A DNA stretch of 64,000 nt from an uncultured Clostridia bacterium (GTDB taxonomy: Bacteria; Bacillota; Clostridia; TANB77; CAG-508), in NCBI GenBank assembly GCA_947573445.1, contig CANPFR010000005.1:1-64000 (forward strand). The letters are read 5' to 3'. The first letter of the stretch is position 1; each line of letters starts with the position of its first letter. The translations under genes and the position numbers were made by a program. Shown here piece by piece: positions 1 through 64,000 of this stretch. Under the pieces are notes generated by a model, which did not search any database, was not told the DNA's origin, and worked only from the letters and a program-made list of their open reading frames with translations.

Positions 1-7
1 TAAGAAG

Positions 8-37
8 TTGAAAATTATTATCATTTTGTGTTATAAT
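8..37 (+). promoter_or_regulatory. sigma-A type promoter
   Basis: TTGAAA at 8-13 and TATAAT at 32-37 are separated by 18 bases. The promoter points toward the terminator-like hairpin at 63-94 and the membrane-protein gene at 167, so transcripts may be attenuated before the gene. Seen directly in the sequence; activity is inferred. Confidence 0.5.
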
Positions 38-62
38 CATCTCGAGAAATTACAAGTTGTAG

Positions 63-97
63 AGCAGATAGTTAGTTGCTAATTATCTGCTTTTATG
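63..97 (+). terminator. hairpin terminator
   Basis: AGCAGATA-GTTAG and CTAAT-TATCTGCT form a stem with a 3-base loop, followed by TTTT. A closely similar hairpin (same GATAGTTAGTTG...CTAATTATC core) lies at 13074-13109, after the M23 peptidase gene. Confidence 0.6.
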
Positions 98-166
98 ATA
101 ATATAAGTAAAAATCAATAAGTTGTAGAGATGTAAAAAAATTGCAACAGAGAGGAATATATAAAAT

Positions 167-1087
167 ATGGTAAAAATCATAGTAATAATGATATTTGTTA
201 TTATTATGCAGTTTGCAATAAAAAAAGATTATATGGAACTATTAATTTTCCTAATTAAATTTTTGATATTGGATTGGATTTTTGTAAAAATATTTTCCAC
301 CATACCTTTCATAAGAACAATCGTATTTCTATTTGGAGAACCAATGCTTTCAGTACTAATTTATGCTGTTATAGAGTTAATTTGTATGGGGATATTTTAT
401 GATGCAATACGAAAATACAATTCTATCATTTCACTAATCGTTTATTTAGTTATCAATTTAATCATTGGTAAATTTTATACGACAATATCAGGAAGTATCC
501 TATTAGATTTATTGTTTAACTTTATCATAGGAATTGTCATCATAATAATCGACCGAAAAAGTCTTAAAATGGAAGATATAAATTATTTTGCCATAGTCGG
601 AATGATAATAAATGCTATTTTAGCACAAGTATGGAAGATAGTGGGAGGAATGGTTGTTCTTTATATTTGGATATATGGAACATTATTCAGTCCATATATC
701 ATAGGGGGAATATTATCTGCTATAATAATATGGCTAATTAGAAAAAAAGTAACAGAAAATAAAGATTTAATCTATACAATTATTATAATATTTTGTATGT
801 TAGTAGGACATTCAACTATACAATATCTAAGTGCAAAACCTGATAAAGTATATACAGAAATGAAAAAAATAAATGATAGTGAAAGACTCATCGGTTTATC
901 AAAAGATGAAGTTGTTACATTATTAGGTGAGCCATTATATAAAGGTGATCATCTATATATATATGATGCAGGAGAAATAACGTGTTATTTACTTTTTGGT
1001 GGAAGAGATTTTTATGAGTTTTTCATAAGGTTTGATGAAAATGGTAGAGTAAAATCTACTGAAATAGACTTCCAACGAGGAGGATAA
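167..1087 (+). CDS. multi-pass membrane protein with a C-terminal BamE/SmpA-like domain
   Basis: A 306-residue protein. Residues 1 to about 225 are a series of hydrophobic segments, probably six to eight transmembrane helices, so it sits in the cytoplasmic membrane. The last 75 residues are soluble, with a GLSKDEVVTLLGEP motif and a following beta-rich stretch typical of small BamE/SmpA-OmlA-fold domains (a helix then 'GepD/Y' turns). I do not recognise the membrane part and give no function. The ATG at 167 has a GAGAGG ribosome site about 11 bases upstream. It stands alone between hairpins at 63-94 and 1106-1140. Confidence 0.75.
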   Translation: MVKIIVIMIFVIIMQFAIKKDYMELLIFLIKFLILDWIFVKIFSTIPFIRTIVFLFGEPMLSVLIYAVIELICMGIFYDAIRKYNSIISLIVYLVINLIIGKFYTTISGSILLDLLFNFIIGIVIIIIDRKSLKMEDINYFAIVGMIINAILAQVWKIVGGMVVLYIWIYGTLFSPYIIGGILSAIIIWLIRKKVTENKDLIYTIIIIFCMLVGHSTIQYLSAKPDKVYTEMKKINDSERLIGLSKDEVVTLLGEPLYKGDHLYIYDAGEITCYLLFGGRDFYEFFIRFDENGRVKSTEIDFQRGG

Positions 1088-1105
1088 GCGAAAAATTACA
1101 TGTAT

Positions 1106-1140
1106 AGGGCAGACAATTAGTTGAAAATGCTCTGCCCTTT
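1106..1140 (+). terminator. hairpin terminator after the membrane protein
   Basis: AGGGCAGA (1106-1113) pairs with TCTGCCCT (131-138 of the 1000s) and is followed by a short T run. It lies 20 bases after the upstream stop and overlaps the start of a transporter remnant. Confidence 0.5.
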
Positions 1141-1290
1141 GGAATCGGTGGGATGATATTTTTATATGTATTTCAACCACTTTTTGAAAGATTTACGAAC
1201 CAAATATCGAGCAAAATGCTCACAATCATTAGTAATTTAATAATCGTTGTGCTTTTTGTAGATTGTATCTATACATTTTTGTATAAGTGA
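1108..1290 (+). pseudogene. 3' remnant of a putative ABC-transporter type permease (PF06541-like)
   Basis: Read from 1108, one frame is open to a TGA at 1288-1290 and encodes about 60 residues: an FGIGGMIFLYVFQPLFERF motif followed by a hydrophobic helix. The glycine-rich turn, then helix-P-L, then a last transmembrane helix with an Asp near the end, resembles the C-terminus of the PF06541 (CmpB-like) permease family. There is no upstream start and the rest of the gene is absent, so this looks like a decayed gene end rather than a small protein. An ATG lies inside the frame, but I see no ribosome site for it. Confidence 0.45.
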
Positions 1291-1307
1291 TAAAGAGGAG
1301 GAAGAAT

Positions 1308-2072
1308 ATGGAGAGAATAAAATTGACAGAAACAAAAATCAGTAATTTAAATGACTTTAATTGGATCGAATATTTTGAATACAATAACAACCATCTACTG
1401 AAATTAGATTTTGCGAATAATGCAGAGTTAACCAATGAAGAAATTAATTTGATAGCCCCATCTATAAAAGCATTTCAAATAGGAGAGGGTTCAGAAGGAA
1501 AGCATTTAAGCAAAGTTGTTAAGAAGTTTGCTGATAAAAATAATTATCCAGAATATGAAGAAATAATGAAATGGTTTATTTTGGAAGAAAATAGGCATTC
1601 GCAAACGTTAAAGAAGTATATGGATATATACAAGATGAAAGCAGTAAATAACATGGCACTTGATACTATATTTAGAATCTTAAGAAAATTGATGGGATTA
1701 GAATGCGAAGTTATCGTATTAGTAACAGCCGAAATGATAGCCTTATCTTATTATACTGCTTTAGCAAATGCTACTAATTCAAGACTGCTAAATATAATTT
1801 GTCAGCAGATGCTAAATGATGAATTAAGACATGTTGTGTTACAGTCAGATACTTTGCATAGGATTTCTAAGAATAGAAATCAAGTTTTTAATGGTCTTGT
1901 GAGAAATATGAGAAAATTACTTATGAGAGGAACTTGCTTTATTGTTTGGAATAAGTATAGAGATTTGTTTATAAAAGGAGATTATTCTTATAAAAAATTT
2001 AAAAATGATTGTATGGAATATTTGAACGAATCAGTTTATATAGAGAAAAATGGAAAAATTATAGTAGAATAG
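1308..2072 (+). CDS. ferritin-like diiron protein
   Basis: A 254-residue protein that is mostly helical. Carboxylate and histidine ligands are spaced as in a four-helix ferritin-like diiron site: E60, then E94-N-R-H97, E142 in a hydrophobic helix, and E172-L-R-H175. The two EXXH motifs are the key evidence. Such proteins bind two irons and act as oxidases, oxygenases or iron stores; which one this is cannot be read from sequence. I chose the ATG at 1308 over an upstream in-frame ATG at 1287 because AAAGAGGAGG sits 5-8 bases before it. The Ig-like membrane protein follows 15 bases downstream, probably in the same operon. Confidence 0.75.
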   Translation: MERIKLTETKISNLNDFNWIEYFEYNNNHLLKLDFANNAELTNEEINLIAPSIKAFQIGEGSEGKHLSKVVKKFADKNNYPEYEEIMKWFILEENRHSQTLKKYMDIYKMKAVNNMALDTIFRILRKLMGLECEVIVLVTAEMIALSYYTALANATNSRLLNIICQQMLNDELRHVVLQSDTLHRISKNRNQVFNGLVRNMRKLLMRGTCFIVWNKYRDLFIKGDYSYKKFKNDCMEYLNESVYIEKNGKIIVE

Positions 2073-2087
2073 AAAAAGGAGTGTAGT

Positions 2088-2693
2088 ATGAATAAATTAA
2101 GCAAAATATTTTTAGGAATCATTATTATATTATTAGTTATTTTAGGAATAATGACAGTTTCATATTTTAACATGAAAAAGGTAGCCATAGAAAACTTTAA
2201 TCAGGTTTTAGAGTCTGCTCAAGAAAAGATGAATTTGTATAAAAAAATTAGCGAATTGGAAGAAAAAAATAATACAACCAATATGACGATGCCAAATAGC
2301 AATGTTACTGTTGTTAATAATACAGTTTCGCAAAATGAAATACCAGAACAAAGAGATGATTCTATTGATATAGATAAAGTTACTATTGAGGTTGATAAAA
2401 ATTCAATCACGCCAACTAGTGTTTCAATTATAATTACAAACAACAATGAAAATGAACTAACTTATGGTGAAGAATTTAAAATTCAAAAGAAGATAGATGG
2501 AGAATGGAGAGATTTGAATTATCTGCCAAATACGATATGGAATGCTATGGCTTATATAACAAAAGGAAATAGTCAAACCAATAAGAAATTAAACATAGAA
2601 AATTATTATGGAGAGTTAGAGAATGGCATTTATCGAGTAGTAAAACCAGTATTTGATGGAAATATTTATTCAGATGAATTTGAAATTGAATAA
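2088..2693 (+). CDS. membrane-anchored protein with Ig-like domain (Big_14-like)
   Basis: A 201-residue protein. Residues 5-28 are one strong hydrophobic segment (uncleaved anchor or signal peptide), and residues 28-75 a charged, coil-forming linker rich in Asn/Thr. From about 95 to the end is a beta-sandwich-like domain: 'TNNNENELTYGEEFKI' near 120, then an ENGIYRVVKPV strand near the end. That pattern matches the small bacterial Ig-like domain often found in Clostridia lipoproteins and in BlaR-linked proteins. The C-terminal domain should lie outside the cell. Function unknown; ribosome site AAAGGAG precedes the ATG. Confidence 0.65.
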   Translation: MNKLSKIFLGIIIILLVILGIMTVSYFNMKKVAIENFNQVLESAQEKMNLYKKISELEEKNNTTNMTMPNSNVTVVNNTVSQNEIPEQRDDSIDIDKVTIEVDKNSITPTSVSIIITNNNENELTYGEEFKIQKKIDGEWRDLNYLPNTIWNAMAYITKGNSQTNKKLNIENYYGELENGIYRVVKPVFDGNIYSDEFEIE

Positions 2694-2725
2694 AATCGTA
2701 TTTTTTATAAAGATAAGGAGGAAAA

Positions 2726-2845
2726 ATGAAGAAAAAAATGATTTTAAGCATCTATTTGTCCAAATTATCATTCGAAAGAGTGCGGATTATAGTATCAAGT
2801 CGAAAAAGAAAATGGATTGATGATGCAACTAAAATTTTATATTAA
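2726..2845 (+). CDS. possible 39-residue small protein
   Basis: An ATG at 2726 has an excellent ribosome site (TAAGGAGG at 2715-2722) and opens a 39-codon frame ending in TAA at 2843. The product is basic and without recognisable motif. It follows the Ig-like gene by 32 bases. It may be a real small protein or the remains of a decayed gene; the strong ribosome site is the only positive evidence. Confidence 0.3.
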   Translation: MKKKMILSIYLSKLSFERVRIIVSSRKRKWIDDATKILY

Positions 2846-2856
2846 TAGAAAACAAG

Positions 2857-2888
2857 GATTACTAAATTTGATTTTAGTAATCTTTTTT
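2857..2888 (+). terminator. strong intrinsic terminator
   Basis: GATTACTAAA (2857-2866) pairs perfectly with TTTAGTAATC (2873-2882), followed by TTTTTT. It separates the 1.3-2.8 kb operon from the ECF sigma cluster. Confidence 0.75.
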
Positions 2889-2905
2889 AAAAAAAGATAA
2901 AATCT

Positions 2906-2933
2906 TGTAACAAAATTGCAAAAATTGACTCTA
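2906..2933 (+). promoter_or_regulatory. candidate ECF-dependent promoter of sigma/anti-sigma pair 1
   Basis: TGTAAC (2906-2911), 16 bases, ACTCTA (2928-2933), 24 bases before the sigma start. A near-identical arrangement (TGCAAC, 17 bases, CATCTA) precedes sigma gene 5 at 9699-9727. Many ECF factors autoregulate through a '-35' ending in AAC and a '-10' containing TCTA-like bases. The assignment is inference. Confidence 0.45.
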
Positions 2934-2957
2934 AATAGATAGAAGGAGGAAAAACTT

Positions 2958-3437
2958 ATGCAGAATATGGAAAAAATCTATCAAGAATATTCTGAAACAG
3001 TTTATAAATACTTATTTTGCTTAACAAGTGATGCGGATTTAGCAGAGGATTTAACACAAGAAACATTTGCAATTGCAGTTAAAAATATTCCCAAGTTTAG
3101 AGGCGATTGTAAAGTGTCCAGCTGGCTTTGTCAAATTGCGAAACATTTATGGTATAAAGAATTAAAAAGAAATAAGAAAGATAACAATGTTTCTTTAGAA
3201 AATATAAGTGACGAGCTGATAGATACACAAACAATAGAAAAAACTGTCCATCAAAAAGAAGAAAAATTACAACTTTTTAAAAATATGCAAAAATTAGATG
3301 AGCTAGCAAGACAAGTTATTTATTTAAGAATCATGGGAAATTTAAGTTTTGCAGAAATTGGAGAAGTTTTGGGAAAGACATCTAATTGGGCGAGAGTTAC
3401 GTTTTTTCGTGCAAAACAAAAAATGAAGGAGGTTTGA
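2958..3437 (+). CDS. ECF RNA polymerase sigma factor (pair 1)
   Basis: A 159-residue sigma-70 family protein. Region 2 spans residues 5-70, with the conserved 'DLTQETFAIAVKNIPKFRGDCKVSSWLCQIAKHL' type core (quoted here only as motif LTQETF plus WLCQIA). Region 4 lies at about 100-155, with LRIMGNLSFAEIGEVLG and a WARVTFFRAKQKMKE recognition helix. Length fits ECF factors, which lack regions 1 and 3. It should direct polymerase to stress or envelope promoters when released from the downstream zinc-finger anti-sigma factor. The ATG has an AGAAGGAGG site. The pair is co-transcribed; the anti-sigma starts 5 bases after this stop. Confidence 0.93.
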   Translation: MQNMEKIYQEYSETVYKYLFCLTSDADLAEDLTQETFAIAVKNIPKFRGDCKVSSWLCQIAKHLWYKELKRNKKDNNVSLENISDELIDTQTIEKTVHQKEEKLQLFKNMQKLDELARQVIYLRIMGNLSFAEIGEVLGKTSNWARVTFFRAKQKMKEV

Positions 3438-3442
3438 AGAAA

Positions 3443-4417
3443 ATGGAAAAGAAAACAGAATGTGAGATTGTACAGGATTTGTTAATAAGTTATTCAGATG
3501 AGGTATTGAATAAAGAATCAAAAAAATTGGTGGAAAGACATTTGTTGGAGTGTGAAAAATGTCAGGAGAGGTTGAAAGAAATAAAGTCAGAAACAGAAAA
3601 AGAAAAGAATCAGCAGAAAAAGGAAATTGATTATTTGAAAAAAATTCGTTTAAAAAATAGAGTTAAATCAATTTTTGGGTCTATGTTGATTTTGGTTGTC
3701 ATTTTTGTGGGATGGTATTTGTATAAATTTAGCATTTTGACAGGGCTTGCAAAAAAGGCAGAAAAGCAATTAGAGAGTGAAAATTTTTATATTGAGTCAA
3801 TTGGAACGCTTGGAACGGATGGAGAAGTTGGATATAGTAAAACATGGTACAAAGACGGAAAGTATAAGATGTTTTCTTATATTGAAAAAGATGAGAAAAT
3901 GACACAGACTTTTGAGACACGTTACGGCAATTTACGAGAAAATACAAAAGAAGAATATTTTGTAAATGAACAAGAAAAGAAAGTACGAAAAGAAAAATTG
4001 ACATATGAAATCGATAAATATCAGTTTAGTGGAGTGGGGAATCCAATTTGGTTATCCAACAATCCTTATTACATTCGATTTCGACTTGGAGCTCCATTTT
4101 ATACTAAAATTTCAAAGGATCATAAGGAAATTGGGCGTTTGTATTATGTGTTAGATTTAGGAGATGGCAAACAATGGGTGGACATGGATACTGGCTTGCC
4201 AATTATGATTTTTGGGTATCGTTCAGATACAGAATATTATAAAAATACAAAAATTCCGCTTAAAAAATCAGAAGGCATTTCAGAATATCATTATGAATTT
4301 GGAAATGTAACAGAAGAAGATGTACAAATGCCTGATTTTGAAGGATATGAAATAGAAGAATATGATTGGCAAGAAGAAATAGAGAAGCTAGTGAAAGAAC
4401 ATGAAAAAAACTCCTAA
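3443..4417 (+). CDS. zinc-finger (zf-HC2) transmembrane anti-sigma factor (pair 1)
   Basis: Residues 1-45 carry the H33-X3-C37-X2-C40 zinc-binding anti-sigma signature; with the helix before it, this part normally clamps the partner sigma factor in the cytoplasm. One transmembrane helix at 77-95 follows. The remaining 230 residues, rich in Tyr, Lys and Glu, should be extracytoplasmic and sense the signal; I do not recognise their fold. I chose the ATG at 3443 because AAGGAGG (3426-3432) precedes it and an upstream in-frame ATG lies inside the sigma gene. The next sigma gene overlaps its end by 17 bases. Confidence 0.88.
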   Translation: MEKKTECEIVQDLLISYSDEVLNKESKKLVERHLLECEKCQERLKEIKSETEKEKNQQKKEIDYLKKIRLKNRVKSIFGSMLILVVIFVGWYLYKFSILTGLAKKAEKQLESENFYIESIGTLGTDGEVGYSKTWYKDGKYKMFSYIEKDEKMTQTFETRYGNLRENTKEEYFVNEQEKKVRKEKLTYEIDKYQFSGVGNPIWLSNNPYYIRFRLGAPFYTKISKDHKEIGRLYYVLDLGDGKQWVDMDTGLPIMIFGYRSDTEYYKNTKIPLKKSEGISEYHYEFGNVTEEDVQMPDFEGYEIEEYDWQEEIEKLVKEHEKNS

Positions 4418-5027
4418 AAAACGTGACTTTTTTCAAAATGATGGTAATCTATCAATAGAAAGCTTTCAAAGGAGATTTTTATTAAAATTGAAAAATAAGG
4501 AAAAGATTTGTGAGTACATGGAAAATGGAGAATTGAATATTGATTTTGTGATGAAAGAATATACCAATTATGTGTATGTCATTATCAAAAACAAGGCGAT
4601 TTCTTTTAAGTCAGAAGATGTGGAGGAAATTATATCAGATGTATTTTTGACGTTGTGGCATAATCAGGAAAAGTTAGATGAAAAAAAGGATTTGGCTCCC
4701 TATATTGCGGGAATTACGAAAAATTTGATCAAAAAGAAATATCGTGGTCAAAGAAATTGTGAGAATTTGGAAGATTATGAAGAAAAACTATTAGCGGCAG
4801 AAAATATTGATGTATATTCCGAATGCGATGAACAGAATGAAATTTTGCTACAAGAGTTGGATAAAATGAAACAAGAAGAACAAACCATATTTTTGCTATT
4901 TTATTATCAAGGCAAAAAAATAAGAGAAATTAGCCAAATGTTAAAGATTTCTGAATCCAAAGTCAAAATGAAATTAAGTAGAACACGAAAAAAGTTAATA
5001 AAAATCTTGAAAGAAAGGGGGATGTAG
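4401..5027 (+). CDS. ECF sigma factor (pair 2)
   Basis: Sigma-70 family protein. Region 2 motifs: a conserved 'EDVEEIISDVFLTLW' helix and a following 'YIAGITKNLIKKKYR' helix. Region 4: 'ISQMLKISESKVKMKLSRTRKKL' recognition helix at the C-terminus. From the ATG at 4401 it is 208 residues. An internal ATG at 4518 (preceded by a weak GAGT site) would give 169 residues, closer to paralogue 3 at 6152, so the first 39 residues may not be translated. It overlaps the anti-sigma upstream and abuts its own partner downstream (stop and start share a base). Confidence 0.88.
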   Translation: MKKTPKKRDFFQNDGNLSIESFQRRFLLKLKNKEKICEYMENGELNIDFVMKEYTNYVYVIIKNKAISFKSEDVEEIISDVFLTLWHNQEKLDEKKDLAPYIAGITKNLIKKKYRGQRNCENLEDYEEKLLAAENIDVYSECDEQNEILLQELDKMKQEEQTIFLLFYYQGKKIREISQMLKISESKVKMKLSRTRKKLIKILKERGM

Positions 5028-6022
5028 TGAAAATGGACGAAGAAGAAATGAAAAAAATCTTTCAAAAAACACAGAAAAAAATTGCTATATCTCGCTTGAA
5101 AAAGGAGGAAACAATGAAACCAAGAAAAAGTTTTCTGAAAATGGTTGCTAGTTTTATATTATGTTTTGGAATTACTATGGGAGTTGTTTATGCCAGCGTT
5201 CATTGGGAAAGTTTGTTTCACATCAATGGTATGAATGATAATGGAATTCAAACTGCTTTGGAAAATGAATATGTGCAAAATATTGATATGGAGTATATTG
5301 AAAAAGAAAAAGTAAAATTTAAAGTCGATTATTTAATGATGGATGACCTTAATTTTGACTTAGTATTTAATTTTATCACAAAAGATGAAGTGGAAAATTA
5401 TGAAGGAATTGCGTTAGTTAACTTGAAGATTACAGATGAAGAAAATCGACAAATTCATTTTCCAGGAGAAAATCAAGAAATTTGGGCAAATAATATTTCT
5501 TTGATGTCAGAATGGTGGACTTTAGTAGAAAAACATGACCATCTTTTAAGACAAGTTGTTCATTTACCATCCGATAATTTTCCGAAAAGCCAGAAAATTT
5601 ATGTAAGTTTTGACAAAGTGGTTTTATATAATGTAAACAAAGGAAATCCAATTACGATTGAATATGAGGATGAATATAACTTAGAATTTGATGTTTCAAA
5701 ACAATTAAGTGAAAGAAAAACGATTCAATATCAAGCTGTTGATGGAAATGATAAAATACTAGAGGCAAAATTAACCAATAGCGGATTAGGTATTTCACTC
5801 AAAACAGATCACTATGTACTAAGAGGCGAGGATTATCAAATCATTGATGAAGCAGGAAATGTTTATCAATTAGCCAATACCTATCCTTTACTAGACAGAG
5901 AAAAATTAGACACAAAAAAAGATGAGTTTTTATTAGTTTTTGATATGACAATTTATAATGAATGTGATAAATTGTTTTTAAAAATGCCAGATGGGAAGAA
6001 AATTGAGTTAATGAAAAAATAA
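5027..6022 (+). CDS. DUF4179-type transmembrane anti-sigma factor (pair 2)
   Basis: A protein of 331 residues (GTG at 5027) or 329 (ATG at 5033). About 40 cytoplasmic residues come first, then a transmembrane helix near 43-58 ending in VVYAS, then a DUF4179-like extracellular region. An LPSDNFPKSQKIYVSF motif in the middle recurs in paralogues at 6699 and 8459 as 'FPKSQKIYI'. The short N-terminus is expected to bind the sigma factor. A second ATG at 5114 has a perfect AAAGGAGG site and would make a form lacking most of that N-terminus. Terminator at 6032-6065. Confidence 0.82.
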   Translation: MKMDEEEMKKIFQKTQKKIAISRLKKEETMKPRKSFLKMVASFILCFGITMGVVYASVHWESLFHINGMNDNGIQTALENEYVQNIDMEYIEKEKVKFKVDYLMMDDLNFDLVFNFITKDEVENYEGIALVNLKITDEENRQIHFPGENQEIWANNISLMSEWWTLVEKHDHLLRQVVHLPSDNFPKSQKIYVSFDKVVLYNVNKGNPITIEYEDEYNLEFDVSKQLSERKTIQYQAVDGNDKILEAKLTNSGLGISLKTDHYVLRGEDYQIIDEAGNVYQLANTYPLLDREKLDTKKDEFLLVFDMTIYNECDKLFLKMPDGKKIELMKK

Positions 6023-6031
6023 ATATTTGTG

Positions 6032-6065
6032 AAAAGATTAGATAAATAAAAGTCTAATCTTTTAA
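6032..6065 (+). terminator. terminator, repeat family copy 1
   Basis: AAAAGATTAGA (6032-6042) pairs with TCTAATCTTTT (6053-6063). The same stem recurs after the next two anti-sigma genes (7829-7867, 9641-9676), so these operons arose by duplication or share a terminator repeat. Confidence 0.75.
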
Positions 6066-6151
6066 ATTTTTTCAAAAAATATGCAACCAAATGAAAAAAT
6101 ATGCTAATATACTTATGAAAGACGTCTTAAATAAAGGAGTTTAGAGGAAAA

Positions 6152-6712
6152 GTGGAACTGAAAAATAAGAAAATCTCCACTTATTTTTGGAAAGACAAAT
6201 TATTGGTTGAAGAAATAATGGAAGATTATACAAATTATATTTATACAATTATTCGAAATTTTTCCCTTAATTTATCAAAAGAAGATAAAGAGGAAATTGT
6301 GTTAGATGTATTTTTGACGCTTTGGAAAAATCAAGGTAAATTAGATAGAGAAAAAAGCATGTCAGCTTATATTGGTGGAATTACGAAAAATTTGATGAAA
6401 TATAAATATAGGCAAAATAAGCAACTGGGAAATATTGAAGATTTTGAAGAACAACTTATTGATTTTGCAAATCTGGAATTTATTTTAATGCAAAATGAAA
6501 AGGAAAAAATCATTTCGAATGAATTGGAAAAACTGAAAAAAGAAGATAGAGAGATATTTATCGAGTATTATTATGGGGAAAAAAGTATAAGGGAAATTAC
6601 GGAGATGTTTCATATGTCAGAATCGAAGGTAAAATCGAAGTTATTTCGAGCCAGAAAAAAGTTAAATAAAGAATTCAATAAAAGGGGGTATGGTTCTAAT
6701 GAAGAAGGATAA
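6152..6712 (+). CDS. ECF sigma factor (pair 3)
   Basis: A 186-residue paralogue of the sigma gene at 4401. It has the same 'LDVFLTLWKNQGKLD' region 2 helix, the 'YIGGITKNLMKYKYR' helix, and an 'ISESK'-like region 4 (FHMSESKVKSKLFRARKKL). Start is GTG at 6152, with AAAGGAG at 6134-6140 and TAGAGG closer in. A TGCAAC box at 6082-6087, like the '-35' of pairs 1 and 5, lies upstream, but I cannot find a matching '-10'. The partner anti-sigma begins inside the 3' end of this gene. Confidence 0.9.
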   Translation: MELKNKKISTYFWKDKLLVEEIMEDYTNYIYTIIRNFSLNLSKEDKEEIVLDVFLTLWKNQGKLDREKSMSAYIGGITKNLMKYKYRQNKQLGNIEDFEEQLIDFANLEFILMQNEKEKIISNELEKLKKEDREIFIEYYYGEKSIREITEMFHMSESKVKSKLFRARKKLNKEFNKRGYGSNEEG

Positions 6713-7824
6713 ATTATTCAATGATTTTAAAAAGCGAGTTGCTATATCCAATTTTAAAGAAGAATATGAAAGGGAAGGAAAACAAGAAATGAAGAAATTA
6801 AAATTAGCAAATATAGCAGCAGTTTTAGCGGTTGTAGTTGTAATAGGATGTGTGACGCCAACAATTTATGCAAAAATAAAGTGGAATATTGAATTTTACC
6901 AATATGAAGAAAGAGTTGAAACGCCAAGAGAAACGATTGATTATGCTAAAGAATCAGGATTTGCAGATAAAATAGAGGATGATTATGTTGTAAAAGATGG
7001 GGTTGGGATAAAATTAGAGTCATTTTTGGTGACGGATGATACATTAGATATGAGAGTTAAATTTAAATTTGCAGAAGAAACGGAAGTCAATTCGGGGACA
7101 TTTGGGTTTGGGTATGTGATTTATGATGAAAATAAAAATATTTATGATTTGCAAACAAGAGAGGATTTAACTCAAAATCGAGATTCCATGATTTTTATTT
7201 TAAAAAGATTGGGCGCAAAATATGATCCCAATGCACTTTATGATACACTTTTAAACGATAGTAGCAGTATTCTAGCAGTAGAATCCATGGAACATAGAAC
7301 AATTCGAAAAGATATTACGGTAAGAGCAAAAGACGTTTTTCCAAAGAGTCAGAAAATCTACATTGAATTTTTTGATTTAGGTTATTTCATGTTGAATTTG
7401 GATGAAACACATGAGGATTTTCCAATTACGGACAAAGAATGGATTTTTGAAAAAGATATGTCCGAAAAATTCACTGAAAGGCAAACACTTAATCTTGTAT
7501 TAAAAGATGAAATTCCAGATTTTCAAATTGAAAAATGTACGCTAACCGAATCCGGAATGGTGCTGGACTTTAAATCAGAAGAATATAGCAGATTAGTTGG
7601 TACAGTTAAAGAGGTAGATGGAGTGCGTATGGATCCTACCTGGAAAATGGTAACCATAACAGATACATCAGGAAAAGAATATGAAAATTTAGAAAGTGGA
7701 GGCACAGAAAAACGGCACTTATAAAATGAACATTGATGCTGGTAAAAAAGATTTCGAAAAAAAATTGTTTGTGAATTTTGTCAGCAATGGTGAAAAATAT
7801 ACGAGTGAATTAATTGAAAAATAA
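6699..7824 (+). pseudogene. DUF4179-type anti-sigma factor (pair 3), frameshifted near its C-terminus
   Basis: The open frame from the ATG at 6699 (AAAGGGGG 10 bases upstream; another ATG at 6690 is too close) runs to a TAA at 7724. It is close to the pair 4 paralogue throughout: N-terminal sigma-binding stretch, transmembrane helix about residues 34-53, DUF4179-like region. At the A5 run 7708-7712 the match moves to the +1 frame. Removing one A restores GGTENGTYKMNIDAGKKDF and continues to TAA at 7822-7824, giving about 375 residues ending like the paralogue (YTSELIEK). Either a one-base insertion mutation or an assembly error. Confidence 0.75.
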
Positions 7825-7828
7825 GGGG

Positions 7829-7867
7829 AAAAAGATTAGATTTTTTTTAAAAGTCTAATCTTTTTTA
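7829..7867 (+). terminator. terminator, repeat family copy 2
   Basis: AAAAGATTAGA (7830-7840) pairs with TCTAATCTTTT (7854-7864), followed by T residues. It starts five bases after the restored stop of the frameshifted anti-sigma, which supports that longer reading. Confidence 0.78.
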
Positions 7868-7932
7868 TGATAAAATTAATTTTGTGAAACTTTTTGGCTA
7901 AAATAAAGGATTATATAGTAAGGAGGGAAAAT

Positions 7933-8469
7933 GTGAGTATACAAGTGAAAGAAAAAGATTTTGAAGAAATTTATCAACGAACTTACTTAAATACGTTTAA
8001 ATTTATTACGATACATTGCTATGATGTCGCTGATATCAATGATATTTTGCAAGATACGTATGTAGAATTTTATAAAATTTTGTGCAAAAAACGAACTTTG
8101 GAAATGGAAAAAATTCAAAATTATATTTATGGGATTGCAAAGAATGTGATCAAAAGATATGGCACAAAAAAGAAAAATTTGGTTTGTTTGGTCAATGAAG
8201 AAAAGGAAGATATTGATGTGGCAGACACATTTGATTTAGAGCAAAATTTTATGGACAATCAAGATGTTAAAAAAGTCTGGAATTATATCCAAAACAAGGA
8301 TTTGATGACTTCTAAAATATTTTATTTATATTTTGTTTTAGGCTTGAAAATTGTAGAAATTGCACAAGAATTAAAAGTGACGGAATCGAATGTGAAAAAT
8401 AGGATTTATCGCACACAAAAAGAAATCCAAAAACATTTAGGAAAGGATGTGATAGAAAATGACCAATAA
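7933..8469 (+). CDS. ECF sigma factor (pair 4)
   Basis: A 178-residue sigma-70 family protein, more diverged than pairs 2 and 3. Region 2: 'DINDILQDTYVEFYKIL' and 'IQNYIYGIAKNVIKRY'. Region 4: 'GLKIVEIAQELKVTESNVKNRIYRTQKEI'. I chose the GTG at 7933 because AGGAGGG (7921-7927) precedes it; a longer TTG start at 7894 has no ribosome site. The partner gene overlaps the last 11 bases. Confidence 0.88.
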   Translation: MSIQVKEKDFEEIYQRTYLNTFKFITIHCYDVADINDILQDTYVEFYKILCKKRTLEMEKIQNYIYGIAKNVIKRYGTKKKNLVCLVNEEKEDIDVADTFDLEQNFMDNQDVKKVWNYIQNKDLMTSKIFYLYFVLGLKIVEIAQELKVTESNVKNRIYRTQKEIQKHLGKDVIENDQ

Positions 8470-9631
8470 AATTTGGAAAAAATATGTTGACGAAATACAC
8501 AATCAAGATGCAAATTTTGAGAAAATTCGTTTGAGAACGAAAGGAGTGATGAATATGAAAAAGAAACTATTAAATATGGCAGCGGTTTTTGTTGCAATTG
8601 TGGTAATTGGGGCGACTTCTAGTCAAATTTATGCACAAATTAAATGGAATGTTGAATTTAAGAATTATCAAAATGGACCAGTTGGAGAGGCAAAAGGCAA
8701 TTTGGAGATCGTAAGAGATTCGGATTATGCGGAAGTTTTGAATATGGATTATGTAACGCAAGATGGGGTTAGCGTCAAAGTGGATTCTATTTTGTTAACA
8801 GACGATTGTTTGGATGCTAATCTGACATTTCAATTTGCCGAAGATAAACAAGTTAATGCACAGACATTTCGTTATGGTTTTGCGGTTTATGATGAAAACA
8901 AGAATATATATGGTGTTTTCTCTGGTATTACTTCTAAATTGCGTGTTGGAGATAAAGATAATACGGTTCCATTTTTGTATAAAGATTTGGGCATCAAATA
9001 TAATAAAAATGACCTTTATTCGATGGAACTTAGCGATGGAGCAAGCACTGGACCGATTGAAGTAAAGGAACAAGAACGAACGATACAGACCAATATTAAT
9101 TTACGTGCCAAAGATGCTTTCCCACAAAGCAAAAAATTGTATATCCGAATTTTTGATTTAGGTTACGATATGTATGATTTGGATTCTGTTAATCCAGAAA
9201 AACATACAATTAATACGATAGAATATTTTGAAATTACAGATGCAAAATGGATTTTTGAAATTGATGTTCCAGAGAAATTTTATGAAAGAAATACCTTGGA
9301 ATTAAAATTAGCGCAAGAAATTCCAGATTTTGAAATCGAGAAGGCAACTTTGACAGAAACAAGTTTAGTGCTACGTTTTAAATCAAAAGCATATAATGAT
9401 TTTGTAACTGCTGGTAAAGATTTTGAAGGAAATTTGGGAGAGTCTATGACAGCAATGTTAAATATTACAGATGCCGAAGGAAACGTTTATCAAGATATTG
9501 GCGGTGGAAGCAATGGCGAAAATGGCTATAAAATCACTTGGGATGCTGGAAAAAAAGATTTGGAGAAAAAATTATTCGTTAATTTTACAGTGGATGGACA
9601 AAAATATACGAGTGAATTGGTTGAAAAATAA
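8459..9631 (+). CDS. DUF4179-type transmembrane anti-sigma factor (pair 4)
   Basis: A 390-residue protein. A cytoplasmic N-terminus of about 32 residues, a transmembrane helix near 36-52 ending in SQIYAQ, then a long beta-rich extracellular region with FPQSKKLYIRIFDLGYD, a GGGSNGENGYKI turn and a C-terminal YTSELVEK. It serves as the intact reference for the frameshifted pair 3 paralogue. Two internal ATGs (8549, 8555) behind an AAGGAG site (8541-8546) could produce a form without the sigma-binding N-terminus. Function as anti-sigma is inferred from pairing, topology and the DUF4179-like region. Confidence 0.83.
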   Translation: MTNKIWKKYVDEIHNQDANFEKIRLRTKGVMNMKKKLLNMAAVFVAIVVIGATSSQIYAQIKWNVEFKNYQNGPVGEAKGNLEIVRDSDYAEVLNMDYVTQDGVSVKVDSILLTDDCLDANLTFQFAEDKQVNAQTFRYGFAVYDENKNIYGVFSGITSKLRVGDKDNTVPFLYKDLGIKYNKNDLYSMELSDGASTGPIEVKEQERTIQTNINLRAKDAFPQSKKLYIRIFDLGYDMYDLDSVNPEKHTINTIEYFEITDAKWIFEIDVPEKFYERNTLELKLAQEIPDFEIEKATLTETSLVLRFKSKAYNDFVTAGKDFEGNLGESMTAMLNITDAEGNVYQDIGGGSNGENGYKITWDAGKKDLEKKLFVNFTVDGQKYTSELVEK

Positions 9632-9640
9632 AGGATGATG

Positions 9641-9676
9641 AAAAGATTAGATTTTGATAAAAGTCTAATCTTTTTT
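9641..9676 (+). terminator. terminator, repeat family copy 3
   Basis: AAAAGATTAGA (9641-9651) pairs with TCTAATCTTTT (9664-9674), followed by TT. Nearly identical to the hairpins at 6032 and 7829. Confidence 0.75.
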
Positions 9677-9698
9677 ATGATAAAAAATTGAAAATTCA

Positions 9699-9727
9699 TG
9701 CAACAAAACAAAAACATAAACCATCTA
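9699..9727 (+). promoter_or_regulatory. candidate ECF-dependent promoter of pair 5
   Basis: TGCAAC (9699-9704), 17 bases, CATCTA (9722-9727). Compare TGTAAC-N16-ACTCTA before sigma gene 1. It lies 26 bases before the ATG at 9754. Confidence 0.45.
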
Positions 9728-9753
9728 ATAGTTATAAAGTATGCATACCAAAA

Positions 9754-10293
9754 ATGGAGGATGAAGGAGTGGAAGAACTTGTAAAAAAAGCCAAGAAGAA
9801 TGATGAAGATGCTTTTAATAAACTGATATTGCTGACCCAAAAAGAAATGTATTTAATTGCAAAAACGAAGCTCAAAAATGAAGACGACATAGCAGATGCG
9901 ATTCAAGAAACAATTCTTTCTTGTTATAAAAATTTACGAAAATTGCGAAAGAATCAATTTTTTAAAACTTGGCTGATAAAAATTTTAATGAATGAATGTA
10001 ATAAAATTTATAAAAAGAGGAGAAAACAAAATATTTCCTATGAAGAAAAAGAGATAGAAAATTATTTGATAACAGAAGATCTTTCTTTTGAACATATCAG
10101 CTTTGATCTGTTAATCCGAAATTTAAACGATGAAGAAAAATTAATTTTGACCTTATATTATTATGTCGGCTATTCGACAAAAGAAATTAGCAAACTATTG
10201 AAATTAAAGGAAAGTACGTGCCGAAGTAAAATTGCTCGTGCGAAGCTAAAACTAAGAAATGAGTATGAAGGAGGTAATTATGGAACCGATTGA
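9754..10293 (+). CDS. ECF sigma factor (pair 5)
   Basis: Sigma-70 family protein of SigV/SigW-like layout. Region 2: 'ADAIQETILSCYKNLRKL' followed by 'FFKTWLIKILMNECN'. Region 4: 'YVGYSTKEISKLLKLKESTCRSKIARAKLKL'. ATG at 9754 gives 179 residues. A GTG at 9769 is better spaced from GGAGG (9756-9760) and may be the true start. The downstream anti-sigma gene begins 14 bases before this stop, so the two are translationally coupled. Confidence 0.9.
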   Translation: MEDEGVEELVKKAKKNDEDAFNKLILLTQKEMYLIAKTKLKNEDDIADAIQETILSCYKNLRKLRKNQFFKTWLIKILMNECNKIYKKRRKQNISYEEKEIENYLITEDLSFEHISFDLLIRNLNDEEKLILTLYYYVGYSTKEISKLLKLKESTCRSKIARAKLKLRNEYEGGNYGTD

Positions 10294-11836
10294 AGAAATC
10301 ATAAAATTGGTCTGTGAAAATGAGATTAAAATTCCAAGCAAAATTCAAAATAGAATCCAATATACTTTACAAAATAAAAGAAAATCGAAACATTATCTGC
10401 GAAATTTTATCACAACAATTTTGTCTGTCCTTGGCACATTAGTAGGAACGTTTTGTGTCTATGCAGCAACTGGTGGAACCATTGAAGGAATTCCTGCGAC
10501 GGATTGGTTTGGACTGAAATTTTCCAGTCAATATGTGGAATATAAGCAACCAGTTGAAAATCAAGTGGCAGCTTTTGGTGACACGAGTGTGGAGCTAACC
10601 TCAACGCTTTGTAGTGAAGGAATTACGATTTTGGAATTCGATGTGAAACTAAGTCAGGAGGATTATAACAATTTTCAATTAGGAAAAACGGCAGATACCG
10701 AAGAATTTTATCAAAAAATTCAAGAACTAAAAGAACATGAAAAACAACATTTAATGAAACGAATTCAAGGAGATAAATATGGGAGCTCTTTTTCAAACGA
10801 AACAGACGAAGAAATTGATGCCATTTTAGGCAGCTTTGAAGTAACCGAAGAGGAAATGAAAAATTCAGAGTATTATCAAGAATATTTAGAGAGAATAAAA
10901 CAATATGATAAGCAAATCGAAGAAAGAAAAACAACAGGTTATCGTCTAGCTTTAGCACTGAATACAGAGCAAAAAGGCGGAACGTACACGTACGACAAAT
11001 TTAACCCTAATATGGATTGGTATGCCAGTATTTACATTGATGATACGCCATATTATGTGAGAAATTGGCAAAAAGTACAAAAAATAAGTGATTACGAGTA
11101 TAAAATTTATACGATGTATTCCTTAACAGATGATGAATTACAAGGCAAAGAAAATTTCAAGATTACGTTGAAAAATAATAAATTAGTTAATCAAGTGGCT
11201 TGGAAAAGTTTAGGAGATAATTGGCTGAATGATTGTCAAGGTTTTGCGAACGAAGGAAATCTTTTGGATTACGGTTCGGAATTGAAAAAGTACACAAAAG
11301 ATTTGCTATTAGATTTTGAAGTAAATGTTTCGAAAGATGCAATTTTAGAAGAGAGCAAAGTTATTGAAAATCCAGGCATAAAATCAGAGTTTCGAAACAT
11401 TACGCAAACCATCGAAAAAGTGGTTGATTCACCAATCCAAACCATTGTGAAAATCAACCATTCAGCCAGCAAACAAGCTTCTAATGCTTTTGCCAATAAA
11501 TATCCAGGAAAGCCAGATATTGAACATCTGCCAATGACAAGAGAATATAAAGTATACGATGCCAATGGAAAAGAGCTAACTTGTTTTGCGACAGCCAACA
11601 AAAATACTTTAATTTATGCCAATGGAAAGAGAGAAGATTATGATTCACATGATATACCAAACAAGAAATATAGTGATGCAACTTGGGAAACAATAGAATA
11701 TTTGCTCATTGAGAAAACAGATACCGATTTTATTAAAATTGTGCCAGTAGAAATTGTTCGAAATCCTGTGAACGGAGAGGAAGAAACAGGGGAAATTCTT
11801 TATGAAATGGAACCATTAATTATTCATTTAAAATAG
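10280..11836 (+). CDS. large DUF4179-like transmembrane anti-sigma factor (pair 5)
   Basis: A 518-residue protein. About 40 cytoplasmic residues, one transmembrane helix (near 43-62, ending CVYAAT), then a 450-residue extracellular part that starts with a WFGLKFSSQYVEYKQPVENQ stretch. A charged, probably helical insertion at about 130-220 is not present in the paralogues. Start ATG at 10280 has GAAGGAGG just upstream. Position after an ECF gene, topology and the post-membrane region make it an anti-sigma factor with an enlarged sensor. The M23 hydrolase gene follows after 28 bases and may be in the same operon. Confidence 0.72.
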   Translation: MEPIEEIIKLVCENEIKIPSKIQNRIQYTLQNKRKSKHYLRNFITTILSVLGTLVGTFCVYAATGGTIEGIPATDWFGLKFSSQYVEYKQPVENQVAAFGDTSVELTSTLCSEGITILEFDVKLSQEDYNNFQLGKTADTEEFYQKIQELKEHEKQHLMKRIQGDKYGSSFSNETDEEIDAILGSFEVTEEEMKNSEYYQEYLERIKQYDKQIEERKTTGYRLALALNTEQKGGTYTYDKFNPNMDWYASIYIDDTPYYVRNWQKVQKISDYEYKIYTMYSLTDDELQGKENFKITLKNNKLVNQVAWKSLGDNWLNDCQGFANEGNLLDYGSELKKYTKDLLLDFEVNVSKDAILEESKVIENPGIKSEFRNITQTIEKVVDSPIQTIVKINHSASKQASNAFANKYPGKPDIEHLPMTREYKVYDANGKELTCFATANKNTLIYANGKREDYDSHDIPNKKYSDATWETIEYLLIEKTDTDFIKIVPVEIVRNPVNGEEETGEILYEMEPLIIHLK

Positions 11837-11864
11837 AGATTTACAAAAGAAAATGGAGGAAAAT

Positions 11865-13058
11865 ATGAATGATTTGAAAAGATTTTTTAGGGTTGCTATG
11901 CTAATCGGAATAATAGCATTTTCAAGTATTAGCATCGTATTTGCGACAACCGAATCTGAATTAAAAAGTAAAAAAAATAGTATTGATGAACAAATTGCTG
12001 AAACCAACTCAGAAATTGCTGGCGTAAAAAGTAAAATGACAGATGCTTTAACACAAATCAATCAATTAAATTCACAAATTAGTTCTTATGAAAATGAAAT
12101 TGAAAGCCTAGAGATTCAATTATCTACGCTTAATACACAAATAGAAGAAAAAGAAGCTAACATACAAGCACAAGAGGAAAAATATCAGGAACAAAAAGAA
12201 TTATTAGAAAAAAGACTGGTTGCTTTATATGAATCAGGTAGTGTTTCTTACTTGGATATGTTACTTTCTGCTGAGAATTTGAGTGACTTTATTTCAAAGT
12301 ATTATGTGCTTGAACAAATAGCAGAATTTGACCAAGAATTATTGCAGGGAATTGAAAATACGAAAAATGAAATATCAACGCAAAAAGAAGAATTGGAGAA
12401 TTCCCAAAAAATAGTTGCTAGTTCGAAAGAAACGATTGAAGTAAAGAAAAATTCATTAGATGTATCAATAAAAGACAAAAATAATTTGGTAGGTACGTTA
12501 ACAGCAGAAGAAAAGGCGTTAAATAAACAATTAGAGCAATTTGAAGCAGACAAAAAAGAGATACAAGATGAACTTGGAAAAATTGCTAAAAGGGAGGCTT
12601 CAAAAAAATCGCCAAGTAAGGATACATCTTACGTAGAACCGAGTTCTTGTGGATACATATTTCCTGTGTCTGGACTTTCGAAAGCCAATATAAACAACAA
12701 AAATTATCCATCTTATGATGGTCATAATGGGGTGGATGTCAATATTGGCGTTGTAGGAAAAAATGTGGTTGCTGTGAAAAGTGGGACAGTTGAAACATCT
12801 AAAGCTTTAAAAAATCCAGATGGATCGTATCGAAGTTATGGCGAATATGTAACGATAAATCATCATGATGGAACGCAAACTTTGTATGCTCATTTGTTGG
12901 CAGGTTCTAGGAAAGTATCGCCTGGGCAAGAAGTAACGCAGGGGCAAATAATAGGAATTGTAGGTAGCACGGGAAATTCGACAGGACCGCATTTGCATTT
13001 TGGAGTTTATATTAATGCAAAGCGCTCGTTTGTAAATCCTCTTCGTTATTTGCCTTGA
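11865..13058 (+). CDS. secreted coiled-coil M23 peptidase (EnvC/PcsB-like cell-wall hydrolase)
   Basis: A 397-residue exported protein. Signal peptide residues 1-29 (hydrophobic, ending VFAT). A long coiled coil covers about 30-245 (PcsB/CwlO N-terminal type), and a C-terminal LytM/M23 domain covers 260-397. The zinc ligands are visible as H-N-G-V-D and the final H-L-H-F; YAHLL and GSTGNSTGPH are typical. It should cleave peptide cross-links in peptidoglycan, controlled by the coiled coil. Start ATG 11865 is preceded by GGAGG; the ATG at 11853 overlaps that site and is rejected. Its place after the sigma cluster suggests an envelope-stress target. Confidence 0.92.
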   Translation: MNDLKRFFRVAMLIGIIAFSSISIVFATTESELKSKKNSIDEQIAETNSEIAGVKSKMTDALTQINQLNSQISSYENEIESLEIQLSTLNTQIEEKEANIQAQEEKYQEQKELLEKRLVALYESGSVSYLDMLLSAENLSDFISKYYVLEQIAEFDQELLQGIENTKNEISTQKEELENSQKIVASSKETIEVKKNSLDVSIKDKNNLVGTLTAEEKALNKQLEQFEADKKEIQDELGKIAKREASKKSPSKDTSYVEPSSCGYIFPVSGLSKANINNKNYPSYDGHNGVDVNIGVVGKNVVAVKSGTVETSKALKNPDGSYRSYGEYVTINHHDGTQTLYAHLLAGSRKVSPGQEVTQGQIIGIVGSTGNSTGPHLHFGVYINAKRSFVNPLRYLP

Positions 13059-13073
13059 AATTCGTTATAAATT

Positions 13074-13109
13074 TAGATAGTTAGTTGGTATTGCTAATTA
13101 TCTATTTTT
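13074..13109 (+). terminator. intrinsic terminator, similar to the hairpin at 63-94
   Basis: TAGATA-G-TTAG pairs with CTAA-T-TATCTA across a 9-base loop, followed by TTTTT. It shares GATAGTTAGTTG and CTAATTATCT with the hairpin at the left end of the window. Confidence 0.7.
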
Positions 13110-13174
13110 ATGTTAATATTATAGTATAGTAATACATTTTCTAACAAAAAATAAAAGTGAAAGGGAGTAAAAAG

Positions 13175-13843
13175 ATGAAGAATTATGATGTAACAGTGAT
13201 TATACCAGCTAGAAATGAAGAAAAAACAATTGTTGAAGTAATAGAAAATGTAAAGCAATCTAAAATTGTTAAACAAATTATCGTTGTTAATAATGCTTCA
13301 GTTGATTATACTGCGAAGTATGCAAAAGAAGCTGGTGCTGAAGTTGTTGATTGTAATCAACAAGGAAAAGGAAATGCAATGAAATGTGGAATGCGATATG
13401 CCAAAAACAATATAATTGTATTTATTGATGCAGATATTAAAGGGTATTCTGAAAACTTGATTGATGTATTGACAAGACCTTTAGTTCAAAATGAGTCTGA
13501 TTTTGTCAAATCAACATTTGAACGTACGCAAGGTGGTACAGTAACAGAAATTGTAGTAAAACCTTTATTAAATTTATTATTTCCAGATATGTATTCGTTT
13601 TCTGAGCCAATTAGTGGGATGATTGCAACAAGAAAAAGTATTTTGGATGAGTTAGAATTTGAAGATGATTATGGTGTTGATATTGGAATATTGATTGATG
13701 TAATAAAAAAAGGATATCGAGTTAAAGAAATGAATATTGGAAAAATAGAAAATATGTCCCATGTTTCTAAAAATAATGAAAGAATGAGGAAAATGTCTAC
13801 TGAAATTATAAAAGCTATTTTGAAAAGAGTTCATATAGATTAA
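13175..13843 (+). CDS. family 2 glycosyltransferase
   Basis: A 222-residue GT-A fold enzyme. It opens with VTVIIPARNEEKTI (nucleotide-sugar binding), has an NNASVDYTAKYAKEAGAEVV segment, and FIDADIKG as the DXD-type metal site near residue 92. It should move a sugar from an activated donor to a lipid, wall or protein acceptor. There is no membrane helix. AAGGGAG precedes the ATG at 13175; a GTG at 13157 in frame overlaps that site. The phosphatase and GT8 genes follow with 15- and 18-base gaps, forming a small glycan operon. Confidence 0.85.
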   Translation: MKNYDVTVIIPARNEEKTIVEVIENVKQSKIVKQIIVVNNASVDYTAKYAKEAGAEVVDCNQQGKGNAMKCGMRYAKNNIIVFIDADIKGYSENLIDVLTRPLVQNESDFVKSTFERTQGGTVTEIVVKPLLNLLFPDMYSFSEPISGMIATRKSILDELEFEDDYGVDIGILIDVIKKGYRVKEMNIGKIENMSHVSKNNERMRKMSTEIIKAILKRVHID

Positions 13844-13858
13844 GGAGATAAGTGGAAA

Positions 13859-14407
13859 ATGGAGATATTTGTAGTAAGGCATGGACAAACAGATTATAAT
13901 GTAAAACATTTATTTCAGGGATATAGTGACATTCCCTTAAATGATATTGGAATGGAACAAGCAAAAGAAACAGCACGTAAATTTGAAAATATAAGGATTG
14001 ATTTAATTTTGGTTTCTCCATTAAAAAGAGCATTGCAAACAGCTGAATATATAAAAAATGTAACAAAGTCTCAAATGATTATAGAAGATAGGCTAATTGA
14101 AAGATGTTTTGGTAATATGGAAGGACATGAAAATAGGAAAGATTGGAATATTCAAATGATGTTAGATTATGATAAAAATTATAAAAAAGAAAATATTGAA
14201 CCAATTCAAGAATTTTTTAAGCGAATTTATGATTTTTTAGAAGATATAACAGAAAAATATGCAGATAAAACAATTGTATTAGTAACACATGGAGCTGTTT
14301 CACAACCAATTGAATGTTATTTTAAGGGGATGCCAGATAATAGAGATTTTGAGAATTTTGAAAATTTGACTTTAAAAAATTGCGAGATTAGACGATATAT
14401 TGTATAG
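13859..14407 (+). CDS. histidine phosphatase (phosphoglycerate mutase-like)
   Basis: A 182-residue protein with the RHGQTDYN catalytic motif at residues 7-14, SPLKRALQTA (second Arg), and a late VLVTHGAVSQ (second catalytic His). These residues define the two-histidine phosphatase superfamily. Members hydrolyse phospho-sugars, phospho-nucleosides or other small esters; the substrate is unknown here. Between two glycosyltransferases, a sugar phosphate is plausible (inference). Confidence 0.88.
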   Translation: MEIFVVRHGQTDYNVKHLFQGYSDIPLNDIGMEQAKETARKFENIRIDLILVSPLKRALQTAEYIKNVTKSQMIIEDRLIERCFGNMEGHENRKDWNIQMMLDYDKNYKKENIEPIQEFFKRIYDFLEDITEKYADKTIVLVTHGAVSQPIECYFKGMPDNRDFENFENLTLKNCEIRRYIV

Positions 14408-14425
14408 GAAGGCAGGAACATTAAA

Positions 14426-15298
14426 ATGAAAAATAAATCATACATAACTGTTTTAAGCACCGAAAATTATTTAAAGGGAGTGTTGTGTTTAATAGAATCA
14501 TTAAAAAGAACAAACACGAAATATCCAATTAGTGTATTAGTAACAGACAACATTTCTTCAACGATAGAAGGAGTATTGAAACAAAATAAGGTCAATGTTA
14601 TAAGAAAAAATAAAGTGTGTGTTCCAAAATCAATTAAAATGAAAAATCAAATGGGAAACTTTGAGCATTGGACAAATACATTTGATAAATTGCAAATTTT
14701 TGAATTAACGGAATTTCAGAAATTAGTCTATTTAGATAGTGATATGTATGTAAGGAAAAATATTGATGAATTATTTGAAAAAGAAAGCATGTCTGCAACA
14801 ATAGACAGACCAACAGGGCCAATATTTTTGGATGATTATGAAATAAAATTAACCTCAGGTATAATGGTAATTGAACCCGAAGAAGGAATACTTCAAACTT
14901 TTATGAACATTCTTTCTACGATAGAGAATAAGAGAGAAAACGTTGGAGATCAAGATATTTTACAAGAATATGATAAGGATTGGGGAAGAAAAAAAGAGCT
15001 ACATTTAGATGTTAAGTATAATATGTTTTTTCCACATATGGATTATTATACTCATTATAAGAATTATACAATAAATGATTTATTTGTAGTTCATTTTATT
15101 TTAAATATAAAACCGTTTCAACTTTCAAAAGAACAGTTTTCACAATATATGAAATGGATTGAAAATGGAAAACAAAAAATTTATGAGAGGTTTAAGATGA
15201 ATTTTCCATATCATTATATGAAGTGTGGAAATAATGATGAAAAGAAAATTTTGCAGGAGTATTTTCAAATATTAGAAAAGATAGAAAGTACATTCTAG
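14426..15298 (+). CDS. family 8 glycosyltransferase
   Basis: A 290-residue protein resembling glycogenin/galactinol synthase-type GT8 enzymes. VLSTENYLKGVLCLIESLK lies at the N-terminus, YLDSDMYV (DXD metal site) near residue 100, a SGIMVIEPEEG segment, and GDQDIL before a C-terminal helical part. It transfers a hexose from UDP- or GDP-sugar; the acceptor is unknown. Ends the small glycan operon begun by the GT2 gene. Confidence 0.82.
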   Translation: MKNKSYITVLSTENYLKGVLCLIESLKRTNTKYPISVLVTDNISSTIEGVLKQNKVNVIRKNKVCVPKSIKMKNQMGNFEHWTNTFDKLQIFELTEFQKLVYLDSDMYVRKNIDELFEKESMSATIDRPTGPIFLDDYEIKLTSGIMVIEPEEGILQTFMNILSTIENKRENVGDQDILQEYDKDWGRKKELHLDVKYNMFFPHMDYYTHYKNYTINDLFVVHFILNIKPFQLSKEQFSQYMKWIENGKQKIYERFKMNFPYHYMKCGNNDEKKILQEYFQILEKIESTF

Positions 15299-15349
15299 AG
15301 AAGAAAGAGGTGTGAAACAGATAAATACAGTTCGATGGAGGAGTATTAG

Positions 15350-15817
15350 ATGAAGCAATGTAAATTCAAATTTTATTACATAAGCCAAGAATATATAAAT
15401 CACATAAGAAAAATTGATGATAAAGTATCTACGAAAAATCGACCATATTTAGGAATTGTATTCAAGAATCAAAATTATATTTATTTAGCACCCCTTTATT
15501 CAGCGAGAGAAAAGCACAAAAGATACAATATGAATAATACCTTTTTCAGAATATATGATTATTACGATAAGTATATTGGTTTAATTAGATTTTCAAATAT
15601 GATTCCAGTTCCTCCAATTTATCTCGAAGAAATCAGTTATGATTTTTCAAATAAGTTATATCAAGAGTATTTTTATATTTCTAAACATGAAATCCAAATA
15701 AAGAAAAAGGCAAAGTATGTGTATGAAAATTATAAAGATTATAAAGATTTATGTGTAGATTTTAAGAAGATTGAAAAAAGAATGAAAAGAGTTAGTAAGG
15801 GTATTGGCATTCCATAA
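15350..15817 (+). CDS. ToxN/AbiQ-like type III toxin (endoribonuclease)
   Basis: A 155-residue basic protein. The N-terminal FYYISQEYINHIRKIDDKV stretch, the YLGIVF strand, 'YLAPLYSAREKH' and 'GLIRFSNMIPVPP' follow the order and spacing of the ToxN/AbiQ family (FYtIs..Yi.yL..fD.kVp...; IGIVl; YlaPLtSpk.kH; lg.l.f.nMIPv). This family cuts RNA and is held inactive by a repeated antitoxin RNA encoded just upstream. Only 51 bases separate this gene from the GT8 gene, and I see no tandem repeats there. GGAGGAG precedes the ATG. Possible roles are phage abortive infection or element maintenance. Confidence 0.75.
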   Translation: MKQCKFKFYYISQEYINHIRKIDDKVSTKNRPYLGIVFKNQNYIYLAPLYSAREKHKRYNMNNTFFRIYDYYDKYIGLIRFSNMIPVPPIYLEEISYDFSNKLYQEYFYISKHEIQIKKKAKYVYENYKDYKDLCVDFKKIEKRMKRVSKGIGIP

Positions 15818-15857
15818 CTGAAATTGCAAAATAATTCAATATTATAAAAATTATTAG

Positions 15858-15895
15858 AGAAAAAGATTCTAGGCTGTTATTTAGAATCTTTTTCT
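15858..15895. terminator. bidirectional terminator between toN-like and XRE genes
   Basis: AGAAAAAGATTCTA and TAGAATCTTTTTCT form a perfect 14-base stem with flanking A and T runs on both strands. It serves the ToxN-like gene (plus) and overlaps the last codons of the minus-strand XRE gene. Confidence 0.75.
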
Positions 15896-16137
15896 ATCAC
15901 GATATTTTCAATTTCAAATAAAGAATCATTAAAAAAATCACATAAAGTTATATTCATTCCTTCACAAATAAGGAAAAGTGTATCTATTTTTGGATATTTT
16001 GTTCTATCGTTAAAAAAATCAGTTATAAGAGAAGGATTAAGTCCTGCTTCACAAGCTAATTCATATTTTGATTTAATGTTTTTATCATACATTAAATTTT
16101 CAAGTCTTTGTTTAATCGCATCTTTTAGTAAAAGCAT
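15877..16137 (-). CDS. XRE-family helix-turn-helix regulator
   Basis: An 86-residue protein with one Cro/CI-type HTH at about residues 20-75: 'SKYELACEAGLNPSLITDFFNDRTKYPKIDTLFLICEGMNIT' pattern, with the recognition helix near SLITDFF. Small single-domain repressors like this usually bind palindromes by dimerising. The start has GGAGG upstream on the minus strand. It is divergent from the PadR-like gene, and the space between holds two GTGAATTCAC palindromes and a 12-base inverted repeat, its most likely operators. Confidence 0.85.
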   Translation of the reverse strand: MLLLKDAIKQRLENLMYDKNIKSKYELACEAGLNPSLITDFFNDRTKYPKIDTLFLICEGMNITLCDFFNDSLFEIENIVIEKDSK

Positions 16138-16168
16138 ATTAAACCTCCAATTTTAAATAATTTTTTAA

Positions 16169-16174
16169 ATTATA
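16169..16174 (-). promoter_or_regulatory. -10 box for the XRE regulator
   Basis: TATAAT on the minus strand, 32 bases before the XRE start. The palindrome at 16198-16209 lies just beyond where the -35 should be, so regulator binding would compete with polymerase. Confidence 0.45.
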
Positions 16175-16197
16175 ACAAATAAAAAATTTCTTCGATA

Positions 16198-16209
16198 TGT
16201 GAATTCACA
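16198..16209. promoter_or_regulatory. operator-like palindrome 1
   Basis: TGTGAATTCACA, a perfect 12-base palindrome, upstream of the minus-strand XRE promoter. The core GTGAATTCAC recurs at 16298-16307. Confidence 0.55.
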
Positions 16210-16211
16210 CA

Positions 16212-16260
16212 ATAAAATGAGATAATGTCGCTAATCGTCGAAAATAAAATCTCATTTTAT
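16212..16260. repeat. 12-base perfect inverted repeat between divergent promoters
   Basis: ATAAAATGAGAT (16212-16223) and ATCTCATTTTAT (16249-16260) are exact inverse copies around a 25-base centre. It lies upstream of both divergent promoters and so should not be in either transcript, suggesting a DNA-level role. The 13-mer AAAATGAGATAAT also occurs at 17024-17036 before the next XRE gene. Confidence 0.5.
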
Positions 16261-16261
16261 A

Positions 16262-16290
16262 TTGCAAAAGAAAAGTAAAAGTGGTAAAAT
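16262..16290 (+). promoter_or_regulatory. promoter of the PadR-like gene
   Basis: TTGCAA (16262-16267), 17 bases, TAAAAT (16285-16290). The palindrome at 16298-16307 overlaps the expected start of transcription, a classic repressor position. Confidence 0.6.
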
Positions 16291-16297
16291 AATATGC

Positions 16298-16307
16298 GTG
16301 AATTCAC
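16298..16307. promoter_or_regulatory. operator-like palindrome 2
   Basis: GTGAATTCAC, extended by TATG and CATA on the two sides with one mismatched pair. Sits 8 bases after the -10 box of the PadR-like gene. Confidence 0.55.
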
Positions 16308-16419
16308 ACATATTTAGAAACAAAAAAATATAGTAGTTTCCATAAAAATAATGTATGGATGTTATACGTGTTTAATATTAAAAAGGTTTTATAATATTAT
16401 TACCTAGAAAGAGGTTTGT

Positions 16420-16944
16420 ATGAGTTTAGATTTAGTAATGTTAGGAGAATTAAAGAGAAAGCCACAACATATTGGAGAAATGAAAAGAAATTTAAAAAAT
16501 AAAAATATCCACAAGGTAATTCGTTTTACTTTAGGAAGTATGTATATGAAAGTTAAAGAATTTGAGAAAAAAGAATATGTTGTTGGTGAAAAGAGAGAAG
16601 AGAAAGGAAAAGAAATTATTGTATATAGTATTACACCAAAAGGGATAAATTTTTTTGAAAAAGTACTTCATGGTAGATTTTTTCATTATGAAACTAATAT
16701 TTATGTTGATGCAAATGAATTAATTGTAAATTTTGAATATATAAATAAAAAAGATCAGCTAAATTATTTAGATGAGATAAAAAATGAACTTGGAAAGAAG
16801 AAGGAAAAATTATATCAAAATAAAAATTTTGTATCTTGTACAGATAAAATGATTTTTAGGCAACAAATAAAAGTAATAAGTGCTTTGGAAGAATGGATTG
16901 AAGATGAGAAAAATGAGATTTTAGCAGATAAAACTAACGGATAA
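16420..16944 (+). CDS. PadR-like winged-helix regulator
   Basis: A 174-residue protein. An N-terminal winged helix covers about 1-85: 'LVMLGELKRKPQHIGEMKRNL', then 'TLGSMYMKVKEFEKKEYV' and a wing ending 'YSITPKGINFFEKVL', the order of PadR proteins. A C-terminal helical part with basic and acidic repeats (100-174) resembles the PadR dimerisation helices. Likely a repressor; its own gene is controlled by the upstream palindromes. AAAGAGG precedes the ATG. Confidence 0.8.
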   Translation: MSLDLVMLGELKRKPQHIGEMKRNLKNKNIHKVIRFTLGSMYMKVKEFEKKEYVVGEKREEKGKEIIVYSITPKGINFFEKVLHGRFFHYETNIYVDANELIVNFEYINKKDQLNYLDEIKNELGKKKEKLYQNKNFVSCTDKMIFRQQIKVISALEEWIEDEKNEILADKTNG

Positions 16945-16957
16945 AAAATCCTTTTTT
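16939..16957 (+). terminator. short terminator after the PadR-like gene
   Basis: GGAT-AAAAA-ATCC followed by TTTTTT. The stem is only 4 pairs, but the T run is good. Confidence 0.4.
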
Positions 16958-17037
16958 ATTTACCTTAAAAACAACCAGAAAGAATTATATAAATAATTGG
17001 TAGTTGATAATAAATGTCCTTCTAAAATGAGATAATA

Positions 17038-17080
17038 CTAACAAACATAAATATAAAAAATGTTAGTTTATTTTTGTTAG
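17038..17080. promoter_or_regulatory. operator-like inverted repeat before the XRE gene
   Basis: CTAACAAACATAAA (17038-17051) is matched by TTTATTTTTGTTAG (17067-17080), 13 of 14 positions in inverse orientation. It ends at the ribosome site of the XRE gene, so it could be an autoregulatory operator or an mRNA hairpin hiding the start. Confidence 0.5.
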
Positions 17081-17092
17081 GAGGAATCTGTT

Positions 17093-17473
17093 GTGAGTAG
17101 GGTAAATAGGTATGAATATACAGATTGGAAAGATTTTGGAGCAAGAATTAAAAATTATAGAGAAAAAGTGGGAATGACCAAAGAGAAATTTGCAGAAAAC
17201 ATAAATAGAACAGAAAACTTTGTATCGGAGCTTGAAAAAGGAAGGAAAAGTTGTAGTGTGCATACTTTACACCAAATTTCTAAGGTTTTAAAGATTTCAA
17301 CAGATGACTTACTATATGGAGATATGTCAGAAATGAAGGAAGAATATAATAATAAAGAAGTTCTACTCGAAATAATAGATAGATGCAGTGATGAAGAACT
17401 TGCAGTAATAAGAGATTTAATAACAGCTGTTTATCCAAATTTAGAATATATTGTGAAACATAATGAGAAGTAG
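17093..17473 (+). CDS. XRE-family regulator at the start of the mobile-element block
   Basis: A 126-residue protein. The Cro/CI HTH lies at about residues 14-72 (IKNYREKVGMTKEKFAENI, then ENFVSELEKGRKSCSV as recognition helix, then LLYGD). A C-terminal 40-residue helix follows, common in regulators of integrative elements of Firmicutes. Start is GTG at 17093 with AGGAGG at 17080-17085. Probably controls the long plus-strand operon that starts at 17905. Confidence 0.85.
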   Translation: MSRVNRYEYTDWKDFGARIKNYREKVGMTKEKFAENINRTENFVSELEKGRKSCSVHTLHQISKVLKISTDDLLYGDMSEMKEEYNNKEVLLEIIDRCSDEELAVIRDLITAVYPNLEYIVKHNEK

Positions 17474-17604
17474 AAATACTAGAATTTAGAAACGGATATA
17501 AAATAGTAGGTTTAGATTTATTAAATCCAAAGAAATAAAAATTTATGATGTGTATATTTTATTTTGATAAAATTTCGTGTAAAATACAAATGTATTCAAA
17601 ATCT

Positions 17605-17821
17605 GTCGCTTTATATAGAAAATAACTATATGAGTGATACCTGCATGAGCAGGGTAAAGCTGATTTATTTCAGCTATTGACTTTGCAATTTTGCAAAGGT
17701 AAAGTAAGTAGCACGTTATTTTTGTGACTTATCATAAAGTGCAATTATGAAAAAATGTGCTTAAAATTAAAAAACGAAGAAAACAAGTAAAATTTTAAAA
17801 GATTCTTACTTGTTATTTTTT
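17605..17821 (+). ncRNA. candidate structured RNA or leader with five or six hairpins
   Basis: In the 430 bases between the XRE gene and 17905 there is no gene, but a run of hairpins: ATATAG/CTATAT (17613-17631), CCTGC/GCAGG (17640-17653), AGCTG/CAGCT (17658-17675), CTTTGC/GCAAAG (17681-17698), GCAC/GTGC beyond 17700, and an AACAAGTAA/TTACTTGTT hairpin at 17782-17814 followed by a T run. Regularly spaced stems ending in a terminator suggest a regulatory leader for the 18-kb operon downstream, or a free small RNA. I do not recognise a known family. Confidence 0.55.
17782..17821 (+). terminator. terminator ending the hairpin-rich leader
   Basis: AACAAGTAA (17782-17790) pairs with TTACTTGTT (17806-17814), then ATTTTTT. 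It sits 84 bases before the first gene of the long operon, so readthrough would have to be controlled here. Confidence 0.65.
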
Positions 17822-17904
17822 GTGCCAAAATTAAGAAAGGAGGGAAGATTAACTGTTTTTGAATACAAATAAAAATTAAATTTATAAAAAAGGAGTGAAG
17901 TATT

Positions 17905-18264
17905 TTGAAAACATTTTGTTACGAATCAAACGGTGAATGGTATAGAGAATGTTATTTTGATATTGGTGAATATGAAAATGGAGAACGATATCTAGCCCTT
18001 AATGGCTATGCTAAGAATGAAAATCAAGTATCGCATATATCAGATGTAACAATTGAGGTATCAGAGAAATTAAAAAAAAATCAGGTAGCAATAGACAATG
18101 CAACAAATACGAATCTAATCAGTTTTTTATTAGATTTGGGCATTGTTAAAGGAATATCAAAAAGAGTTATAAGTAATTCAAAGAGTTTTCCAATAGTAGA
18201 GCTTGATTTGGAAAAATTGTATGAATATTCATGCAGATTGGAGGAATTAAGAGATGCCAGTTAG
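17905..18264 (+). CDS. hypothetical element protein
   Basis: A 119-residue acidic protein, not recognised. It has an early CYESNGEWYRECYFDIGEYE segment (beta hairpin-like) and a long C-terminal helix. Start is TTG at 17905, supported by AAAGGAGTG seven bases upstream. It is the first gene of the long element operon and overlaps the next gene by 11 bases. Confidence 0.65.
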   Translation: MKTFCYESNGEWYRECYFDIGEYENGERYLALNGYAKNENQVSHISDVTIEVSEKLKKNQVAIDNATNTNLISFLLDLGIVKGISKRVISNSKSFPIVELDLEKLYEYSCRLEELRDAS

Positions 18265-18478
18265 TAAATTTTTAGAGGCAACAGCAGAGGATATAATCTA
18301 TGAATTTGAAAGTCTATTATGCAATAATGATGTAAAACTCAATAATTTAGATCCAGAGCAGAATGAGTTTGAAACAGAACAATCTTATATCAACCAGAAA
18401 GATTATGAAGAATTAAAACAAAAAATAATAGAGCAGTTGAAAGACGTAGAAGATTATTGTCACAATGAAGCTGCGTAA
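18254..18478 (+). CDS. small acidic hypothetical protein
   Basis: A 74-residue, strongly acidic, probably helical protein with no recognisable motif. The ATG lies inside the end of the upstream gene (translational coupling) and GGAGG sits 8 bases before it. Acidic small proteins are common in mobile elements; no function assigned. Confidence 0.6.
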   Translation: MPVSKFLEATAEDIIYEFESLLCNNDVKLNNLDPEQNEFETEQSYINQKDYEELKQKIIEQLKDVEDYCHNEAA

Positions 18479-18495
18479 ATTGAAAGGAGAAATGT

Positions 18496-19593
18496 ATGGA
18501 AATACGAGATTTAGTGAGAGAAAGAATAGTTGGAAATATTAAAATTGGAACAAAAAGTGAAAAGGGGTTACCTAAAAAATTGTCATGTTTTCATGTTGAA
18601 GAGGACAAAGCAACATCAAGGGATATGGTGGATATTTTTAAAAAATTATATCCTGAAAAAACAAGAAAATTGAAAATAAGATTTACATCTGAAAATCCAT
18701 TTAATTTTAAATATAAAAGATATGTTAATAATAAAGCTATATGTATTGGAAATGGAACAAAAGCAATAACAATTGGAAAGGATAATAACAATAAAAATAC
18801 ACAAATAGAAGTAGAATGTAGCAAGGAATGTGAACATATTCAAAGTGGAAAATGTAAATTAAGGGGAAGTTTAAAATTTGTGTTAGAAGGTATAGAAGCA
18901 GGAGGTGTATGGAATTTAACTACATCTGGAGGAATCTCATTATCCAATATTGCATCAGAAATTGTTAAATACAAAAAGGCAGGAATGAGTATTATAGGTG
19001 TTCCGTTCGAACTTACACTTACAGAACAAGAAAGTCTTGCTTATGGCACGTATTATAGTATTGATTTACATGGACTTGACCAAAAACCACAATTGGTAGA
19101 TAGCACAACTGCAAAACTGAATAAAGCAAATGTAGTTGAAACAAAAAAATTGCCAGAAGAAACACAGAAAGGTAATACTATCGCTCAAAAAACAATTAAA
19201 GAAAAGGATGTAAAGGAAAATGAACCCAAAGAAGAAAAATTGAGCAAAACCAATAAAGAGCAAAAGGAAAATATGAATAACAAACCAGAAACAAATACAA
19301 AGGAAGATTTTTCTAATTATTATGTCTTAAAATCTTATATGGAAACTATTATAAAGGGTAAAAAATTTGACCAATTTACATTTGAAAAAATGGATGGTCA
19401 AGAAGTGGAATATATTTTACATCCTAAAGCCAACAAAGAAATTAACAATTGTGATGTAGGCACATTAATTGAAGTGATAGAGGAAAAAATGGAAATGGAA
19501 AAAAATGTGCTTTGTTTGTATAATATAAAACAAAAGATTGAAAAAGCTGAAAATAATGAAGATAATAGTGAAGAATTGAAGGAAGCAGTTTAG
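18496..19593 (+). CDS. zinc-binding Gp3/RDF-like recombination protein
   Basis: A 365-residue protein. Residues 1-210 have the look of the Gp3-like family (phage recombination directionality factor-type): IVGNIKIGTKSEKGLPKKL at the N-terminus, an RKLKIRF strand, an IGNGTKA loop, and C83, C108, C112 and C120 as a likely zinc site (ECSKECEHIQSGKCK), then a GGVWNLTTSGG segment. Residues 210-290 are a Lys/Glu/Asn-rich linker and 290-365 a small helical domain. Family members occur beside phage and plasmid recombination genes, as here (ERF follows). Whether it acts as a directionality factor is uncertain. Confidence 0.5.
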   Translation: MEIRDLVRERIVGNIKIGTKSEKGLPKKLSCFHVEEDKATSRDMVDIFKKLYPEKTRKLKIRFTSENPFNFKYKRYVNNKAICIGNGTKAITIGKDNNNKNTQIEVECSKECEHIQSGKCKLRGSLKFVLEGIEAGGVWNLTTSGGISLSNIASEIVKYKKAGMSIIGVPFELTLTEQESLAYGTYYSIDLHGLDQKPQLVDSTTAKLNKANVVETKKLPEETQKGNTIAQKTIKEKDVKENEPKEEKLSKTNKEQKENMNNKPETNTKEDFSNYYVLKSYMETIIKGKKFDQFTFEKMDGQEVEYILHPKANKEINNCDVGTLIEVIEEKMEMEKNVLCLYNIKQKIEKAENNEDNSEELKEAV

Positions 19594-19644
19594 TTGAAAA
19601 GTGAACTACTTCTTTTTTATGTTAGGAGAAAGGAAAAATAGAAG

Positions 19645-19812
19645 ATGATAAAATTGATAAAAAAATTCCTAATAATATTGCTACTTATAATAACACATTT
19701 CATGGTTTATATTGCTAAAATTATAAATAATTTTATAAAAGAAAATAAAGACAATATAAAAAAATATTATAGAAGTTTTAGATGCGTTTTAAAAGAAGAA
19801 CTTGAAAAGTAA
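19645..19812 (+). CDS. small single-pass membrane protein
   Basis: A 55-residue protein. Residues 4-30 are a continuous hydrophobic helix with a basic N-terminus, followed by a charged helix of about 25 residues. AGGAAAAAT precedes the ATG at 19645. Its stop overlaps the ribosome site region of the next gene, consistent with a real gene in the operon. No known family recognised. Confidence 0.55.
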   Translation: MIKLIKKFLIILLLIITHFMVYIAKIINNFIKENKDNIKKYYRSFRCVLKEELEK

Positions 19813-19822
19813 AGGAAAAAAT

Positions 19823-20389
19823 ATGAGAAATAAGTATAATTATGGAGAATTAGTTAAAGTAAGTGGTATAGGAAAGGAATACGGAAGAGTTGATAATCGA
19901 TTAGGCTTTATTATTAGAAAAGATGACTTTTTTGAAGATTATTATGTGGAGTTATTATTTGGAGGAAAAGATTGGTTTAATGAGGAAGCAATTGAAAGAA
20001 TATTCCGAGAAAAAAGAAATAAAATCCATAAATATCGTGTAAGATTTTGTACGACCAAAGAAGGATATGAATTGATAAAGGCAAGATTGAAAGAAAAAGA
20101 GCCAATTAGCAATAATAAATTCAAGAAAATAGATTATCAAAGGAAGTTTGAAAAAGATGGTAAAAGCTATATTATTATTGGTTGGAATTCAGTTTATTGG
20201 CCTGTAAGCAATGTTAGTATTAGAATATTTGAAAATACAATCCAACAATTTAAAAATTTAGATTTACCATTTCAGTATGTTTTATTAAACGAAGATGAAT
20301 TAGCAGACATAAAAATAATGCAAAATAAGGAAATTGACAATAATGTTGATGTTTTATTAATAGAACGAAAAATTAGAATAAAAATATAA
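19823..20389 (+). CDS. hypothetical element protein
   Basis: A 188-residue protein. Residues 1-55 look like a small beta barrel: GELVKVSGIGKEYGRVDNRLGFII, then YVELLFGGKDWF, resembling KOW/PG-type domains that read 'the X allows variable Y'. The rest is charged and mixed alpha/beta. Not assigned to a family. I chose the ATG at 19823 because AAAGGA precedes it; a TTG at 19802 in frame lies in the previous gene. Confidence 0.6.
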   Translation: MRNKYNYGELVKVSGIGKEYGRVDNRLGFIIRKDDFFEDYYVELLFGGKDWFNEEAIERIFREKRNKIHKYRVRFCTTKEGYELIKARLKEKEPISNNKFKKIDYQRKFEKDGKSYIIIGWNSVYWPVSNVSIRIFENTIQQFKNLDLPFQYVLLNEDELADIKIMQNKEIDNNVDVLLIERKIRIKI

Positions 20390-20409
20390 GATAAAGAAGG
20401 GAGAATACT

Positions 20410-20964
20410 ATGATAGCGAAAAAGATACTAAATGTAATGGCGAAAATTGGTCCAATCATAAAAGACAAAAGTAACGATGAAAAAGGTTTTGATTATGCTT
20501 CTATATCCAGTATTATCATTAAAGCAAGAGAAGCTATGATTGATGAGAAAATTATTATTATACCAGTAGAGGCAAAAGAAATTTTGTCAAAAGGAAATGA
20601 AGTTATTATTAATATGGTTTATAGACTTTATGATACAGAACCAAATGAAGATGGTAAATGTGATTTTATAGATATTAATGTTCCAGGGCAAGGAAAAGAT
20701 AGTGAAGGATGGGCAGTGTATAAAGCCTTATCAGGAGCATATAAGTACACAATGACGCAATCATTTGCTATTCCTACGATAGATGATGCAGAAAAGGATA
20801 AATATACTTCTAATAATGAAGAACTAAATGAGAATGAAGATAATTGCAATGAAAACATAATAACGAATGGAGCGTTAAATGAAAGCAATGTTGAAACATT
20901 ACTAGGAGAACCAGATGTGAATGATTTTGACAATATATTCTCATTAGGAGATAAAGCTATATAG
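20410..20964 (+). CDS. ERF-family single-strand annealing protein
   Basis: A 184-residue protein. Its ERF core: an N-terminal helix 'KKILNVMAKIGPIIKD', 'FDYASISSIIIKAREAMIDEKI', a central 'VPGQGKDSEGWAVYKALSGAYKYTMTQSFAIP' type segment (motifs GQGKDSEGWA and GAYKY), and an acidic tail of about 60 residues. ERF proteins anneal complementary single strands in phage- and plasmid-type recombination. It sits directly before a Rad50-like ATPase and four genes before SSB, a coherent recombination module. Confidence 0.85.
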   Translation: MIAKKILNVMAKIGPIIKDKSNDEKGFDYASISSIIIKAREAMIDEKIIIIPVEAKEILSKGNEVIINMVYRLYDTEPNEDGKCDFIDINVPGQGKDSEGWAVYKALSGAYKYTMTQSFAIPTIDDAEKDKYTSNNEELNENEDNCNENIITNGALNESNVETLLGEPDVNDFDNIFSLGDKAI

Positions 20965-20978
20965 AAAGGAATGATAAT

Positions 20979-22646
20979 ATGGTTATAAAAAGCATAAATA
21001 ATGTAGTGGGATATAAAGGATTACCAGATGGTTTTAGCAGTGAATTTGACGAAAATAAAACTTACATAATAGGGGCAAATTTTCAAGGTAAAACAACAAT
21101 TGGCAGTCTTTTTAATTGGTGTTTAACTGGTACAAGTTTGCTTGGAAAAGAAAAAGAACAAGTGGCTAATGATATAAAAAAAACTACTAATGTTATAGTT
21201 GATATTACATTTGTTGACAACTTTGGAATAGAACATAGACTCGTCAGAGAAAAAGGAAGAGAAATGCACTTAACATTAGATGGAAAAGAAATTGAACAAG
21301 GAAATTTAGCACAGTTTTATAAGAATAAAGATATGTTTTTAATCGTACATAATCCATATTATTTTTGGACTTTAGAGCCAAAACAGCAGAAAGATTTGAT
21401 TAGAAATATGTTGCCAACTATTGATTCTAAAGAGGCTTTTAATCTTTTGGATGGGTGTGATCAAGAAATTATTAAGAATCCAATTGAAAATTTGAGTGCA
21501 TATACTGACAAAATCAATAAAAACATTACTGAATTGGAAAGAGAGTATAATAAAAATTTAGGAATAATAGAAACTTTAAAAACAATAGCATTGGGACAAG
21601 AAGGTAGTATTCTTGAATTTGATAAAGAACAAGAACTGATAGAGTTACAGAAGAAGTATAGTGATACGTCACAGGGATTTGATAATTTTAATTTGGAAAT
21701 GTTGAAAAACAGTATTGCATCTATCAATAAAAGGTTACAAGAGATTTTAAAAGATGATTTGTTTAGAATCAATGAAGAGTACAAGAGAGAAAACAATAAA
21801 TTGCAAGATATTGATAAAGATGAAGCACTTTGTCCCTATTGTAGACAAAGTATGAAAGATAGTGAAGCAAAAGAAAATTTAAAAAAATTTTATCGTAAAG
21901 AGTTGAACAATTTGCAAGGAAAGGCAGATGGATTAAGGCAAAGGGCAGAAGAACTTGTAAAAAAGAAAAAAGAAAAGCAAGTCATGTATGATAAATTAAA
22001 TACTTCAGATATGCAACAGCTGCAAAGTGAAAGAGAAGAAATCAAAGAAAGAATCGACATTTTGCAAAAGAGAAAAAATGAAGTTACCTATCATAATCAA
22101 GAAGTGGAAATTAGAAGAAAGAATATAAAAGATGCTAAAGAAAAATTGGATATTTATGAGAAGAATCAAATAGAAATTGAACAGGAATTAAAATTAATAA
22201 AAGCTCAAAAGAAAGTTGCAAATAAACTAAAAATATTGGTAATAGAAGCACAAAAAGAAAAAATTAGAAAATACTTAAATAAGGTAGATATTGAATTTAG
22301 TAAGGTTTCAAAAACGACTGGAGAAATTACGGAATGTTGTAATATACAATATGAAGGAAGAGATTATAAGAAATTATCTAAATCCCAGCAAGCTAGGGCT
22401 TGTTTGGAAATATCAAATGTATTTAATAATATAACAGGAATTAACGCACCAATATTTTTTGATGATGGAGAAACAACAACAGATATACAAGATATACCAA
22501 ATACGCAACTTATTATTTCTTTAGTCATTAAGTATAACAAATTAGAAGTTTTATATGATTATGAAGAAGTTTTGGAAAGAAAAGAAAAATCGATACGAAA
22601 AGAAATTGAAGAAAAAAGCAGTTATGAAGTGCCATTAGCTGCCTAA
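20979..22646 (+). CDS. Rad50/SbcC-like AAA ATPase with zinc hook
   Basis: A 555-residue SMC-type ATPase. Walker A is GANFQGKTT at residues 32-40. Two coiled-coil arms surround a CPYC zinc hook at residues 285-288. A C-terminal half has an LSKSQQARACLEI signature-like segment and FFDDGETT as Walker B. The arms are short for Rad50 (about 120 residues each). Chromosomal SbcC is about twice this size, so this is an element version. It probably remodels DNA ends for the ERF annealing protein; no SbcD-type nuclease gene is visible next to it. Confidence 0.85.
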   Translation: MVIKSINNVVGYKGLPDGFSSEFDENKTYIIGANFQGKTTIGSLFNWCLTGTSLLGKEKEQVANDIKKTTNVIVDITFVDNFGIEHRLVREKGREMHLTLDGKEIEQGNLAQFYKNKDMFLIVHNPYYFWTLEPKQQKDLIRNMLPTIDSKEAFNLLDGCDQEIIKNPIENLSAYTDKINKNITELEREYNKNLGIIETLKTIALGQEGSILEFDKEQELIELQKKYSDTSQGFDNFNLEMLKNSIASINKRLQEILKDDLFRINEEYKRENNKLQDIDKDEALCPYCRQSMKDSEAKENLKKFYRKELNNLQGKADGLRQRAEELVKKKKEKQVMYDKLNTSDMQQLQSEREEIKERIDILQKRKNEVTYHNQEVEIRRKNIKDAKEKLDIYEKNQIEIEQELKLIKAQKKVANKLKILVIEAQKEKIRKYLNKVDIEFSKVSKTTGEITECCNIQYEGRDYKKLSKSQQARACLEISNVFNNITGINAPIFFDDGETTTDIQDIPNTQLIISLVIKYNKLEVLYDYEEVLERKEKSIRKEIEEKSSYEVPLAA

Positions 22647-22650
22647 ATTT

Positions 22651-22683
22651 AAGCTATCTAATTATGAGATAGCTTTATTTTTA
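22651..22683 (+). terminator. hairpin after the Rad50-like gene
   Basis: AAGCTATCT (22651-22659) pairs with AGATAGCTT (22667-22675), followed by TATTTTTAT. Probably partial termination inside the long operon, before the S6-like gene. Confidence 0.6.
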
Positions 22684-22701
22684 TAATAGGAGGAATGAAT
22701 T

Positions 22702-22992
22702 ATGAGAGAATATGAGAGTGTAATAATATTGAAACCAGATTTATCTGAACAAGAAGTTTCAAGTGTTATTTCAAAAATTGAAAATACAATTAAAAATTTT
22801 GGTAAAGTTACCGTAAAAAATGATTTAGCAATAAAAAAGTTAGTTTGTGAAGTAAAAAACTACAAAGAAGGTCGTTATATTGTATTTGAATTTAAAATAA
22901 AGGAGAAATATAGCACAGAAGCAATTTGTGAATTGGAAAGAGTGTATAGGATTGTTGATGAAATAATTAAATTCATTGTGGTAAAAAAGTAA
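22702..22992 (+). CDS. ribosomal protein S6-like protein on the element
   Basis: A 96-residue protein with the S6 layout: MREYESVIILKPDLSEQEV strand-helix, IENTIKNFGKVTVKND, then NYKEGRYIVFEFKI strand, and ELERVYRIVDEIIKFIVV as the last helix-strand. Length fits bacterial S6 (about 95-100). The loop that normally reads 'W-G-x-R-x-L-A-Y' is replaced by LAIKKLVCEV, so ribosome binding may be altered. The chromosomal copy should lie elsewhere with ssb and rpsR; here too SSB follows within 0.6 kb, so the pair seems captured together. AGGAGG precedes the ATG. Confidence 0.8.
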   Translation: MREYESVIILKPDLSEQEVSSVISKIENTIKNFGKVTVKNDLAIKKLVCEVKNYKEGRYIVFEFKIKEKYSTEAICELERVYRIVDEIIKFIVVKK

Positions 22993-23015
22993 TGGAAAAT
23001 AAAGGAAGGTTTAAT

Positions 23016-23183
23016 ATGGAAAATGTAATTGAAATAAATATTGAGATAGATGTAAAAGATAAAATCATTTATATGGGAGAAGAATGTTCTTCAGGAGTGA
23101 AGGAGAAATACGAAAGAACAGAAGACATAGGAAAATTTATACAAAATTACATAGAAATATATCATACAGAAATTAAAGACTAA
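23016..23183 (+). CDS. small acidic hypothetical protein
   Basis: A 55-residue protein beginning MENVIEINIEIDVKDKIIYMG, mixed strand then helix. I chose the ATG at 23016 because AAAGGAAGG lies just upstream; an in-frame ATG at 22992 overlaps the S6-like stop. No family recognised. Confidence 0.5.
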   Translation: MENVIEINIEIDVKDKIIYMGEECSSGVKEKYERTEDIGKFIQNYIEIYHTEIKD

Positions 23184-23247
23184 TATTATGACTGTTAAAA
23201 TGGAGCAATAAGTCTGATGACTTAATAATAAAGAAAGGAATAGGTAA

Positions 23248-23529
23248 ATGAGAAAAAGAAGAAAATTTTTAGGATATTGTGAAAAATGCAAAAAAAGTCT
23301 ATGAGAGGAACATGCACATTTTTATACAGATGGCAATAATGAAGCTATTACTAATAATTCACCATATCTTTGCAAATCTTGTTACGAAAATAAGTATCAC
23401 GTAAAATTGAAAAATGATGTGCAAAGATTCAGAGAAAATTTAATAGATAAATTATACAATTTAAAAAAATATCATCATATAGAATCGGTTGATATTAACA
23501 AGGTGATAGAGTATATAAAAAATTTTTAA
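23248..23529 (+). pseudogene. zinc-ribbon protein interrupted by an in-frame TGA
   Basis: From the ATG at 23248 (GAAAGGAATAGG upstream) the frame reads a CEKC pair, then TGA at 23302-23304, then continues open for 74 codons. That part contains a second CKSC pair (LCKSCYENKY) and a helical tail, ending in TAA at 23527-23529. The two Cys pairs 30 residues apart make one zinc ribbon, so both halves belong together. TGA is a normal stop elsewhere in this window, so this is most likely a nonsense mutation or a base error. The SSB gene follows 13 bases later. Confidence 0.55.
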
Positions 23530-23542
23530 GGAGGAATAAAAA

Positions 23543-23962
23543 ATGAATAAAGTATGTTTAATAGGAAGATTAACAGCAGATCCAGAAGTAAGATATACAC
23601 AAACGAATAACACATTAGTAGCGTCTTTTAATTTAGCAGTTAATAGAAGATTTGCAAAGGAAAATGAAGAGAGACAAGCAGATTTTATAAAGATAGTTGC
23701 TTGGTCTAAAACAGGAGAATTTTGTAGCAAATATTTTAAAAAAGGGCAACAAGTAGGAATTACTGGAAGAATTCAAACAAGGAACTATGAAGATGAAAAT
23801 ACTCAAAAACATTACATAACAGAGATAATTGCTGAAGAGGTTTATTTTGCGGACAGCAAAAAAGAAGGAGAAAATGCTTTTAGTCAATATGGAAGTGCAT
23901 TTGCGGATAATAACGGAACAGAATTTGCAGTAACACAAGAGGATGACGACTTGCCATTTTGA
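23543..23962 (+). CDS. ssb: single-stranded DNA-binding protein
   Basis: A 139-residue SSB. The OB-fold runs from MNKVCLIGRLTADPEVRYT through 'DFIKIVAWSKTGEFCSKYFKKGQQVGITGRIQTRNYED', and the C-terminal tip is DDDLPF, which recruits DNA repair and replication proteins. Shorter than many chromosomal SSBs because the linker is brief, as in phage and plasmid versions. AAGGAGG precedes the ATG. Works with the ERF and Rad50-like proteins upstream. Confidence 0.95.
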   Translation: MNKVCLIGRLTADPEVRYTQTNNTLVASFNLAVNRRFAKENEERQADFIKIVAWSKTGEFCSKYFKKGQQVGITGRIQTRNYEDENTQKHYITEIIAEEVYFADSKKEGENAFSQYGSAFADNNGTEFAVTQEDDDLPF

Positions 23963-23972
23963 AAGAAATTAG

Positions 23973-24176
23973 GTGATTATATTGAAAAGGGTAACGAAAA
24001 ACAATTTATTGAAATTAGTAAATATGAAAAAACAGTATATGGAGAACCAAGAAACAAATTTACGAAGGGAAATTGATGATTTTACAGATAATGTTATAAA
24101 CAAAGATAAACGTTATTTTTCAAAATTGCAAAGTTATGATTTTGATGAAGAAATAATTAAATATTTAATAGTATAA
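23973..24176 (+). CDS. small basic hypothetical protein
   Basis: A 67-residue charged helical protein starting with GTG at 23973, 10 bases after the SSB stop. There is no motif and the ribosome site (TTAGG) is weak. Ends just before a hairpin at 24175-24199. Confidence 0.45.
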   Translation: MIILKRVTKNNLLKLVNMKKQYMENQETNLRREIDDFTDNVINKDKRYFSKLQSYDFDEEIIKYLIV

Positions 24177-24199
24177 AGGGTGGAAAATTTCCACTCTTT
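24175..24199 (+). terminator. hairpin between element genes
   Basis: AAAGGGTGGAA pairs with TTCCACTCTTT around AAT; T-rich sequence follows. It may terminate the ssb part of the operon. Confidence 0.5.
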
Positions 24200-24291
24200 A
24201 TATTGTTGATAAAACAGATAAGAGAGGCAAAATTACAGAATATTGAAATAGAAAAAAGAGGTGAATAGTTATAAAAAAAGGGAAATTAAAT

Positions 24292-24504
24292 GTGGAATTA
24301 AGAAAAATAATAGATACAGGAAAGTCAAGCATCATAAAAAAGTATAATTTATCATTACATAATATAAAAACAATAATAGATATTTTAAATAAAAAATATG
24401 ATACATTTCTATCAAAGGAAGTTGCTGATTGTTTAAAGGCTTATGAGTATGAAATTGTAAGTTGGGGGATTGGTTATAAATTAGTAGAGAAAGGAAAGAA
24501 CTGA
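24292..24504 (+). CDS. small hypothetical protein
   Basis: A 70-residue, probably helical protein (MELRKIIDTGKSSIIKKYN) starting with GTG at 24292; AAAGGG lies nine bases upstream. One base separates its stop from the next start. Not recognised. Confidence 0.5.
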   Translation: MELRKIIDTGKSSIIKKYNLSLHNIKTIIDILNKKYDTFLSKEVADCLKAYEYEIVSWGIGYKLVEKGKN

Positions 24505-24505
24505 T

Positions 24506-24955
24506 ATGCAAATATTTAAAGGTAATGACAAAATAAGTATATATGGAAATCTGAATATCAATAATCATAAGAATAAAATAAAAGAAAAAGTATATATTTC
24601 TGTTGAAAATCAAAAACTAGAAAGAATTGCTAAAGTAATATATGATTTCCTAGATAAGCAATATCAGATGTTTAATTATAATTGGGATAGTATGAGTAAA
24701 ACAACAAAAACAGATAAAGTTGTTATAAATAATGATATCAATATAACAAAAGGCAATTTTAAGTTATATGGCTATATTGAAGATTGGAACAGTATTTTTA
24801 CTGACAATGGCAAAAAATATAATTTTCATACAGAAGAAATTGCTATTGAAGAATTGATACAGACAATAGAAAGTATATATGATGACTATATTTGTGATTT
24901 TGATACAATTAAAGATGAACTTAAAATAATTGTAACAAAAATTGAAATATATTAG
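24506..24955 (+). CDS. hypothetical element protein
   Basis: A 149-residue protein of alternating strand and helix, with no recognised family. A DKQYQMFNYNWDSM segment near residue 52 and an acidic C-terminus are visible. AAGGAAAG lies upstream of the ATG, and TAGGAGG, the next gene's ribosome site, begins at its stop. Confidence 0.55.
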   Translation: MQIFKGNDKISIYGNLNINNHKNKIKEKVYISVENQKLERIAKVIYDFLDKQYQMFNYNWDSMSKTTKTDKVVINNDINITKGNFKLYGYIEDWNSIFTDNGKKYNFHTEEIAIEELIQTIESIYDDYICDFDTIKDELKIIVTKIEIY

Positions 24956-24967
24956 GAGGAAAAGTGA

Positions 24968-25615
24968 ATGGATAATAAATACAATGTTTTTAAAAAATTA
25001 TTGAATTTTAATACCAATAAATATTCGCCAGAAAAGGTATTTAAAGATTTTATATCTTTATTTGCAATTGGACTAAGCAATAAAGTATATTTTAATGAGG
25101 AAAATAGTGAGCGATATAATAAAATATATGATAGTTATGATAAAAAGGATCAATATATTTTTTATGCACTATCTACAGAACTAACCAGATTATTTACGAA
25201 TGAATCGAATCCTTATGATATACTTGGAGAGATATACCAAGAAATCACTAAAACGAGTTATTTGAAATTAGTTAAAAATACGTCATTACAAGAAGTTGGA
25301 AAAAAATTGCAGGGAGTGATGAACTTAAACAACAAAGCCAATAATGGCAAAATGGTAGAAGTAAATTGTGGAAGTGGAGCGATGATACTTGCGTATGCAA
25401 GTACATTAAGATTATTTAAAATGGATTACAAAATCGATTTAGAGGTAACCGCAATTGATACAGAGCTTATAAATGTTTTTATGACGTATATTCAGTTATA
25501 CTTTTTTCAAATATCGGCAGTTGTAATATTGGTTGATGAAAGCACAAACAAGGAAGTTATGCGATTATATACACCAGAATATGAAAATATTGATGAGAAA
25601 GTGATAGCTGCATAA
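24968..25615 (+). CDS. N6-adenine methyltransferase-like protein without a visible catalytic motif
   Basis: A 215-residue protein. An N-terminal helical half (1-115) and a Rossmann-like half with VEVNCGSGAMILAYA near residue 130 follow the HsdM-type N6 methyltransferase pattern (motif I 'CGSGGMLLA'). 'EVTAIDTELINVFMTYIQLYFF' then matches the motif II region (D followed by a helix). The protein ends before any NPPY catalytic motif, so it probably binds SAM or acts as a partner or decoy rather than methylating DNA. It lies next to the ArdC-like gene, itself linked to evasion of restriction. Confidence 0.65.
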   Translation: MDNKYNVFKKLLNFNTNKYSPEKVFKDFISLFAIGLSNKVYFNEENSERYNKIYDSYDKKDQYIFYALSTELTRLFTNESNPYDILGEIYQEITKTSYLKLVKNTSLQEVGKKLQGVMNLNNKANNGKMVEVNCGSGAMILAYASTLRLFKMDYKIDLEVTAIDTELINVFMTYIQLYFFQISAVVILVDESTNKEVMRLYTPEYENIDEKVIAA

Positions 25616-25641
25616 TATCAAAAAATATAACAAAAAATTCT

Positions 25642-25670
25642 AAGGGGATTATTTAATCTCCTTAATTTTT
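25642..25670 (+). terminator. terminator after the methyltransferase-like gene
   Basis: AAGGGGATT pairs with AATCTCCTT across a 4-base loop, followed by AATTTTTATT. Confidence 0.6.
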
Positions 25671-25688
25671 ATTGGAAAGGTGAATTTT

Positions 25689-26573
25689 ATGGAAGAAAAG
25701 AAAAAAGTTAATGCTTATGAAAAATTGATAGAAGGTATTGAAAATATAATTGATTCTGGAAAATATAAAGAATTTTTAAAATCAATGAAATATTTTCATT
25801 CATATAGCTTTAGAAATAGGTTATTGATATATAACCAAAATCCAGATGCAACGAGAGTTGCTGGATATAGTACTTGGAAAAAATTAGGAAGAGGTGTAAA
25901 GTCGAATCCTAAAAAGATATTTATTGTAAGACCAATTATTGGTAAGAATAAGAAAGAACACGAAAAAGATAAAAATACAGTAAATCAAGAAGATAATCAA
26001 GATGTTAAAGATATGGAAGAAGAGAAGTCTATTTCTGCATTTGGGTGGACACTTGTATATGATATATCAGATACATATTTATTAGATGAATCAAAGATAG
26101 TTCCACTTTTTGATGATATTACACTTAATAATAGTAGTAGTGAAGAATTATATCATATTTTAGAGCGAGTAAGTCCAGTCAAAATCGATATTGAAAGTAC
26201 ATATAATGGTTCGGATGGTTATTATTCAGAAAAGGAGAAAAGAATTGTTATATCTTCAAGAGTATCGCAGGATGATGCTACAACTATATTATTACATGAA
26301 ATAAGTCATAGTTTATATGATGATTTTGATTATGCAAAAGAAAGAGATATGAGTGAAATGTTAGTAGAATCAATTGCTTTTATTGTTGCCGATTATTATG
26401 GGCTTGATACGAGTAAATCTAGTTTTTCTTATATAACGAAGTGGTCAAAAGGCGATTCTAAGAAGTTATTAAAACTTGGAACAAAAATCCAAGAAGCATC
26501 TGATGATTTAATAAGCAAAATAGAAAAAGAATTAAATAAAGGAAATGAATCTAAAGAAACGAAAATTGCATAG
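25689..26573 (+). CDS. ArdC-like ssDNA-binding protein with HExxH metallopeptidase domain
   Basis: A 294-residue protein. Residues 15-85 match the ArdC N-terminal domain (SFRNRLLIYNQNPDATRVAG then YSTWKKLGRGVK), which binds single-stranded DNA. After an acidic insertion (about 88-125), a zinc metallopeptidase-like domain follows with HEISH at residues 203-207 and a downstream E-S-I-A-F helix. ArdC proteins of conjugative plasmids protect entering DNA from restriction. The ATG at 25689 follows GGAAAGG; an in-frame GTG at 25680 is less likely. Confidence 0.85.
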   Translation: MEEKKKVNAYEKLIEGIENIIDSGKYKEFLKSMKYFHSYSFRNRLLIYNQNPDATRVAGYSTWKKLGRGVKSNPKKIFIVRPIIGKNKKEHEKDKNTVNQEDNQDVKDMEEEKSISAFGWTLVYDISDTYLLDESKIVPLFDDITLNNSSSEELYHILERVSPVKIDIESTYNGSDGYYSEKEKRIVISSRVSQDDATTILLHEISHSLYDDFDYAKERDMSEMLVESIAFIVADYYGLDTSKSSFSYITKWSKGDSKKLLKLGTKIQEASDDLISKIEKELNKGNESKETKIA

Positions 26574-26623
26574 AAAATAAAAAATTAAAAATCATTAAAG
26601 AAAGGAAGAAACAAAAAGGGCAA

Positions 26624-27148
26624 ATGATGAAATTAGTAGAAAGAATTCAGAAATCAGAAGTTTTCATTAATGAAAAAATGAAGAATAATAATGTTGTTGT
26701 AAGAATATTGGAAGATAAAGATGAAGATAAGGGGGAAATTTTAATTTTTAAGGACAAAAAAATAGAACGTATTTTTCAAATTGAGAGAATAGCTTATCGA
26801 CAAATAGAAATTAAAGAAGACAATAAGGTGTTAGAGTACTCACTACATATAGAAAATTTAGGAAAATGGTTATACAATTTATACAATCCAATAGAAGTTT
26901 TATATGTATTTTATGGTGGTGAACAAAGAGGTAGAACGTTGACAAAAAATCAAGTTGAAAAAATAGCTATTGGTAGAACAGATAGTATGGTAATATCAAG
27001 AAAGAATAATATGGACTTAGAAAAGAAAGTAACTGATAAACAACCAATAGTAAAAGGATATCTAGGGCCAATGTTTGAAAGAATTGATTATGGAAAAATT
27101 TATTTAAGATATGAAACTCAAGAGATACATGACATGCTATCAGCATAA
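26624..27148 (+). CDS. hypothetical element protein
   Basis: A 174-residue charged protein. A beta-rich first half (NNNVVVRILEDKDEDKGEIL) precedes a YNPIEVLYVFYGGEQRGRTL segment and a C-terminal helix. Not assigned to a family. It lies between the ArdC-like and primase-like genes in the same direction. Confidence 0.55.
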   Translation: MMKLVERIQKSEVFINEKMKNNNVVVRILEDKDEDKGEILIFKDKKIERIFQIERIAYRQIEIKEDNKVLEYSLHIENLGKWLYNLYNPIEVLYVFYGGEQRGRTLTKNQVEKIAIGRTDSMVISRKNNMDLEKKVTDKQPIVKGYLGPMFERIDYGKIYLRYETQEIHDMLSA

Positions 27149-27167
27149 ATAAAGGAAGGAGAGAAAA

Positions 27168-28265
27168 ATGCGAAATAATAATGTATATAATTATATCAAT
27201 ATAACTAATGTCATTAATCAACTGCATTTGAAAAAAACGTATCAGAAAGGCAACTATATTTATACTATTTGTCCATTTTGCCAGAAAAATAGCGAAAGAG
27301 AAGGTTATTTGAAAATTAATACGATAAACAATGTTTATTTATGTAAAAAATGTGAACAAAGTGGAAGCTCTGTTGAGTTGTATGCAACTTTACATTATAT
27401 AACTACTAAGGAAGCATTTAAAAGGTTGTTAAAAGAAATGCCTGTCTTGGATAACATGCCATATGTATATAATAATCCTGTAAAGGATGATGTTTATAGA
27501 GATATGGTTTATAGAAATTTTCTAAAATTACAATCTTTAAATAGCAGACATTTTGAAAAATTAAGACAAATGGATTTTTCAGATAAATATATTAATCAAA
27601 ATTTATTTAAAAGCATTGAAAATAATACATCTAAAAAGAAAAAGATTTGTAAACAATTACAAGAACAGGGATTAAAACTTGATGGGATTCCGGGTTTTTT
27701 TCAGGATATAGATTTCAAATGGAATTATAAATCTCACAATGGAATATATATTCCTGTTATGTTAGATAATAGAATTCAAGGGTTAAGAATCCTATTAGAT
27801 ACAAAATATAATTTAGATACAGAAAATATATGGTTTTCAAGTAATAATGAATACAATGGCACAAAGGCAAGTAATTGGCCAATGATATTAAAAAATGAAG
27901 CAACCAGTTGGGCTAGTTTATATAATTCCAATGAACAAACGGATATTATTATTGCTACTGAAATGATATTAGCACACAAATTATTCAATAATACGAATAA
28001 AACAGTTATTGGTGTTCCAAATAATATTGATAAAGAGCTGATATTAAGTTTGGCTAAAAGAATGAATATATCTAAAGTATTTTTATTTGTAGACAAATAT
28101 ACAGTTTTACATACCAGCGTTTCAGTGTGTAAAAATATAATACAAACGTTAGAACAACATAATATAGAAGTTGATTTTCGATTAGCATTAAATGATAGTA
28201 GAATAGGTAGTGATTTAATCGACATATGTAAAAAGAATGAAGAAAGAAATAAAAAAATAGCATAA
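27168..28265 (+). CDS. primase-like protein (CHC2-type zinc finger plus Toprim-like domain)
   Basis: A 365-residue protein. A zinc finger with C35, C38, C59 and C62 (ICPFCQK and LCKKCEQSG) resembles the DnaG/CHC2 type. A central 'GFFQDIDFKWNYKSHNGIYIPVML' segment and a Toprim-like domain from about 250 follow: TDIIIATEMILAHKLF, then a VFLFVDKY strand. The usual 'E-G' of Toprim reads E-M, as in DUF3854-type proteins, so activity may be reduced. It probably primes replication of the element. GGAAGGAG precedes the ATG. Confidence 0.7.
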   Translation: MRNNNVYNYINITNVINQLHLKKTYQKGNYIYTICPFCQKNSEREGYLKINTINNVYLCKKCEQSGSSVELYATLHYITTKEAFKRLLKEMPVLDNMPYVYNNPVKDDVYRDMVYRNFLKLQSLNSRHFEKLRQMDFSDKYINQNLFKSIENNTSKKKKICKQLQEQGLKLDGIPGFFQDIDFKWNYKSHNGIYIPVMLDNRIQGLRILLDTKYNLDTENIWFSSNNEYNGTKASNWPMILKNEATSWASLYNSNEQTDIIIATEMILAHKLFNNTNKTVIGVPNNIDKELILSLAKRMNISKVFLFVDKYTVLHTSVSVCKNIIQTLEQHNIEVDFRLALNDSRIGSDLIDICKKNEERNKKIA

Positions 28266-28272
28266 AGGAGGA

Positions 28273-28677
28273 ATGTTTATTAATAAAAAAAGAGAAATAC
28301 AAGTATCTAATGAAATTATAAGAAAATTGAAACAAAAAGGCTATTTGATTCATAAATATTATTCAAAAACAACAAAAAGCATATATCTTAAGATTGATTA
28401 TGGAGTATGTTACGGAATAAGAATAAGCGATCATAATGGAAAGAAAAAATATTGTTATAGATTTAATCTTATTAAACAATATGCTGGACCAAAAAAGGTG
28501 ATGGATAGAGGATATGTACGATATTTTTATGATTATAAAAATATCGATGAATTAGTAGCTGATATTGATAAAGAAAAACAAAGTAAAATTAAAAGTTATG
28601 GTTTATATAATTATAAGGCATATATGAAGCAAAATGCTAAAAAGAATATTTATAAATCATTTACAAGAGTTTTATAG
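28273..28677 (+). CDS. hypothetical basic protein
   Basis: A 134-residue basic protein with many Tyr and Lys: 'GYLIHKYYSKTTKSIYLKIDYG' beta-rich core, then a helical end. The pattern suggests nucleic-acid binding, but no family is recognised. AAAGGAGG precedes the ATG; 7 bases from the primase-like gene. Confidence 0.55.
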   Translation: MFINKKREIQVSNEIIRKLKQKGYLIHKYYSKTTKSIYLKIDYGVCYGIRISDHNGKKKYCYRFNLIKQYAGPKKVMDRGYVRYFYDYKNIDELVADIDKEKQSKIKSYGLYNYKAYMKQNAKKNIYKSFTRVL

Positions 28678-28705
28678 AGGTGAAATAGTTCACCTCTATA
28701 AAATT
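28675..28705 (+). terminator. strong hairpin inside the element operon
   Basis: TAGAGGTGAA (28675-28684) pairs perfectly with TTCACCTCTA (28689-28698); TAAAATTTT follows. It overlaps the stop of the upstream gene and precedes the two giant genes. Confidence 0.65.
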
Positions 28706-28725
28706 TTGAGGAAAGGAAAATAAAA

Positions 28726-30858
28726 ATGGAAGAAAAAAAGATAGAATGTGAAGTATATGAAAATATTATAAATATAGAGTTATTTAATAAAATTATAGCA
28801 TTTATTATGGAAACCACACAAAATAAAGATAAATATTTGATTTTATCCCAAATAGAAAAAAATTGTATTTGGTTACAGAGGCTAAAAAATGTAAATTTTC
28901 AAGAAGAATATCAATTTGAGTACTTAGGTGAATTGTTGGAGAGATACGAAGAAAGATTAGGAAATAATATAGAGGATATAAGAGCTATATCATTAGTATT
29001 AGGATATGCAAGAGATTTAATAGAAAATACCATGTTTGTAGGTACACAGTTAGTTGATTTTTTAAGAAAAGTTAAAAATCTAGCCCAGAATGATATTTAT
29101 ATAAAAGGGGCCTTATATTTATATGATAAAGAGAAATATAGTTATTATGGAACAGATATTACAAACGAAGTATATGATAAAACAGAAGACCTATTATTTG
29201 TTTTATCAGTTAGAAGTGATAATATAGAATACATCTTTAATAAAAAGAAAGAAATGGTTATTTCGTTATTGGGAAACAAGAGGACTTTATCTGTTTTTGG
29301 CAACATAAAAGTGTATGCTTGGCTAATGAGAATTTTATATCCGTTGGTAAAAAAGATTAGAAATAAAAATCTATCTGGAATACGAGCTTTAGTAAAGATT
29401 CCAACAGGTTTTCAGAAGGAAGACACTAATATTTATAAGGAATTAATAAAAAATGGTTATAATAAAATAGAAATTAGTTATTTGAATTATATGGTGTTAT
29501 CTTATTGTTTGGATATGGATTCTATTATCAATAAAGGCTCAATTGTTGAAGAGAAAATAGCAATAAATTTGTGTAAGATACTTATCAATAGTGAAAATAC
29601 GTGGTCCGATAATATATATAATTTAATTAATAACTTATTAAGTAAATATTATAAATTTAATATAAAATGTTATGGTAAAAAAGGCATAAAAGAAGCATTG
29701 ATTGATGAAATTAATATAGTAAATCCTATAACATTTATAAAATTTTATGAAACCTTTGAAAAGAGACTATATTCGTTTGACATATTAGACAATAAATGGG
29801 ATATAGTAGCAACAGAATTAAATAAAGAAGCATACGAAAGTTTATTTGATGATTTTATAATAAAAGTAGTTGGAAAAGAAAAAATCATTCAATGTATAGA
29901 AAAGTACAATAAATTAACAGAAGCAAATTTCATTGAATCTTTTTTTACCAATGATTGTAGAAGTTGCTTATTTAGTTTTTTAGTGGATAATGATGTAATT
30001 ATTTTAAAAGATTTTTTTAATGAGATAATAGAAAGAAATGAGAATAAATATGCAGAGAATTATAATTTAGAAAAATATATTAAAGGTATAAAAAATAGGA
30101 AAAGTTATGACTTTTTAAAATACTTATTAAGTCTAGGAACATATGGTATAGAGGAAATAAATTTTTTTGGATTTAAACTAGAAAGTTTATATGAAGGAGG
30201 ATGGTGTAAGAAACTTTATATACAAAAGGATTTTCTAAGTATTGAAGAACAAAAATTTTTATTTGACAGTTTGGAAACTTTTATTTTTTATTATCTTCCA
30301 GACCAATATATTGATTTTTTAGACACTATTATAGAGACAGATTTATCAGAAGGAATCATAGCTAAAGATGTTTTAAGAAAGATGTATTTAATTCTTGTAG
30401 ATTTTAGTCCTAAAAAGTACGATACTAATTTTTTAAGGGAAAAGTATTTAACAGAGAGTGAATTAAATGAAATACATGAAAAGGAGAAATTACAAAAAGA
30501 ACATGAAGAAGCAATGAAATTAGTTGAAATGCGAAACCAAATAAAATGTAACTTTAATGAGATTGTGGTAAAAAACTTTAAGGAATTATATCGTTTTTGT
30601 CATCACTATGAGTTTTATGATGAAGAATTAAAATATTGTAAGGATATAGTTTATAGCTATATTTTAAATGATATAAAGAATTTTGAAAGGAGCAGGGAAG
30701 ATATTATAGATTTGAACAAAATATTAAATTTATTTTTACAAGAAAATCTTATTACAATTGATGAATACATAAACATAAATTGTGAATATTGGAAAGAGGA
30801 GGTTATAAAATATGGAAACAATTTTAGAACATACCAAGCTAGCAACAAAATTGCATAA
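28726..30858 (+). CDS. large unknown helical protein A
   Basis: A 710-residue, almost fully helical, Lys/Glu/Ile-rich protein with no signal peptide, membrane helix, P-loop or zinc motif that I can see. Near 570-610 an alpha-helical charged stretch (EKEKLQKEHEEAMKLVEMR) suggests a coiled coil. Its end overlaps the next giant gene by 47 bases, so the two are made together and may form a complex. Repeated-helix scaffolds of this size occur in defence and in conjugation proteins; I cannot tell which applies. GGAAAGG precedes the ATG. Confidence 0.7.
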   Translation: MEEKKIECEVYENIINIELFNKIIAFIMETTQNKDKYLILSQIEKNCIWLQRLKNVNFQEEYQFEYLGELLERYEERLGNNIEDIRAISLVLGYARDLIENTMFVGTQLVDFLRKVKNLAQNDIYIKGALYLYDKEKYSYYGTDITNEVYDKTEDLLFVLSVRSDNIEYIFNKKKEMVISLLGNKRTLSVFGNIKVYAWLMRILYPLVKKIRNKNLSGIRALVKIPTGFQKEDTNIYKELIKNGYNKIEISYLNYMVLSYCLDMDSIINKGSIVEEKIAINLCKILINSENTWSDNIYNLINNLLSKYYKFNIKCYGKKGIKEALIDEINIVNPITFIKFYETFEKRLYSFDILDNKWDIVATELNKEAYESLFDDFIIKVVGKEKIIQCIEKYNKLTEANFIESFFTNDCRSCLFSFLVDNDVIILKDFFNEIIERNENKYAENYNLEKYIKGIKNRKSYDFLKYLLSLGTYGIEEINFFGFKLESLYEGGWCKKLYIQKDFLSIEEQKFLFDSLETFIFYYLPDQYIDFLDTIIETDLSEGIIAKDVLRKMYLILVDFSPKKYDTNFLREKYLTESELNEIHEKEKLQKEHEEAMKLVEMRNQIKCNFNEIVVKNFKELYRFCHHYEFYDEELKYCKDIVYSYILNDIKNFERSREDIIDLNKILNLFLQENLITIDEYININCEYWKEEVIKYGNNFRTYQASNKIA

Positions 30859-33241
30859 AACTCAAATAAACTTAGATTTTGTAAAGGAATTTTCATTGCA
30901 AAAGCTAGATGATTGTTGTGATAGAATTCAATCTAATGAAATGATAAGAGAAAGCGGAAGGCAAGATATTTTCATACAAAGAGAATTGATAAAAAATGAG
31001 AAATTCATACATTATCTTGTAGAAATTTATAATAGTAAAACAATAACAAATGGCTTAAAAACTTTACTGGCTGATATTGAAGCACATAATGAAAAGATAA
31101 CAGATTATGATATAAATGATATTATTAATGTATTGAGAAATGAAAAATTATGTTATGAAGCTTATTATGATTACCTAAAGTATTTTTCCAATAGAAATCC
31201 TTTGTTTGTTGGTAAAATTACCAAAAGTTTAAATAATTTTTTTGAACAAGATACAGTAAAAATTGAGGAATTAAGTTCAGAGATGTTGAAACTATTCGAA
31301 TATGATTACTTAGCCAATAATTGTTTATTGCCTTTGAGTGATATAAAAGAGGTGTATCAATTATTGCTAGAGAATGAAAAATTAAGATATTTAATTTGGT
31401 TTTTAGATTATAAAAAGTATAAAATATCTTTAGATTTTAATGGATTTTTAAAAATAAGTAATGATGCCTCTGATATATATGAGATGGTACAGCGTTTATC
31501 AAGTGAAATAGTAGATACTGAAATTATGGGAAATCTATTATATTACTGGATAAATAATGGTTGTAGGGTATATGACTTGAAGATAATAATAGAAAAGATA
31601 AAAGAGGTTGACAATCAAAACTTAGAATCGATTTTTAAAACTAGAAGTGGCTATATTAATTTTATATATGGTAGTAAACTAAAAAAGTTCAAATTTGATA
31701 ATGTGAATGAAAGTAGAGAAAAACTTATTACTTATGCAATCATAAATAATAAAAAAAGTTTTTTGAAATTAATAGATGAGCATATGCAGGAATTTTTGGA
31801 AATACCAACCTATAAATCTATTTTATTTGAGGAAAAATTTTATACTAAGTATTTTAACATAAATGAATTAACACTCAAAAAAATGATTAAAATAGAATAT
31901 TTGAATAACTTTTCTAATATTAGAAAATTAAAAGAGCAGTTTTATACCTTTGAAGAAATTGAAGTATTAAGTAAAGTGGCACCAGCATATAGTGAGCTCT
32001 ATAATCAATTATTAGATTTACCTATTGATGACAGATTATTGAGGATAAAACAGTGTATAAAGAAAAAATTACTAGACAATGTAGAATCAAAAGACTTAGA
32101 AAAAATTGCAGAAAGAATAAAAGAAAAATCTATTTATGATTGGTTAGAAGATTTTAAATTTATACAAGATATACAAGTAGCTGATATAATTCAAATTTTT
32201 ATTAATTATGAAATTATTGCTAAATTCATTCCTCAATTGAAATATAGAAGCGAACTAGGATACGTAATAAGAAATGTTGATCAGATTCAAGATTATAATA
32301 ATTTACAAAATATAAGTGAAAATATTATAGAAATAGACAAGCAATGGAAATATTTGGAGGAACAATTAAAATTTGATGAAGAATTTATACAAAAGTATCA
32401 GAAAAATATAAGAGAATTTATTTTGAATGGTAATGCTGAAATTGCTTATTCCTATTATGTGAATTCTGATCTCAAAACGCAAGAATCCTACAAACTCATT
32501 ATAAAAGCTGAAATAATGGGAGAATTTAAACAATTAAAGTATCATACAGATGACTTAAAAGAAGAGATAGATTTTAAATTAAACCAGAATCAAATAGATG
32601 AGTGGACCAATAATAATTCTAAGATTTCTGATGAAATATATGAAATTGGTGAATATGATGATTTCTATCATACTATGATTTTAGGTGCAAAACCACAAAA
32701 AACTTGTTTAAATTATGAGAAGGGCTCCTATAGTTCATGTTTACTTTCTTGTTTTGACAGTAATAAGAAAATTTTATATGCAAAAATGAATGGAAAAATT
32801 GTTGGCAGAGCAATGGTAAGACTTACTAAAGGAACATATAAAAGAATGGATGATAATAAAACTCTGTCTTTTTTTGATGTAGAAAAGAAAAATTCATCGA
32901 ATTTTGATAAGCAGCAAGAAAAATTAACGATATTTTTGGAAAGGGCATATTTTGCTGGAATATCTATAGAAAATGAGGAAAAGGTGGAAGATTTATTCAT
33001 AAAATTACTTGAAGAAAAAGCAAAAAAAATGAATGCTGAATTAGTATTAAGTTATTGTTATTGTAAGGGAATTGATGAGAATTATATCTCAAAATCAAAA
33101 GCAAGTTCACAGTATTTAGATAGTTTATCAGGAAGTGCTTCGATATCTGATGAAGGACAGTATAGATGTAATACATTTTTTATATGGAAGCCGAGAGATA
33201 AATGGAATTCTATATTTGATGAAAGTATATTGATCGAGTAG
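30812..33241 (+). CDS. large unknown protein B
   Basis: An 809-residue protein. The first 600 residues are helical and lack recognised motifs. The last 190 are different: a mixed alpha/beta module starting near 'FYHTMILGAKPQKTC', with SSCLLSCFDSNKKILYAKM, then GKIVGRAMVRLTKG and a Ser-rich end. The 'small-residue strand, then VGRAMVRL' run resembles a domain I have seen in phage and plasmid proteins near PcfJ, but I cannot name it. AAAGAGGAGG precedes the ATG at 30812. Starts within gene A, ends 42 bases before the next gene. Confidence 0.7.
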   Translation: METILEHTKLATKLHKTQINLDFVKEFSLQKLDDCCDRIQSNEMIRESGRQDIFIQRELIKNEKFIHYLVEIYNSKTITNGLKTLLADIEAHNEKITDYDINDIINVLRNEKLCYEAYYDYLKYFSNRNPLFVGKITKSLNNFFEQDTVKIEELSSEMLKLFEYDYLANNCLLPLSDIKEVYQLLLENEKLRYLIWFLDYKKYKISLDFNGFLKISNDASDIYEMVQRLSSEIVDTEIMGNLLYYWINNGCRVYDLKIIIEKIKEVDNQNLESIFKTRSGYINFIYGSKLKKFKFDNVNESREKLITYAIINNKKSFLKLIDEHMQEFLEIPTYKSILFEEKFYTKYFNINELTLKKMIKIEYLNNFSNIRKLKEQFYTFEEIEVLSKVAPAYSELYNQLLDLPIDDRLLRIKQCIKKKLLDNVESKDLEKIAERIKEKSIYDWLEDFKFIQDIQVADIIQIFINYEIIAKFIPQLKYRSELGYVIRNVDQIQDYNNLQNISENIIEIDKQWKYLEEQLKFDEEFIQKYQKNIREFILNGNAEIAYSYYVNSDLKTQESYKLIIKAEIMGEFKQLKYHTDDLKEEIDFKLNQNQIDEWTNNNSKISDEIYEIGEYDDFYHTMILGAKPQKTCLNYEKGSYSSCLLSCFDSNKKILYAKMNGKIVGRAMVRLTKGTYKRMDDNKTLSFFDVEKKNSSNFDKQQEKLTIFLERAYFAGISIENEEKVEDLFIKLLEEKAKKMNAELVLSYCYCKGIDENYISKSKASSQYLDSLSGSASISDEGQYRCNTFFIWKPRDKWNSIFDESILIE

Positions 33242-33283
33242 TTTTGAAAAGAAAATAAAATTAAAAGAACAAGGAGAAACAGT

Positions 33284-33781
33284 ATGAATAAAAATATTAA
33301 TGTTGATTTAAAAAAGAAATCTAGAAAAATAAAGGTAAATAAAGAATATATTGTAAAAAATGGAAGTAATTCTATAGTAACGGTTTTAGAGTACAAGAAA
33401 GATTGTGCATTATTAAAAAATATAAGAACTCAGGAATATATCTTTACGAAAGGTATCAAATTAAATAGCAATAATAAGTTAGAATGGCTTTTTGGAATAT
33501 ATTATACTGAATTAAGTATTGCAGCAAGAGGATTTGAAATGCACACATCAGAATTTATAGAAGACTTAAATAGGCTAAAGGATTTACTTCAAGAAGAATC
33601 TCACAGAAAGTATGTTGAAGCTATAATTTCAGCTGAACTGATGGATAGGTTAAGAATAGAAAAAGAGAAAAGTGAAAGTTTGGACGAAATTTATGATGAT
33701 TATATTGATAATAGTACAATTCAGCTTATTTCTGAGGAACTTTATGATTTATATGAAAAAAAAATAAGAAAGGTATGTTAA
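33284..33781 (+). CDS. hypothetical element protein
   Basis: A 165-residue protein with a basic N-terminus (KNINVDLKKKSRKIKVNKE), a short beta-rich part and a helical, acidic C-terminus. No family recognised. AAGGAG precedes the ATG. Located between the giant genes and pcfK. Confidence 0.55.
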   Translation: MNKNINVDLKKKSRKIKVNKEYIVKNGSNSIVTVLEYKKDCALLKNIRTQEYIFTKGIKLNSNNKLEWLFGIYYTELSIAARGFEMHTSEFIEDLNRLKDLLQEESHRKYVEAIISAELMDRLRIEKEKSESLDEIYDDYIDNSTIQLISEELYDLYEKKIRKVC

Positions 33782-33795
33782 AGGAGAAATAATAT

Positions 33796-34278
33796 ATGGA
33801 GGGTATAAAAAGAATCCGTGAAATGGCTAAAGGTCAAAAAGATTTTGTGTTATTAGAAACTGTTAAATATTTAATAAGTAGAACTGATATGAATGAAAAA
33901 TACTTGAATAAAGAAAAAACATTGAAAGAAATGGCAAAGTATATTCAATCAGAGATAATGAATGATTTTTGTAAGAAGATGGGAACCAAAAACCCATCTT
34001 CTTTTGCTCAAAGTATAAAGTACGATGGTGGTAATACGAGGTGTTTAGCTGTAGGGATATCAGAAGAGAAAGTTTATGAACTTGCAATTAATTATTTTGA
34101 TAAAACAAATGAAGAATTGGGAATAAAACCAGAAGAATCAGAAAACAAGAAAAGTAATATAAATTCTGAAAAGAAAGAAAGTGAATTTGGATCAATTTTT
34201 GATTCTGACGATAATAAAACGATAAAAGATAAAAAAGAAGAAATTGAGCAAATTTCATTATTTAATAGTGTTGCATAG
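33796..34278 (+). CDS. pcfK: PcfK-like protein
   Basis: A 160-residue protein. The helical first 110 residues include ALGISEEKVYEL-like text (read here as LAVGISEEKVYELAINYFD), the PcfK signature region where a helix ends in a tyrosine/aspartate pair. The remaining 50 residues are acidic and disordered. PcfK is encoded next to PcfJ in conjugative plasmids and integrative elements of Firmicutes; its role is unknown. The pcfJ start lies 10 bases downstream. Confidence 0.65.
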   Translation: MEGIKRIREMAKGQKDFVLLETVKYLISRTDMNEKYLNKEKTLKEMAKYIQSEIMNDFCKKMGTKNPSSFAQSIKYDGGNTRCLAVGISEEKVYELAINYFDKTNEELGIKPEESENKKSNINSEKKESEFGSIFDSDDNKTIKDKKEEIEQISLFNSVA

Positions 34279-34288
34279 GAGGAGAAAA

Positions 34289-35734
34289 ATGTATGTCAGA
34301 AAAGAAATAAGAGATTTTATGAAAAAGATGCCCAAAAATATGAAAATGCCTAAACATTGGAGAAAGTTTGTGAATGAACATAGTAAAGATTATAACTTAT
34401 TAATACAACACGGAAAGGCTTATGAATGCACTAATTGTGGTAAATATTCTTATGAAAATATGATGAGAAATAAGGCCAATATTCGTAAAGGAATATGTCC
34501 TTTTTGCGGAAAGGAGTTTTATATTGCAAGGAGTAACTTGAGAAGTTGCTCCTTTGTTTATGATTTAGCATCGATTGATAATGTGGATAATAAATTAATA
34601 ATTAGATATTTTGAAATTCGTAGGTCGTACGATTATCGAAAAAGAAGATTTAATGATAATATAGCAGAATATGCAAGAATTGTTCCTGAATATGATATAG
34701 AGTTGGTAAATGATAGATTTTATAGATTTTTAACATGGGAAAGAGTATATCATACTAATAACATAAAAAAATGGAGAGTTTTTACTGGCAGATATCGATT
34801 GCGTCAGCGTTACGAAGCTATATATTTGGAAGATATGAAAGAAAAATTGAAAGGAACAATTTATGAATATGCTCCATTAACAGAGGCCGTATTGTATTTA
34901 GGAAATCGTAGAACAGATTTTATGAATGTATTGAAAAAAGCAAAATATTCTAGTTTTGAATTATTGATGAAAGCTGGATTATATAATTTAGCATTAAGTA
35001 GACCAAAAGAATTTGATAAAAAAGGAAGTTTTGAAAAAAGATTTGGAGTAAATAAGAAATTTTATAGTTTTATGAAAAAACATGATATTTCCTATAATGA
35101 ATTACAAGTGTTACAGATAATTCAAAGACCCAATATTGCAAAAATAAGAAGATTATTGAGGATATCAAATTCAAATATAATGGATTTACAAGAAGCAAAT
35201 TCATATACCATTTTAATAAAACTGGAAGAATATTCAAAAAAACAAAAATATTTTTCAATACAAAATTATTTGGATTATATTAGAAATATGGAAAAACTTG
35301 AAGTACCTTTAACAAAAAAAGTACTTTTTCCAGAGAAATTTGATAAGGCACATGAGTTGAGCGTTAAGAAGGTAAAAATAGTAAACAATAAAATATTACA
35401 AGATAAGATTAAAGAAAGGTGTCATCAACTAGAGAAAAATCAGTATAAAGATAATATTTTCTTTATACGACCTGCTCAGAGTTTAGATGATATGAAGGAG
35501 GAAGCTAAGCAACAGAATAATTGCGTTTATAAAAATTATAGTGAAAGATATGCTAATGGAGGTACAGATATATATTTTTTAAGAAAGTTAGATGCTCCTA
35601 ATAAATCATTAGTGACAGTTGAGGTTTATAAAGGAAGAATAAGACAAAAGTATCAAAAAAAGAATAGACTAGTTACTAAAAGCCAAAATGAATTTTTAAA
35701 ATTATGGGAGAAAAAAGTTTTAAACGCAGCTTAA
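34289..35734 (+). CDS. pcfJ: PcfJ-like protein
   Basis: A 481-residue protein. An N-terminal zinc ribbon with C47, C50, C70 and C73 (YECTNCGKY and GICPFCGKEF), a long helical middle, and a C-terminal PcfJ domain with QNNCVYKNYSERYANGGTDI and VTVEVYKGRIRQKYQKKNR. The family is linked to pheromone-type conjugative plasmids and to integrative elements; its activity is not known. I chose the ATG at 34289 because AGGAGG (34278-34283) precedes it; the upstream in-frame ATG at 34244 lies in pcfK. The operon ends here at a strong terminator. Confidence 0.85.
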   Translation: MYVRKEIRDFMKKMPKNMKMPKHWRKFVNEHSKDYNLLIQHGKAYECTNCGKYSYENMMRNKANIRKGICPFCGKEFYIARSNLRSCSFVYDLASIDNVDNKLIIRYFEIRRSYDYRKRRFNDNIAEYARIVPEYDIELVNDRFYRFLTWERVYHTNNIKKWRVFTGRYRLRQRYEAIYLEDMKEKLKGTIYEYAPLTEAVLYLGNRRTDFMNVLKKAKYSSFELLMKAGLYNLALSRPKEFDKKGSFEKRFGVNKKFYSFMKKHDISYNELQVLQIIQRPNIAKIRRLLRISNSNIMDLQEANSYTILIKLEEYSKKQKYFSIQNYLDYIRNMEKLEVPLTKKVLFPEKFDKAHELSVKKVKIVNNKILQDKIKERCHQLEKNQYKDNIFFIRPAQSLDDMKEEAKQQNNCVYKNYSERYANGGTDIYFLRKLDAPNKSLVTVEVYKGRIRQKYQKKNRLVTKSQNEFLKLWEKKVLNAA

Positions 35735-35746
35735 TTACATAATTTA

Positions 35747-35779
35747 GGAGATTATCTTTACAGAAAAAGATAATCTCTT
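35747..35779 (+). terminator. terminator ending the long element operon
   Basis: GGAGATTATCTTT pairs with AAGATAATCTC across a short loop (ACAGAAA), followed by TTTTC. It closes the 17.9-35.7 kb operon. Confidence 0.75.
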
Positions 35780-35963
35780 TTCATAAAAAAATGAATTTTC
35801 TATTAGAATCCCTATTTTTTAGGAAAAATTAAATTTGAAAAAGTAGCTCTATCCACCTATTTTTCTATATTCATTAACAATTTGAAAAATATTTTTTTTG
35901 AAATTGAATGATGAACTTAAAAGTATTATAATCTTTGTAAATAAAAAAAGGAGGGATATGTCT

Positions 35964-36257
35964 ATGGAAAGATTAATGTATATTGATATGGCAAAAGAAT
36001 TATTAGGGGATGAGTTATATTTACAATTATTAACTGCAATTTCAAAGGAAAACGAATCAGGGGATTTAGAAAGTTATGGAAGAGAGGTGATTGATAAATG
36101 TTGTTTGATAATTATTATGTTTGGTATGTCGAATGAAATAAAAATGGATAATATAAAATTATGTTTGGGTGAAAAAGTTATACCAATATCTTGCAAGGAG
36201 TTTTCTGATAAATATTTAAGATATGTGAGAGAGATTCAAGAACATATTTCAAAATAA
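35964..36257 (+). CDS. hypothetical helical protein
   Basis: A 98-residue helical protein (MERLMYIDMAKELLGDEL) with no recognised domain. I chose the ATG at 35964, nine bases after AAAGGAGGG; an ATG at 35958 is too close to that site, and a TTG at 35898 has no site. Convergent with the RHH gene, with a shared bidirectional terminator at 36260-36287. Confidence 0.6.
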   Translation: MERLMYIDMAKELLGDELYLQLLTAISKENESGDLESYGREVIDKCCLIIIMFGMSNEIKMDNIKLCLGEKVIPISCKEFSDKYLRYVREIQEHISK

Positions 36258-36259
36258 AA

Positions 36260-36287
36260 AATAAGCATAATTCAAATTACACTTATT
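36260..36287. terminator. bidirectional terminator
   Basis: AATAAG-N2-TAATT pairs with AATTA-N2-CTTATT between convergent genes; A and T runs flank both sides. Confidence 0.5.
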
Positions 36288-36298
36288 ATTTATTTTAT

Positions 36299-36637
36299 TT
36301 AAAGTTTATAGTCATCAAGGAATTCTTTAATGCAACCATTGATTAACCTGCTAAACGATATACCTGTTTGTTCTTTTTGTTTTATCAAAGCATCATAAAA
36401 TGTTTTCCTAAGAATAATGGAACGATAGATTGAATCAGTATTGTTAGGCTTTTTATAAAATCGTATTGGTTTATTCTTTAATAATGTGTTTTCAATACAT
36501 ACATTAATAATTTTGCTAACTGTAGCATCGAAGACATTTTGTGATAAATCTTGCAATTTAGAATACAAGTCTTGATCGATATGAACACTTCTTTGTATTG
36601 TTTCGTCTTTTGTATATAACCTATCGATAGCTTTCAT
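36299..36637 (-). CDS. tandem ribbon-helix-helix DNA-binding protein
   Basis: A 112-residue protein that appears to hold two ribbon-helix-helix units: 'QRSVHIDQDLYSKLQDLSQNVFDATVSKIINVCIENTL' (about 15-52) and 'YRSIILRKTFYDALIKQKEQTGISFSRLINGCIKEFL' (about 71-107), each a strand followed by two helices. A single chain with two units could fold as an intramolecular RHH pair. Ribosome site AGAGGTG on the minus strand. Two ATACA-N4-TGTAT palindromes upstream are probable operators, so it likely represses itself. Confidence 0.72.
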   Translation of the reverse strand: MKAIDRLYTKDETIQRSVHIDQDLYSKLQDLSQNVFDATVSKIINVCIENTLLKNKPIRFYKKPNNTDSIYRSIILRKTFYDALIKQKEQTGISFSRLINGCIKEFLDDYKL

Positions 36638-36653
36638 TTTAACACCTCTTATT

Positions 36654-36667
36654 ATACATATTTGTAT
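36654..36667. promoter_or_regulatory. RHH operator-like palindrome 1
   Basis: ATACA-TATT-TGTAT, directly upstream of the RHH gene's ribosome site. Confidence 0.5.
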
Positions 36668-36712
36668 GATATATTATACAAAATTAGTATTTGAAATGAT
36701 ACTGCATTTAAT

Positions 36713-36728
36713 CATACAAAAATGTATG
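36713..36728. promoter_or_regulatory. RHH operator-like palindrome 2
   Basis: CATACA-AAAA-TGTATG, the same spacing as the palindrome at 36654; a half-site ATACAAAA lies between them near 36677. Confidence 0.5.
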
Positions 36729-36806
36729 GTTGGTAGTTTGCTTTTTGAGAATAGTATAGTATAATATAAAAGGTATGAAATGAGATATAGGCTAGACTTA
36801 AAATAA

Positions 36807-36838
36807 AAAACTAACAATTTTTGCATTGCTAGTTTAAT
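36807..36838 (-). terminator. terminator of the minus-strand XRE gene
   Basis: AAACTA and TAGTTT with an inner ACAA/TTGC part form a stem; reading the minus strand, a T run follows. Located just after the XRE stop at 36845. Confidence 0.5.
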
Positions 36839-36844
36839 TTACAA

Positions 36845-37156
36845 TTATTTATTTAATAGATAGGAAATTAATTTTTCAATAACATCTTTATCTCTGGCAT
36901 CAAGTAGTTCAAATTTGTCATGAATATTAGAAAATTGTACGAGCCCTTTGAAAAGAGAGATAGGAGAGCAATTAGTGATTTTACAAATATTTATTATAGT
37001 ATCAACAGTTACTCCAACATTTCCATTTTCGATTTTTGAAAGATGATTTGGTGTAATATCAAGTTTTTCTGAAAATTCATCTTGAGTTAAGTTAAGGTTT
37101 GTTCTAATTTCTCTAATATTTTGACCTAGTATTATCATTTTTGCATTATCTTTCAT
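36845..37156 (-). CDS. XRE-family regulator
   Basis: A 103-residue protein. The HTH lies at about residues 10-68: 'LGQNIREIRTNLNLTQDEFSEKLDITPNHLSKIENGNVGVTVDTIINIC', a textbook Cro/CI domain, then 'SLFKGL' and a short helical tail. GGGAGG lies upstream on the minus strand. Divergent from the 37288 gene; the space contains a promoter overlapped by an AAGTAAT/ATTACTT inverted repeat. Confidence 0.9.
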   Translation of the reverse strand: MKDNAKMIILGQNIREIRTNLNLTQDEFSEKLDITPNHLSKIENGNVGVTVDTIINICKITNCSPISLFKGLVQFSNIHDKFELLDARDKDVIEKLISYLLNK

Positions 37157-37219
37157 TACAACCTCCCATTATTAGTATAAACGAAAAAATGCAAAAAATG
37201 AAATGCTTATTTTGACAAA

Positions 37220-37253
37220 TTTTAAGCAAAAAGTAATCAACATATAATTACTT
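37220..37253 (+). promoter_or_regulatory. promoter with overlapping operator-like repeat
   Basis: TATAAT (37243-37248) lies 17 bases after TTTTAA (37220-37225). AAGTAAT and ATTACTT (37231-37253) are inverse copies that overlap the -10 box. A candidate binding site for the divergent XRE protein. Confidence 0.45.
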
Positions 37254-37287
37254 TGGAGTAAATCATAAAGAAATGGAGGGAAGAAAT

Positions 37288-37644
37288 ATGAGATTCTCAA
37301 GTAAAAAACTATTAAAGAAATTACGAAAGAAATCAGAGAAACGACAAAAATTTAAAGAAATAAAAAAACAAGTTTTGGACAATTATAGAAAAGAAAATAA
37401 ATATAAATTTGTTTCTATGAACATATATGTTTTATTATTATTTATTTTACTTATAACTCAAAAAAGTAGAGATTTATTTTTAATTGGATATTGTTTTTTG
37501 AATATAATTTTTTTTCTATTGATGAAAAAAGAAAATAAAAAAGATGACACTATCGAACTATATTTTTTAAGAATAGAAAATCTTTATAGAGTCTGTAAAA
37601 AGAAGAAGATTCGTTGTACAAATAAAAAAAGGGTTATTAAGTAA
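37288..37644 (+). CDS. small two-helix membrane protein
   Basis: A 118-residue protein. A very basic N-terminal 45 residues (Lys/Arg every second or third position), two adjacent hydrophobic helices (about 48-66 and 72-88), then a basic tail. I chose the ATG at 37288 because GGAGGG precedes it. No family recognised. It lies under an apparently XRE-controlled promoter. Confidence 0.6.
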   Translation: MRFSSKKLLKKLRKKSEKRQKFKEIKKQVLDNYRKENKYKFVSMNIYVLLLFILLITQKSRDLFLIGYCFLNIIFFLLMKKENKKDDTIELYFLRIENLYRVCKKKKIRCTNKKRVIK

Positions 37645-37689
37645 TTATAACGAGAAAATGAAGTTTTAAAGCATTGTAGGAGGGGTAGT

Positions 37690-37995
37690 ATGAAAAAATA
37701 TAATGGGCAAACTAATATTTCAGGAGAAATTATAAGAAAGATGCGTGAAGAGAAGAAAATGTCAGTAGAAGAAATTTGTCAAAAATTAGAAAGTATGAAT
37801 GTTTCAATGAATAAATCGCAGTTATATCGAGTTGAAAAAGGAAAAGCAATATTAAAAGATTTTGAAATGACTGCATTGTTTATAATATTTGATATTGATT
37901 TTTCAGAAGTAAAGAATATTTTGAGAAATGGAAAGATGTGTCGAAAAACAATAAGTTGTGATACAATAAAAAGAAGATATAGAGAAATTTCATGA
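37690..37995 (+). CDS. XRE-like helix-turn-helix protein
   Basis: A 101-residue protein with an HTH in residues 10-70 (IIRKMREEKKMSVEEICQKL, then MNKSQLYRVEKGKAILKDFE), a less typical Cro/CI fold with a long first turn, and a basic tail. GTAGGAGG precedes the ATG. It may regulate the LysR/radical SAM cargo that starts next. Confidence 0.75.
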   Translation: MKKYNGQTNISGEIIRKMREEKKMSVEEICQKLESMNVSMNKSQLYRVEKGKAILKDFEMTALFIIFDIDFSEVKNILRNGKMCRKTISCDTIKRRYREIS

Positions 37996-38042
37996 AAATA
38001 CGATAAAATTTGGTTAAAAATGAAGAAAATACTAGATTTTTC

Positions 38043-38071
38043 TTGCATATATTAACATAATATGATATAAT
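38043..38071 (+). promoter_or_regulatory. promoter of the LysR gene
   Basis: TTGCAT (38043-38048), 17 bases, TATAAT (38066-38071), 50 bases before the LysR start. Confidence 0.65.
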
Positions 38072-38120
38072 GAGAAAAAACTTTTTTAATGTTTTGTTGT
38101 AAATGTAAGGGAGAAGATAG

Positions 38121-39038
38121 ATGTTCAATAGTTTTAACATATTAGATACGGATATAAACTTGAACTTATATAAAACGTTTTATATAGTTGCTACATCAAA
38201 AAGTTATTCGGATGCTAGTTTAAAATTACATAAATCAGTACCTGCAATAAGTACTAACATTAAAGATTTAGAAGGTATGCTGAATGTAATATTGTTTGAG
38301 CGAAAAAGTAATGGAGTTACTCTAACTGCATCAGGAGAAGAATTATATAAATATCTTGATAGAGCTTTTTCAGAAATTAGCAAGGGACAAAAAATTGTGA
38401 TGAAAAAAAATGATTTGGCTACTGGAGAATTAATTATAGGCTGTCCATCTCATATAGCGACAAATTACTTAATGAATTATATTGAACAAGCGCAAATAGA
38501 TTATCCAGAATTAAAAGTCCAATTATTGAGTGGACTAAATGCTAGAGAGTTATTGTTAGAACTCAAAGAACATAGGATTGATTTTGTGATAGACAGTACT
38601 CAAATAGAAACTCTTGATGATGATATAATCAAAGATGAAATAAAAATGATACCTAATATATTTGTATCAAACTATCCTTTGAAGATAGAGGATATAAAAG
38701 AATTAGAAAAGCAAAAATGTATTTTGCCATTTGAGAATACATCAACAACTAAAAATTTGATCAAGACTTTGAAAGAATATGACGTATCAATTGATGTAAA
38801 TATGCAGATTGATATTACAGAAGTTAGAATTGACGCAGTAAAAAGAGGTTTTGGAATAGGTTATGTTATGAAAGATATTGTAGAAAGGCAGTTACAAAGT
38901 GAAGAACTATTTGAAGTTGAAATGCCAATTGAGTTGCCTTCTTCAAGATTAAATTTAATCTATTTAAAGGAATATTTAACAAGAGCTGATAAAAAATTTA
39001 TAAAACAATATTTAGATATGAAAATAAAAACATCATAA
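38121..39038 (+). CDS. LysR-type transcriptional regulator
   Basis: A 305-residue protein. The winged HTH lies in residues 15-75 (FYIVATSKSYSDASLKLHKS, then AISTNIKDLEGMLNVILFERK, then LTASGEEL). A substrate-binding domain covers about 95-300 (GELIIGCPSHIATNYLMNYI). It should sense a small molecule and control the neighbouring radical SAM operon, which has its own promoter 80 bases after the LysR terminator. Same-strand placement rather than the usual divergent one is a little unusual. Confidence 0.92.
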   Translation: MFNSFNILDTDINLNLYKTFYIVATSKSYSDASLKLHKSVPAISTNIKDLEGMLNVILFERKSNGVTLTASGEELYKYLDRAFSEISKGQKIVMKKNDLATGELIIGCPSHIATNYLMNYIEQAQIDYPELKVQLLSGLNARELLLELKEHRIDFVIDSTQIETLDDDIIKDEIKMIPNIFVSNYPLKIEDIKELEKQKCILPFENTSTTKNLIKTLKEYDVSIDVNMQIDITEVRIDAVKRGFGIGYVMKDIVERQLQSEELFEVEMPIELPSSRLNLIYLKEYLTRADKKFIKQYLDMKIKTS

Positions 39039-39070
39039 AAGTGTTTTTTGATGAAAATTGAATAATTATT

Positions 39071-39112
39071 TTAAAGTGTTTTAAGTAAATCTTAAAGCAC
39101 TTTAATTTTTTG
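39071..39112 (+). terminator. terminator of the LysR gene
   Basis: TTAAAGTG-TTTTAAG pairs with CTTAAA-GCACTTTAA, followed by TTTTTT. Confidence 0.7.
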
Positions 39113-39116
39113 CTAA

Positions 39117-39145
39117 TAGACACGTAAATAGAAACGTAGTATAAT
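39117..39145 (+). promoter_or_regulatory. promoter of the viperin-like/PfkB operon
   Basis: TAGACA (39117-39122), 17 bases, TATAAT (39140-39145). One mismatch to the vegetative consensus in the -35, so the operon is likely well expressed, with LysR as a possible modulator. Confidence 0.65.
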
Positions 39146-39179
39146 TTCTTAGGAAAAATCTGGAAGGGAGATTATAAAA

Positions 39180-40826
39180 TTGCAAGAGAAAGAAATCTGT
39201 TGGAATATTACGACGAAATGCAATCAAAATTGCAGATATTGTCATAGATTTTTAAATATTGCTGATTTAGACATTGAAGAAAATAAAAAAATATTGATGA
39301 AACTAATAAGGGATAATATTACGGATATCACATGGACTGGAGGAGAAGCCTTGTTGTATCCTGGTTTGTCGGAACTTTTGAAAATAGCTCATGAAAATGG
39401 AATACGAAACAAATTGATAACAAATGGAATCGTACTTGCTGGAAATGAAAAAATGAAAAGTATATATCAATATCTAGATAGTTTAACTTTATCGATTGAT
39501 TCTGTTAGTGATAAAATAAATAAGGAAATAGGTCGAGGGGAAGAACATTATAAAAATATAAAACAGATTTTAGAATATTTAAAAGGAAGAAATCTTAATA
39601 CTACGATTAATACAGTATTAAGCCAGAAAAATATACAAAATATTCAGGAATTAGGAGAATTTTTAAGCCAATACGATATAACAGCTTGGCGAGTGTTTAA
39701 ATTCATGCCATTGAGAGAAACTGCCCAAATAAATAAAGAAGAATTTGAAATAACCGATGATCAGTTCGAAAGAAGTAAACAGATTTTTAGAAGATTTACT
39801 AAGATTTCTAAAATAGAATTTAGAACTGAACAAGATATGGAAGATAAATATGTTTTAATTGTAGCTAATGGAGATATCATTCAAACACAAGACGGAAAAG
39901 ATGTAAAAAAAGGCAATGCAAGATATAAAAATTTGACGGAATTTATAGAAAGTAAGATGATAAAGATGAAACTGCTAGAATTAAAAGATAATGCTTCCAA
40001 TTTAGTGATTGTTGGAAATATAGCTTATGATATATTAGATTTTAGTCATTTAAAAACGAAACGAGAAAGTATAGTAGATATAGGAGGGGCATGTGTATTT
40101 ACTTCAATACCGGCAAGCCAATTCTCAAGAGTGGGAATTGTAGGTAAGATAGGAAAAGACTTTGACATTTCAAAATTTTATGGTTATAATATTGATTTAT
40201 CAGCAATTCAAAGTATAGATAGTCCAACAACAAGATTTTATACAATATGGAATAGTGAAGATGGGCAGGAAAGAACTGTTATTGGTGAGGTTGCAAAAGA
40301 AATGGAAGTTGGAGCCAATGATATTCCGAAAAAGTTTTTAGGAGCAAAGCATTTTCATTTAACAACAGCAACTCCAGAAAAGCAATTAGAGTTGATACAT
40401 TTTTTGAGAACGAACACAAATGCAACGATAAGTGTAGATACAATAGATGAATTTGCAAGGCAACCAAAATGTAGAGAAGTATTTGATAATGTAGATATAG
40501 CTTTTGTTGATAAGGAATATACTAACTTATTAAATTGTAAAGCACCAATAAAAATAATAAAGTGTGGAAAGAAAGGATGTATCTATTATTCGAAAGAAAA
40601 AAAATTCCCAGTATATTCTAAGATAGTTGCTGATGAAAATGTAGTTGATAAAACAGGAGCTGGAGATTGCTTAAACGGAGTATTTTTGAATTTAATAAAC
40701 AATGGAGTAAAAGAAGAACAGGCATTAAAAATTGCAGTAGATACAGCCACAGAATCAATAAAACAAAAAGGAATTATGAATTTTCGATTACCAAGATTAA
40801 ATAATAAAGAAGAAAGAGAGGTTTAA
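39180..40826 (+). CDS. viperin-like radical SAM domain fused to a PfkB-family kinase
   Basis: A 548-residue fusion. Residues 5-265 are a radical SAM domain: cluster cysteines C14, C18, C21 (KCNQNCRYCH), WTGGEAL (54-56), LITNG, SIDSV (105-109), IGRG (117-120), INTVLSQKN (143-151), AWRVFKF (169-175) and FEITDDQFE (189-197). In that order these match viperin motifs (CNxxCxxC, SGGEP, SNG, CDSF, IGRG, INSVINxxN, RWKVFQ, D-E-F-E). Residues 270-545 are a PfkB/ribokinase-like kinase: NLVIVGNIAYDIL at its start, then DIGGACVFTSI, and DKTGAGDCLNG with catalytic GAGD at 493-496. Viperins make dideoxy-didehydro nucleotides; PfkB enzymes phosphorylate sugars or nucleosides, so a nucleoside product is plausible (inference). 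Start is TTG behind GGAAGGGAG. Confidence 0.85.
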   Translation: MQEKEICWNITTKCNQNCRYCHRFLNIADLDIEENKKILMKLIRDNITDITWTGGEALLYPGLSELLKIAHENGIRNKLITNGIVLAGNEKMKSIYQYLDSLTLSIDSVSDKINKEIGRGEEHYKNIKQILEYLKGRNLNTTINTVLSQKNIQNIQELGEFLSQYDITAWRVFKFMPLRETAQINKEEFEITDDQFERSKQIFRRFTKISKIEFRTEQDMEDKYVLIVANGDIIQTQDGKDVKKGNARYKNLTEFIESKMIKMKLLELKDNASNLVIVGNIAYDILDFSHLKTKRESIVDIGGACVFTSIPASQFSRVGIVGKIGKDFDISKFYGYNIDLSAIQSIDSPTTRFYTIWNSEDGQERTVIGEVAKEMEVGANDIPKKFLGAKHFHLTTATPEKQLELIHFLRTNTNATISVDTIDEFARQPKCREVFDNVDIAFVDKEYTNLLNCKAPIKIIKCGKKGCIYYSKEKKFPVYSKIVADENVVDKTGAGDCLNGVFLNLINNGVKEEQALKIAVDTATESIKQKGIMNFRLPRLNNKEEREV

Positions 40827-40829
40827 TAG

Positions 40830-41216
40830 ATGACTAAAATTAGAATTCTAATAGCTCATAATGACGAAAATGTGAGAAAAACAATTGTTGATTCGGTAAA
40901 TACTTTAGATTATGTGGAAGTTGTTGGAACTGCAAAAGATGGTGTTGAAACTTATAATAAAATTATAGATTTAAAGCCAGAAGTAGTTTTTACGAAATAT
41001 AATTATAGTAATATGCCAGGATTAGAATTAATGAGAAAAACAAAAGAGAAATTGAAGGAGCATTTTCCAAGTTTTAATACGATAGGGCAAATACCAGAAA
41101 ATGAATTAAAAGAAGCTATTAGTATTACGGGTGAAAAGTTAAATGCTTTTGTAAGGCAACCGTATGATGGAGAGGCAGTAGAGATTATGAAAGCATATAA
41201 AGAATATAATGGATGA
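40830..41216 (+). CDS. pseudo-receiver protein (receiver fold without phospho-Asp)
   Basis: A 128-residue single-domain protein with response-regulator receiver layout: IRILIAHNDENVRKTIVDSV at the start, KPEVVFTKYNYSNMPGLELM in the middle, and the usual later Lys region. The phospho-acceptor, expected in the 'PDVVLLD' strand, is Lys (VVFTK, residue 56), so normal phosphorylation is impossible. There is no DNA-binding domain. It begins 4 bases after the fusion gene and is surely co-expressed; it may bind a partner or a ligand. Confidence 0.75.
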   Translation: MTKIRILIAHNDENVRKTIVDSVNTLDYVEVVGTAKDGVETYNKIIDLKPEVVFTKYNYSNMPGLELMRKTKEKLKEHFPSFNTIGQIPENELKEAISITGEKLNAFVRQPYDGEAVEIMKAYKEYNG

Positions 41217-41383
41217 AATAAAAAGAAATAACTAAAAAAACTTGTAATTTTAAGGTTTTTGTGATATTATTAGTAAGTCTTAATAGTATATTTGAAATAT
41301 ATAAAATAATTTTTAACGAAAGGAGGTATTGTTTTTCTTTTTTGTTACTGAAAATTTGTGTTATTATTAAAGGAGAGATAACA

Positions 41384-42937
41384 ATGAATGTTTTTGATTC
41401 ACCAAAACGGTACAAAGATTCTATTTTAGAATCAGTTATGGTGTCTGAATCTAAAACGAAAAAATTTAATGGGAAGTCATTTACTTGTGTATTTTTTACA
41501 AAATTTTGTAATGCTGGTTGTCCATTTTGTTTTTTTAGATCAGATACTCGAAAGTATGCAATTCCACAGGAAAAATTTGAGTTTTCAGATTATGGCTTTG
41601 AAAGATTTATTAAATTTATGAATGCTTCTAACAATGGATATTTGTTGATTTCTGGTGGTGGAGAACCTTTTGAAAAAGAAAACTATGTAATGGAATCAGT
41701 AAAACGTGTCAAGACTGACAGAATTGTCATTGTTACAAGTGGAATTTGGGCTCAAAATTATGATAATGCAGAAAGAATTATTTTTAAACTGCATGAATGT
41801 ATCCGAAACAGAAATGATAATTTAAAAGTTGTTTTAAGGTTAAGTTTAGACAAATCTCACTATCAGCAGTTAGGTTATGATTTAGTAAATAACATTGTTA
41901 GTATATTTAGAAAAAATTTTAGTATGAATAGCAATTTTGAATTACAGATTCATACTATGATTGATGATGTAACGATTGATAATGTTATTAAAAAATTGGG
42001 AGACTGTAAAAAAATTGATGGTGGTGAGGTGCGAATATCCGATAATGAGAAGTTAATTAAAATTGTGCCTAAAAGGTGCAGGATTCTATTTGATGATGGA
42101 TACGAAATTTTGGTTGGAATGGCAAAAACATTTTATCCTAACCTGAAAGTTAATTTACTGAATCCTTCAACATTAAAAAAAGCTTTAAGTGTATTTGATG
42201 AGGATATGGATTATAGTGAGTATGAGAATCCATCAGTAGTAACTAACTTGAATACTCAATTGGGATTTGACTTTTGGATCAACTACAATGGAAATATTAC
42301 TACTTGGGGAAATCAACAATTGGATAATTTAAACAATCTATATGTTGATGACTACAATAAAATTGTGGCAAAATTATACTCTAATATCATTAGTTATTCT
42401 TTTATTGATAAAGGTTATTATTATCGTGAAAAAATAATTAATGAAGTTAATCCGAAAGCAGTTTTGCGTTCTAAGGCAATCAATATTAGAGATTATGCAG
42501 GAGCGCTCATATTGGAGGAACGGAAAACAGCATTGTATTATGCTATTCGAGTTATACAAGATTATTTAAATACTGGTATTCTAAATGTTTCTGATTTAAC
42601 TAGGCTTCCTACTGAATTGTATGAAACCATAAAATTGAGTCAAGAAGAAATTGCTAAATTATATAATAGTTCCGAATATAATATTCTGACTCAGTATGCT
42701 GAAAATGAACAATATGATGTTGAACAATGGATTGATATTTTCACACTGATTCGGCTAGGACATTATGATGTAACACCTAATCAAATTTCTAATGCTTTAG
42801 CGATATTCAATCATCGATTTAATGAAACTGTAACAGACATTAATAGTTTAGTTTCTACGAATAGTAGTGAACAGTATGCAAGACTCATTGAAAGAATAAC
42901 TTTTATGAAAAAAGAGGCTATTGAATTTTGTATGTAA
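41384..42937 (+). CDS. second radical SAM protein with long helical C-terminus
   Basis: A 517-residue protein. Radical SAM cysteines C42, C46, C49 (FCNAGCPFCFF), GGGEPF at 91-96, a VTSGIWAQ strand and a TIM-barrel-like continuation to about 340; residues 340-517 are helical and not recognised. There is no SPASM-type cysteine cluster at the end. The chemistry and substrate are unknown. I chose the ATG at 41384 because AAAGGAGAG precedes it, although the frame is open from 41261. Intergenic space of 167 bases upstream suggests its own promoter or a processing site. Confidence 0.82.
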   Translation: MNVFDSPKRYKDSILESVMVSESKTKKFNGKSFTCVFFTKFCNAGCPFCFFRSDTRKYAIPQEKFEFSDYGFERFIKFMNASNNGYLLISGGGEPFEKENYVMESVKRVKTDRIVIVTSGIWAQNYDNAERIIFKLHECIRNRNDNLKVVLRLSLDKSHYQQLGYDLVNNIVSIFRKNFSMNSNFELQIHTMIDDVTIDNVIKKLGDCKKIDGGEVRISDNEKLIKIVPKRCRILFDDGYEILVGMAKTFYPNLKVNLLNPSTLKKALSVFDEDMDYSEYENPSVVTNLNTQLGFDFWINYNGNITTWGNQQLDNLNNLYVDDYNKIVAKLYSNIISYSFIDKGYYYREKIINEVNPKAVLRSKAINIRDYAGALILEERKTALYYAIRVIQDYLNTGILNVSDLTRLPTELYETIKLSQEEIAKLYNSSEYNILTQYAENEQYDVEQWIDIFTLIRLGHYDVTPNQISNALAIFNHRFNETVTDINSLVSTNSSEQYARLIERITFMKKEAIEFCM

Positions 42938-42956
42938 ACGAAAGGAGTGAATGTGT

Positions 42957-43439
42957 ATGGAAATTGATCCAACCAAAAGAATTAACCCAATTGCACGAAT
43001 AGTAATCATAAAAGATGGATATATTTTATTAAGTTCTGCAACGAACTCCAATAAAAGGTTTTCGTCTGAATTACATTTTTTGCCAGGAGGTCATGTTGAA
43101 CATACAGAATCTGCAAGAGATACAATTATTAGAGAAATGCAGGAAGAATTTGAGGAGGCAGAGAAGGTAGCAGTAACAGATTTTTTGGGAATTTTAGAGT
43201 GTGTATGGGATAATAAAGGTGAACCATATCATGAAATTAACATTGTATTTAAGGGGGAAATTGATGATTTTGATTTAAATGCTCCTCCTAAGGCAAAAGA
43301 AACTCATATCGTATTTAATTGGTATAAGTTAGAGGAATTAGAAAAATTAAACCTTTTGCCAAACACATTTTGTAAAGTAATACCTGTTTGGATAAAAAAA
43401 GAAAACAATACTATGGATATGTTTCAGACAGAAATTTAG
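42957..43439 (+). CDS. NUDIX hydrolase
   Basis: A 160-residue protein with a perfect Nudix box, G45-X5-E51-X7-R59-E60-X2-E63-E64 (GHVEHTESARDTIIREMQEE), that binds the catalytic magnesium. The family cleaves nucleoside diphosphates linked to another group. In this cassette it could trim a nucleotide made by the fusion enzyme (inference). Start ATG at 42957 is nine bases after AAAGGAG; an ATG at 42951 is also in frame. Confidence 0.9.
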   Translation: MEIDPTKRINPIARIVIIKDGYILLSSATNSNKRFSSELHFLPGGHVEHTESARDTIIREMQEEFEEAEKVAVTDFLGILECVWDNKGEPYHEINIVFKGEIDDFDLNAPPKAKETHIVFNWYKLEELEKLNLLPNTFCKVIPVWIKKENNTMDMFQTEI

Positions 43440-43460
43440 TAATAATTTATTAAAAGGAGA

Positions 43461-43497
43461 AAACTTCACTAGGTTGATTAAATCTAGTGAAGTTTTT
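43461..43497. terminator. bidirectional terminator closing the radical SAM operon
   Basis: AAACTTCACTAG (43461-43472) pairs perfectly with CTAGTGAAGTTT (43484-43495) between the convergent NUDIX and Spo0A-like genes. Confidence 0.75.
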
Positions 43498-43500
43498 GAC

Positions 43501-44226
43501 TTATTTCTTTTTTGATTTCATCAAATAATAATCCGTTATAATTCTTATAAAATTTTTAGGAGTAACATAATCTTCATTCTCAAAAAGTTTAAAAATTCCC
43601 TTATTTCCAATATCATCTCTATATCTATTAACAGAATTTAGAGCATTTCTCATTGCAGGTCTAACAGATTCCGTTGAAACATTAAATTCTTCTGAAATTA
43701 AATTAAAAAGATTCCTTAAAGAAATTTTTAATTCTGGTTTTTCATAACATTTTTGAATGGCATATTTAAAATACTTTGCTCCCATAAGTTCATTATATAA
43801 ATTTAATTTATAGAATAGTGCTGTTAAATTATCATCAGTTGGTTCAGAGTAGACATCATTATCTATTTTATAATACTCTATACCTTTTTTGATTTCTTTA
43901 TAATTCAAAGGAAGATATAGTAATTTATATAGTTTGGACACAAAATCAAATGCTAATTTCTCATTATCATTTTCTAAAGTAATGATAATATTACAATTTT
44001 TCCTTTCATGTGATGTAGAAGAAAGTTCATTTACTATTTCAGTATAATCTATATCTTCAAAATTTGAATTTATGATTAAAATATCTGGCTGCATTTCATA
44101 GTATTTATTTAGTGTAGTAATTCCAGTGTTAGCACTGATTATATCAAGACTTTTATCATTTGCAAGATACTCACAGCAGTTTTGACTTGCTTGAGGATTT
44201 TTGTCCGCTACCAAAACTTTAAACAA
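43501..44226 (-). CDS. Spo0A-like protein with degenerate receiver
   Basis: A 241-residue protein. A receiver-like N-terminus (FKVLVADKNPQASQNCCEYL) in which the phospho-Asp position of the PDILII strand is Asn53. The C-terminal domain (about 125-241) matches Spo0A DNA-binding: LFNLISEEFNVSTESVRPAM, then FKLFENEDYVTPKNFIRI. It is therefore probably a DNA-binding regulator that is not switched by phosphorylation. I chose the TTG at 44226 because GGAGG lies eight bases before it; a GTG at 44241 overlaps that region. It faces the NUDIX gene. Confidence 0.82.
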   Translation of the reverse strand: MFKVLVADKNPQASQNCCEYLANDKSLDIISANTGITTLNKYYEMQPDILIINSNFEDIDYTEIVNELSSTSHERKNCNIIITLENDNEKLAFDFVSKLYKLLYLPLNYKEIKKGIEYYKIDNDVYSEPTDDNLTALFYKLNLYNELMGAKYFKYAIQKCYEKPELKISLRNLFNLISEEFNVSTESVRPAMRNALNSVNRYRDDIGNKGIFKLFENEDYVTPKNFIRIITDYYLMKSKKK

Positions 44227-44796
44227 TGTCAGAACCTCCACAAATATTATATATCAAAAAAATCTACATAAAGCAGTATATCATAACTGCTTATGTAAAG
44301 TCAATATCTACAAATGAAATTTTATAAAAAATTAAAACAATTCATATATATATTCATATGGAAAAACATTGGAAATAATTGAAATTACTTGATTTATAAA
44401 ATAATGTTAACATGGATAATTTAAAAAATATTTATAAATCAATCATTACTACAAACATAAAGTAAAATAGCCTTTTTTAACCTTTTATAGCCCTTTTTGG
44501 CTTTTTAAACAATGAATCTTTTAAAGAATTTATAATGTGTACTGCTTAGTTAAATTCTAAAAGAGCTTAAAAAGGAATTAACACAAATGAAAAAATAGCT
44601 TTTAAAATAGTTTTTTAGAATCTAATTAAAGTACGAACTCCTATTTTTAAACTCCTTTTAGAATTGAGAGCCAATTTCTTTAAGGAGTTTTTTATATTGT
44701 GAAGCATATAGGAATTCATAATAAGATTCTGCTACATTGTCGTAGTCCTACCAATATTCATTTCAAAAATTTGAAATGAATAGGAGGAAAGGTTGG
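44227..44796 (+). promoter_or_regulatory. gene-free leader with long-range and local hairpins
   Basis: No gene is visible in this 570-base stretch. It holds AATTCTAAAAGAG (44553-44565), inversely matched by CTCCTTTTAGAATT (44652-44665); a terminator-like hairpin AACTCCTT/AAGGAGTT (about 44649-44690) with a T run; and ATTCATTTCAAA/TTTGAAATGAAT (44756-44781), a perfect 12-base repeat ending on the ribosome site of the sigma-like gene. The last could hide that site and delay translation; the first two look like competing transcript folds. Confidence 0.5.
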
Positions 44797-45252
44797 GTGC
44801 AATACGAAGTAGATAGTTATATTTTAGAGTATGTAGAAAAGGATGATAAATATTACATATCTTTTTTAGATAGTGCCAAAAAAAATTGTAGAATGGAAAT
44901 AACAAAGGATATATTTAATGCTTATATTAATTCGAAAAAAGCATACACAAAAATCAATAATGAAGTCAGTAGGCATATAGAACATTTATATTTAAGCGAT
45001 ACAGAAATTTATAATAGATCTTTTCATAAGGAAAAAAATGTTGAAGATATGGTTTTAGAGAATATAGACAAAGAAATACTAATGAAGGCTTTAGGAAATC
45101 TAACAGAAACGCAAGTCAGAAGAATAGAACTACATATTATCAATGAAATTACGATAAGAGATGTTGCCAAACTTGAAAAAGTTCAAAAAAGACAGATTGA
45201 AAAAAGTTTATCATTAGGATTCAAAAAATTAAAAAAATTTTTTGAAAAATAG
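44797..45252 (+). CDS. sigma-70 region 4-like regulator of the mobile element
   Basis: A 151-residue protein. The C-terminal third is a sigma region 4-type HTH: LTETQVRRIELHIINEITIRDVAKLEKV, then KRQIEKSLSLGFKKLK. The N-terminal part is basic and mixed. Genes of this type sit upstream of excisionase and integrase in Tn916-like integrative elements, as here. Start is GTG at 44797, nine bases after TAGGAGG; an ATG at 44776 overlaps that site. Its last bases are partly repeated at 52445-52470, before the second RNA copy. Confidence 0.75.
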   Translation: MQYEVDSYILEYVEKDDKYYISFLDSAKKNCRMEITKDIFNAYINSKKAYTKINNEVSRHIEHLYLSDTEIYNRSFHKEKNVEDMVLENIDKEILMKALGNLTETQVRRIELHIINEITIRDVAKLEKVQKRQIEKSLSLGFKKLKKFFEK

Positions 45253-45590
45253 GGGAGGACAAAATCAAGTTTTGTGAGGAAGTAAGTGAAGGAGTAAAAA
45301 CTCTTTCGCTTATTCCTATAAAAAGATAAAAGTACATTGAAAATTGAATAACATTCATCAAATAAACACTTTATTAAGAGCTAGTTAATTACAAAAGCAA
45401 GATTGTAAACTTAAATATTGGTTAGCAACCAATAAGGCGATGATTAATAAAGAAGAATAATAAAACTTTTGTTTAGTCATAGAACGAGCGAGATAAAACC
45501 GTCCCAAGCAATGAAAACAAGTCTGAATTCAGATAGGTATAATTCCTAAGGAGTAATGTAGCTGATTACTATTTGATGAATTAAAACATT
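45253..45590 (+). ncRNA. structured RNA candidate, copy 1
   Basis: Begins with GGGGAGGACAAAATC at the sigma-like stop. It shares with copy 2 (52471-52790) a 5' hairpin (GTAAGTGAAGG.../CTCTTTC.CTTATT), GAAAATTGAATAA, GAGCTAGTTAAT (45378-45389) and the invariant 20-mer ACGAGCGAGATAAAACCGTC (45484-45503). Stems differ in sequence but pair in both: TTACAA/TTGTAA (45389-45408), ATTGGTT/AACCAAT (45417-45433, followed by AAGGCGA in both), TAGG/CCTA (45534-45548) and GTAAT/ATTAC (45553-45569). No open frame spans it. I do not recognise a known RNA class. Confidence 0.72.
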
Positions 45591-45722
45591 GATTTAATAA
45601 GAAATTTGAAGCAATATTTTATAAGATAATATAAATGACGTTGAAAATATGAAATATATCGTATATGGAGGTTTATAGGAAACCTACTAAAAACCTAAAT
45701 ATTTTCATAAAGGAGAGAAAAT

Positions 45723-46316
45723 TTGAAAAAATTAAGTAAAAAAATTTTATTAGGAGCAACAGTGGCAATAATTGGAATTAGTTCAATTATTATAGGTACT
45801 CGTTCAAAATATTTTAATCAAATTACAGGAGATGGTTCGATAGAAGTTGCCAAATGGTATTTTGATATAAATGGGGCTACTGAAACAATTGCTACGATAG
45901 ATTTATCCGAAACTTATAATAAAGATACATTGGTAAATGGGAAAATTGCACCTGGAACAAAAGGGAAATTTGATTTAGTTGTTAATGCAGGAGACAGTGA
46001 TGTAGCAGTAAAATATGATGTTGTTTTTTCTAATGAACAGAATCGACCAGAAAATTTAAAGTTTACTTGTAACGGTGTAGAATTACCAGAATCAAAGGAA
46101 GGAATTACAGGATATAATTCTATTTTTACAGGAATTATTAAACCCGAAGATGATAGAACAGTAACATTACCAATAGAATGGGAATGGAAATACGAAACTG
46201 GAACAGAATCTGAAATAGAATCAAATGATAAAAAAGACACAGAAAACGGAGTAAATGCAAATAATTATACTTTCGATATTGTTGTAAGCGGTACACAAGT
46301 TATTCCTACAAGGTAA
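45723..46316 (+). CDS. camelysin/TasA-like secreted protein
   Basis: A 197-residue protein. A basic start and hydrophobic stretch (5-25) is followed by TRSKYFNQITGDGSIEVAKW, the cleavage-and-mature layout of SipW-dependent TasA/camelysin proteins. Then comes a beta-rich body with NGKIAPGTKGKFDLVV and EWEWKYETG. The SipW-type signal peptidase is the next gene. Such proteins form surface fibres or bind the wall. Start is TTG at 45723, with AAAGGAGAG before it. Its body is paralogous to the C-terminal half of the 47284 gene. Confidence 0.78.
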   Translation: MKKLSKKILLGATVAIIGISSIIIGTRSKYFNQITGDGSIEVAKWYFDINGATETIATIDLSETYNKDTLVNGKIAPGTKGKFDLVVNAGDSDVAVKYDVVFSNEQNRPENLKFTCNGVELPESKEGITGYNSIFTGIIKPEDDRTVTLPIEWEWKYETGTESEIESNDKKDTENGVNANNYTFDIVVSGTQVIPTR

Positions 46317-46318
46317 AA

Positions 46319-46756
46319 ATGAGAACAATTGCAAAAATTATATTGACACTAATTTTCTCTTTGTTATTAAGTTTGGTTGCATTTTATCATACGGATTATG
46401 ATGGCTTAATAGCAAAAATTTTTGGAATTGGTATATTAAAAGTCGAATCTGGTAGTATGGAACCAGAAATTTCGATTGGAGATATTATTATCATTAAAGA
46501 ATGTGAGCAATACAAGATAAATGATATTATTACTTATAAGGTCGATAATCAGTATCTTGTAACACATAGAATTGTGGAAGGAAACGGAAATAGCTTTGTA
46601 ACAAAAGGCGACAATAATAATGCGATTGATAATAAGAAAATCGCAAAAGAAAGTATTGAAGGTAAAGTAATCTATAAATCAAATTTCTTAAAATTACTTT
46701 ATAATCATTGGATTATAGTAGTTTTATTAATTTTTTGTATTTTAATAATATGTTAA
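46319..46756 (+). CDS. SipW-type (ER-type) signal peptidase I
   Basis: A 145-residue membrane enzyme: N-terminal helix (8-25), VESGSMEPEI with catalytic Ser, and YLVTHRIVEG, where His replaces the usual catalytic Lys, the hallmark of SipW/ER-type peptidases. FVTKGDNNNAID follows, then a C-terminal transmembrane helix. It should cleave the camelysin/TasA-like proteins encoded on both sides. The ATG is only two bases after the upstream stop. Confidence 0.9.
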   Translation: MRTIAKIILTLIFSLLLSLVAFYHTDYDGLIAKIFGIGILKVESGSMEPEISIGDIIIIKECEQYKINDIITYKVDNQYLVTHRIVEGNGNSFVTKGDNNNAIDNKKIAKESIEGKVIYKSNFLKLLYNHWIIVVLLIFCILIIC

Positions 46757-46768
46757 GGAGAAAGCAAA

Positions 46769-47269
46769 ATGGAGATTAAAAAAAAGAAAGTCATAAGACT
46801 GGTTTTGATAGTTATCTTAATTATCATTATGTTGTTACTTTGGTTGGGGCTTATGAATAGTAAAGGTTCTTTGAGATATAAAAAAAGAATCAATTCAAGT
46901 GAAATGGCAGAAGCATCAAAACCAGTTTTTGTTGTAGATGGTAATAGTAATATAAAAATTGATGGAATTGAAGATACAGTTTATAAATTTAGTGTAAAAA
47001 ACTATGATAAAACAGGAAAAAGTAATATTGATTTGAGATATTCTATCCAAATTGTGAATAATTCACAAGTGGATCTGGATTTTATACTGACTAATGAGGA
47101 AGGGCTAGTTAATTTAAACAATAATAAAACAGGCTTAATCTTATTATCAAGTTCAAAAAAGCAAAGTGATGAATATCAGCTAAAAATTAAGTACAAAAAC
47201 AATCCTGCAATAACGTCTGACATTGATGGCAATATACAAATAAAGGTTGAGACCACAGAAGAAAGATGA
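46769..47269 (+). CDS. membrane-anchored surface protein of the SipW operon
   Basis: A 166-residue protein. Residues 8-30 are a strong membrane helix after a Lys-rich start. The rest is beta-rich, with VYKFSVKNYD and SIQIVNNSQVDLDFIL segments like the first strands of TasA-like domains. Function unknown; probably a surface component matured or assembled with its neighbours. AAGGAG precedes the ATG. Confidence 0.6.
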   Translation: MEIKKKKVIRLVLIVILIIIMLLLWLGLMNSKGSLRYKKRINSSEMAEASKPVFVVDGNSNIKIDGIEDTVYKFSVKNYDKTGKSNIDLRYSIQIVNNSQVDLDFILTNEEGLVNLNNNKTGLILLSSSKKQSDEYQLKIKYKNNPAITSDIDGNIQIKVETTEER

Positions 47270-47283
47270 AGGAGGGTTGAAAT

Positions 47284-48198
47284 ATGAAAAATGATAAAGA
47301 AAAAGAGTATTATGGGATTTATTTTAATGATGATATTCCCAAACTTGATAAAGTTAATAAATATAGAAAAGAAGTTCAAATTAAATTTGAAGGACGAGTT
47401 TTTTTAATTGAAAGAGATGAAAATGATAAAGTTGTTGAACGAACAGAGCTAGAAAATAATTACAAATTTAAAAAAGAAAGAGAGTATGAAATTGAATTTA
47501 TCAATTATATAGATAAAACATATCATTTAGAATTAAAAATACAATTATCTTATTGGTTTATTTTTCTACTATTATTTTTTGTAGGCTTTATCATTGGTAT
47601 GGTATTGTGTAAACCAAAGGCAATGAATAATTTATCTCTGGATAATTTTTATAGTTTTATTGATTTAGCAGTGCTTCAATTGGACATGGATAAGAATGAA
47701 TTAAATGTTAAACCAATTGGAAAAGAAGATACGAAAGAGGAACAAAAAAAGTACAATTTTGATGTGGAATTCAATCACATTGCATCTAATGATATAAATT
47801 TGACAGATACAATATCAGCAGAAAGTGTTGTAAAGAATAAAATTGCTCCAGGTATTGGTGGTAGTTTTTCTATTATAATGAACGCTAAAAAAAGTTCGGT
47901 AGATATGAGTTATTATGTGAAATTTGAAGATATAGTCAAAGAAAAACCAACTAATTTGAATTTCCAAGTTCGAGGTTCAGAAAAATCTTATTCTATGCTA
48001 CAAGAACTTGAAAAAGAGCTAAAAGGTAAATTAAACAAAAATTCAAAGGAAGAAATAATCATTGATTGGCAGTGGAAATATGAAACAGGCGAGGACAAAA
48101 ATTCTATCAATGAAAATGATTTATTAGATACAAGTGAAGGAAAATATTTAGAGAGTTATAAATTTAAAATTATAGTTGAAGGTGAGGAATCAGAATAG
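47284..48198 (+). CDS. fusion: N-terminal beta domain, membrane helix, camelysin-like domain
   Basis: A 304-residue protein. Residues 1-80 form a charged beta-rich domain with no signal peptide. A membrane helix at about 84-106 follows (WFIFLLLFFVGFIIGMVL). The rest is camelysin-like: NKIAPGIGGSFSIIMN and DWQWKYETGEDKN match NGKIAPGTKGKFDL and EWEWKYETG in the 45723 protein. The camelysin half should be outside and the first domain inside, an unusual layout for a family that is normally secreted. GAAGGAGG precedes the ATG. Confidence 0.65.
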   Translation: MKNDKEKEYYGIYFNDDIPKLDKVNKYRKEVQIKFEGRVFLIERDENDKVVERTELENNYKFKKEREYEIEFINYIDKTYHLELKIQLSYWFIFLLLFFVGFIIGMVLCKPKAMNNLSLDNFYSFIDLAVLQLDMDKNELNVKPIGKEDTKEEQKKYNFDVEFNHIASNDINLTDTISAESVVKNKIAPGIGGSFSIIMNAKKSSVDMSYYVKFEDIVKEKPTNLNFQVRGSEKSYSMLQELEKELKGKLNKNSKEEIIIDWQWKYETGEDKNSINENDLLDTSEGKYLESYKFKIIVEGEESE

Positions 48199-48234
48199 TT
48201 TTCCACTTTTTTATTTTATGGAAGGGAGAAGGTC

Positions 48235-48792
48235 ATGAAAGAAAATGTAAAGAAATTTTTATTGATTTTTATAATAGGGTTATTGATATTATGTGGTGTT
48301 ATATATATTAGTTATGCTGCCTATAAAACAAATGTGAGTGGAAATTCTATAACAGAAATAGCAACACCCAAGATAAGAATTATATCCGAAAATAACTATA
48401 ATGAAAATGATGATGAATATGCAAATACTGCAACAACTCATATAAAAGAATTAGATAATACAAGTGTATATTCAAATCAATTTAAAGTAGTTAATTATGA
48501 TGAACAAAATTATGTAACAGAAGTAGGAATGAATTACAAATTAAAATTAAGCTATACAGATAAGTTAGCTCCAATAGATGTAAAATTATACAAAATTGAA
48601 AATGATGGCACAGAAAAAGAAGTTGTTTTAAATGAGAAACTTGAAACGACTGATTTTTTTGAATTTATTGCAAATAAAAAAGAGGAGCAAAATTATAGGG
48701 TAGAATTAAATTTCAATTTATCTTCTGGAAAAATGGAAAAAAATGTTGATGTTAAGGTTGATGTCATTGCTACACAGGTATCACCGACATGA
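48235..48792 (+). CDS. TasA-like secreted protein 2
   Basis: A 185-residue protein. A signal-like helix (7-28) ends in SYAAYKTNVSGNSITEIATP, close to the SipW-dependent processing region (a break with 'AAY...T..SG.S...'). The mature part is beta-rich and acidic. Its end overlaps the next gene by four bases. Probable substrate of the SipW-type peptidase in the same operon. Confidence 0.7.
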   Translation: MKENVKKFLLIFIIGLLILCGVIYISYAAYKTNVSGNSITEIATPKIRIISENNYNENDDEYANTATTHIKELDNTSVYSNQFKVVNYDEQNYVTEVGMNYKLKLSYTDKLAPIDVKLYKIENDGTEKEVVLNEKLETTDFFEFIANKKEEQNYRVELNFNLSSGKMEKNVDVKVDVIATQVSPT

Positions 48793-48815
48793 CAGGAAAG
48801 GAGAAAAATTATAAT

Positions 48816-50186
48816 ATGAAAAAACTAAAAAAGAGATATCTAATTGTAATAATAATGTGTATGATTTTACTGTTAATTGGAATTACATATAAGATATATG
48901 CAAAATACGTTTTATCAGAAAATATAATTGCATTTCATATTGATAAATTAATGGAAGATAAAGTAAAACCAACAATTGATGCAATTGATCCAGACAATAA
49001 CGATACGTCTTTAACTGATGAAGAACATTATACCAATAAAAATACTACGATAGATTATGAGGATAATATTAAAGTTGAAACAGCAAAATACTGGTATAAT
49101 AAAGATGAAAAAGAATTTTATGGTGAAGGAAACAACTTTGAATCAGGAACAACTTTTGTAGATGAAGGATGGTATAAAATTGAAGTGGTTGATATTTTTG
49201 AAAACAGAAATACAGTTATCCTACTAATTGATAAAACTGCTCCTACAATAAATGCAGATGCAATTAATATTTCAGATGAAACAAAAAATAGAAGCACGTC
49301 AAGCTCAATTGATAGTAGCGAGTTTAAAATGTGGTTTAACAGTGATGTTAATTTATCAGAATATGACAAATATGGAATTCAATACACTTGCTATAAAGTA
49401 AATGAAAACGAGCCAATGTTCAATTCTGTTTTTGCAGAAAAAAGAGATATTGGCAAAGGAGCAATTGATGTCTGGAATTTGACAACAAAAAATTATTATT
49501 TTATTACAGCAACAGACCTTTGTAGCAATAAGTCTGCATTAGTAATTGCGATAGATAAAATTAAACCTAATATTTTGACACTATCAACAAATTACGCAGA
49601 ATCTAATGAGGACATTACAATTAAATATAATGATGATTTTTCAGGAATAAAATCTGCTAAGTATTCTTTTGATGTAAATGCAGATAGTTTTACTACATAT
49701 GCAGATATAACGAATGATACCATTTTATCAGATAATGGTTATTATCGCTTTATATTAGAAGATATTGCCGGAAACGTTAATGAATATACAGTGGCAATAG
49801 ATAAGTTATCGCCAGTAATAAGTTTAAAACCAGACGAAAAAGAAGTAGAAATTTATGCTAATACTACGAATGATACAATTAAGGAAACAACAGACATAAC
49901 TTTAACAACAAGTGATAATTTTGCAATAGATTATAACGAATATTGGTATAATCCAAATTCAGATTCATTTGATGGTAATGGAACAAAATTTGACAATGGA
50001 AAGAAATTGACTGATGAGGGGTACTATAAAATTACAAGCCATGATACCTTTGGAAATACTACAACAATTATTGTCTTGTTAGATAAAACGCCACCAGAAG
50101 TAACAGTAACTTATCATAAAAAAAGAGATATAAGTTTAACTAATACAAGAGATATTTTAAGAAACGGAGGTGTATATAATGGCTAA
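48816..50186 (+). CDS. surface protein with Ig-like repeats
   Basis: A 456-residue protein. An N-terminal membrane helix (about 8-28) is followed by at least three bacterial Ig-like repeats, each with a K/E-YWYN or SAKYS core and an ending such as DEGWYKIEVVDIFEN, DNGYYRFILEDIAGN or DEGYYKITSHDTFGN, then an IDKxxP linker. The same repeat closes the broken beta-helix protein that follows. Likely an adhesin or fibre part. I chose the ATG at 48816 because AAAGGAG precedes it. It ends without a wall-sorting motif. Confidence 0.72.
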   Translation: MKKLKKRYLIVIIMCMILLLIGITYKIYAKYVLSENIIAFHIDKLMEDKVKPTIDAIDPDNNDTSLTDEEHYTNKNTTIDYEDNIKVETAKYWYNKDEKEFYGEGNNFESGTTFVDEGWYKIEVVDIFENRNTVILLIDKTAPTINADAINISDETKNRSTSSSIDSSEFKMWFNSDVNLSEYDKYGIQYTCYKVNENEPMFNSVFAEKRDIGKGAIDVWNLTTKNYYFITATDLCSNKSALVIAIDKIKPNILTLSTNYAESNEDITIKYNDDFSGIKSAKYSFDVNADSFTTYADITNDTILSDNGYYRFILEDIAGNVNEYTVAIDKLSPVISLKPDEKEVEIYANTTNDTIKETTDITLTTSDNFAIDYNEYWYNPNSDSFDGNGTKFDNGKKLTDEGYYKITSHDTFGNTTTIIVLLDKTPPEVTVTYHKKRDISLTNTRDILRNGGVYNG

Positions 50187-52440
50187 ATATAGAATAATTA
50201 CAATATTCATCTTATTGCTGATTTTATTGCAAACAATTATGCCTTTATGTTATGCAATATCAGAATGCGAAAATATAACAAATGAAGATATTGAGATTTT
50301 AACAGAAGAAAATAATAATACTAAGAATGAAATAACAGTTAAAGATACAAAGAATAAAACAACCAAAGATGAAACAAAGAAAGCTCTTAAAACAAAAGAT
50401 AAAGAAGAAATGAATTCGAGTGAAGACAATAGTGAAACAGTTTTTGAGAATGAAATAGAAAATATAACTGAAGAAAATGCAAATGCAGGAATTTCGGTTA
50501 TGTCAGCATCTGGTTTTGGAGTAGGTGCTGGAAATGAAAATGAATTTAGAAATGCGTTTTATAATACAGGTGTTTCAGAATTAACGACAAGCCAAGTTAT
50601 TCGATTAACCTCTTCTTATACAGTCAATCACAATATAAGAATTAATTCATCGTCTACCAGTGGTGAAAATTCAATTCATTTATCTTCTGGTTGCAATATT
50701 GTTGTCCCAAATGGTTGTGTATTGACACTTGATCGGTATAGTAATTGATGGTAGAACTTGGGGAAATGATGATGGAAAAAGTTGTATTACAGTTCAAAAT
50801 GGAGGAGTTCTGATGTTAATTGACCACTCTATTATAGATGGAGGAACAAGAAATTGGGGTATCAATGTAGAACCAGGTGGGCAATTATTGATTGTATCAG
50901 CCCAAATAAGTTATTGTGATCGTGGTATTGTCTTGCAAGGAAATTCGTATTGTGATTTAGCCTCTGGAACAGCAGTGCAATGGTGGGGAAACGATGGAAA
51001 AGCTGTTGATATTACTCATAATTCAGTAGGAATTTATTGTGGTGGAAATTATAGAGGAACACTTGTGGTAAATCACACAACGCAAAATACTGAAAAAATA
51101 AACTTTGAAGAAAATAGTTGGGGAATTTTTGCAGAGGCTCATTCAGGTTCAATCAATGTAATTCGTGCTAGAATGGTAAGGAATCGGATGGGCAATTTAT
51201 ACGCATGGAAATATGGTAATTAACAATGTGAATGGTGCATTGAATACAAGAGGAATTGTAAACGACCGGTGGAACTGTTAATTTTGATAGTGGCAGTTTT
51301 TACTCTAGTGCATCAGAATTAAAAGAATACGGAATATACAATAATTCTGGAACAGTTAATGTACGAGGTGGAAATGTTTATAATGACAATGTAGGAATTT
51401 TTAACGCAGGAACAATAAATATGTCAGCTGGAACAGTAGGCAGTTGTACTACAGGAATTGAAAATTATGGAACAGTGAATTTTACAGGTGGAACATTATC
51501 TGGAGGAACTTATGGTGTGCAAAATAGTGGCAATTATAATATGAATGGAGGACAAATTACCAGCTATCTTACTGGTGTTAGAAATCTTGCTAATTTTAAT
51601 ATAAGTGGAGGTTCTATCAGCAATAATTCGGTGTATGGAATTGTGAATGAAGCATCAAACACTATTACAGGACAAGTTTATATGACAGGTGGAAATATAA
51701 CATCAAATTCAAAGTATGATATTTATCATGGAAAATCAGATACAGATGGAGCAGGTGCAGTTTATGGTGGACTTAGAATCGAAAGAAATGATACAGTCAA
51801 TAGTTCAATACTTTTGGCTGGGTATAACAATTATATATATACTGGTAATAATACGCCACAAATCAACTCCATAACATTAGCAGATGCACACTTGGAAAGG
51901 TTAATAATAAGATCAGCTGATACAAATAATGCTGAAACAATGCAAAATAGAATTAACGTAAGAAATAAAGGAAGTTTTTATTGTAAAGCAAATGCCACAA
52001 ATCATTCAAATCATGTAGTTTTATGGACTAATTATACAGTTACAACCCAATACCAAACAAAAGATGGAAAAACATTAGATGTAACTACGAAAACTTATGA
52101 ATATAAACAGGATTATACAACAGAAGCTAAGACAATAGAAGGATATATTTTGTCAGAAACACCATCAAATGCAAATGGCACGACCAATGGAGATATTACC
52201 GTAATATATTATTATGAGGATGATTCAAATGTAGCTGTTGTCAATTACAAAGACCTTTTATCAGGTATTATTTCTGCAAAATATTGGTACAATGAAAATG
52301 GTGAAAATTTTAGTGGAAATGGAATGAATTTTGAAGATGGTAAAATCTTTGAAGAATATGGTTTTTATAAGATAGTTGTGACAAATTCAGTAGGGCTAAC
52401 CAAAACTGTTACATTTTCTTTAAATAAAGAGAGTATTTAA
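50179..52440 (+). pseudogene. beta-helix/MucBP/Ig-like surface protein broken by three frameshifts
   Basis: Starts at the ATG at 50179 (GGAGG upstream) with a signal peptide (to about 30). The frame runs to 50748, continues in the next frame from about 50729, moves again near 51205-51213 and again near 51262, then stays open to TAA at 52438-52440. Each change is +1, consistent with one extra base each time. Joined, it would be about 750 residues: an Asn/Thr/Lys-rich start, right-handed beta-helix repeats (GGTLSGGTYGVQNSGNYN pattern), a MucBP-like segment (VTTQYQTKDGK, EGYILSETP) and one Ig-like repeat. Real pseudogene or assembly errors. Confidence 0.7.
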
Positions 52441-52470
52441 GAAAAATTTTATTAAAAAATTTTAGAAACA

Positions 52471-52790
52471 GGGGAGGACAAAATCCTGTTTTCTGATTAA
52501 GTAAGTGAAGGGGAAAAACTCTTTCACTTATTTTGTTTTATAAAAGCACATTGAAAATTGAATAAAATTCATTAGATACATAGATAACGGAGCTAGTTAA
52601 TATATGGTTTTAAACTATATAACTTAAATATAAGGTAGCGACTTATAAGGCGAAGATGTTAATAAGATACTTTTGCATAGTCATAGCACGAGCGAGATAA
52701 AACCGTCGTACGCAATGAGTGTAAGTCATTAGTAATGGCTAGGGAAACATAACCCTAATGGTGCAATTCGCAAATTGCAGTTTAATGAAT
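52471..52790 (+). ncRNA. structured RNA candidate, copy 2
   Basis: Second copy of the RNA at 45253. Conserved: GGGGAGGACAAAATC, the 5' hairpin, GAAAATTGAATAA, GAGCTAGTTAAT (52590-52601) and ACGAGCGAGATAAAACCGTC (52688-52707). Compensated stems: TATAT/ATATA (52601-52621), ATAAG/CTTAT (52630-52646) before AAGGCGA, TAGGG/CCCTA (52740-52757) and GCAATT/AATTGC (52763-52778). The region just before it (52445-52470) resembles the 3' end of the sigma-like gene, so the duplication extends slightly into that gene. A small membrane protein, excisionase and integrase follow. Confidence 0.72.
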
Positions 52791-52840
52791 AAAATTGCAG
52801 TTATTTTAAAGGTAACTATAAAATAGAAGGAGAAAAGTTT

Positions 52841-52969
52841 ATGGATATTGAAATGATTAGATTTACAGGTTTATTATCAATTATGTTGTTAATCGGCTGG
52901 ATATTCATTACCATATTTTTTATTATAATTGATAAAAATATGAATAAAAAAGACGAGGAACAAAAATAG
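52841..52969 (+). CDS. small single-pass membrane protein
   Basis: A 42-residue protein. Hydrophobic helix at about 9-33, then a charged tail ending KKDEEQK. Strong ribosome site AGAAGGAGAAAAG before the ATG at 52841. It follows RNA copy 2. Not recognised; small proteins of this type often precede xis-int genes. Confidence 0.6.
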   Translation: MDIEMIRFTGLLSIMLLIGWIFITIFFIIIDKNMNKKDEEQK

Positions 52970-53063
52970 AAAACAAATGAAATATAAGAGTAAAGAAAAT
53001 ATAAACAGAAATATGCTAAGGAACAAGGCTTAGTATAATTTTTATTAGAAGGAGTGAATGAAA

Positions 53064-53447
53064 ATGAATAATGATAATAATAACAACAATAAATATTCAA
53101 CAAAGGAAAATTTAGCATTTATTATTTTTACATATAAAACTATGAATTTTGAAACACGTGATAGTTTTATGGAAATATTGAATGAACTCATGGAAAAGCA
53201 GCAAAAGAAAGGTGAAATATTGGATAAAGTTGAAAAAGATAAGTTATCTATTTTGACAGATCATTGGGAATTGAATGAAATGCAAGTATTGGCATATAGT
53301 TTTTTGGTATTTAATCATTTCAAGATTTCTAAAGAGGATGTAACAGTTGAAAAAATAATTGATAATTACAAATATCAGTTAAACTTCTATTCTCCAGATA
53401 ATGCGGTAGAATTTGTTGACAGAAAACTTTTATTAGATTGGAGGTAA
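53064..53447 (+). CDS. hypothetical protein upstream of excisionase
   Basis: A 127-residue helical, acidic protein. An Asn-rich start (seven Asn in the first 12 residues) is followed by helical segments (FRTYKTMNFETRDSFMEIL-like; read from sequence as FTYKTMNFETRDSFMEIL). I chose the ATG at 53064 because AAGGAG is nine bases upstream; an ATG at 53058 is too close. Conserved position before xis suggests a role in element control; no family recognised. Confidence 0.6.
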   Translation: MNNDNNNNNKYSTKENLAFIIFTYKTMNFETRDSFMEILNELMEKQQKKGEILDKVEKDKLSILTDHWELNEMQVLAYSFLVFNHFKISKEDVTVEKIIDNYKYQLNFYSPDNAVEFVDRKLLLDWR

Positions 53448-53452
53448 AAATT

Positions 53453-53701
53453 ATGAGTGAAAGAATAATCTATACAGTTCAAGAAGTAGCAAAAATGTTA
53501 CATTCAAGTCCAAATTATATATACTTATTAATAGAAAAAGGGTATTTACCTGCAATGAAGTTAGGTAGTATTAAAATATTAAAATCTACTTTAGAAAAAT
53601 TCTTACTAGAGAACGAAGGAAACGACCTTTCTGATATAAATAATATAAAAAAATTAAATAATATTAATACAGTAGGAGAGTTTAATAATGGCAAATGTTA
53701 A
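53453..53701 (+). CDS. excisionase (MerR-like HTH)
   Basis: An 82-residue protein: IIYTVQEVAKMLHSSPNYIYLLIEKGYLPAMKLG is the excisionase/HTH_17 pattern, followed by a short helix. It should bind the element ends and steer the integrase toward excision. ATG 53453 has GGAGG upstream; a TTG at 53438 in frame overlaps the previous gene. It overlaps the integrase start by 14 bases, so xis and int are translated together. Confidence 0.88.
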   Translation: MSERIIYTVQEVAKMLHSSPNYIYLLIEKGYLPAMKLGSIKILKSTLEKFLLENEGNDLSDINNIKKLNNINTVGEFNNGKC

Positions 53702-54959
53702 TATAAGAAGAAGAGGAAAGGTATATCAATATCAGTTTGAAGTTGCACCAATTAATGGAAAAAGAAAACAAGTAACTAAATCTGGATATAAAACTAAATT
53801 AGAAGCACAAGAAGCTGGAATAAAAGCCTATAATGAATATTTAAGTACTGGATTAGTTTTTAAGGAAAATCAAATTTCTTATTCAGATTATTTAGATTAT
53901 TGGTTAGAAAATTATTGCTGTTTAAATTTAAAATATAATACAATCCAAACATATACAACTATAGTAAATAAATATTTAAAACCCAATTTAGGTATGTATA
54001 GATTATCATCATTAACAAGTGTAAAGTTAAATTCTTTTATATCGGAAATATGCATGAAATATAGTTTTTCAAGAGCTTACTTTAGTAATATATTAAAAGT
54101 ATTAAAAGGTTCATTTAGAGAAGCATGTGACGTGTATGGATTTATTAAGTATAATCCAACAATTACTTTAAGGTTACCTAAGATAGATGAATTTAAGGAA
54201 GATATAAAGCATATATACACTCAAGATGAAATTGATAAGATTTTACAAAGATTTAATAATGATGATACATTCACTTGTGCTTTTCTCACATCTTGTTATA
54301 CAGGAATGAGAACAGGGGAAGTGTGTGCTTTAACTTGGAATGATATAGATCTAGTGAATCGAGTCATACACATCAGTCATAATGTTTATGATAAAAAGAA
54401 GGATGAAAAGGGAAGGTGGTTTTTAGGAACAACAAAAACAGTTACAGGAACAAGAAAAGTACATATAAGTAATACTTTATTTAATGCACTAAGAAATTAT
54501 CAAAAAAAACAATTTTATCTAAAAAATCTTTATGGTAAAGATTATCATTATTATCATCTTGAAGATGTAAAAAATAAATTTGGAAAAGTAGTTGAGCATA
54601 GAATTGTAGAAAATGAAAATAATCTGCTCACAGTAGATACAATAAATTTTGTATTTACAAGGGAAAATGGTATTTATTCAGGAACTGATATTACAAAATA
54701 TCCATATAGTATAGTTCATAATGAATTGGGAATTAAAAAATGCCGTTTTTATGATTTAAGAGGTAGTTATGCTACAAAGAGTTTAAAGAATGGAGTTGAA
54801 ATAAGAGATATAGCTGATATTTTAGGACATAAAAATATTGAAACTACAGAGAATTATTATATCTCTAGTTCTAAAGAATCGAGAAAAGATGCAAATGACA
54901 TATTTGAAAAGACAACACATTCTGAAATAATAGAAAAAATTTCTAATTATAGATACTAA
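53688..54959 (+). CDS. tyrosine recombinase (integrase)
   Basis: A 423-residue integrase. An AP2-like N-terminal arm-binding part (GKVYQYQFEVAPINGKRKQ), a core-binding helical domain (about 65-165), and a catalytic domain with TGMRTGEVCALTW (first Arg), a Lys in KTVTGTRKVHIS, FYDLRGSYATK (second Arg; the usual His before 'LR' is Tyr), ILGHKNIETT and the Tyr in ENYY. Length and layout fit Tn916-type integrases. It inserts and excises the element; the attachment site is expected just downstream. Confidence 0.93.
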   Translation: MANVNIRRRGKVYQYQFEVAPINGKRKQVTKSGYKTKLEAQEAGIKAYNEYLSTGLVFKENQISYSDYLDYWLENYCCLNLKYNTIQTYTTIVNKYLKPNLGMYRLSSLTSVKLNSFISEICMKYSFSRAYFSNILKVLKGSFREACDVYGFIKYNPTITLRLPKIDEFKEDIKHIYTQDEIDKILQRFNNDDTFTCAFLTSCYTGMRTGEVCALTWNDIDLVNRVIHISHNVYDKKKDEKGRWFLGTTKTVTGTRKVHISNTLFNALRNYQKKQFYLKNLYGKDYHYYHLEDVKNKFGKVVEHRIVENENNLLTVDTINFVFTRENGIYSGTDITKYPYSIVHNELGIKKCRFYDLRGSYATKSLKNGVEIRDIADILGHKNIETTENYYISSSKESRKDANDIFEKTTHSEIIEKISNYRY

Positions 54960-55163
54960 TTATATCTCACTTAAATAAAAAAATATAGAGTAACATTAAA
55001 TTTTTTTCCAGTGATATGGTAAGAATTAAAAGATATTGATATTTTTTATGCCAGATACTCTACATTTTATTGACATATTTATCTACTTATTATATAATTA
55101 AAAAAATCATATAATAAGTAGATATAAATGTTGACTCTGTCAACACTTTGTCAACGGTCATAA

Positions 55164-55337
55164 AATTACAATAATAAAATTGATACAATAAATATTTATA
55201 ATATTATTTTGGAATTGTATAGTATAAAAGAAAAAATAAATAATATTATAAATATGATAAATGTTCATAATATTGCAACAGTTTGTCCATGTGGAAGCGG
55301 TAAGAAATATAAAAACTGTTGCGGAAAAAGTCAGTAA
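55164..55337 (+). pseudogene. SEC-C motif tail, possible 3' end of secA at the element boundary
   Basis: One frame is open from 55164 to TAA at 55335-55337. It ends in ATVCPCGSGKKYKNCCGKSQ, the zinc-binding SEC-C motif found at the C-terminus of SecA (and some other proteins). There is no start with a ribosome site, and the upstream codons are AT-rich and unlike SecA. SecA is often directly before prfB in Firmicutes, and prfB is the next gene here. This looks like the tail of secA left beside the integrase after insertion into the gene's 3' end, but the secA body is not in this window. Confidence 0.45.
55288..55297 (+). repeat. attachment-like direct repeat, copy 1
   Basis: CATGTGGAAG lies inside the SEC-C codons (P-C-G-S). 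The same ten bases recur at 55716-55725, followed by codons that could read C-G-S-R-K-K-F-K. Candidate crossover core or duplicated attachment site. Confidence 0.3.
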
Positions 55338-55397
55338 TAGCAATATTTACAGAGATTAGATGAATCCAAAATTGCTAAAATTTAAAACAAAATAAAA

Positions 55398-55425
55398 AAG
55401 TTGCAGAGCAAGAACTCTGTAACTT
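55398..55425 (+). terminator. intrinsic terminator after the SEC-C tail
   Basis: AAGTTGCAGAG pairs with CTCTGTAACTT (one mismatch) and is followed by TTTTG. Confidence 0.7.
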
Positions 55426-55505
55426 TTTGCATTCTATACAATCAAAAAATGTAAAGAATACAAAAAGGCTGAAAATAATTAATCTATAAAATATTGATAA
55501 AATGT

Positions 55506-55534
55506 TTGACATACAAGTTTTGATATAGTAGAAT
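55506..55534 (+). promoter_or_regulatory. strong promoter with immediate hairpin
   Basis: TTGACA (55506-55511), 17 bases, TAGAAT (55529-55534). A hairpin terminator begins only 15 bases after the -10, at 55550, so the transcript would be either a very short RNA or an attenuated prfB leader. Confidence 0.6.
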
Positions 55535-55549
55535 GTTTTTGGTAAGACC

Positions 55550-55592
55550 TAGATGAGGTAACTTTAAGTACGCTACCATCTAAGCATTTTTA
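55550..55592 (+). terminator. hairpin with T run close to a promoter
   Basis: TAGAT-GA-GGTA pairs with TACC-ATCTA around a 13-base loop; AGCATTTTTATT follows. See the promoter at 55506. Confidence 0.55.
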
Positions 55593-55715
55593 TTATAGTT
55601 TAAAAATCGAATGTAAACATTGTTTGCAAAAAATAAGAAAACATTACAAAAAATATAAATTGCTATAATCTGCAATATTATTAGTATAAATAGTATTTAC
55701 AGTATTAATAATATT

Positions 55716-55725
55716 CATGTGGAAG
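55716..55725 (+). repeat. attachment-like direct repeat, copy 2
   Basis: CATGTGGAAG again, followed by a short open stretch whose codons would give S-C-G-S-R-K-K-F-K and a TGA near 55751. This could be the degraded original SEC-C tail next to prfB. Confidence 0.25.
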
Positions 55726-55813
55726 TAGAAAGAAGTTCAAAATGAAAGTTTATTGACAATACGAGCCAAAATAATTATAATAAAAACAATATACCAAATA
55801 GGAGATTCCAAAA

Positions 55814-56918
55814 ATGTTTGATTTAGAAGAAAATAGGAGGTATCTTTTAGAATTACAAAATCGTTTAAAAGATTTAGAAAATACCTTACAAATTGCAAAC
55901 TTAAAAACTGAATTAACTGCTCTTGAAAAACAAACTTTAAAAGAAGATTTCTGGGAAGATAGTCAAAAATCTTCTATTGTATATGCAAAAATGAACACCA
56001 TTCAAAAAAAGATTCGCATATTTGAAAAACTAAAAAGTGAATTAGAAAATTTGTCAGAATTGAATGAATTACTTTTGCTTGAAAACGATGTTTCCTTAGA
56101 AAAGGAACTTGTTTCAAGTATCCAAAAAATGCAAGCAGAATTTGATAACCTCGAAATTCAAACCCTATTATCTGGCAAATATGATGCCAACAATGCCATT
56201 GTAACCCTTCATCCAGGAGCTGGTGGAACCGAATCACAGGACTGGGCTGAAATGTTATACAGAATGTATACTAGATGGGCCACCAACAATGGTTATACTC
56301 TCAAAGAACTAGATTATTTAGATGGGGAAGAAGCAGGGCTAAAAAGTGTTACTTTTTTGGTTTCTGGTGAAAATGCATATGGTTACTTAAAAAGTGAAAA
56401 TGGTGTTCATCGTTTGGTTCGTATTTCACCATTTGATAGCGGGGGAAGGCGTCATACTTCATTTGCCTCTGTGGAAGTGTTACCAGAAATTACAGAAGAT
56501 ACATCCATCACAATCAATCCAGATGATTTGCGTATTGATGTTTTTCGTTCATCAGGAGCAGGTGGACAGCATATTAATAAAACAAGTTCTGCTATTCGAA
56601 TGGTTCATATTCCAACGAATCTTGTTGTAACTTGTCAATCGGAACGTTCTCAATTTCAAAATCGTGATACAGCTATGCGTATGTTAAAGTCGAAATTACT
56701 AGCTTTGAGAGAAAAAGAGGAACGTCAAAAAATGGCAGATATCAAAGGCACTGAAATGGAAATTGGCTGGCGGAAGTCAAATTCGTTCTTATGTTTTTTG
56801 TCCTTACACCTTAGTAAAAGATCACCGAACCAATTATGAAGTAGGAAATGTACAATCTGTCATGGATGGCAATTTGAATGATTTTATGAAAGCATATTTA
56901 AAGCTAACTTCAACTTAA
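55814..56918 (+). pseudogene. prfB: peptide chain release factor 2, frameshifted near the C-terminus
   Basis: RF2: a helical N-terminus, the PCRF domain with LHPGAGGTESQDWAEML, and the catalytic GGQ loop (RSSGAGGQHINKTSSAIRMVH). The reading frame is open from the ATG at 55814 to 56839, but after EMEIGW it changes: dropping the C at 56771 restores [19 protein letters not shown] and the normal RF2 ending to TAA at 56916-56918. The programmed UGA frameshift found near codon 25 of many prfB genes is absent: the frame is open from the start. prfB is essential, so the extra base is probably a sequencing or assembly error. Confidence 0.9.
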
Positions 56919-57053
56919 AATAGGCACTTTTTGCTAACTTATTTGTTATCCATATCATATACTATAAAAGGAACAATTAGACTTGTTTCTAAAATTCAAG
57001 TGATTTTTAAATTTAGAAATCGCTTCTTAAAAAACAAAAAGAAGGTACAAATT

Positions 57054-58268
57054 ATGGGATTAATTGTACAAAAATTTGGTGGAAGTTCTGTTGCAAATAC
57101 AGAAAAATTAGAAATGGTATCAAACCATATTATCAAAGAGGTAGAAAATGGGAATCAAGTTGTTGTTGTCGTTTCTGCCCAAGGAAAAACAACAGACCGA
57201 TTAATTGCAGAAGAATCAGAAATAACTAAAAATCCTGTAAAAAGGGAACACGATGTTTTGGTGTCAACAGGGGAACAAATTACAATTTCCAAGTTGGCAA
57301 TGTTACTCCAAAAAAGAGGCTATCAAGCAGTTTCTTTAACAGGATGGCAAGTTCCAATTATCACCAATAGTGAACATACAAATGCCAGAATTCGCTATAT
57401 TGATAATAACAAAATTCAAGAAATTTTAGCAACTGGCAATATTGTGATTGTCGCTGGTTTTCAAGGAATTGATGAAAATGGAGATATCACAACCCTAGGC
57501 AGAGGTGGGTCTGACACAACGGCAGTTGCACTAGCAGCCAATCTTAAAGCAGATAGATGCGATATTTTTACAGATGTAGATGGTGTTTATACTTCTGACC
57601 CACGTATTGTAGAAGATGTTATCAAATTGGATGCTGTTTCCTATGACGAAATGCTTGAATTATCTAGCATGGGAGCAAAAGTGCTTCACAATCGATGTGT
57701 TGAAATAGGAAAAAAATATCATGTTCCAATTTATGTGAAATCGACATTTGAAAAAGAAAGTATTGGCACTCTGATTGCAGAAAAAGAACCATTTGAAGAT
57801 TTGGTACTAAGTGGGGTTACAAAAGATGACTATATTTCAAGAGTAACCGTGATTGGTCTAGAAAACAAAATTGGTAGAACATACCAACTTTTTAAGTTAT
57901 TATCTGAAAATTTAATCAATGTGGATGTTATTGTTCAATCCTTTGGAGAACATATTACAAAAGATATTGCTTTTACCGTTAAAATGAATGATTTGGCTAA
58001 GACGTTGGAAGTTTTAGAAGAGAATAAAGAAACATTGAAATTGGAACAAATTTTACATTGTGAAAATTTATCCAAAGTCTCTATTATTGGTCTTGGAATT
58101 GCCAATAAACATGGTGTTGCAAGTGATATGTTTGAAGCTCTTTATGAAAATAACATTAATATGCATATGGTTTCAACTTCAGAAATTAAAATTTCTGTTT
58201 TGGTTAACAGCAATGAAGCTGATATGGCTGTTAGAGCGATTCATAATAAATTTTTTGAAAAAGCATAA
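57054..58268 (+). CDS. lysC: aspartokinase
   Basis: A 404-residue enzyme that phosphorylates aspartate, the first step to lysine, threonine and methionine. It has KFGGSSVAN at the start, the amino-acid kinase fold with DGVYTSDPRIV, and two C-terminal ACT domains (about 265-404) that bind inhibitor amino acids. Length matches single-subunit aspartokinases of Firmicutes. I chose the ATG at 57054 because GAAGG precedes it; the open frame reaches upstream into noncoding sequence. Confidence 0.94.
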   Translation: MGLIVQKFGGSSVANTEKLEMVSNHIIKEVENGNQVVVVVSAQGKTTDRLIAEESEITKNPVKREHDVLVSTGEQITISKLAMLLQKRGYQAVSLTGWQVPIITNSEHTNARIRYIDNNKIQEILATGNIVIVAGFQGIDENGDITTLGRGGSDTTAVALAANLKADRCDIFTDVDGVYTSDPRIVEDVIKLDAVSYDEMLELSSMGAKVLHNRCVEIGKKYHVPIYVKSTFEKESIGTLIAEKEPFEDLVLSGVTKDDYISRVTVIGLENKIGRTYQLFKLLSENLINVDVIVQSFGEHITKDIAFTVKMNDLAKTLEVLEENKETLKLEQILHCENLSKVSIIGLGIANKHGVASDMFEALYENNINMHMVSTSEIKISVLVNSNEADMAVRAIHNKFFEKA

Positions 58269-58275
58269 AGATATT

Positions 58276-58305
58276 AGGTCAACTAAAAAAGGTTGACCTT
58301 TTTAG
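58276..58305 (+). terminator. terminator after aspartokinase
   Basis: AGGTCAAC (58276-58283) pairs with GTTGACCT (58292-58299) and is followed by TTTTTAG. Confidence 0.75.
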
Positions 58306-58368
58306 TTCTAAAATGCTTCAAAACTGCATATATATCTTTTAGAAGTTAAATCATAGGAGGAAGTTGTT

Positions 58369-58668
58369 ATGGCGATGATAGAAGAAACAAAGAGTTTAAC
58401 GAATGTAATCCAAAATATCATTTTGGAGAATCGTGAAAAATTAAATGTATCAGGAGTTTTAGATGTATTGAGCTTTGATGATCAAATCATTATTGTGGAA
58501 ACTGAATTGGGATTACTCACCATAAAAGGAGAAAATTTAAAAATTAATAAACTTAACATTGATACATCAGAAGTAACGTTAGATGGCATGATTTCTTCAC
58601 TTTCTTACTCTAATTCAGATTCGATTAAGAAAAATGCTTCAGGCTTCATCGGAAAAATTTTCAAATAA
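58369..58668 (+). CDS. yabP: spore coat/cortex assembly protein YabP
   Basis: A 99-residue protein of the YabP family: the core ENREKLNVSGVLDVLSFDD, then 'QIIIVETELGLLTIKGENLKI', with the short YabP fold. In spore formers it helps cortex assembly. YabQ and DivIC follow in the same order as in Bacillus, which supports the call. GGAGG precedes the ATG. Confidence 0.88.
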   Translation: MAMIEETKSLTNVIQNIILENREKLNVSGVLDVLSFDDQIIIVETELGLLTIKGENLKINKLNIDTSEVTLDGMISSLSYSNSDSIKKNASGFIGKIFK

Positions 58669-58679
58669 AGGTGATATCA

Positions 58680-59048
58680 ATGTACATGTTTTCACAAGGA
58701 GAAATTTTCATTTTATTTTTCATTATAGGGGTGTGTATCGGCGTATTTTTTGATATTTTTAGAGCACTCCGAAAAACATTTAAAACGTCTGATTTTGTAA
58801 CTTACATCGAAGATTGTATTTTTATGTTAATAGTTGGAATTCTAATCGTCAATAGCTTAATTTTGCTAAATCGTGGGCAAATTCGATTTTTTATATTACT
58901 AGCATTACTATTTGGAATTACTTTTTATTTTTTGACCATAAGCAAAATTTGTTTCATGATATTCCAAATATTGATGAAATTTTTCAAAAAAATAGTTCTT
59001 TTTCCTTTTTTCTTAAAAAATATGTTGCAAAAAAAGAAGGATTTTTAA
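58680..59048 (+). CDS. yabQ: spore membrane protein YabQ
   Basis: A 122-residue protein with three or four membrane helices: an N-terminal FSQGEIFILFFIIGVCIGVFFDIFR pattern and further helices in the second half. YabQ localises to the forespore membrane and is needed for the spore cortex. I chose the ATG at 58680; AAAGGTG sits just upstream, and a GTG at 58671 is in frame. Confidence 0.82.
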   Translation: MYMFSQGEIFILFFIIGVCIGVFFDIFRALRKTFKTSDFVTYIEDCIFMLIVGILIVNSLILLNRGQIRFFILLALLFGITFYFLTISKICFMIFQILMKFFKKIVLFPFFLKNMLQKKKDF

Positions 59049-59103
59049 TATTTTTGTAGAATATTATTAGTATACATTATTTTAATTATTTGGAGATTTA
59101 CAA

Positions 59104-59373
59104 ATGACAAGTTTTCTGAAATCACAAAATTTATATAAATTAATTGTATTTATTTTTTTAATTGTTGCTGTAGTTAAAATTAAAAGTCAATTAACAACAT
59201 TAGAAACTTATAACAAAGAAATTGCTATATTGAATGAAAAAATAACTGCACTAGAAAAGCAAGAAAATAATGATAATTCAAATGATGCTAATTCAAGAAA
59301 AGACAATGAAGACATTGCAAGAAAGAACTTAAAAATGTATTATCCAAATGAAACACCTTATAAAGGTTATTAA
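59104..59373 (+). CDS. divIC: septum formation initiator DivIC/FtsB-like
   Basis: An 89-residue protein: one membrane helix (about 12-30), a leucine/glutamate coiled coil (35-58), then a short extracellular end with ARKNLKMYYPNE, the usual 'ARKeL.MvkPgE' box of the family. It forms the division complex with DivIB and FtsL. Follows yabP-yabQ as in Bacillus. The coiled coil is followed by an Asn/Asp-rich insert. Confidence 0.82.
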   Translation: MTSFLKSQNLYKLIVFIFLIVAVVKIKSQLTTLETYNKEIAILNEKITALEKQENNDNSNDANSRKDNEDIARKNLKMYYPNETPYKGY

Positions 59374-59473
59374 TGGAATAATATTCTTTTTGTCTGTTTA
59401 TTTCTGAACAAAATTTCACATTTTTTTTGAATTTAATAAGTATGATAGAAAAATTAAGGGGGGAAAATTTTCT

Positions 59474-60814
59474 ATGGAGCTAGATTCTTTATCGTTAGCA
59501 GATCTAAGAGACCTTGCAAAAATGAAGGGAGTATCCAATTTTTCTAAACTAAAGAAAAGCGAATTAATTGAAAAAATTTTAGAAATTTCTTCAAAAACAC
59601 CAACTGAAACAATCGTAGAATCAGATTTTCAAGGTCAGTCTATAGAAGAACCATTGAATTCTTCAGATGATGATAATACTTATTCTGTATCTACTGAAGG
59701 AGATGAAATAACAGAAGGTGTTTTAGAACTATTACCAGATGGCTATGGTTTTTTACGTGGAGACAATTATTTGCCAAGTCAGAAAGATGTATACATTTCA
59801 CCAGTTCAAATCAGAAGGTTCAAATTAGATACTGGTGATCGCATCAAAGGAATCAAACGAATTCCGAAAGAAGGCGAAAAATTTCCAGCTTTAATTTATG
59901 TAGGAGAAGTCAATGGAGAATCACCAGACAAAGCAATGAAACGCAAAAAATTTGATGATTTGATTCCCATTTATCCAACCCAAAAATTAAAACTAGAATC
60001 CAATCCCAAAGAATACACGATGCGTTTAATGGATTTATTTTCACCAATTGGAAAAGGACAAAGAGGTATGATTGTTGCACCACCAAAAGCAGGTAAAACA
60101 ACCATTTTAAAAAAGATTGCAAACAGTATAACCACGAATAATCCAGAGGTAGAATTAATTGTATTGTTAATTGATGAAAGGCCAGAAGAAGTAACCGATA
60201 TGAAACGTTCGATCAGAGGAGAAGTCATTTATTCAACCTTTGATGAACAACCAGAACATCACGTAAAAGTTGCTGAAATGGTAATTGAACGTGCGAAAAG
60301 ATTAACCGAACAAGAAAAAGATGTAGTTGTTTTATTAGACAGCATTACACGACTTGCACGTGCTTATAACCTAGTGATTCCATCATCTGGAAAAACATTA
60401 TCTGGTGGTTTTGATCCAAGTGCACTCCACAAACCAAAACGTTTCTTTGGTGCTGCCAGAAATACAGAGGATGCTGGAAGTTTAACCGTTTTAGCAACTG
60501 CTTTAGTAGAAACTGGAAGCCGAATGGATGAAGTCATATTTGAAGAATTTAAAGGAACTGGAAATATGGAAGTTGTTTTAGATAGAAGTTTATCTGAAAA
60601 ACGAATTTTCCCAGCAATTGATATCAAAAAATCAGCTACAAGAAGAGAAGATTTATTACTTACGGAAGGAGAAATTGCTTCTATTTATTCGATTCGTAAG
60701 GCAATGAGCAATTTATCAACAGCCGATATGACAGAACGCCTATTAGAACAAATGTCAGAAACCGATAAAAATGAAGAATTTTTGGATGTTATGAAAAAAG
60801 CACTTTTGGATTAA
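59474..60814 (+). CDS. rho: transcription termination factor Rho
   Basis: A 446-residue protein. Rho N-terminal SAP-like domain ([18 protein letters not shown]), an acidic linker, an RNA-binding CSD with DGYGFLRG, and the RecA-like ATPase with [37 protein letters not shown] and the [17 protein letters not shown] loop. It ends transcripts that are not translated. Length is close to other Firmicutes Rho proteins; the N-terminus is a little longer because of the acidic linker. Confidence 0.96.
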
Positions 60815-60872
60815 TCATCCATTTATAAAAACTGAAACAATGAATAACCAAAAATAAAAGGAGTAAAATGAT

Positions 60873-61877
60873 ATGAAAATTTTCATAACAGGTGTTGCAG
60901 GATTTCTAGGAAGTCATCTAGCCGATCGAATGATTGAATTAGGACATGAGGTGGTTGGAGTTGATAATTTAGTTGGTGGTTTTATGGAAAATGTAAATCC
61001 TAAAATTAAATTTTACAAAGAAGATTGTTTAAATTTAGCCAAAATGACAGAATTCATGAAGGGATGCGATGTTGTATTCCATGGTGCTTGTACCGCCCAT
61101 GATGGTTTTTCATTATTTTCACCATACTACATTACAGAAAATACATTTGGAATAACGATGAGTGTTTTGAGTGCTGCAGCAGCCAATCAAGTAAAAAAAT
61201 TCATTTATTGTTCTAGTATGGCAAGATATGGTACACAGCCACAGTTACCCTATACAGAAGATTTGGAATGCATGCCAGCAACACCATATGGGGTAGGGAA
61301 ATATGCTTCAGAGCTAATTATTAAACAAATTTGTGAATTAAATCATATCAATTACACGATCATTGTCCCACACAATATCATAGGCCCTAGACAAAATTAT
61401 ATTGACCCTTTTCGAAATGTAGCAGCTATTATGATTAATCGAATGTTGCAAGGAAATCAGCCAATTATTTATGGAGATGGGGAACAAAAAAGGACATTTT
61501 CGTTTATTAGTGATTGTATTTATTGTCTAGAAAGAGTCATCTTACAAGATAATTTAAATGGAGAAATTATCAATATTGGACCTGATGAAGAATTTGTAAC
61601 TGTGAATCATTTAGCAAACGAAATTGCTCAAAACCTAAATTTTGATTTACATCCAATCTATGTCAAAGATAGACCAAATGAAATAAAACATGCCACTTGT
61701 TCTTCTGATAAAGCCAGAAAATTATTAGGGTATCAAACCAAAACTACACTATCTGATGGTTTACATGAAATGATAAAAGATATCAAAACAAAAGGTCCTC
61801 GACCTTTCCGATATAACTATCCTATTGAAATCAATAACACTCATACACCAGAAACTTGGAAAAATAAAATGTTTTAA
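60873..61877 (+). CDS. NAD-dependent sugar-nucleotide epimerase/dehydratase
   Basis: A 334-residue extended short-chain dehydrogenase. The glycine motif is GVAGFLGSHL (residues 7-16), DNLVGG lies after the second strand, the active site has SSMARYG and YGVGK (Tyr-X3-Lys), and a NIIGPRQN segment sits later. Homologues act on UDP-glucose, UDP-GlcNAc or GDP-sugars; the substrate cannot be told here. AAGGAG precedes the ATG. Terminator at 61904-61928. Confidence 0.88.
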   Translation: MKIFITGVAGFLGSHLADRMIELGHEVVGVDNLVGGFMENVNPKIKFYKEDCLNLAKMTEFMKGCDVVFHGACTAHDGFSLFSPYYITENTFGITMSVLSAAAANQVKKFIYCSSMARYGTQPQLPYTEDLECMPATPYGVGKYASELIIKQICELNHINYTIIVPHNIIGPRQNYIDPFRNVAAIMINRMLQGNQPIIYGDGEQKRTFSFISDCIYCLERVILQDNLNGEIINIGPDEEFVTVNHLANEIAQNLNFDLHPIYVKDRPNEIKHATCSSDKARKLLGYQTKTTLSDGLHEMIKDIKTKGPRPFRYNYPIEINNTHTPETWKNKMF

Positions 61878-61903
61878 TAAAATAGGGGAATAGGACAAAT
61901 GTA

Positions 61904-61928
61904 AAAAAGAGGTTTTACCTCTTTTTTA
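61904..61928. terminator. bidirectional terminator
   Basis: AAAAAAGAGG-TTTTA-CCTCTTTTTT lies between the epimerase gene and the minus-strand DUF2726 gene. Confidence 0.75.
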
Positions 61929-62540
61929 TTAAATCATTACTTTTATATATTTTTCAATTTCTTCTGCATTATAATAATTACTTGCTTTTATTCTATAAAG
62001 CCTTAACCCAACATTTTGAAATAATTCATTTATAAATAAATCACGTTCTTGTCTATCTGCACGATTATGAGTGTAGTCATCTAATTCTATGCAACAAATA
62101 ATTTTACAGTTATAGTTATTTACGATAGTAAAATCTATAGACCTAGATTTTATTCTATTTCTGTAACTGCTTTCATTATTATATACGTTTATTATTCTTT
62201 CTAAATCTACCTGTGGGAAAATAGTTAATTGTAACTTGTCTGTTATTTTTTTTAAGTTTCTATAAAATATTAATTCTGTTCTTGTCATAACATATTCTTT
62301 TTTATAAAATTTAGAGTAATTTATATTTAATTGATTGTTATTGGGAATATTAGGAATTTCTATGACCTTATTATTTGTAATATTGTAATTACTGTATTTT
62401 TTGTTTTTTTCCATTTCATATTTTCTTTTGTAGTATTCTTTTTGTAGCTTTTCATTTTTATATTTACCAGATGCATATGGAGTAAGAATCACTATTAGAA
62501 ATAATAAGAGTGATATGGGAATAAGTAATAAAAAAATCAT
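61929..62540 (-). CDS. membrane-anchored DUF2726 protein
   Basis: A 203-residue protein: one N-terminal membrane helix (3-20), a basic coiled stretch, then a DUF2726 domain from about 85 (MTRTELIFYRNLKK), with 'SIDFTIVNN...CCIELDDYTHNRADRQERDLFINELF' spread along the core and an IKASNYYNAEEI end. DUF2726 is related to restriction-type nuclease folds and carries D, E and ExK-like residues; its function is unknown. GGAGAA lies upstream on the minus strand. Confidence 0.82.
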   Translation of the reverse strand: MIFLLLIPISLLLFLIVILTPYASGKYKNEKLQKEYYKRKYEMEKNKKYSNYNITNNKVIEIPNIPNNNQLNINYSKFYKKEYVMTRTELIFYRNLKKITDKLQLTIFPQVDLERIINVYNNESSYRNRIKSRSIDFTIVNNYNCKIICCIELDDYTHNRADRQERDLFINELFQNVGLRLYRIKASNYYNAEEIEKYIKVMI

Positions 62541-62617
62541 AATTTTTCTCCTTTTCTTTTGTATATTATTAATTATATCTTAAATACTTATTTTTTCAAT
62601 AATAGATCATCGACATT

Positions 62618-62735
62618 ATTCGACAAGCGGGGGTAAAGGGGGATGCAATTCCCCTTTAGTGGAACGCTGGGAGGACAGACCCGTAAGCTATACCTCATAA
62701 GCGTAAGCAATAAAGTAGCGTCTTTTTCTCACTTT
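62618..62735. ncRNA. GC-richer structured element, strand unclear
   Basis: In the gap between the DUF2726 gene and 62864 the base composition rises clearly. An outer AGCG...CGCT encloses TAAAGGGG/CCCCTTTA; a GGG-AGGACAGA-CCC hairpin follows, and GCTA...TAGC encloses a GC-GTAA-GC tetraloop, then a T run (GTCTTTTTCTC). Multi-stem, GC-rich islands in an AT-rich genome usually mark RNA genes. I do not recognise a family and cannot fix the strand, though the T run favours plus. Confidence 0.4.
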
Positions 62736-62863
62736 TTGTTTTGGCACAGATTCGCGTAAATCCCTGGAAAGACAATAGATAAAACAAAAAGATAAAAAAC
62801 TTTTGTGATGTTTACATAATTATGGTATAATAATCATGTACCATATAAGAAAATGAAAGAATA

Positions 62864-63157
62864 TTGTGTTTTTGTTATTTATGCTGGAGGATGTCCATAT
62901 ATACAGTAGGGAGTTATAAAAGCTTTTTATCAGCCAGGCAAGCATTAATGAATATGATTTCTGACTTTGATAGAAGACGAAAGGCGTATTATATAGATAA
63001 TGAATTTTACGACAACAAATATCTATTAGGATTACAAAATTCAATTTATTATCAGATACAAGAACGTGATGTCACAGAATGGAAAAAATATGAAGAAAAC
63101 CAAAGTGAAATAAAAAACAATCATTGTAAATGTAAAATTATAAAATTTCATAAATAA
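62864..63157 (+). CDS. hypothetical small protein
   Basis: A 97-residue protein from a TTG at 62864, or 88 from an ATG at 62891 with GGAGG immediately before it (spacing too short to be ideal). Contains a SARQALMNMISDFDRRRKAY helix and a late IQERDVTEWKKYEE helix. Not recognised. The unusual start makes the exact N-terminus uncertain. Confidence 0.45.
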   Translation: MCFCYLCWRMSIYTVGSYKSFLSARQALMNMISDFDRRRKAYYIDNEFYDNKYLLGLQNSIYYQIQERDVTEWKKYEENQSEIKNNHCKCKIIKFHK

Positions 63158-63864
63158 AAGTATTGACAAATTTTAGTATATGGTATATAAAATAGATAAC
63201 ATATTGAAGTCATTATATTTATTTTATTAGATTTTAAGCAGGGTAGAGTAATCTACCTAATAAATGTATGTATACAACTTTGCACAAAATAAAAGTTTTG
63301 TGCAAATAGGAGTAGGATCCTATATACTATGATAAAACCGCTATATTCCTATTCAAATCTGCCATTTATCAACAATATCGTATAAATTTCACAACGCCAT
63401 TTTGCCCGTTTAAATTTTTTAGACAACAAACTATACGTTCAACTTTTTAAAGTGCCCTTAAAATCGATTCTGTTGCGTCAGATTATGAGCATATTTTTTT
63501 GTATAGAATAAGTATCAAAATTAATTGAAACTTGTAAGTTATCGTTGATAAAATTTAGCCAAAAATAAAAAATATTAAAATCATACCAAATTTAAATTAG
63601 ATTGTAAAATCTTTAAAATTTATTACTATTTTAAATTTATGATTTTATAAAATTGAATTTTAATCTAAAAAGATAAATCAAAAATCCATCTACTTTGTTT
63701 TTCAATTGATTATTTTGAAAATATTTTTGAAATTCAATCATCATTTTAATAAAATTTATACTATTTAAAAGATATAGCCCATTCCCCCCTACTTTACTAT
63801 TTTTTATAAAAAGTTAAAATTTACCACAGAGGTTATCTTTACTAATAAAAAAGGAGATTTTTTC
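63158..63864 (+). promoter_or_regulatory. 707-base gene-free stretch with promoter and hairpins
   Basis: No gene is visible. A strong promoter (TTGACA 63163-63168, 17 bases, TATAAA 63186-63191) is followed by GGTAGA-GTAA-TCTACC (63242-63257), TTTGCACAAAA/TTTTGTGCAAA (63279-63306), and an outer AATAGGA/TCCTATT pair that encloses GATAAAACCG. That ten-base word also lies inside the invariant 20-mer of the two RNA copies at 45.5 and 52.7 kb. The remaining 500 bases are AT-rich with nothing recognisable. Confidence 0.5.
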
Positions 63865-64000
63865 ATGATTTCAAGAGAAGCAAATCCTGCATTTTTAAAT
63901 GATTTTCTGGATTATTCCGCAACAATATTAAATAAATCCAATAACACCATAAAAGAGTATAACTATGACATTGCTCATTTCTTAAAGTTTATCAAATACT
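63865..64000 (+). CDS. tyrosine recombinase, N-terminal part (cut by window end)
   Basis: From the ATG at 63865 (AAAAAAGGAG nine bases upstream) 45 codons are open to the end of the window. They encode FLNDFLDYSATILNKSNNTI followed by KEYNYDIAHFLKFIK, the SAM-like core-binding start of XerC/XerD-type recombinases, where the N-terminal helix reads 'FLdYL...nkS.nTI..Y..Dl..Fl.Fl'. It could be a host Xer protein or the integrase of another element. Confidence 0.8.
   Translation, partial: MISREANPAFLNDFLDYSATILNKSNNTIKEYNYDIAHFLKFIKY

Follow-up and report, generated by a model that had tools for sequence, protein, structure and literature searches.

Two canT-family RNAs, probable cis-acting antitermination elements, flank the cargo operon of an integrative element in an uncultured Clostridia bacterium

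The genome of an uncultured Clostridia bacterium carries two copies of a structured RNA on either side of a surface protein operon, raising the question of what this RNA does and why one element should carry it twice. The locus was analysed within a stretch of 64,000 nucleotides (the window), and its features are listed in Table 1. The 20-mer ACGAGCGAGATAAAACCGTC occurs exactly twice in the window (45484-45503 and 52688-52707), while shuffled sequences are expected to contain none; a preliminary description had reported this identical pair, and it had placed one copy before the surface operon and the other before xis-int, in agreement with the gene order. The stems named in that description were also found in place, namely P3 (TTACAA/TTGTAA vs TATAT/ATATA), P4 (ATTGG(TT)/(AA)CCAAT vs ATAAG/CTTAT), P7 (TAGG/CCTA vs TAGGG/CCCTA) and P8 (GTAAT/ATTAC vs GCAATT/AATTGC). 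All four pairs were right, but the list had missed P1, P5 and a boxA resembling that of rRNA operons. An Rfam scan of the window returned no family at the gathering threshold, and nothing above chance level at E up to 10, and a tRNA/tmRNA search returned none.

Table 1. Positions of the features discussed (window coordinates unless a locus is named).
Feature	Position	Strand	Basis or remark
sigma-70-like regulator (Tn916 orf7 equivalent), directly before copy A	44776-45252	+	NCBIfam sigma70-ECF, E 2.9e-6, below curated cut-off
terminator-like hairpin before boxA of copy A	45276-45317	+	sequence; no long U-tract
rRNA-type boxA of copy A, AAGTACATTGAAAATTGAATA	45329-45350	+	AAAAGTACATTGAAAA common to same-genus 16S rRNA leaders
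canT-family RNA, copy A	about 45331-45585	+	covariation; R1 225 bits, R2 217 bits (copy A in both training sets)
copy A helix P1	45352-45363/45571-45582	+	
copy A helix P4	45417-45421/45429-45433	+	
equivalent of Rfam pemK core in copy A, including 20-mer	45457-45551	+	projected from L023 (RF02913 match above gathering score)
copy A helix P5	45468-45473/45516-45521	+	
copy A helix P8	45553-45558/45564-45569	+	
surface/secreted protein operon (cargo), ~7 kb, between copies	45723-52440	+	Pfam
S24-type signal peptidase, in cargo	46319-46756	+	Pfam
MucBP protein, in cargo	51421-52440	+	Pfam
intrinsic-terminator-like hairpin, gap between cargo operon and copy B	52499-52533	+	15-bp stem, U-rich tail
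rRNA-type boxA of copy B, AAGCACATTGAAAATTGAATA	52543-52564	+	16S leader match; homologue counts
canT-family RNA, copy B	about 52545-52794	+	covariation; R1 219 bits, R2 200 bits (copy B in both training sets)
copy B helix P1	52566-52577/52780-52791	+	
copy B helix P4	52630-52634/52642-52646	+	
copy B helix P5	52672-52677/52720-52725	+	
copy B helix P7	TAGGG 52740-52744/CCCTA 52753-52757	+	
copy B helix P8	52763-52767/52773-52778	+	
42-aa membrane-like ORF, first after copy B	52841-52969	+	ORF list
129-aa conserved protein, between RNA and xis	53058-53447	+	homologues similarly placed in L061, L062, L006
xis, excisionase HTH_17	53438-53701	+	Pfam HTH_17, NCBIfam excise
tyrosine integrase	53688-54959	+	Pfam Phage_integrase, E 1.9e-20
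right attachment region (secA 3' end remnant), before prfB	55284-55328	+	45-nt, 89% match; intact secA on contig C8
c-di-GMP-I riboswitch, L112	2756-2843	-	
c-di-GMP-I riboswitch, L115	2755-2842	-	
c-di-GMP-I riboswitch, L117	3038-3130	-	
c-di-GMP-I riboswitch, L120	521-609	+	
c-di-GMP-I riboswitch, L125	2777-2866	-	

The folds of copy A and copy B each beat dinucleotide shuffles (z = -4.4 in both cases). The P5 arm, the core stem, holds the 20-mer, and the closing stem P1 is altered on both sides between the copies (ATTCATCAAAT/ATTTGATGAAT vs ATTCATTAGAT/GTTTAATGAAT). As P1 covaries on both sides it must be transcribed, and the reading of boxA and P1 as a sigma-70 promoter (TTGAAA-N16/17-TAAATA) was therefore dropped. 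The 20-mer is also present in 17 stretches from other Clostridia assemblies. In a set of 15 full-length sequences, aligned without use of structure, 92.7% of the cells pair and two-sided changes are seen in 32 of the 66 pairs; the covariation is strong, at 0.275, whereas shuffling gives 0.138 and sliding the partners 0.05-0.09, and none of 500 shuffles reached the observed value. When the Tn916-like copy was included and the variable arm A removed (alignment A4, 19 sequences) 91.8% of the cells pair, 26/40 pairs show two-sided changes, and the covariation is 0.387 (shuffles, 0.182). The earlier claim of a functional structured RNA is thus supported with many homologues aligned, and the abundance of G-U pairs assigns the RNA to the + strand.

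R1, a covariance model built from 11 sequences, all of them copies from uncultured Clostridia and none from Tn916, located the RNA in 19/53 genomes of the genus. R2, a model of 19 sequences and 66 pairs, extended this to 103/292 genomes of the family, representing 28/39 genera, and to 25/398 species of the phylum, spread over many families. Arm A is absent from L011-type members, which are natural short forms. The window's own genome (G000) contains a third copy (C4:8592-8758; L043, L072), also short and without arm A, which is followed by a short ORF and then by a serine recombinase. The exact 20-mer was not found in viral contigs, and the only matches in phage records were two copies identical to that of Tn916. 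One GC-rich copy (55%), with a Tn916-like integrase that is 67% identical, occurs in the low-GC genus (L034/L069, G030:C18), and is either a recent arrival or a contaminating contig.

The term 'duplicated', used in the preliminary description, needs correcting. Copies A and B, both AT-rich, are only 68% identical, and in the tree copy A groups with L058 and L089 while copy B groups with L095 and L062, in a different clade. These data argue against a recent tandem duplication and indicate that the copies met in a composite element. Consistent with such an origin, the sigma-like gene shares 66% identity with its L058 counterpart, and xis and int share 88% and 79%, respectively, with those of L061, a locus in which a single RNA precedes them. 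Another assembly (L012/L016, G024) has the same pair of copies, which shows that the arrangement is no assembly error of the window genome. Apart from this second assembly of the same element, no other equally close pair of RNAs on the same strand was present among the listed R2 matches.

The canT RNA of Tn916, located between orf8 and xis, mediates cis-acting, orientation-dependent, processive antitermination over several terminators, acts on foreign terminators and is inactive in trans (PMC11658703). A search of the Tn916-like element of pCF10 (L020) with R1 gave a match exactly in the orf8-xis gap of Tn925/Tn916, in the correct orientation, that scored 95.4 bits (E 4.6e-22); the runner-up reached 14.5 bits. 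The mutation canT(S3), in which ATA is changed to TGC, inactivates the RNA (PMC11658703); this ATA sits at L020 41922-41920, inside the conserved AUAAUGAUAC, and the letters there agree with those published. An inactive 162-nt canT deletion takes out the conserved core; on the other side, one 400-bp canT fragment is insensitive to S3 (PMC11658703). The window RNA and canT have in common the conserved core, a boxA in front and helices P1, P5, P6, P7 and P8, which covary in A4. On these comparisons the window RNA is homologous to canT, and both its structure and this homology are well supported. The position of canT, co-oriented with and lying after a sigma-like or orf8 gene and before xis-int, is matched by the window pair jointly, with copy A after the sigma-like gene and copy B before xis-int. 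The window departs from canT in that the single unit is split by a cargo operon flanked by two copies.

The canT region of Tn916 also matches the Rfam family RF02913 (pemK RNA), with 55 bits against a cut-off of 34.8. The cut-off was exceeded at each of 20 further loci, comprising the GC-rich same-genus L034 and 19 R2 matches from across the phylum, and same-genus L023, L033 and L037 match the family too. Copies A and B gave no match to RF02913 even at E 10 (gathering cut-off 34.8 bits) and are tied to pemK only via intermediates. The preliminary description had named a match to a known Rfam family as grounds for rejecting its reading; the two window copies give none, but homologues do, Tn916 canT among them. 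RF02913 models 61 positions (AUAAUGAUAC, P5, P6 and P7), whereas the unit described here spans ~250 nt and includes boxA, P1, arm A and P8; we regard RF02913 as the canT core. The canT paper (PMC11658703) reports no conserved structure and mentions neither boxA, pemK nor Rfam, and no statement of a link between pemK and canT was found in the literature searched. This kind of RNA is not wholly new, as its Tn916 member has a known function and pemK is already in Rfam.

Both copies have, in front of the fold, a boxA of nearly the same sequence as in 16S leaders of same-genus genomes, as in the boxA antitermination of rRNA operons (NusB/NusE), although rRNA leaders lack the large conserved fold that follows boxA in canT-family RNAs. 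The 16S rRNA of the window genome is missing from the assembly, and the comparison was therefore made with same-genus genomes, whose 16S leaders display AAAAGTACATTGAAAAGTAAACAATAAA immediately after the rRNA promoter; copy A has AAAAGTACATTGAAAATTGAATAA and Tn916 TGTTCTTTGAAAACTGAATAA. The boxA core was located between -60 and +40 of the RNA start in 65/74 homologues, compared with 1.9% of background windows, a count that is partly selected as R2 includes the boxA stretch. In L116, L119, L123 and L129, however, the model match begins later and boxA is found further upstream, where the model does not require it. The active 452-bp canT reporter fragment (PMC11658703) starts at TTGAAAACTG and hence is without the 5' half of boxA, so a full boxA may not be essential there. 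Upstream of boxA, at about -55 to -70 from the RNA start, a strict terminator-like hairpin is present in 28/74 loci (1.8% in background).

The genes around the RNA were defined by iterated profile searches on 74 distinct RNA loci, with PemK and recombinase calls checked against Pfam on a sample. Of the 69 loci whose flank is long enough, 55 have a sigma-like or orf8-like gene upstream; a tyrosine or serine recombinase lies downstream in 61/65. The same order of sigma-like gene, RNA and recombinase is evident in annotated records of the vanB element on pMG2200, of C. difficile and of Monoglobus, where TnpW and a serine recombinase follow. In several homologous loci short hydrophobic ORFs occupy the place that the 42-aa ORF has after copy B. 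In five elements from other species a c-di-GMP-I riboswitch (Table 1) precedes the sigma-like gene, at a distance of ~1 kb from the RNA, and the regulator of these elements may sense c-di-GMP. In a Tn916-like element the Rfam SQ2397 RNA (L110 2847-3076(-)), a cis-regulator of an HTH factor, lies before the sigma-like gene.

This context bears on whether the RNA could be a local cis-regulator, such as a riboswitch-like element or attenuator, that controls only the next gene. Rfam labels pemK 'Cis-reg', a PemK-like gene follows the RNA in 22 loci (two of which were confirmed by Pfam) and terminator-like hairpins lie nearby, all of which would fit such a role. The gene that follows, however, may be PemK, xis, TnpW, a tyrosine or serine recombinase or a surface operon, and this variety speaks for a general transcription role, for which a polymerase modifier fits better than one-gene control; neither copy A nor copy B has a PemK-like gene downstream. 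Furthermore, in none of the 74 loci is the RNA followed by a strict terminator over the next 125 nt, and the Tn916 homologue is processive on terminators that are foreign to it. Local control of the next gene is thus unlikely. Release by processing of a separate, trans-acting small RNA, to which the compact fold and the hairpin before boxA might point, is more improbable still, as no conserved terminator lies directly downstream, the Tn916 homologue does not act in trans, and boxA together with the fixed place before the recombinase fits a nascent RNA. Least probable, by a small measure, is that the sequence works as DNA (a single-strand fold, recombination site or hot-spot of cargo exchange), since, although copies from different clades flank the cargo block, many kept pairs are G-U and so hold on one strand only, canT acts in cis and depends on its orientation, as an RNA would, and exchange here could be a by-product of conservation.

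The element itself has the order sigma, canT-A, cargo, canT-B and xis-int. Divergent to the sigma-like gene is a response-regulator-like gene with a Spo0A-C domain (43501-44241 (-)), which is also found upstream in L058, L001, L002 and L005; it is a candidate repressor or sensor of the element. Downstream of both RNAs a 12/12 consensus promoter (55070-55098), flanked by the inverted repeats TATCTACTTATTATAT and ATATAATAAGTAGATA, points outwards at the right attachment site, and might allow transcription of genes on the far side of the circle junction independently of both RNAs. Contig C8 was considered as a candidate for the element's left end, with a terminator like T1 of Tn916. This was dropped, as directly after the intact secA of C8 lies another element (G000 C8:22150-23700, L138), whose integrase is related but only 45% identical; the sequences suggest that two elements are stacked at one secA site.

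Taken with the properties of canT, we consider it probable that copies A and B are two cis-acting processive antitermination RNAs of the canT family, serving the operons of a Tn916/Tn1549-like integrative element. Antitermination in this organism is inferred from Tn916 and fits the context. In the proposed mechanism, RNA polymerase coming from the region of the sigma-like regulator would transcribe the RNA, and the nascent boxA and a fold of several arms (a branched arm closed by P1, the P5 arm bearing the invariant core, and P6, P7 and P8) would act in cis on the transcribing polymerase. Host Nus factors probably take part at boxA, and the modified polymerase would pass terminators that it meets later. 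Most elements have just one RNA, standing between regulator and recombinase, which would serve transcription of the recombinase and, after circularization, of genes beyond the attachment junction. In the window, copy A would carry transcription across the surface operon and the hairpin that follows it, and copy B would presumably load again ahead of xis-int, giving a two-step use.

RNA-based processive antitermination, as proposed here, is known from EAR and from put of HK022 (PMC8955417, PMC11658703). The window gave no match to any Rfam family at the gathering threshold, and put was compared by its description. The conAn system of pLS20 also serves antitermination in a conjugative element and includes an RNA, but needs the protein ConAn1 in addition (PMC8955417). 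A relation to conAn2 of pLS20 gained no support, the best score of the RNA model in the pLS20 region being 15 bits, on the wrong strand. A broader reading, which we put forward tentatively, is that pemK, canT and the window RNA form one widespread nut-like class of antitermination RNA, a host-type boxA joined to a conserved fold, in Tn916/Tn1549-type elements, whether their recombinase is of the tyrosine or the serine type, and that the two diverged copies in series allow the cargo to be controlled separately from excision and transfer.

If these proposals are right, an Rfam motif of unknown role would gain a function and canT would be supplied with a comparative structure. The link to boxA is a testable prediction on which host factors join in. 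RNA antitermination would be general in Tn916/Tn1549-type elements, including those of the vanB type, and the two-copy element of the window would be a natural case of antitermination reloaded after a cargo operon.
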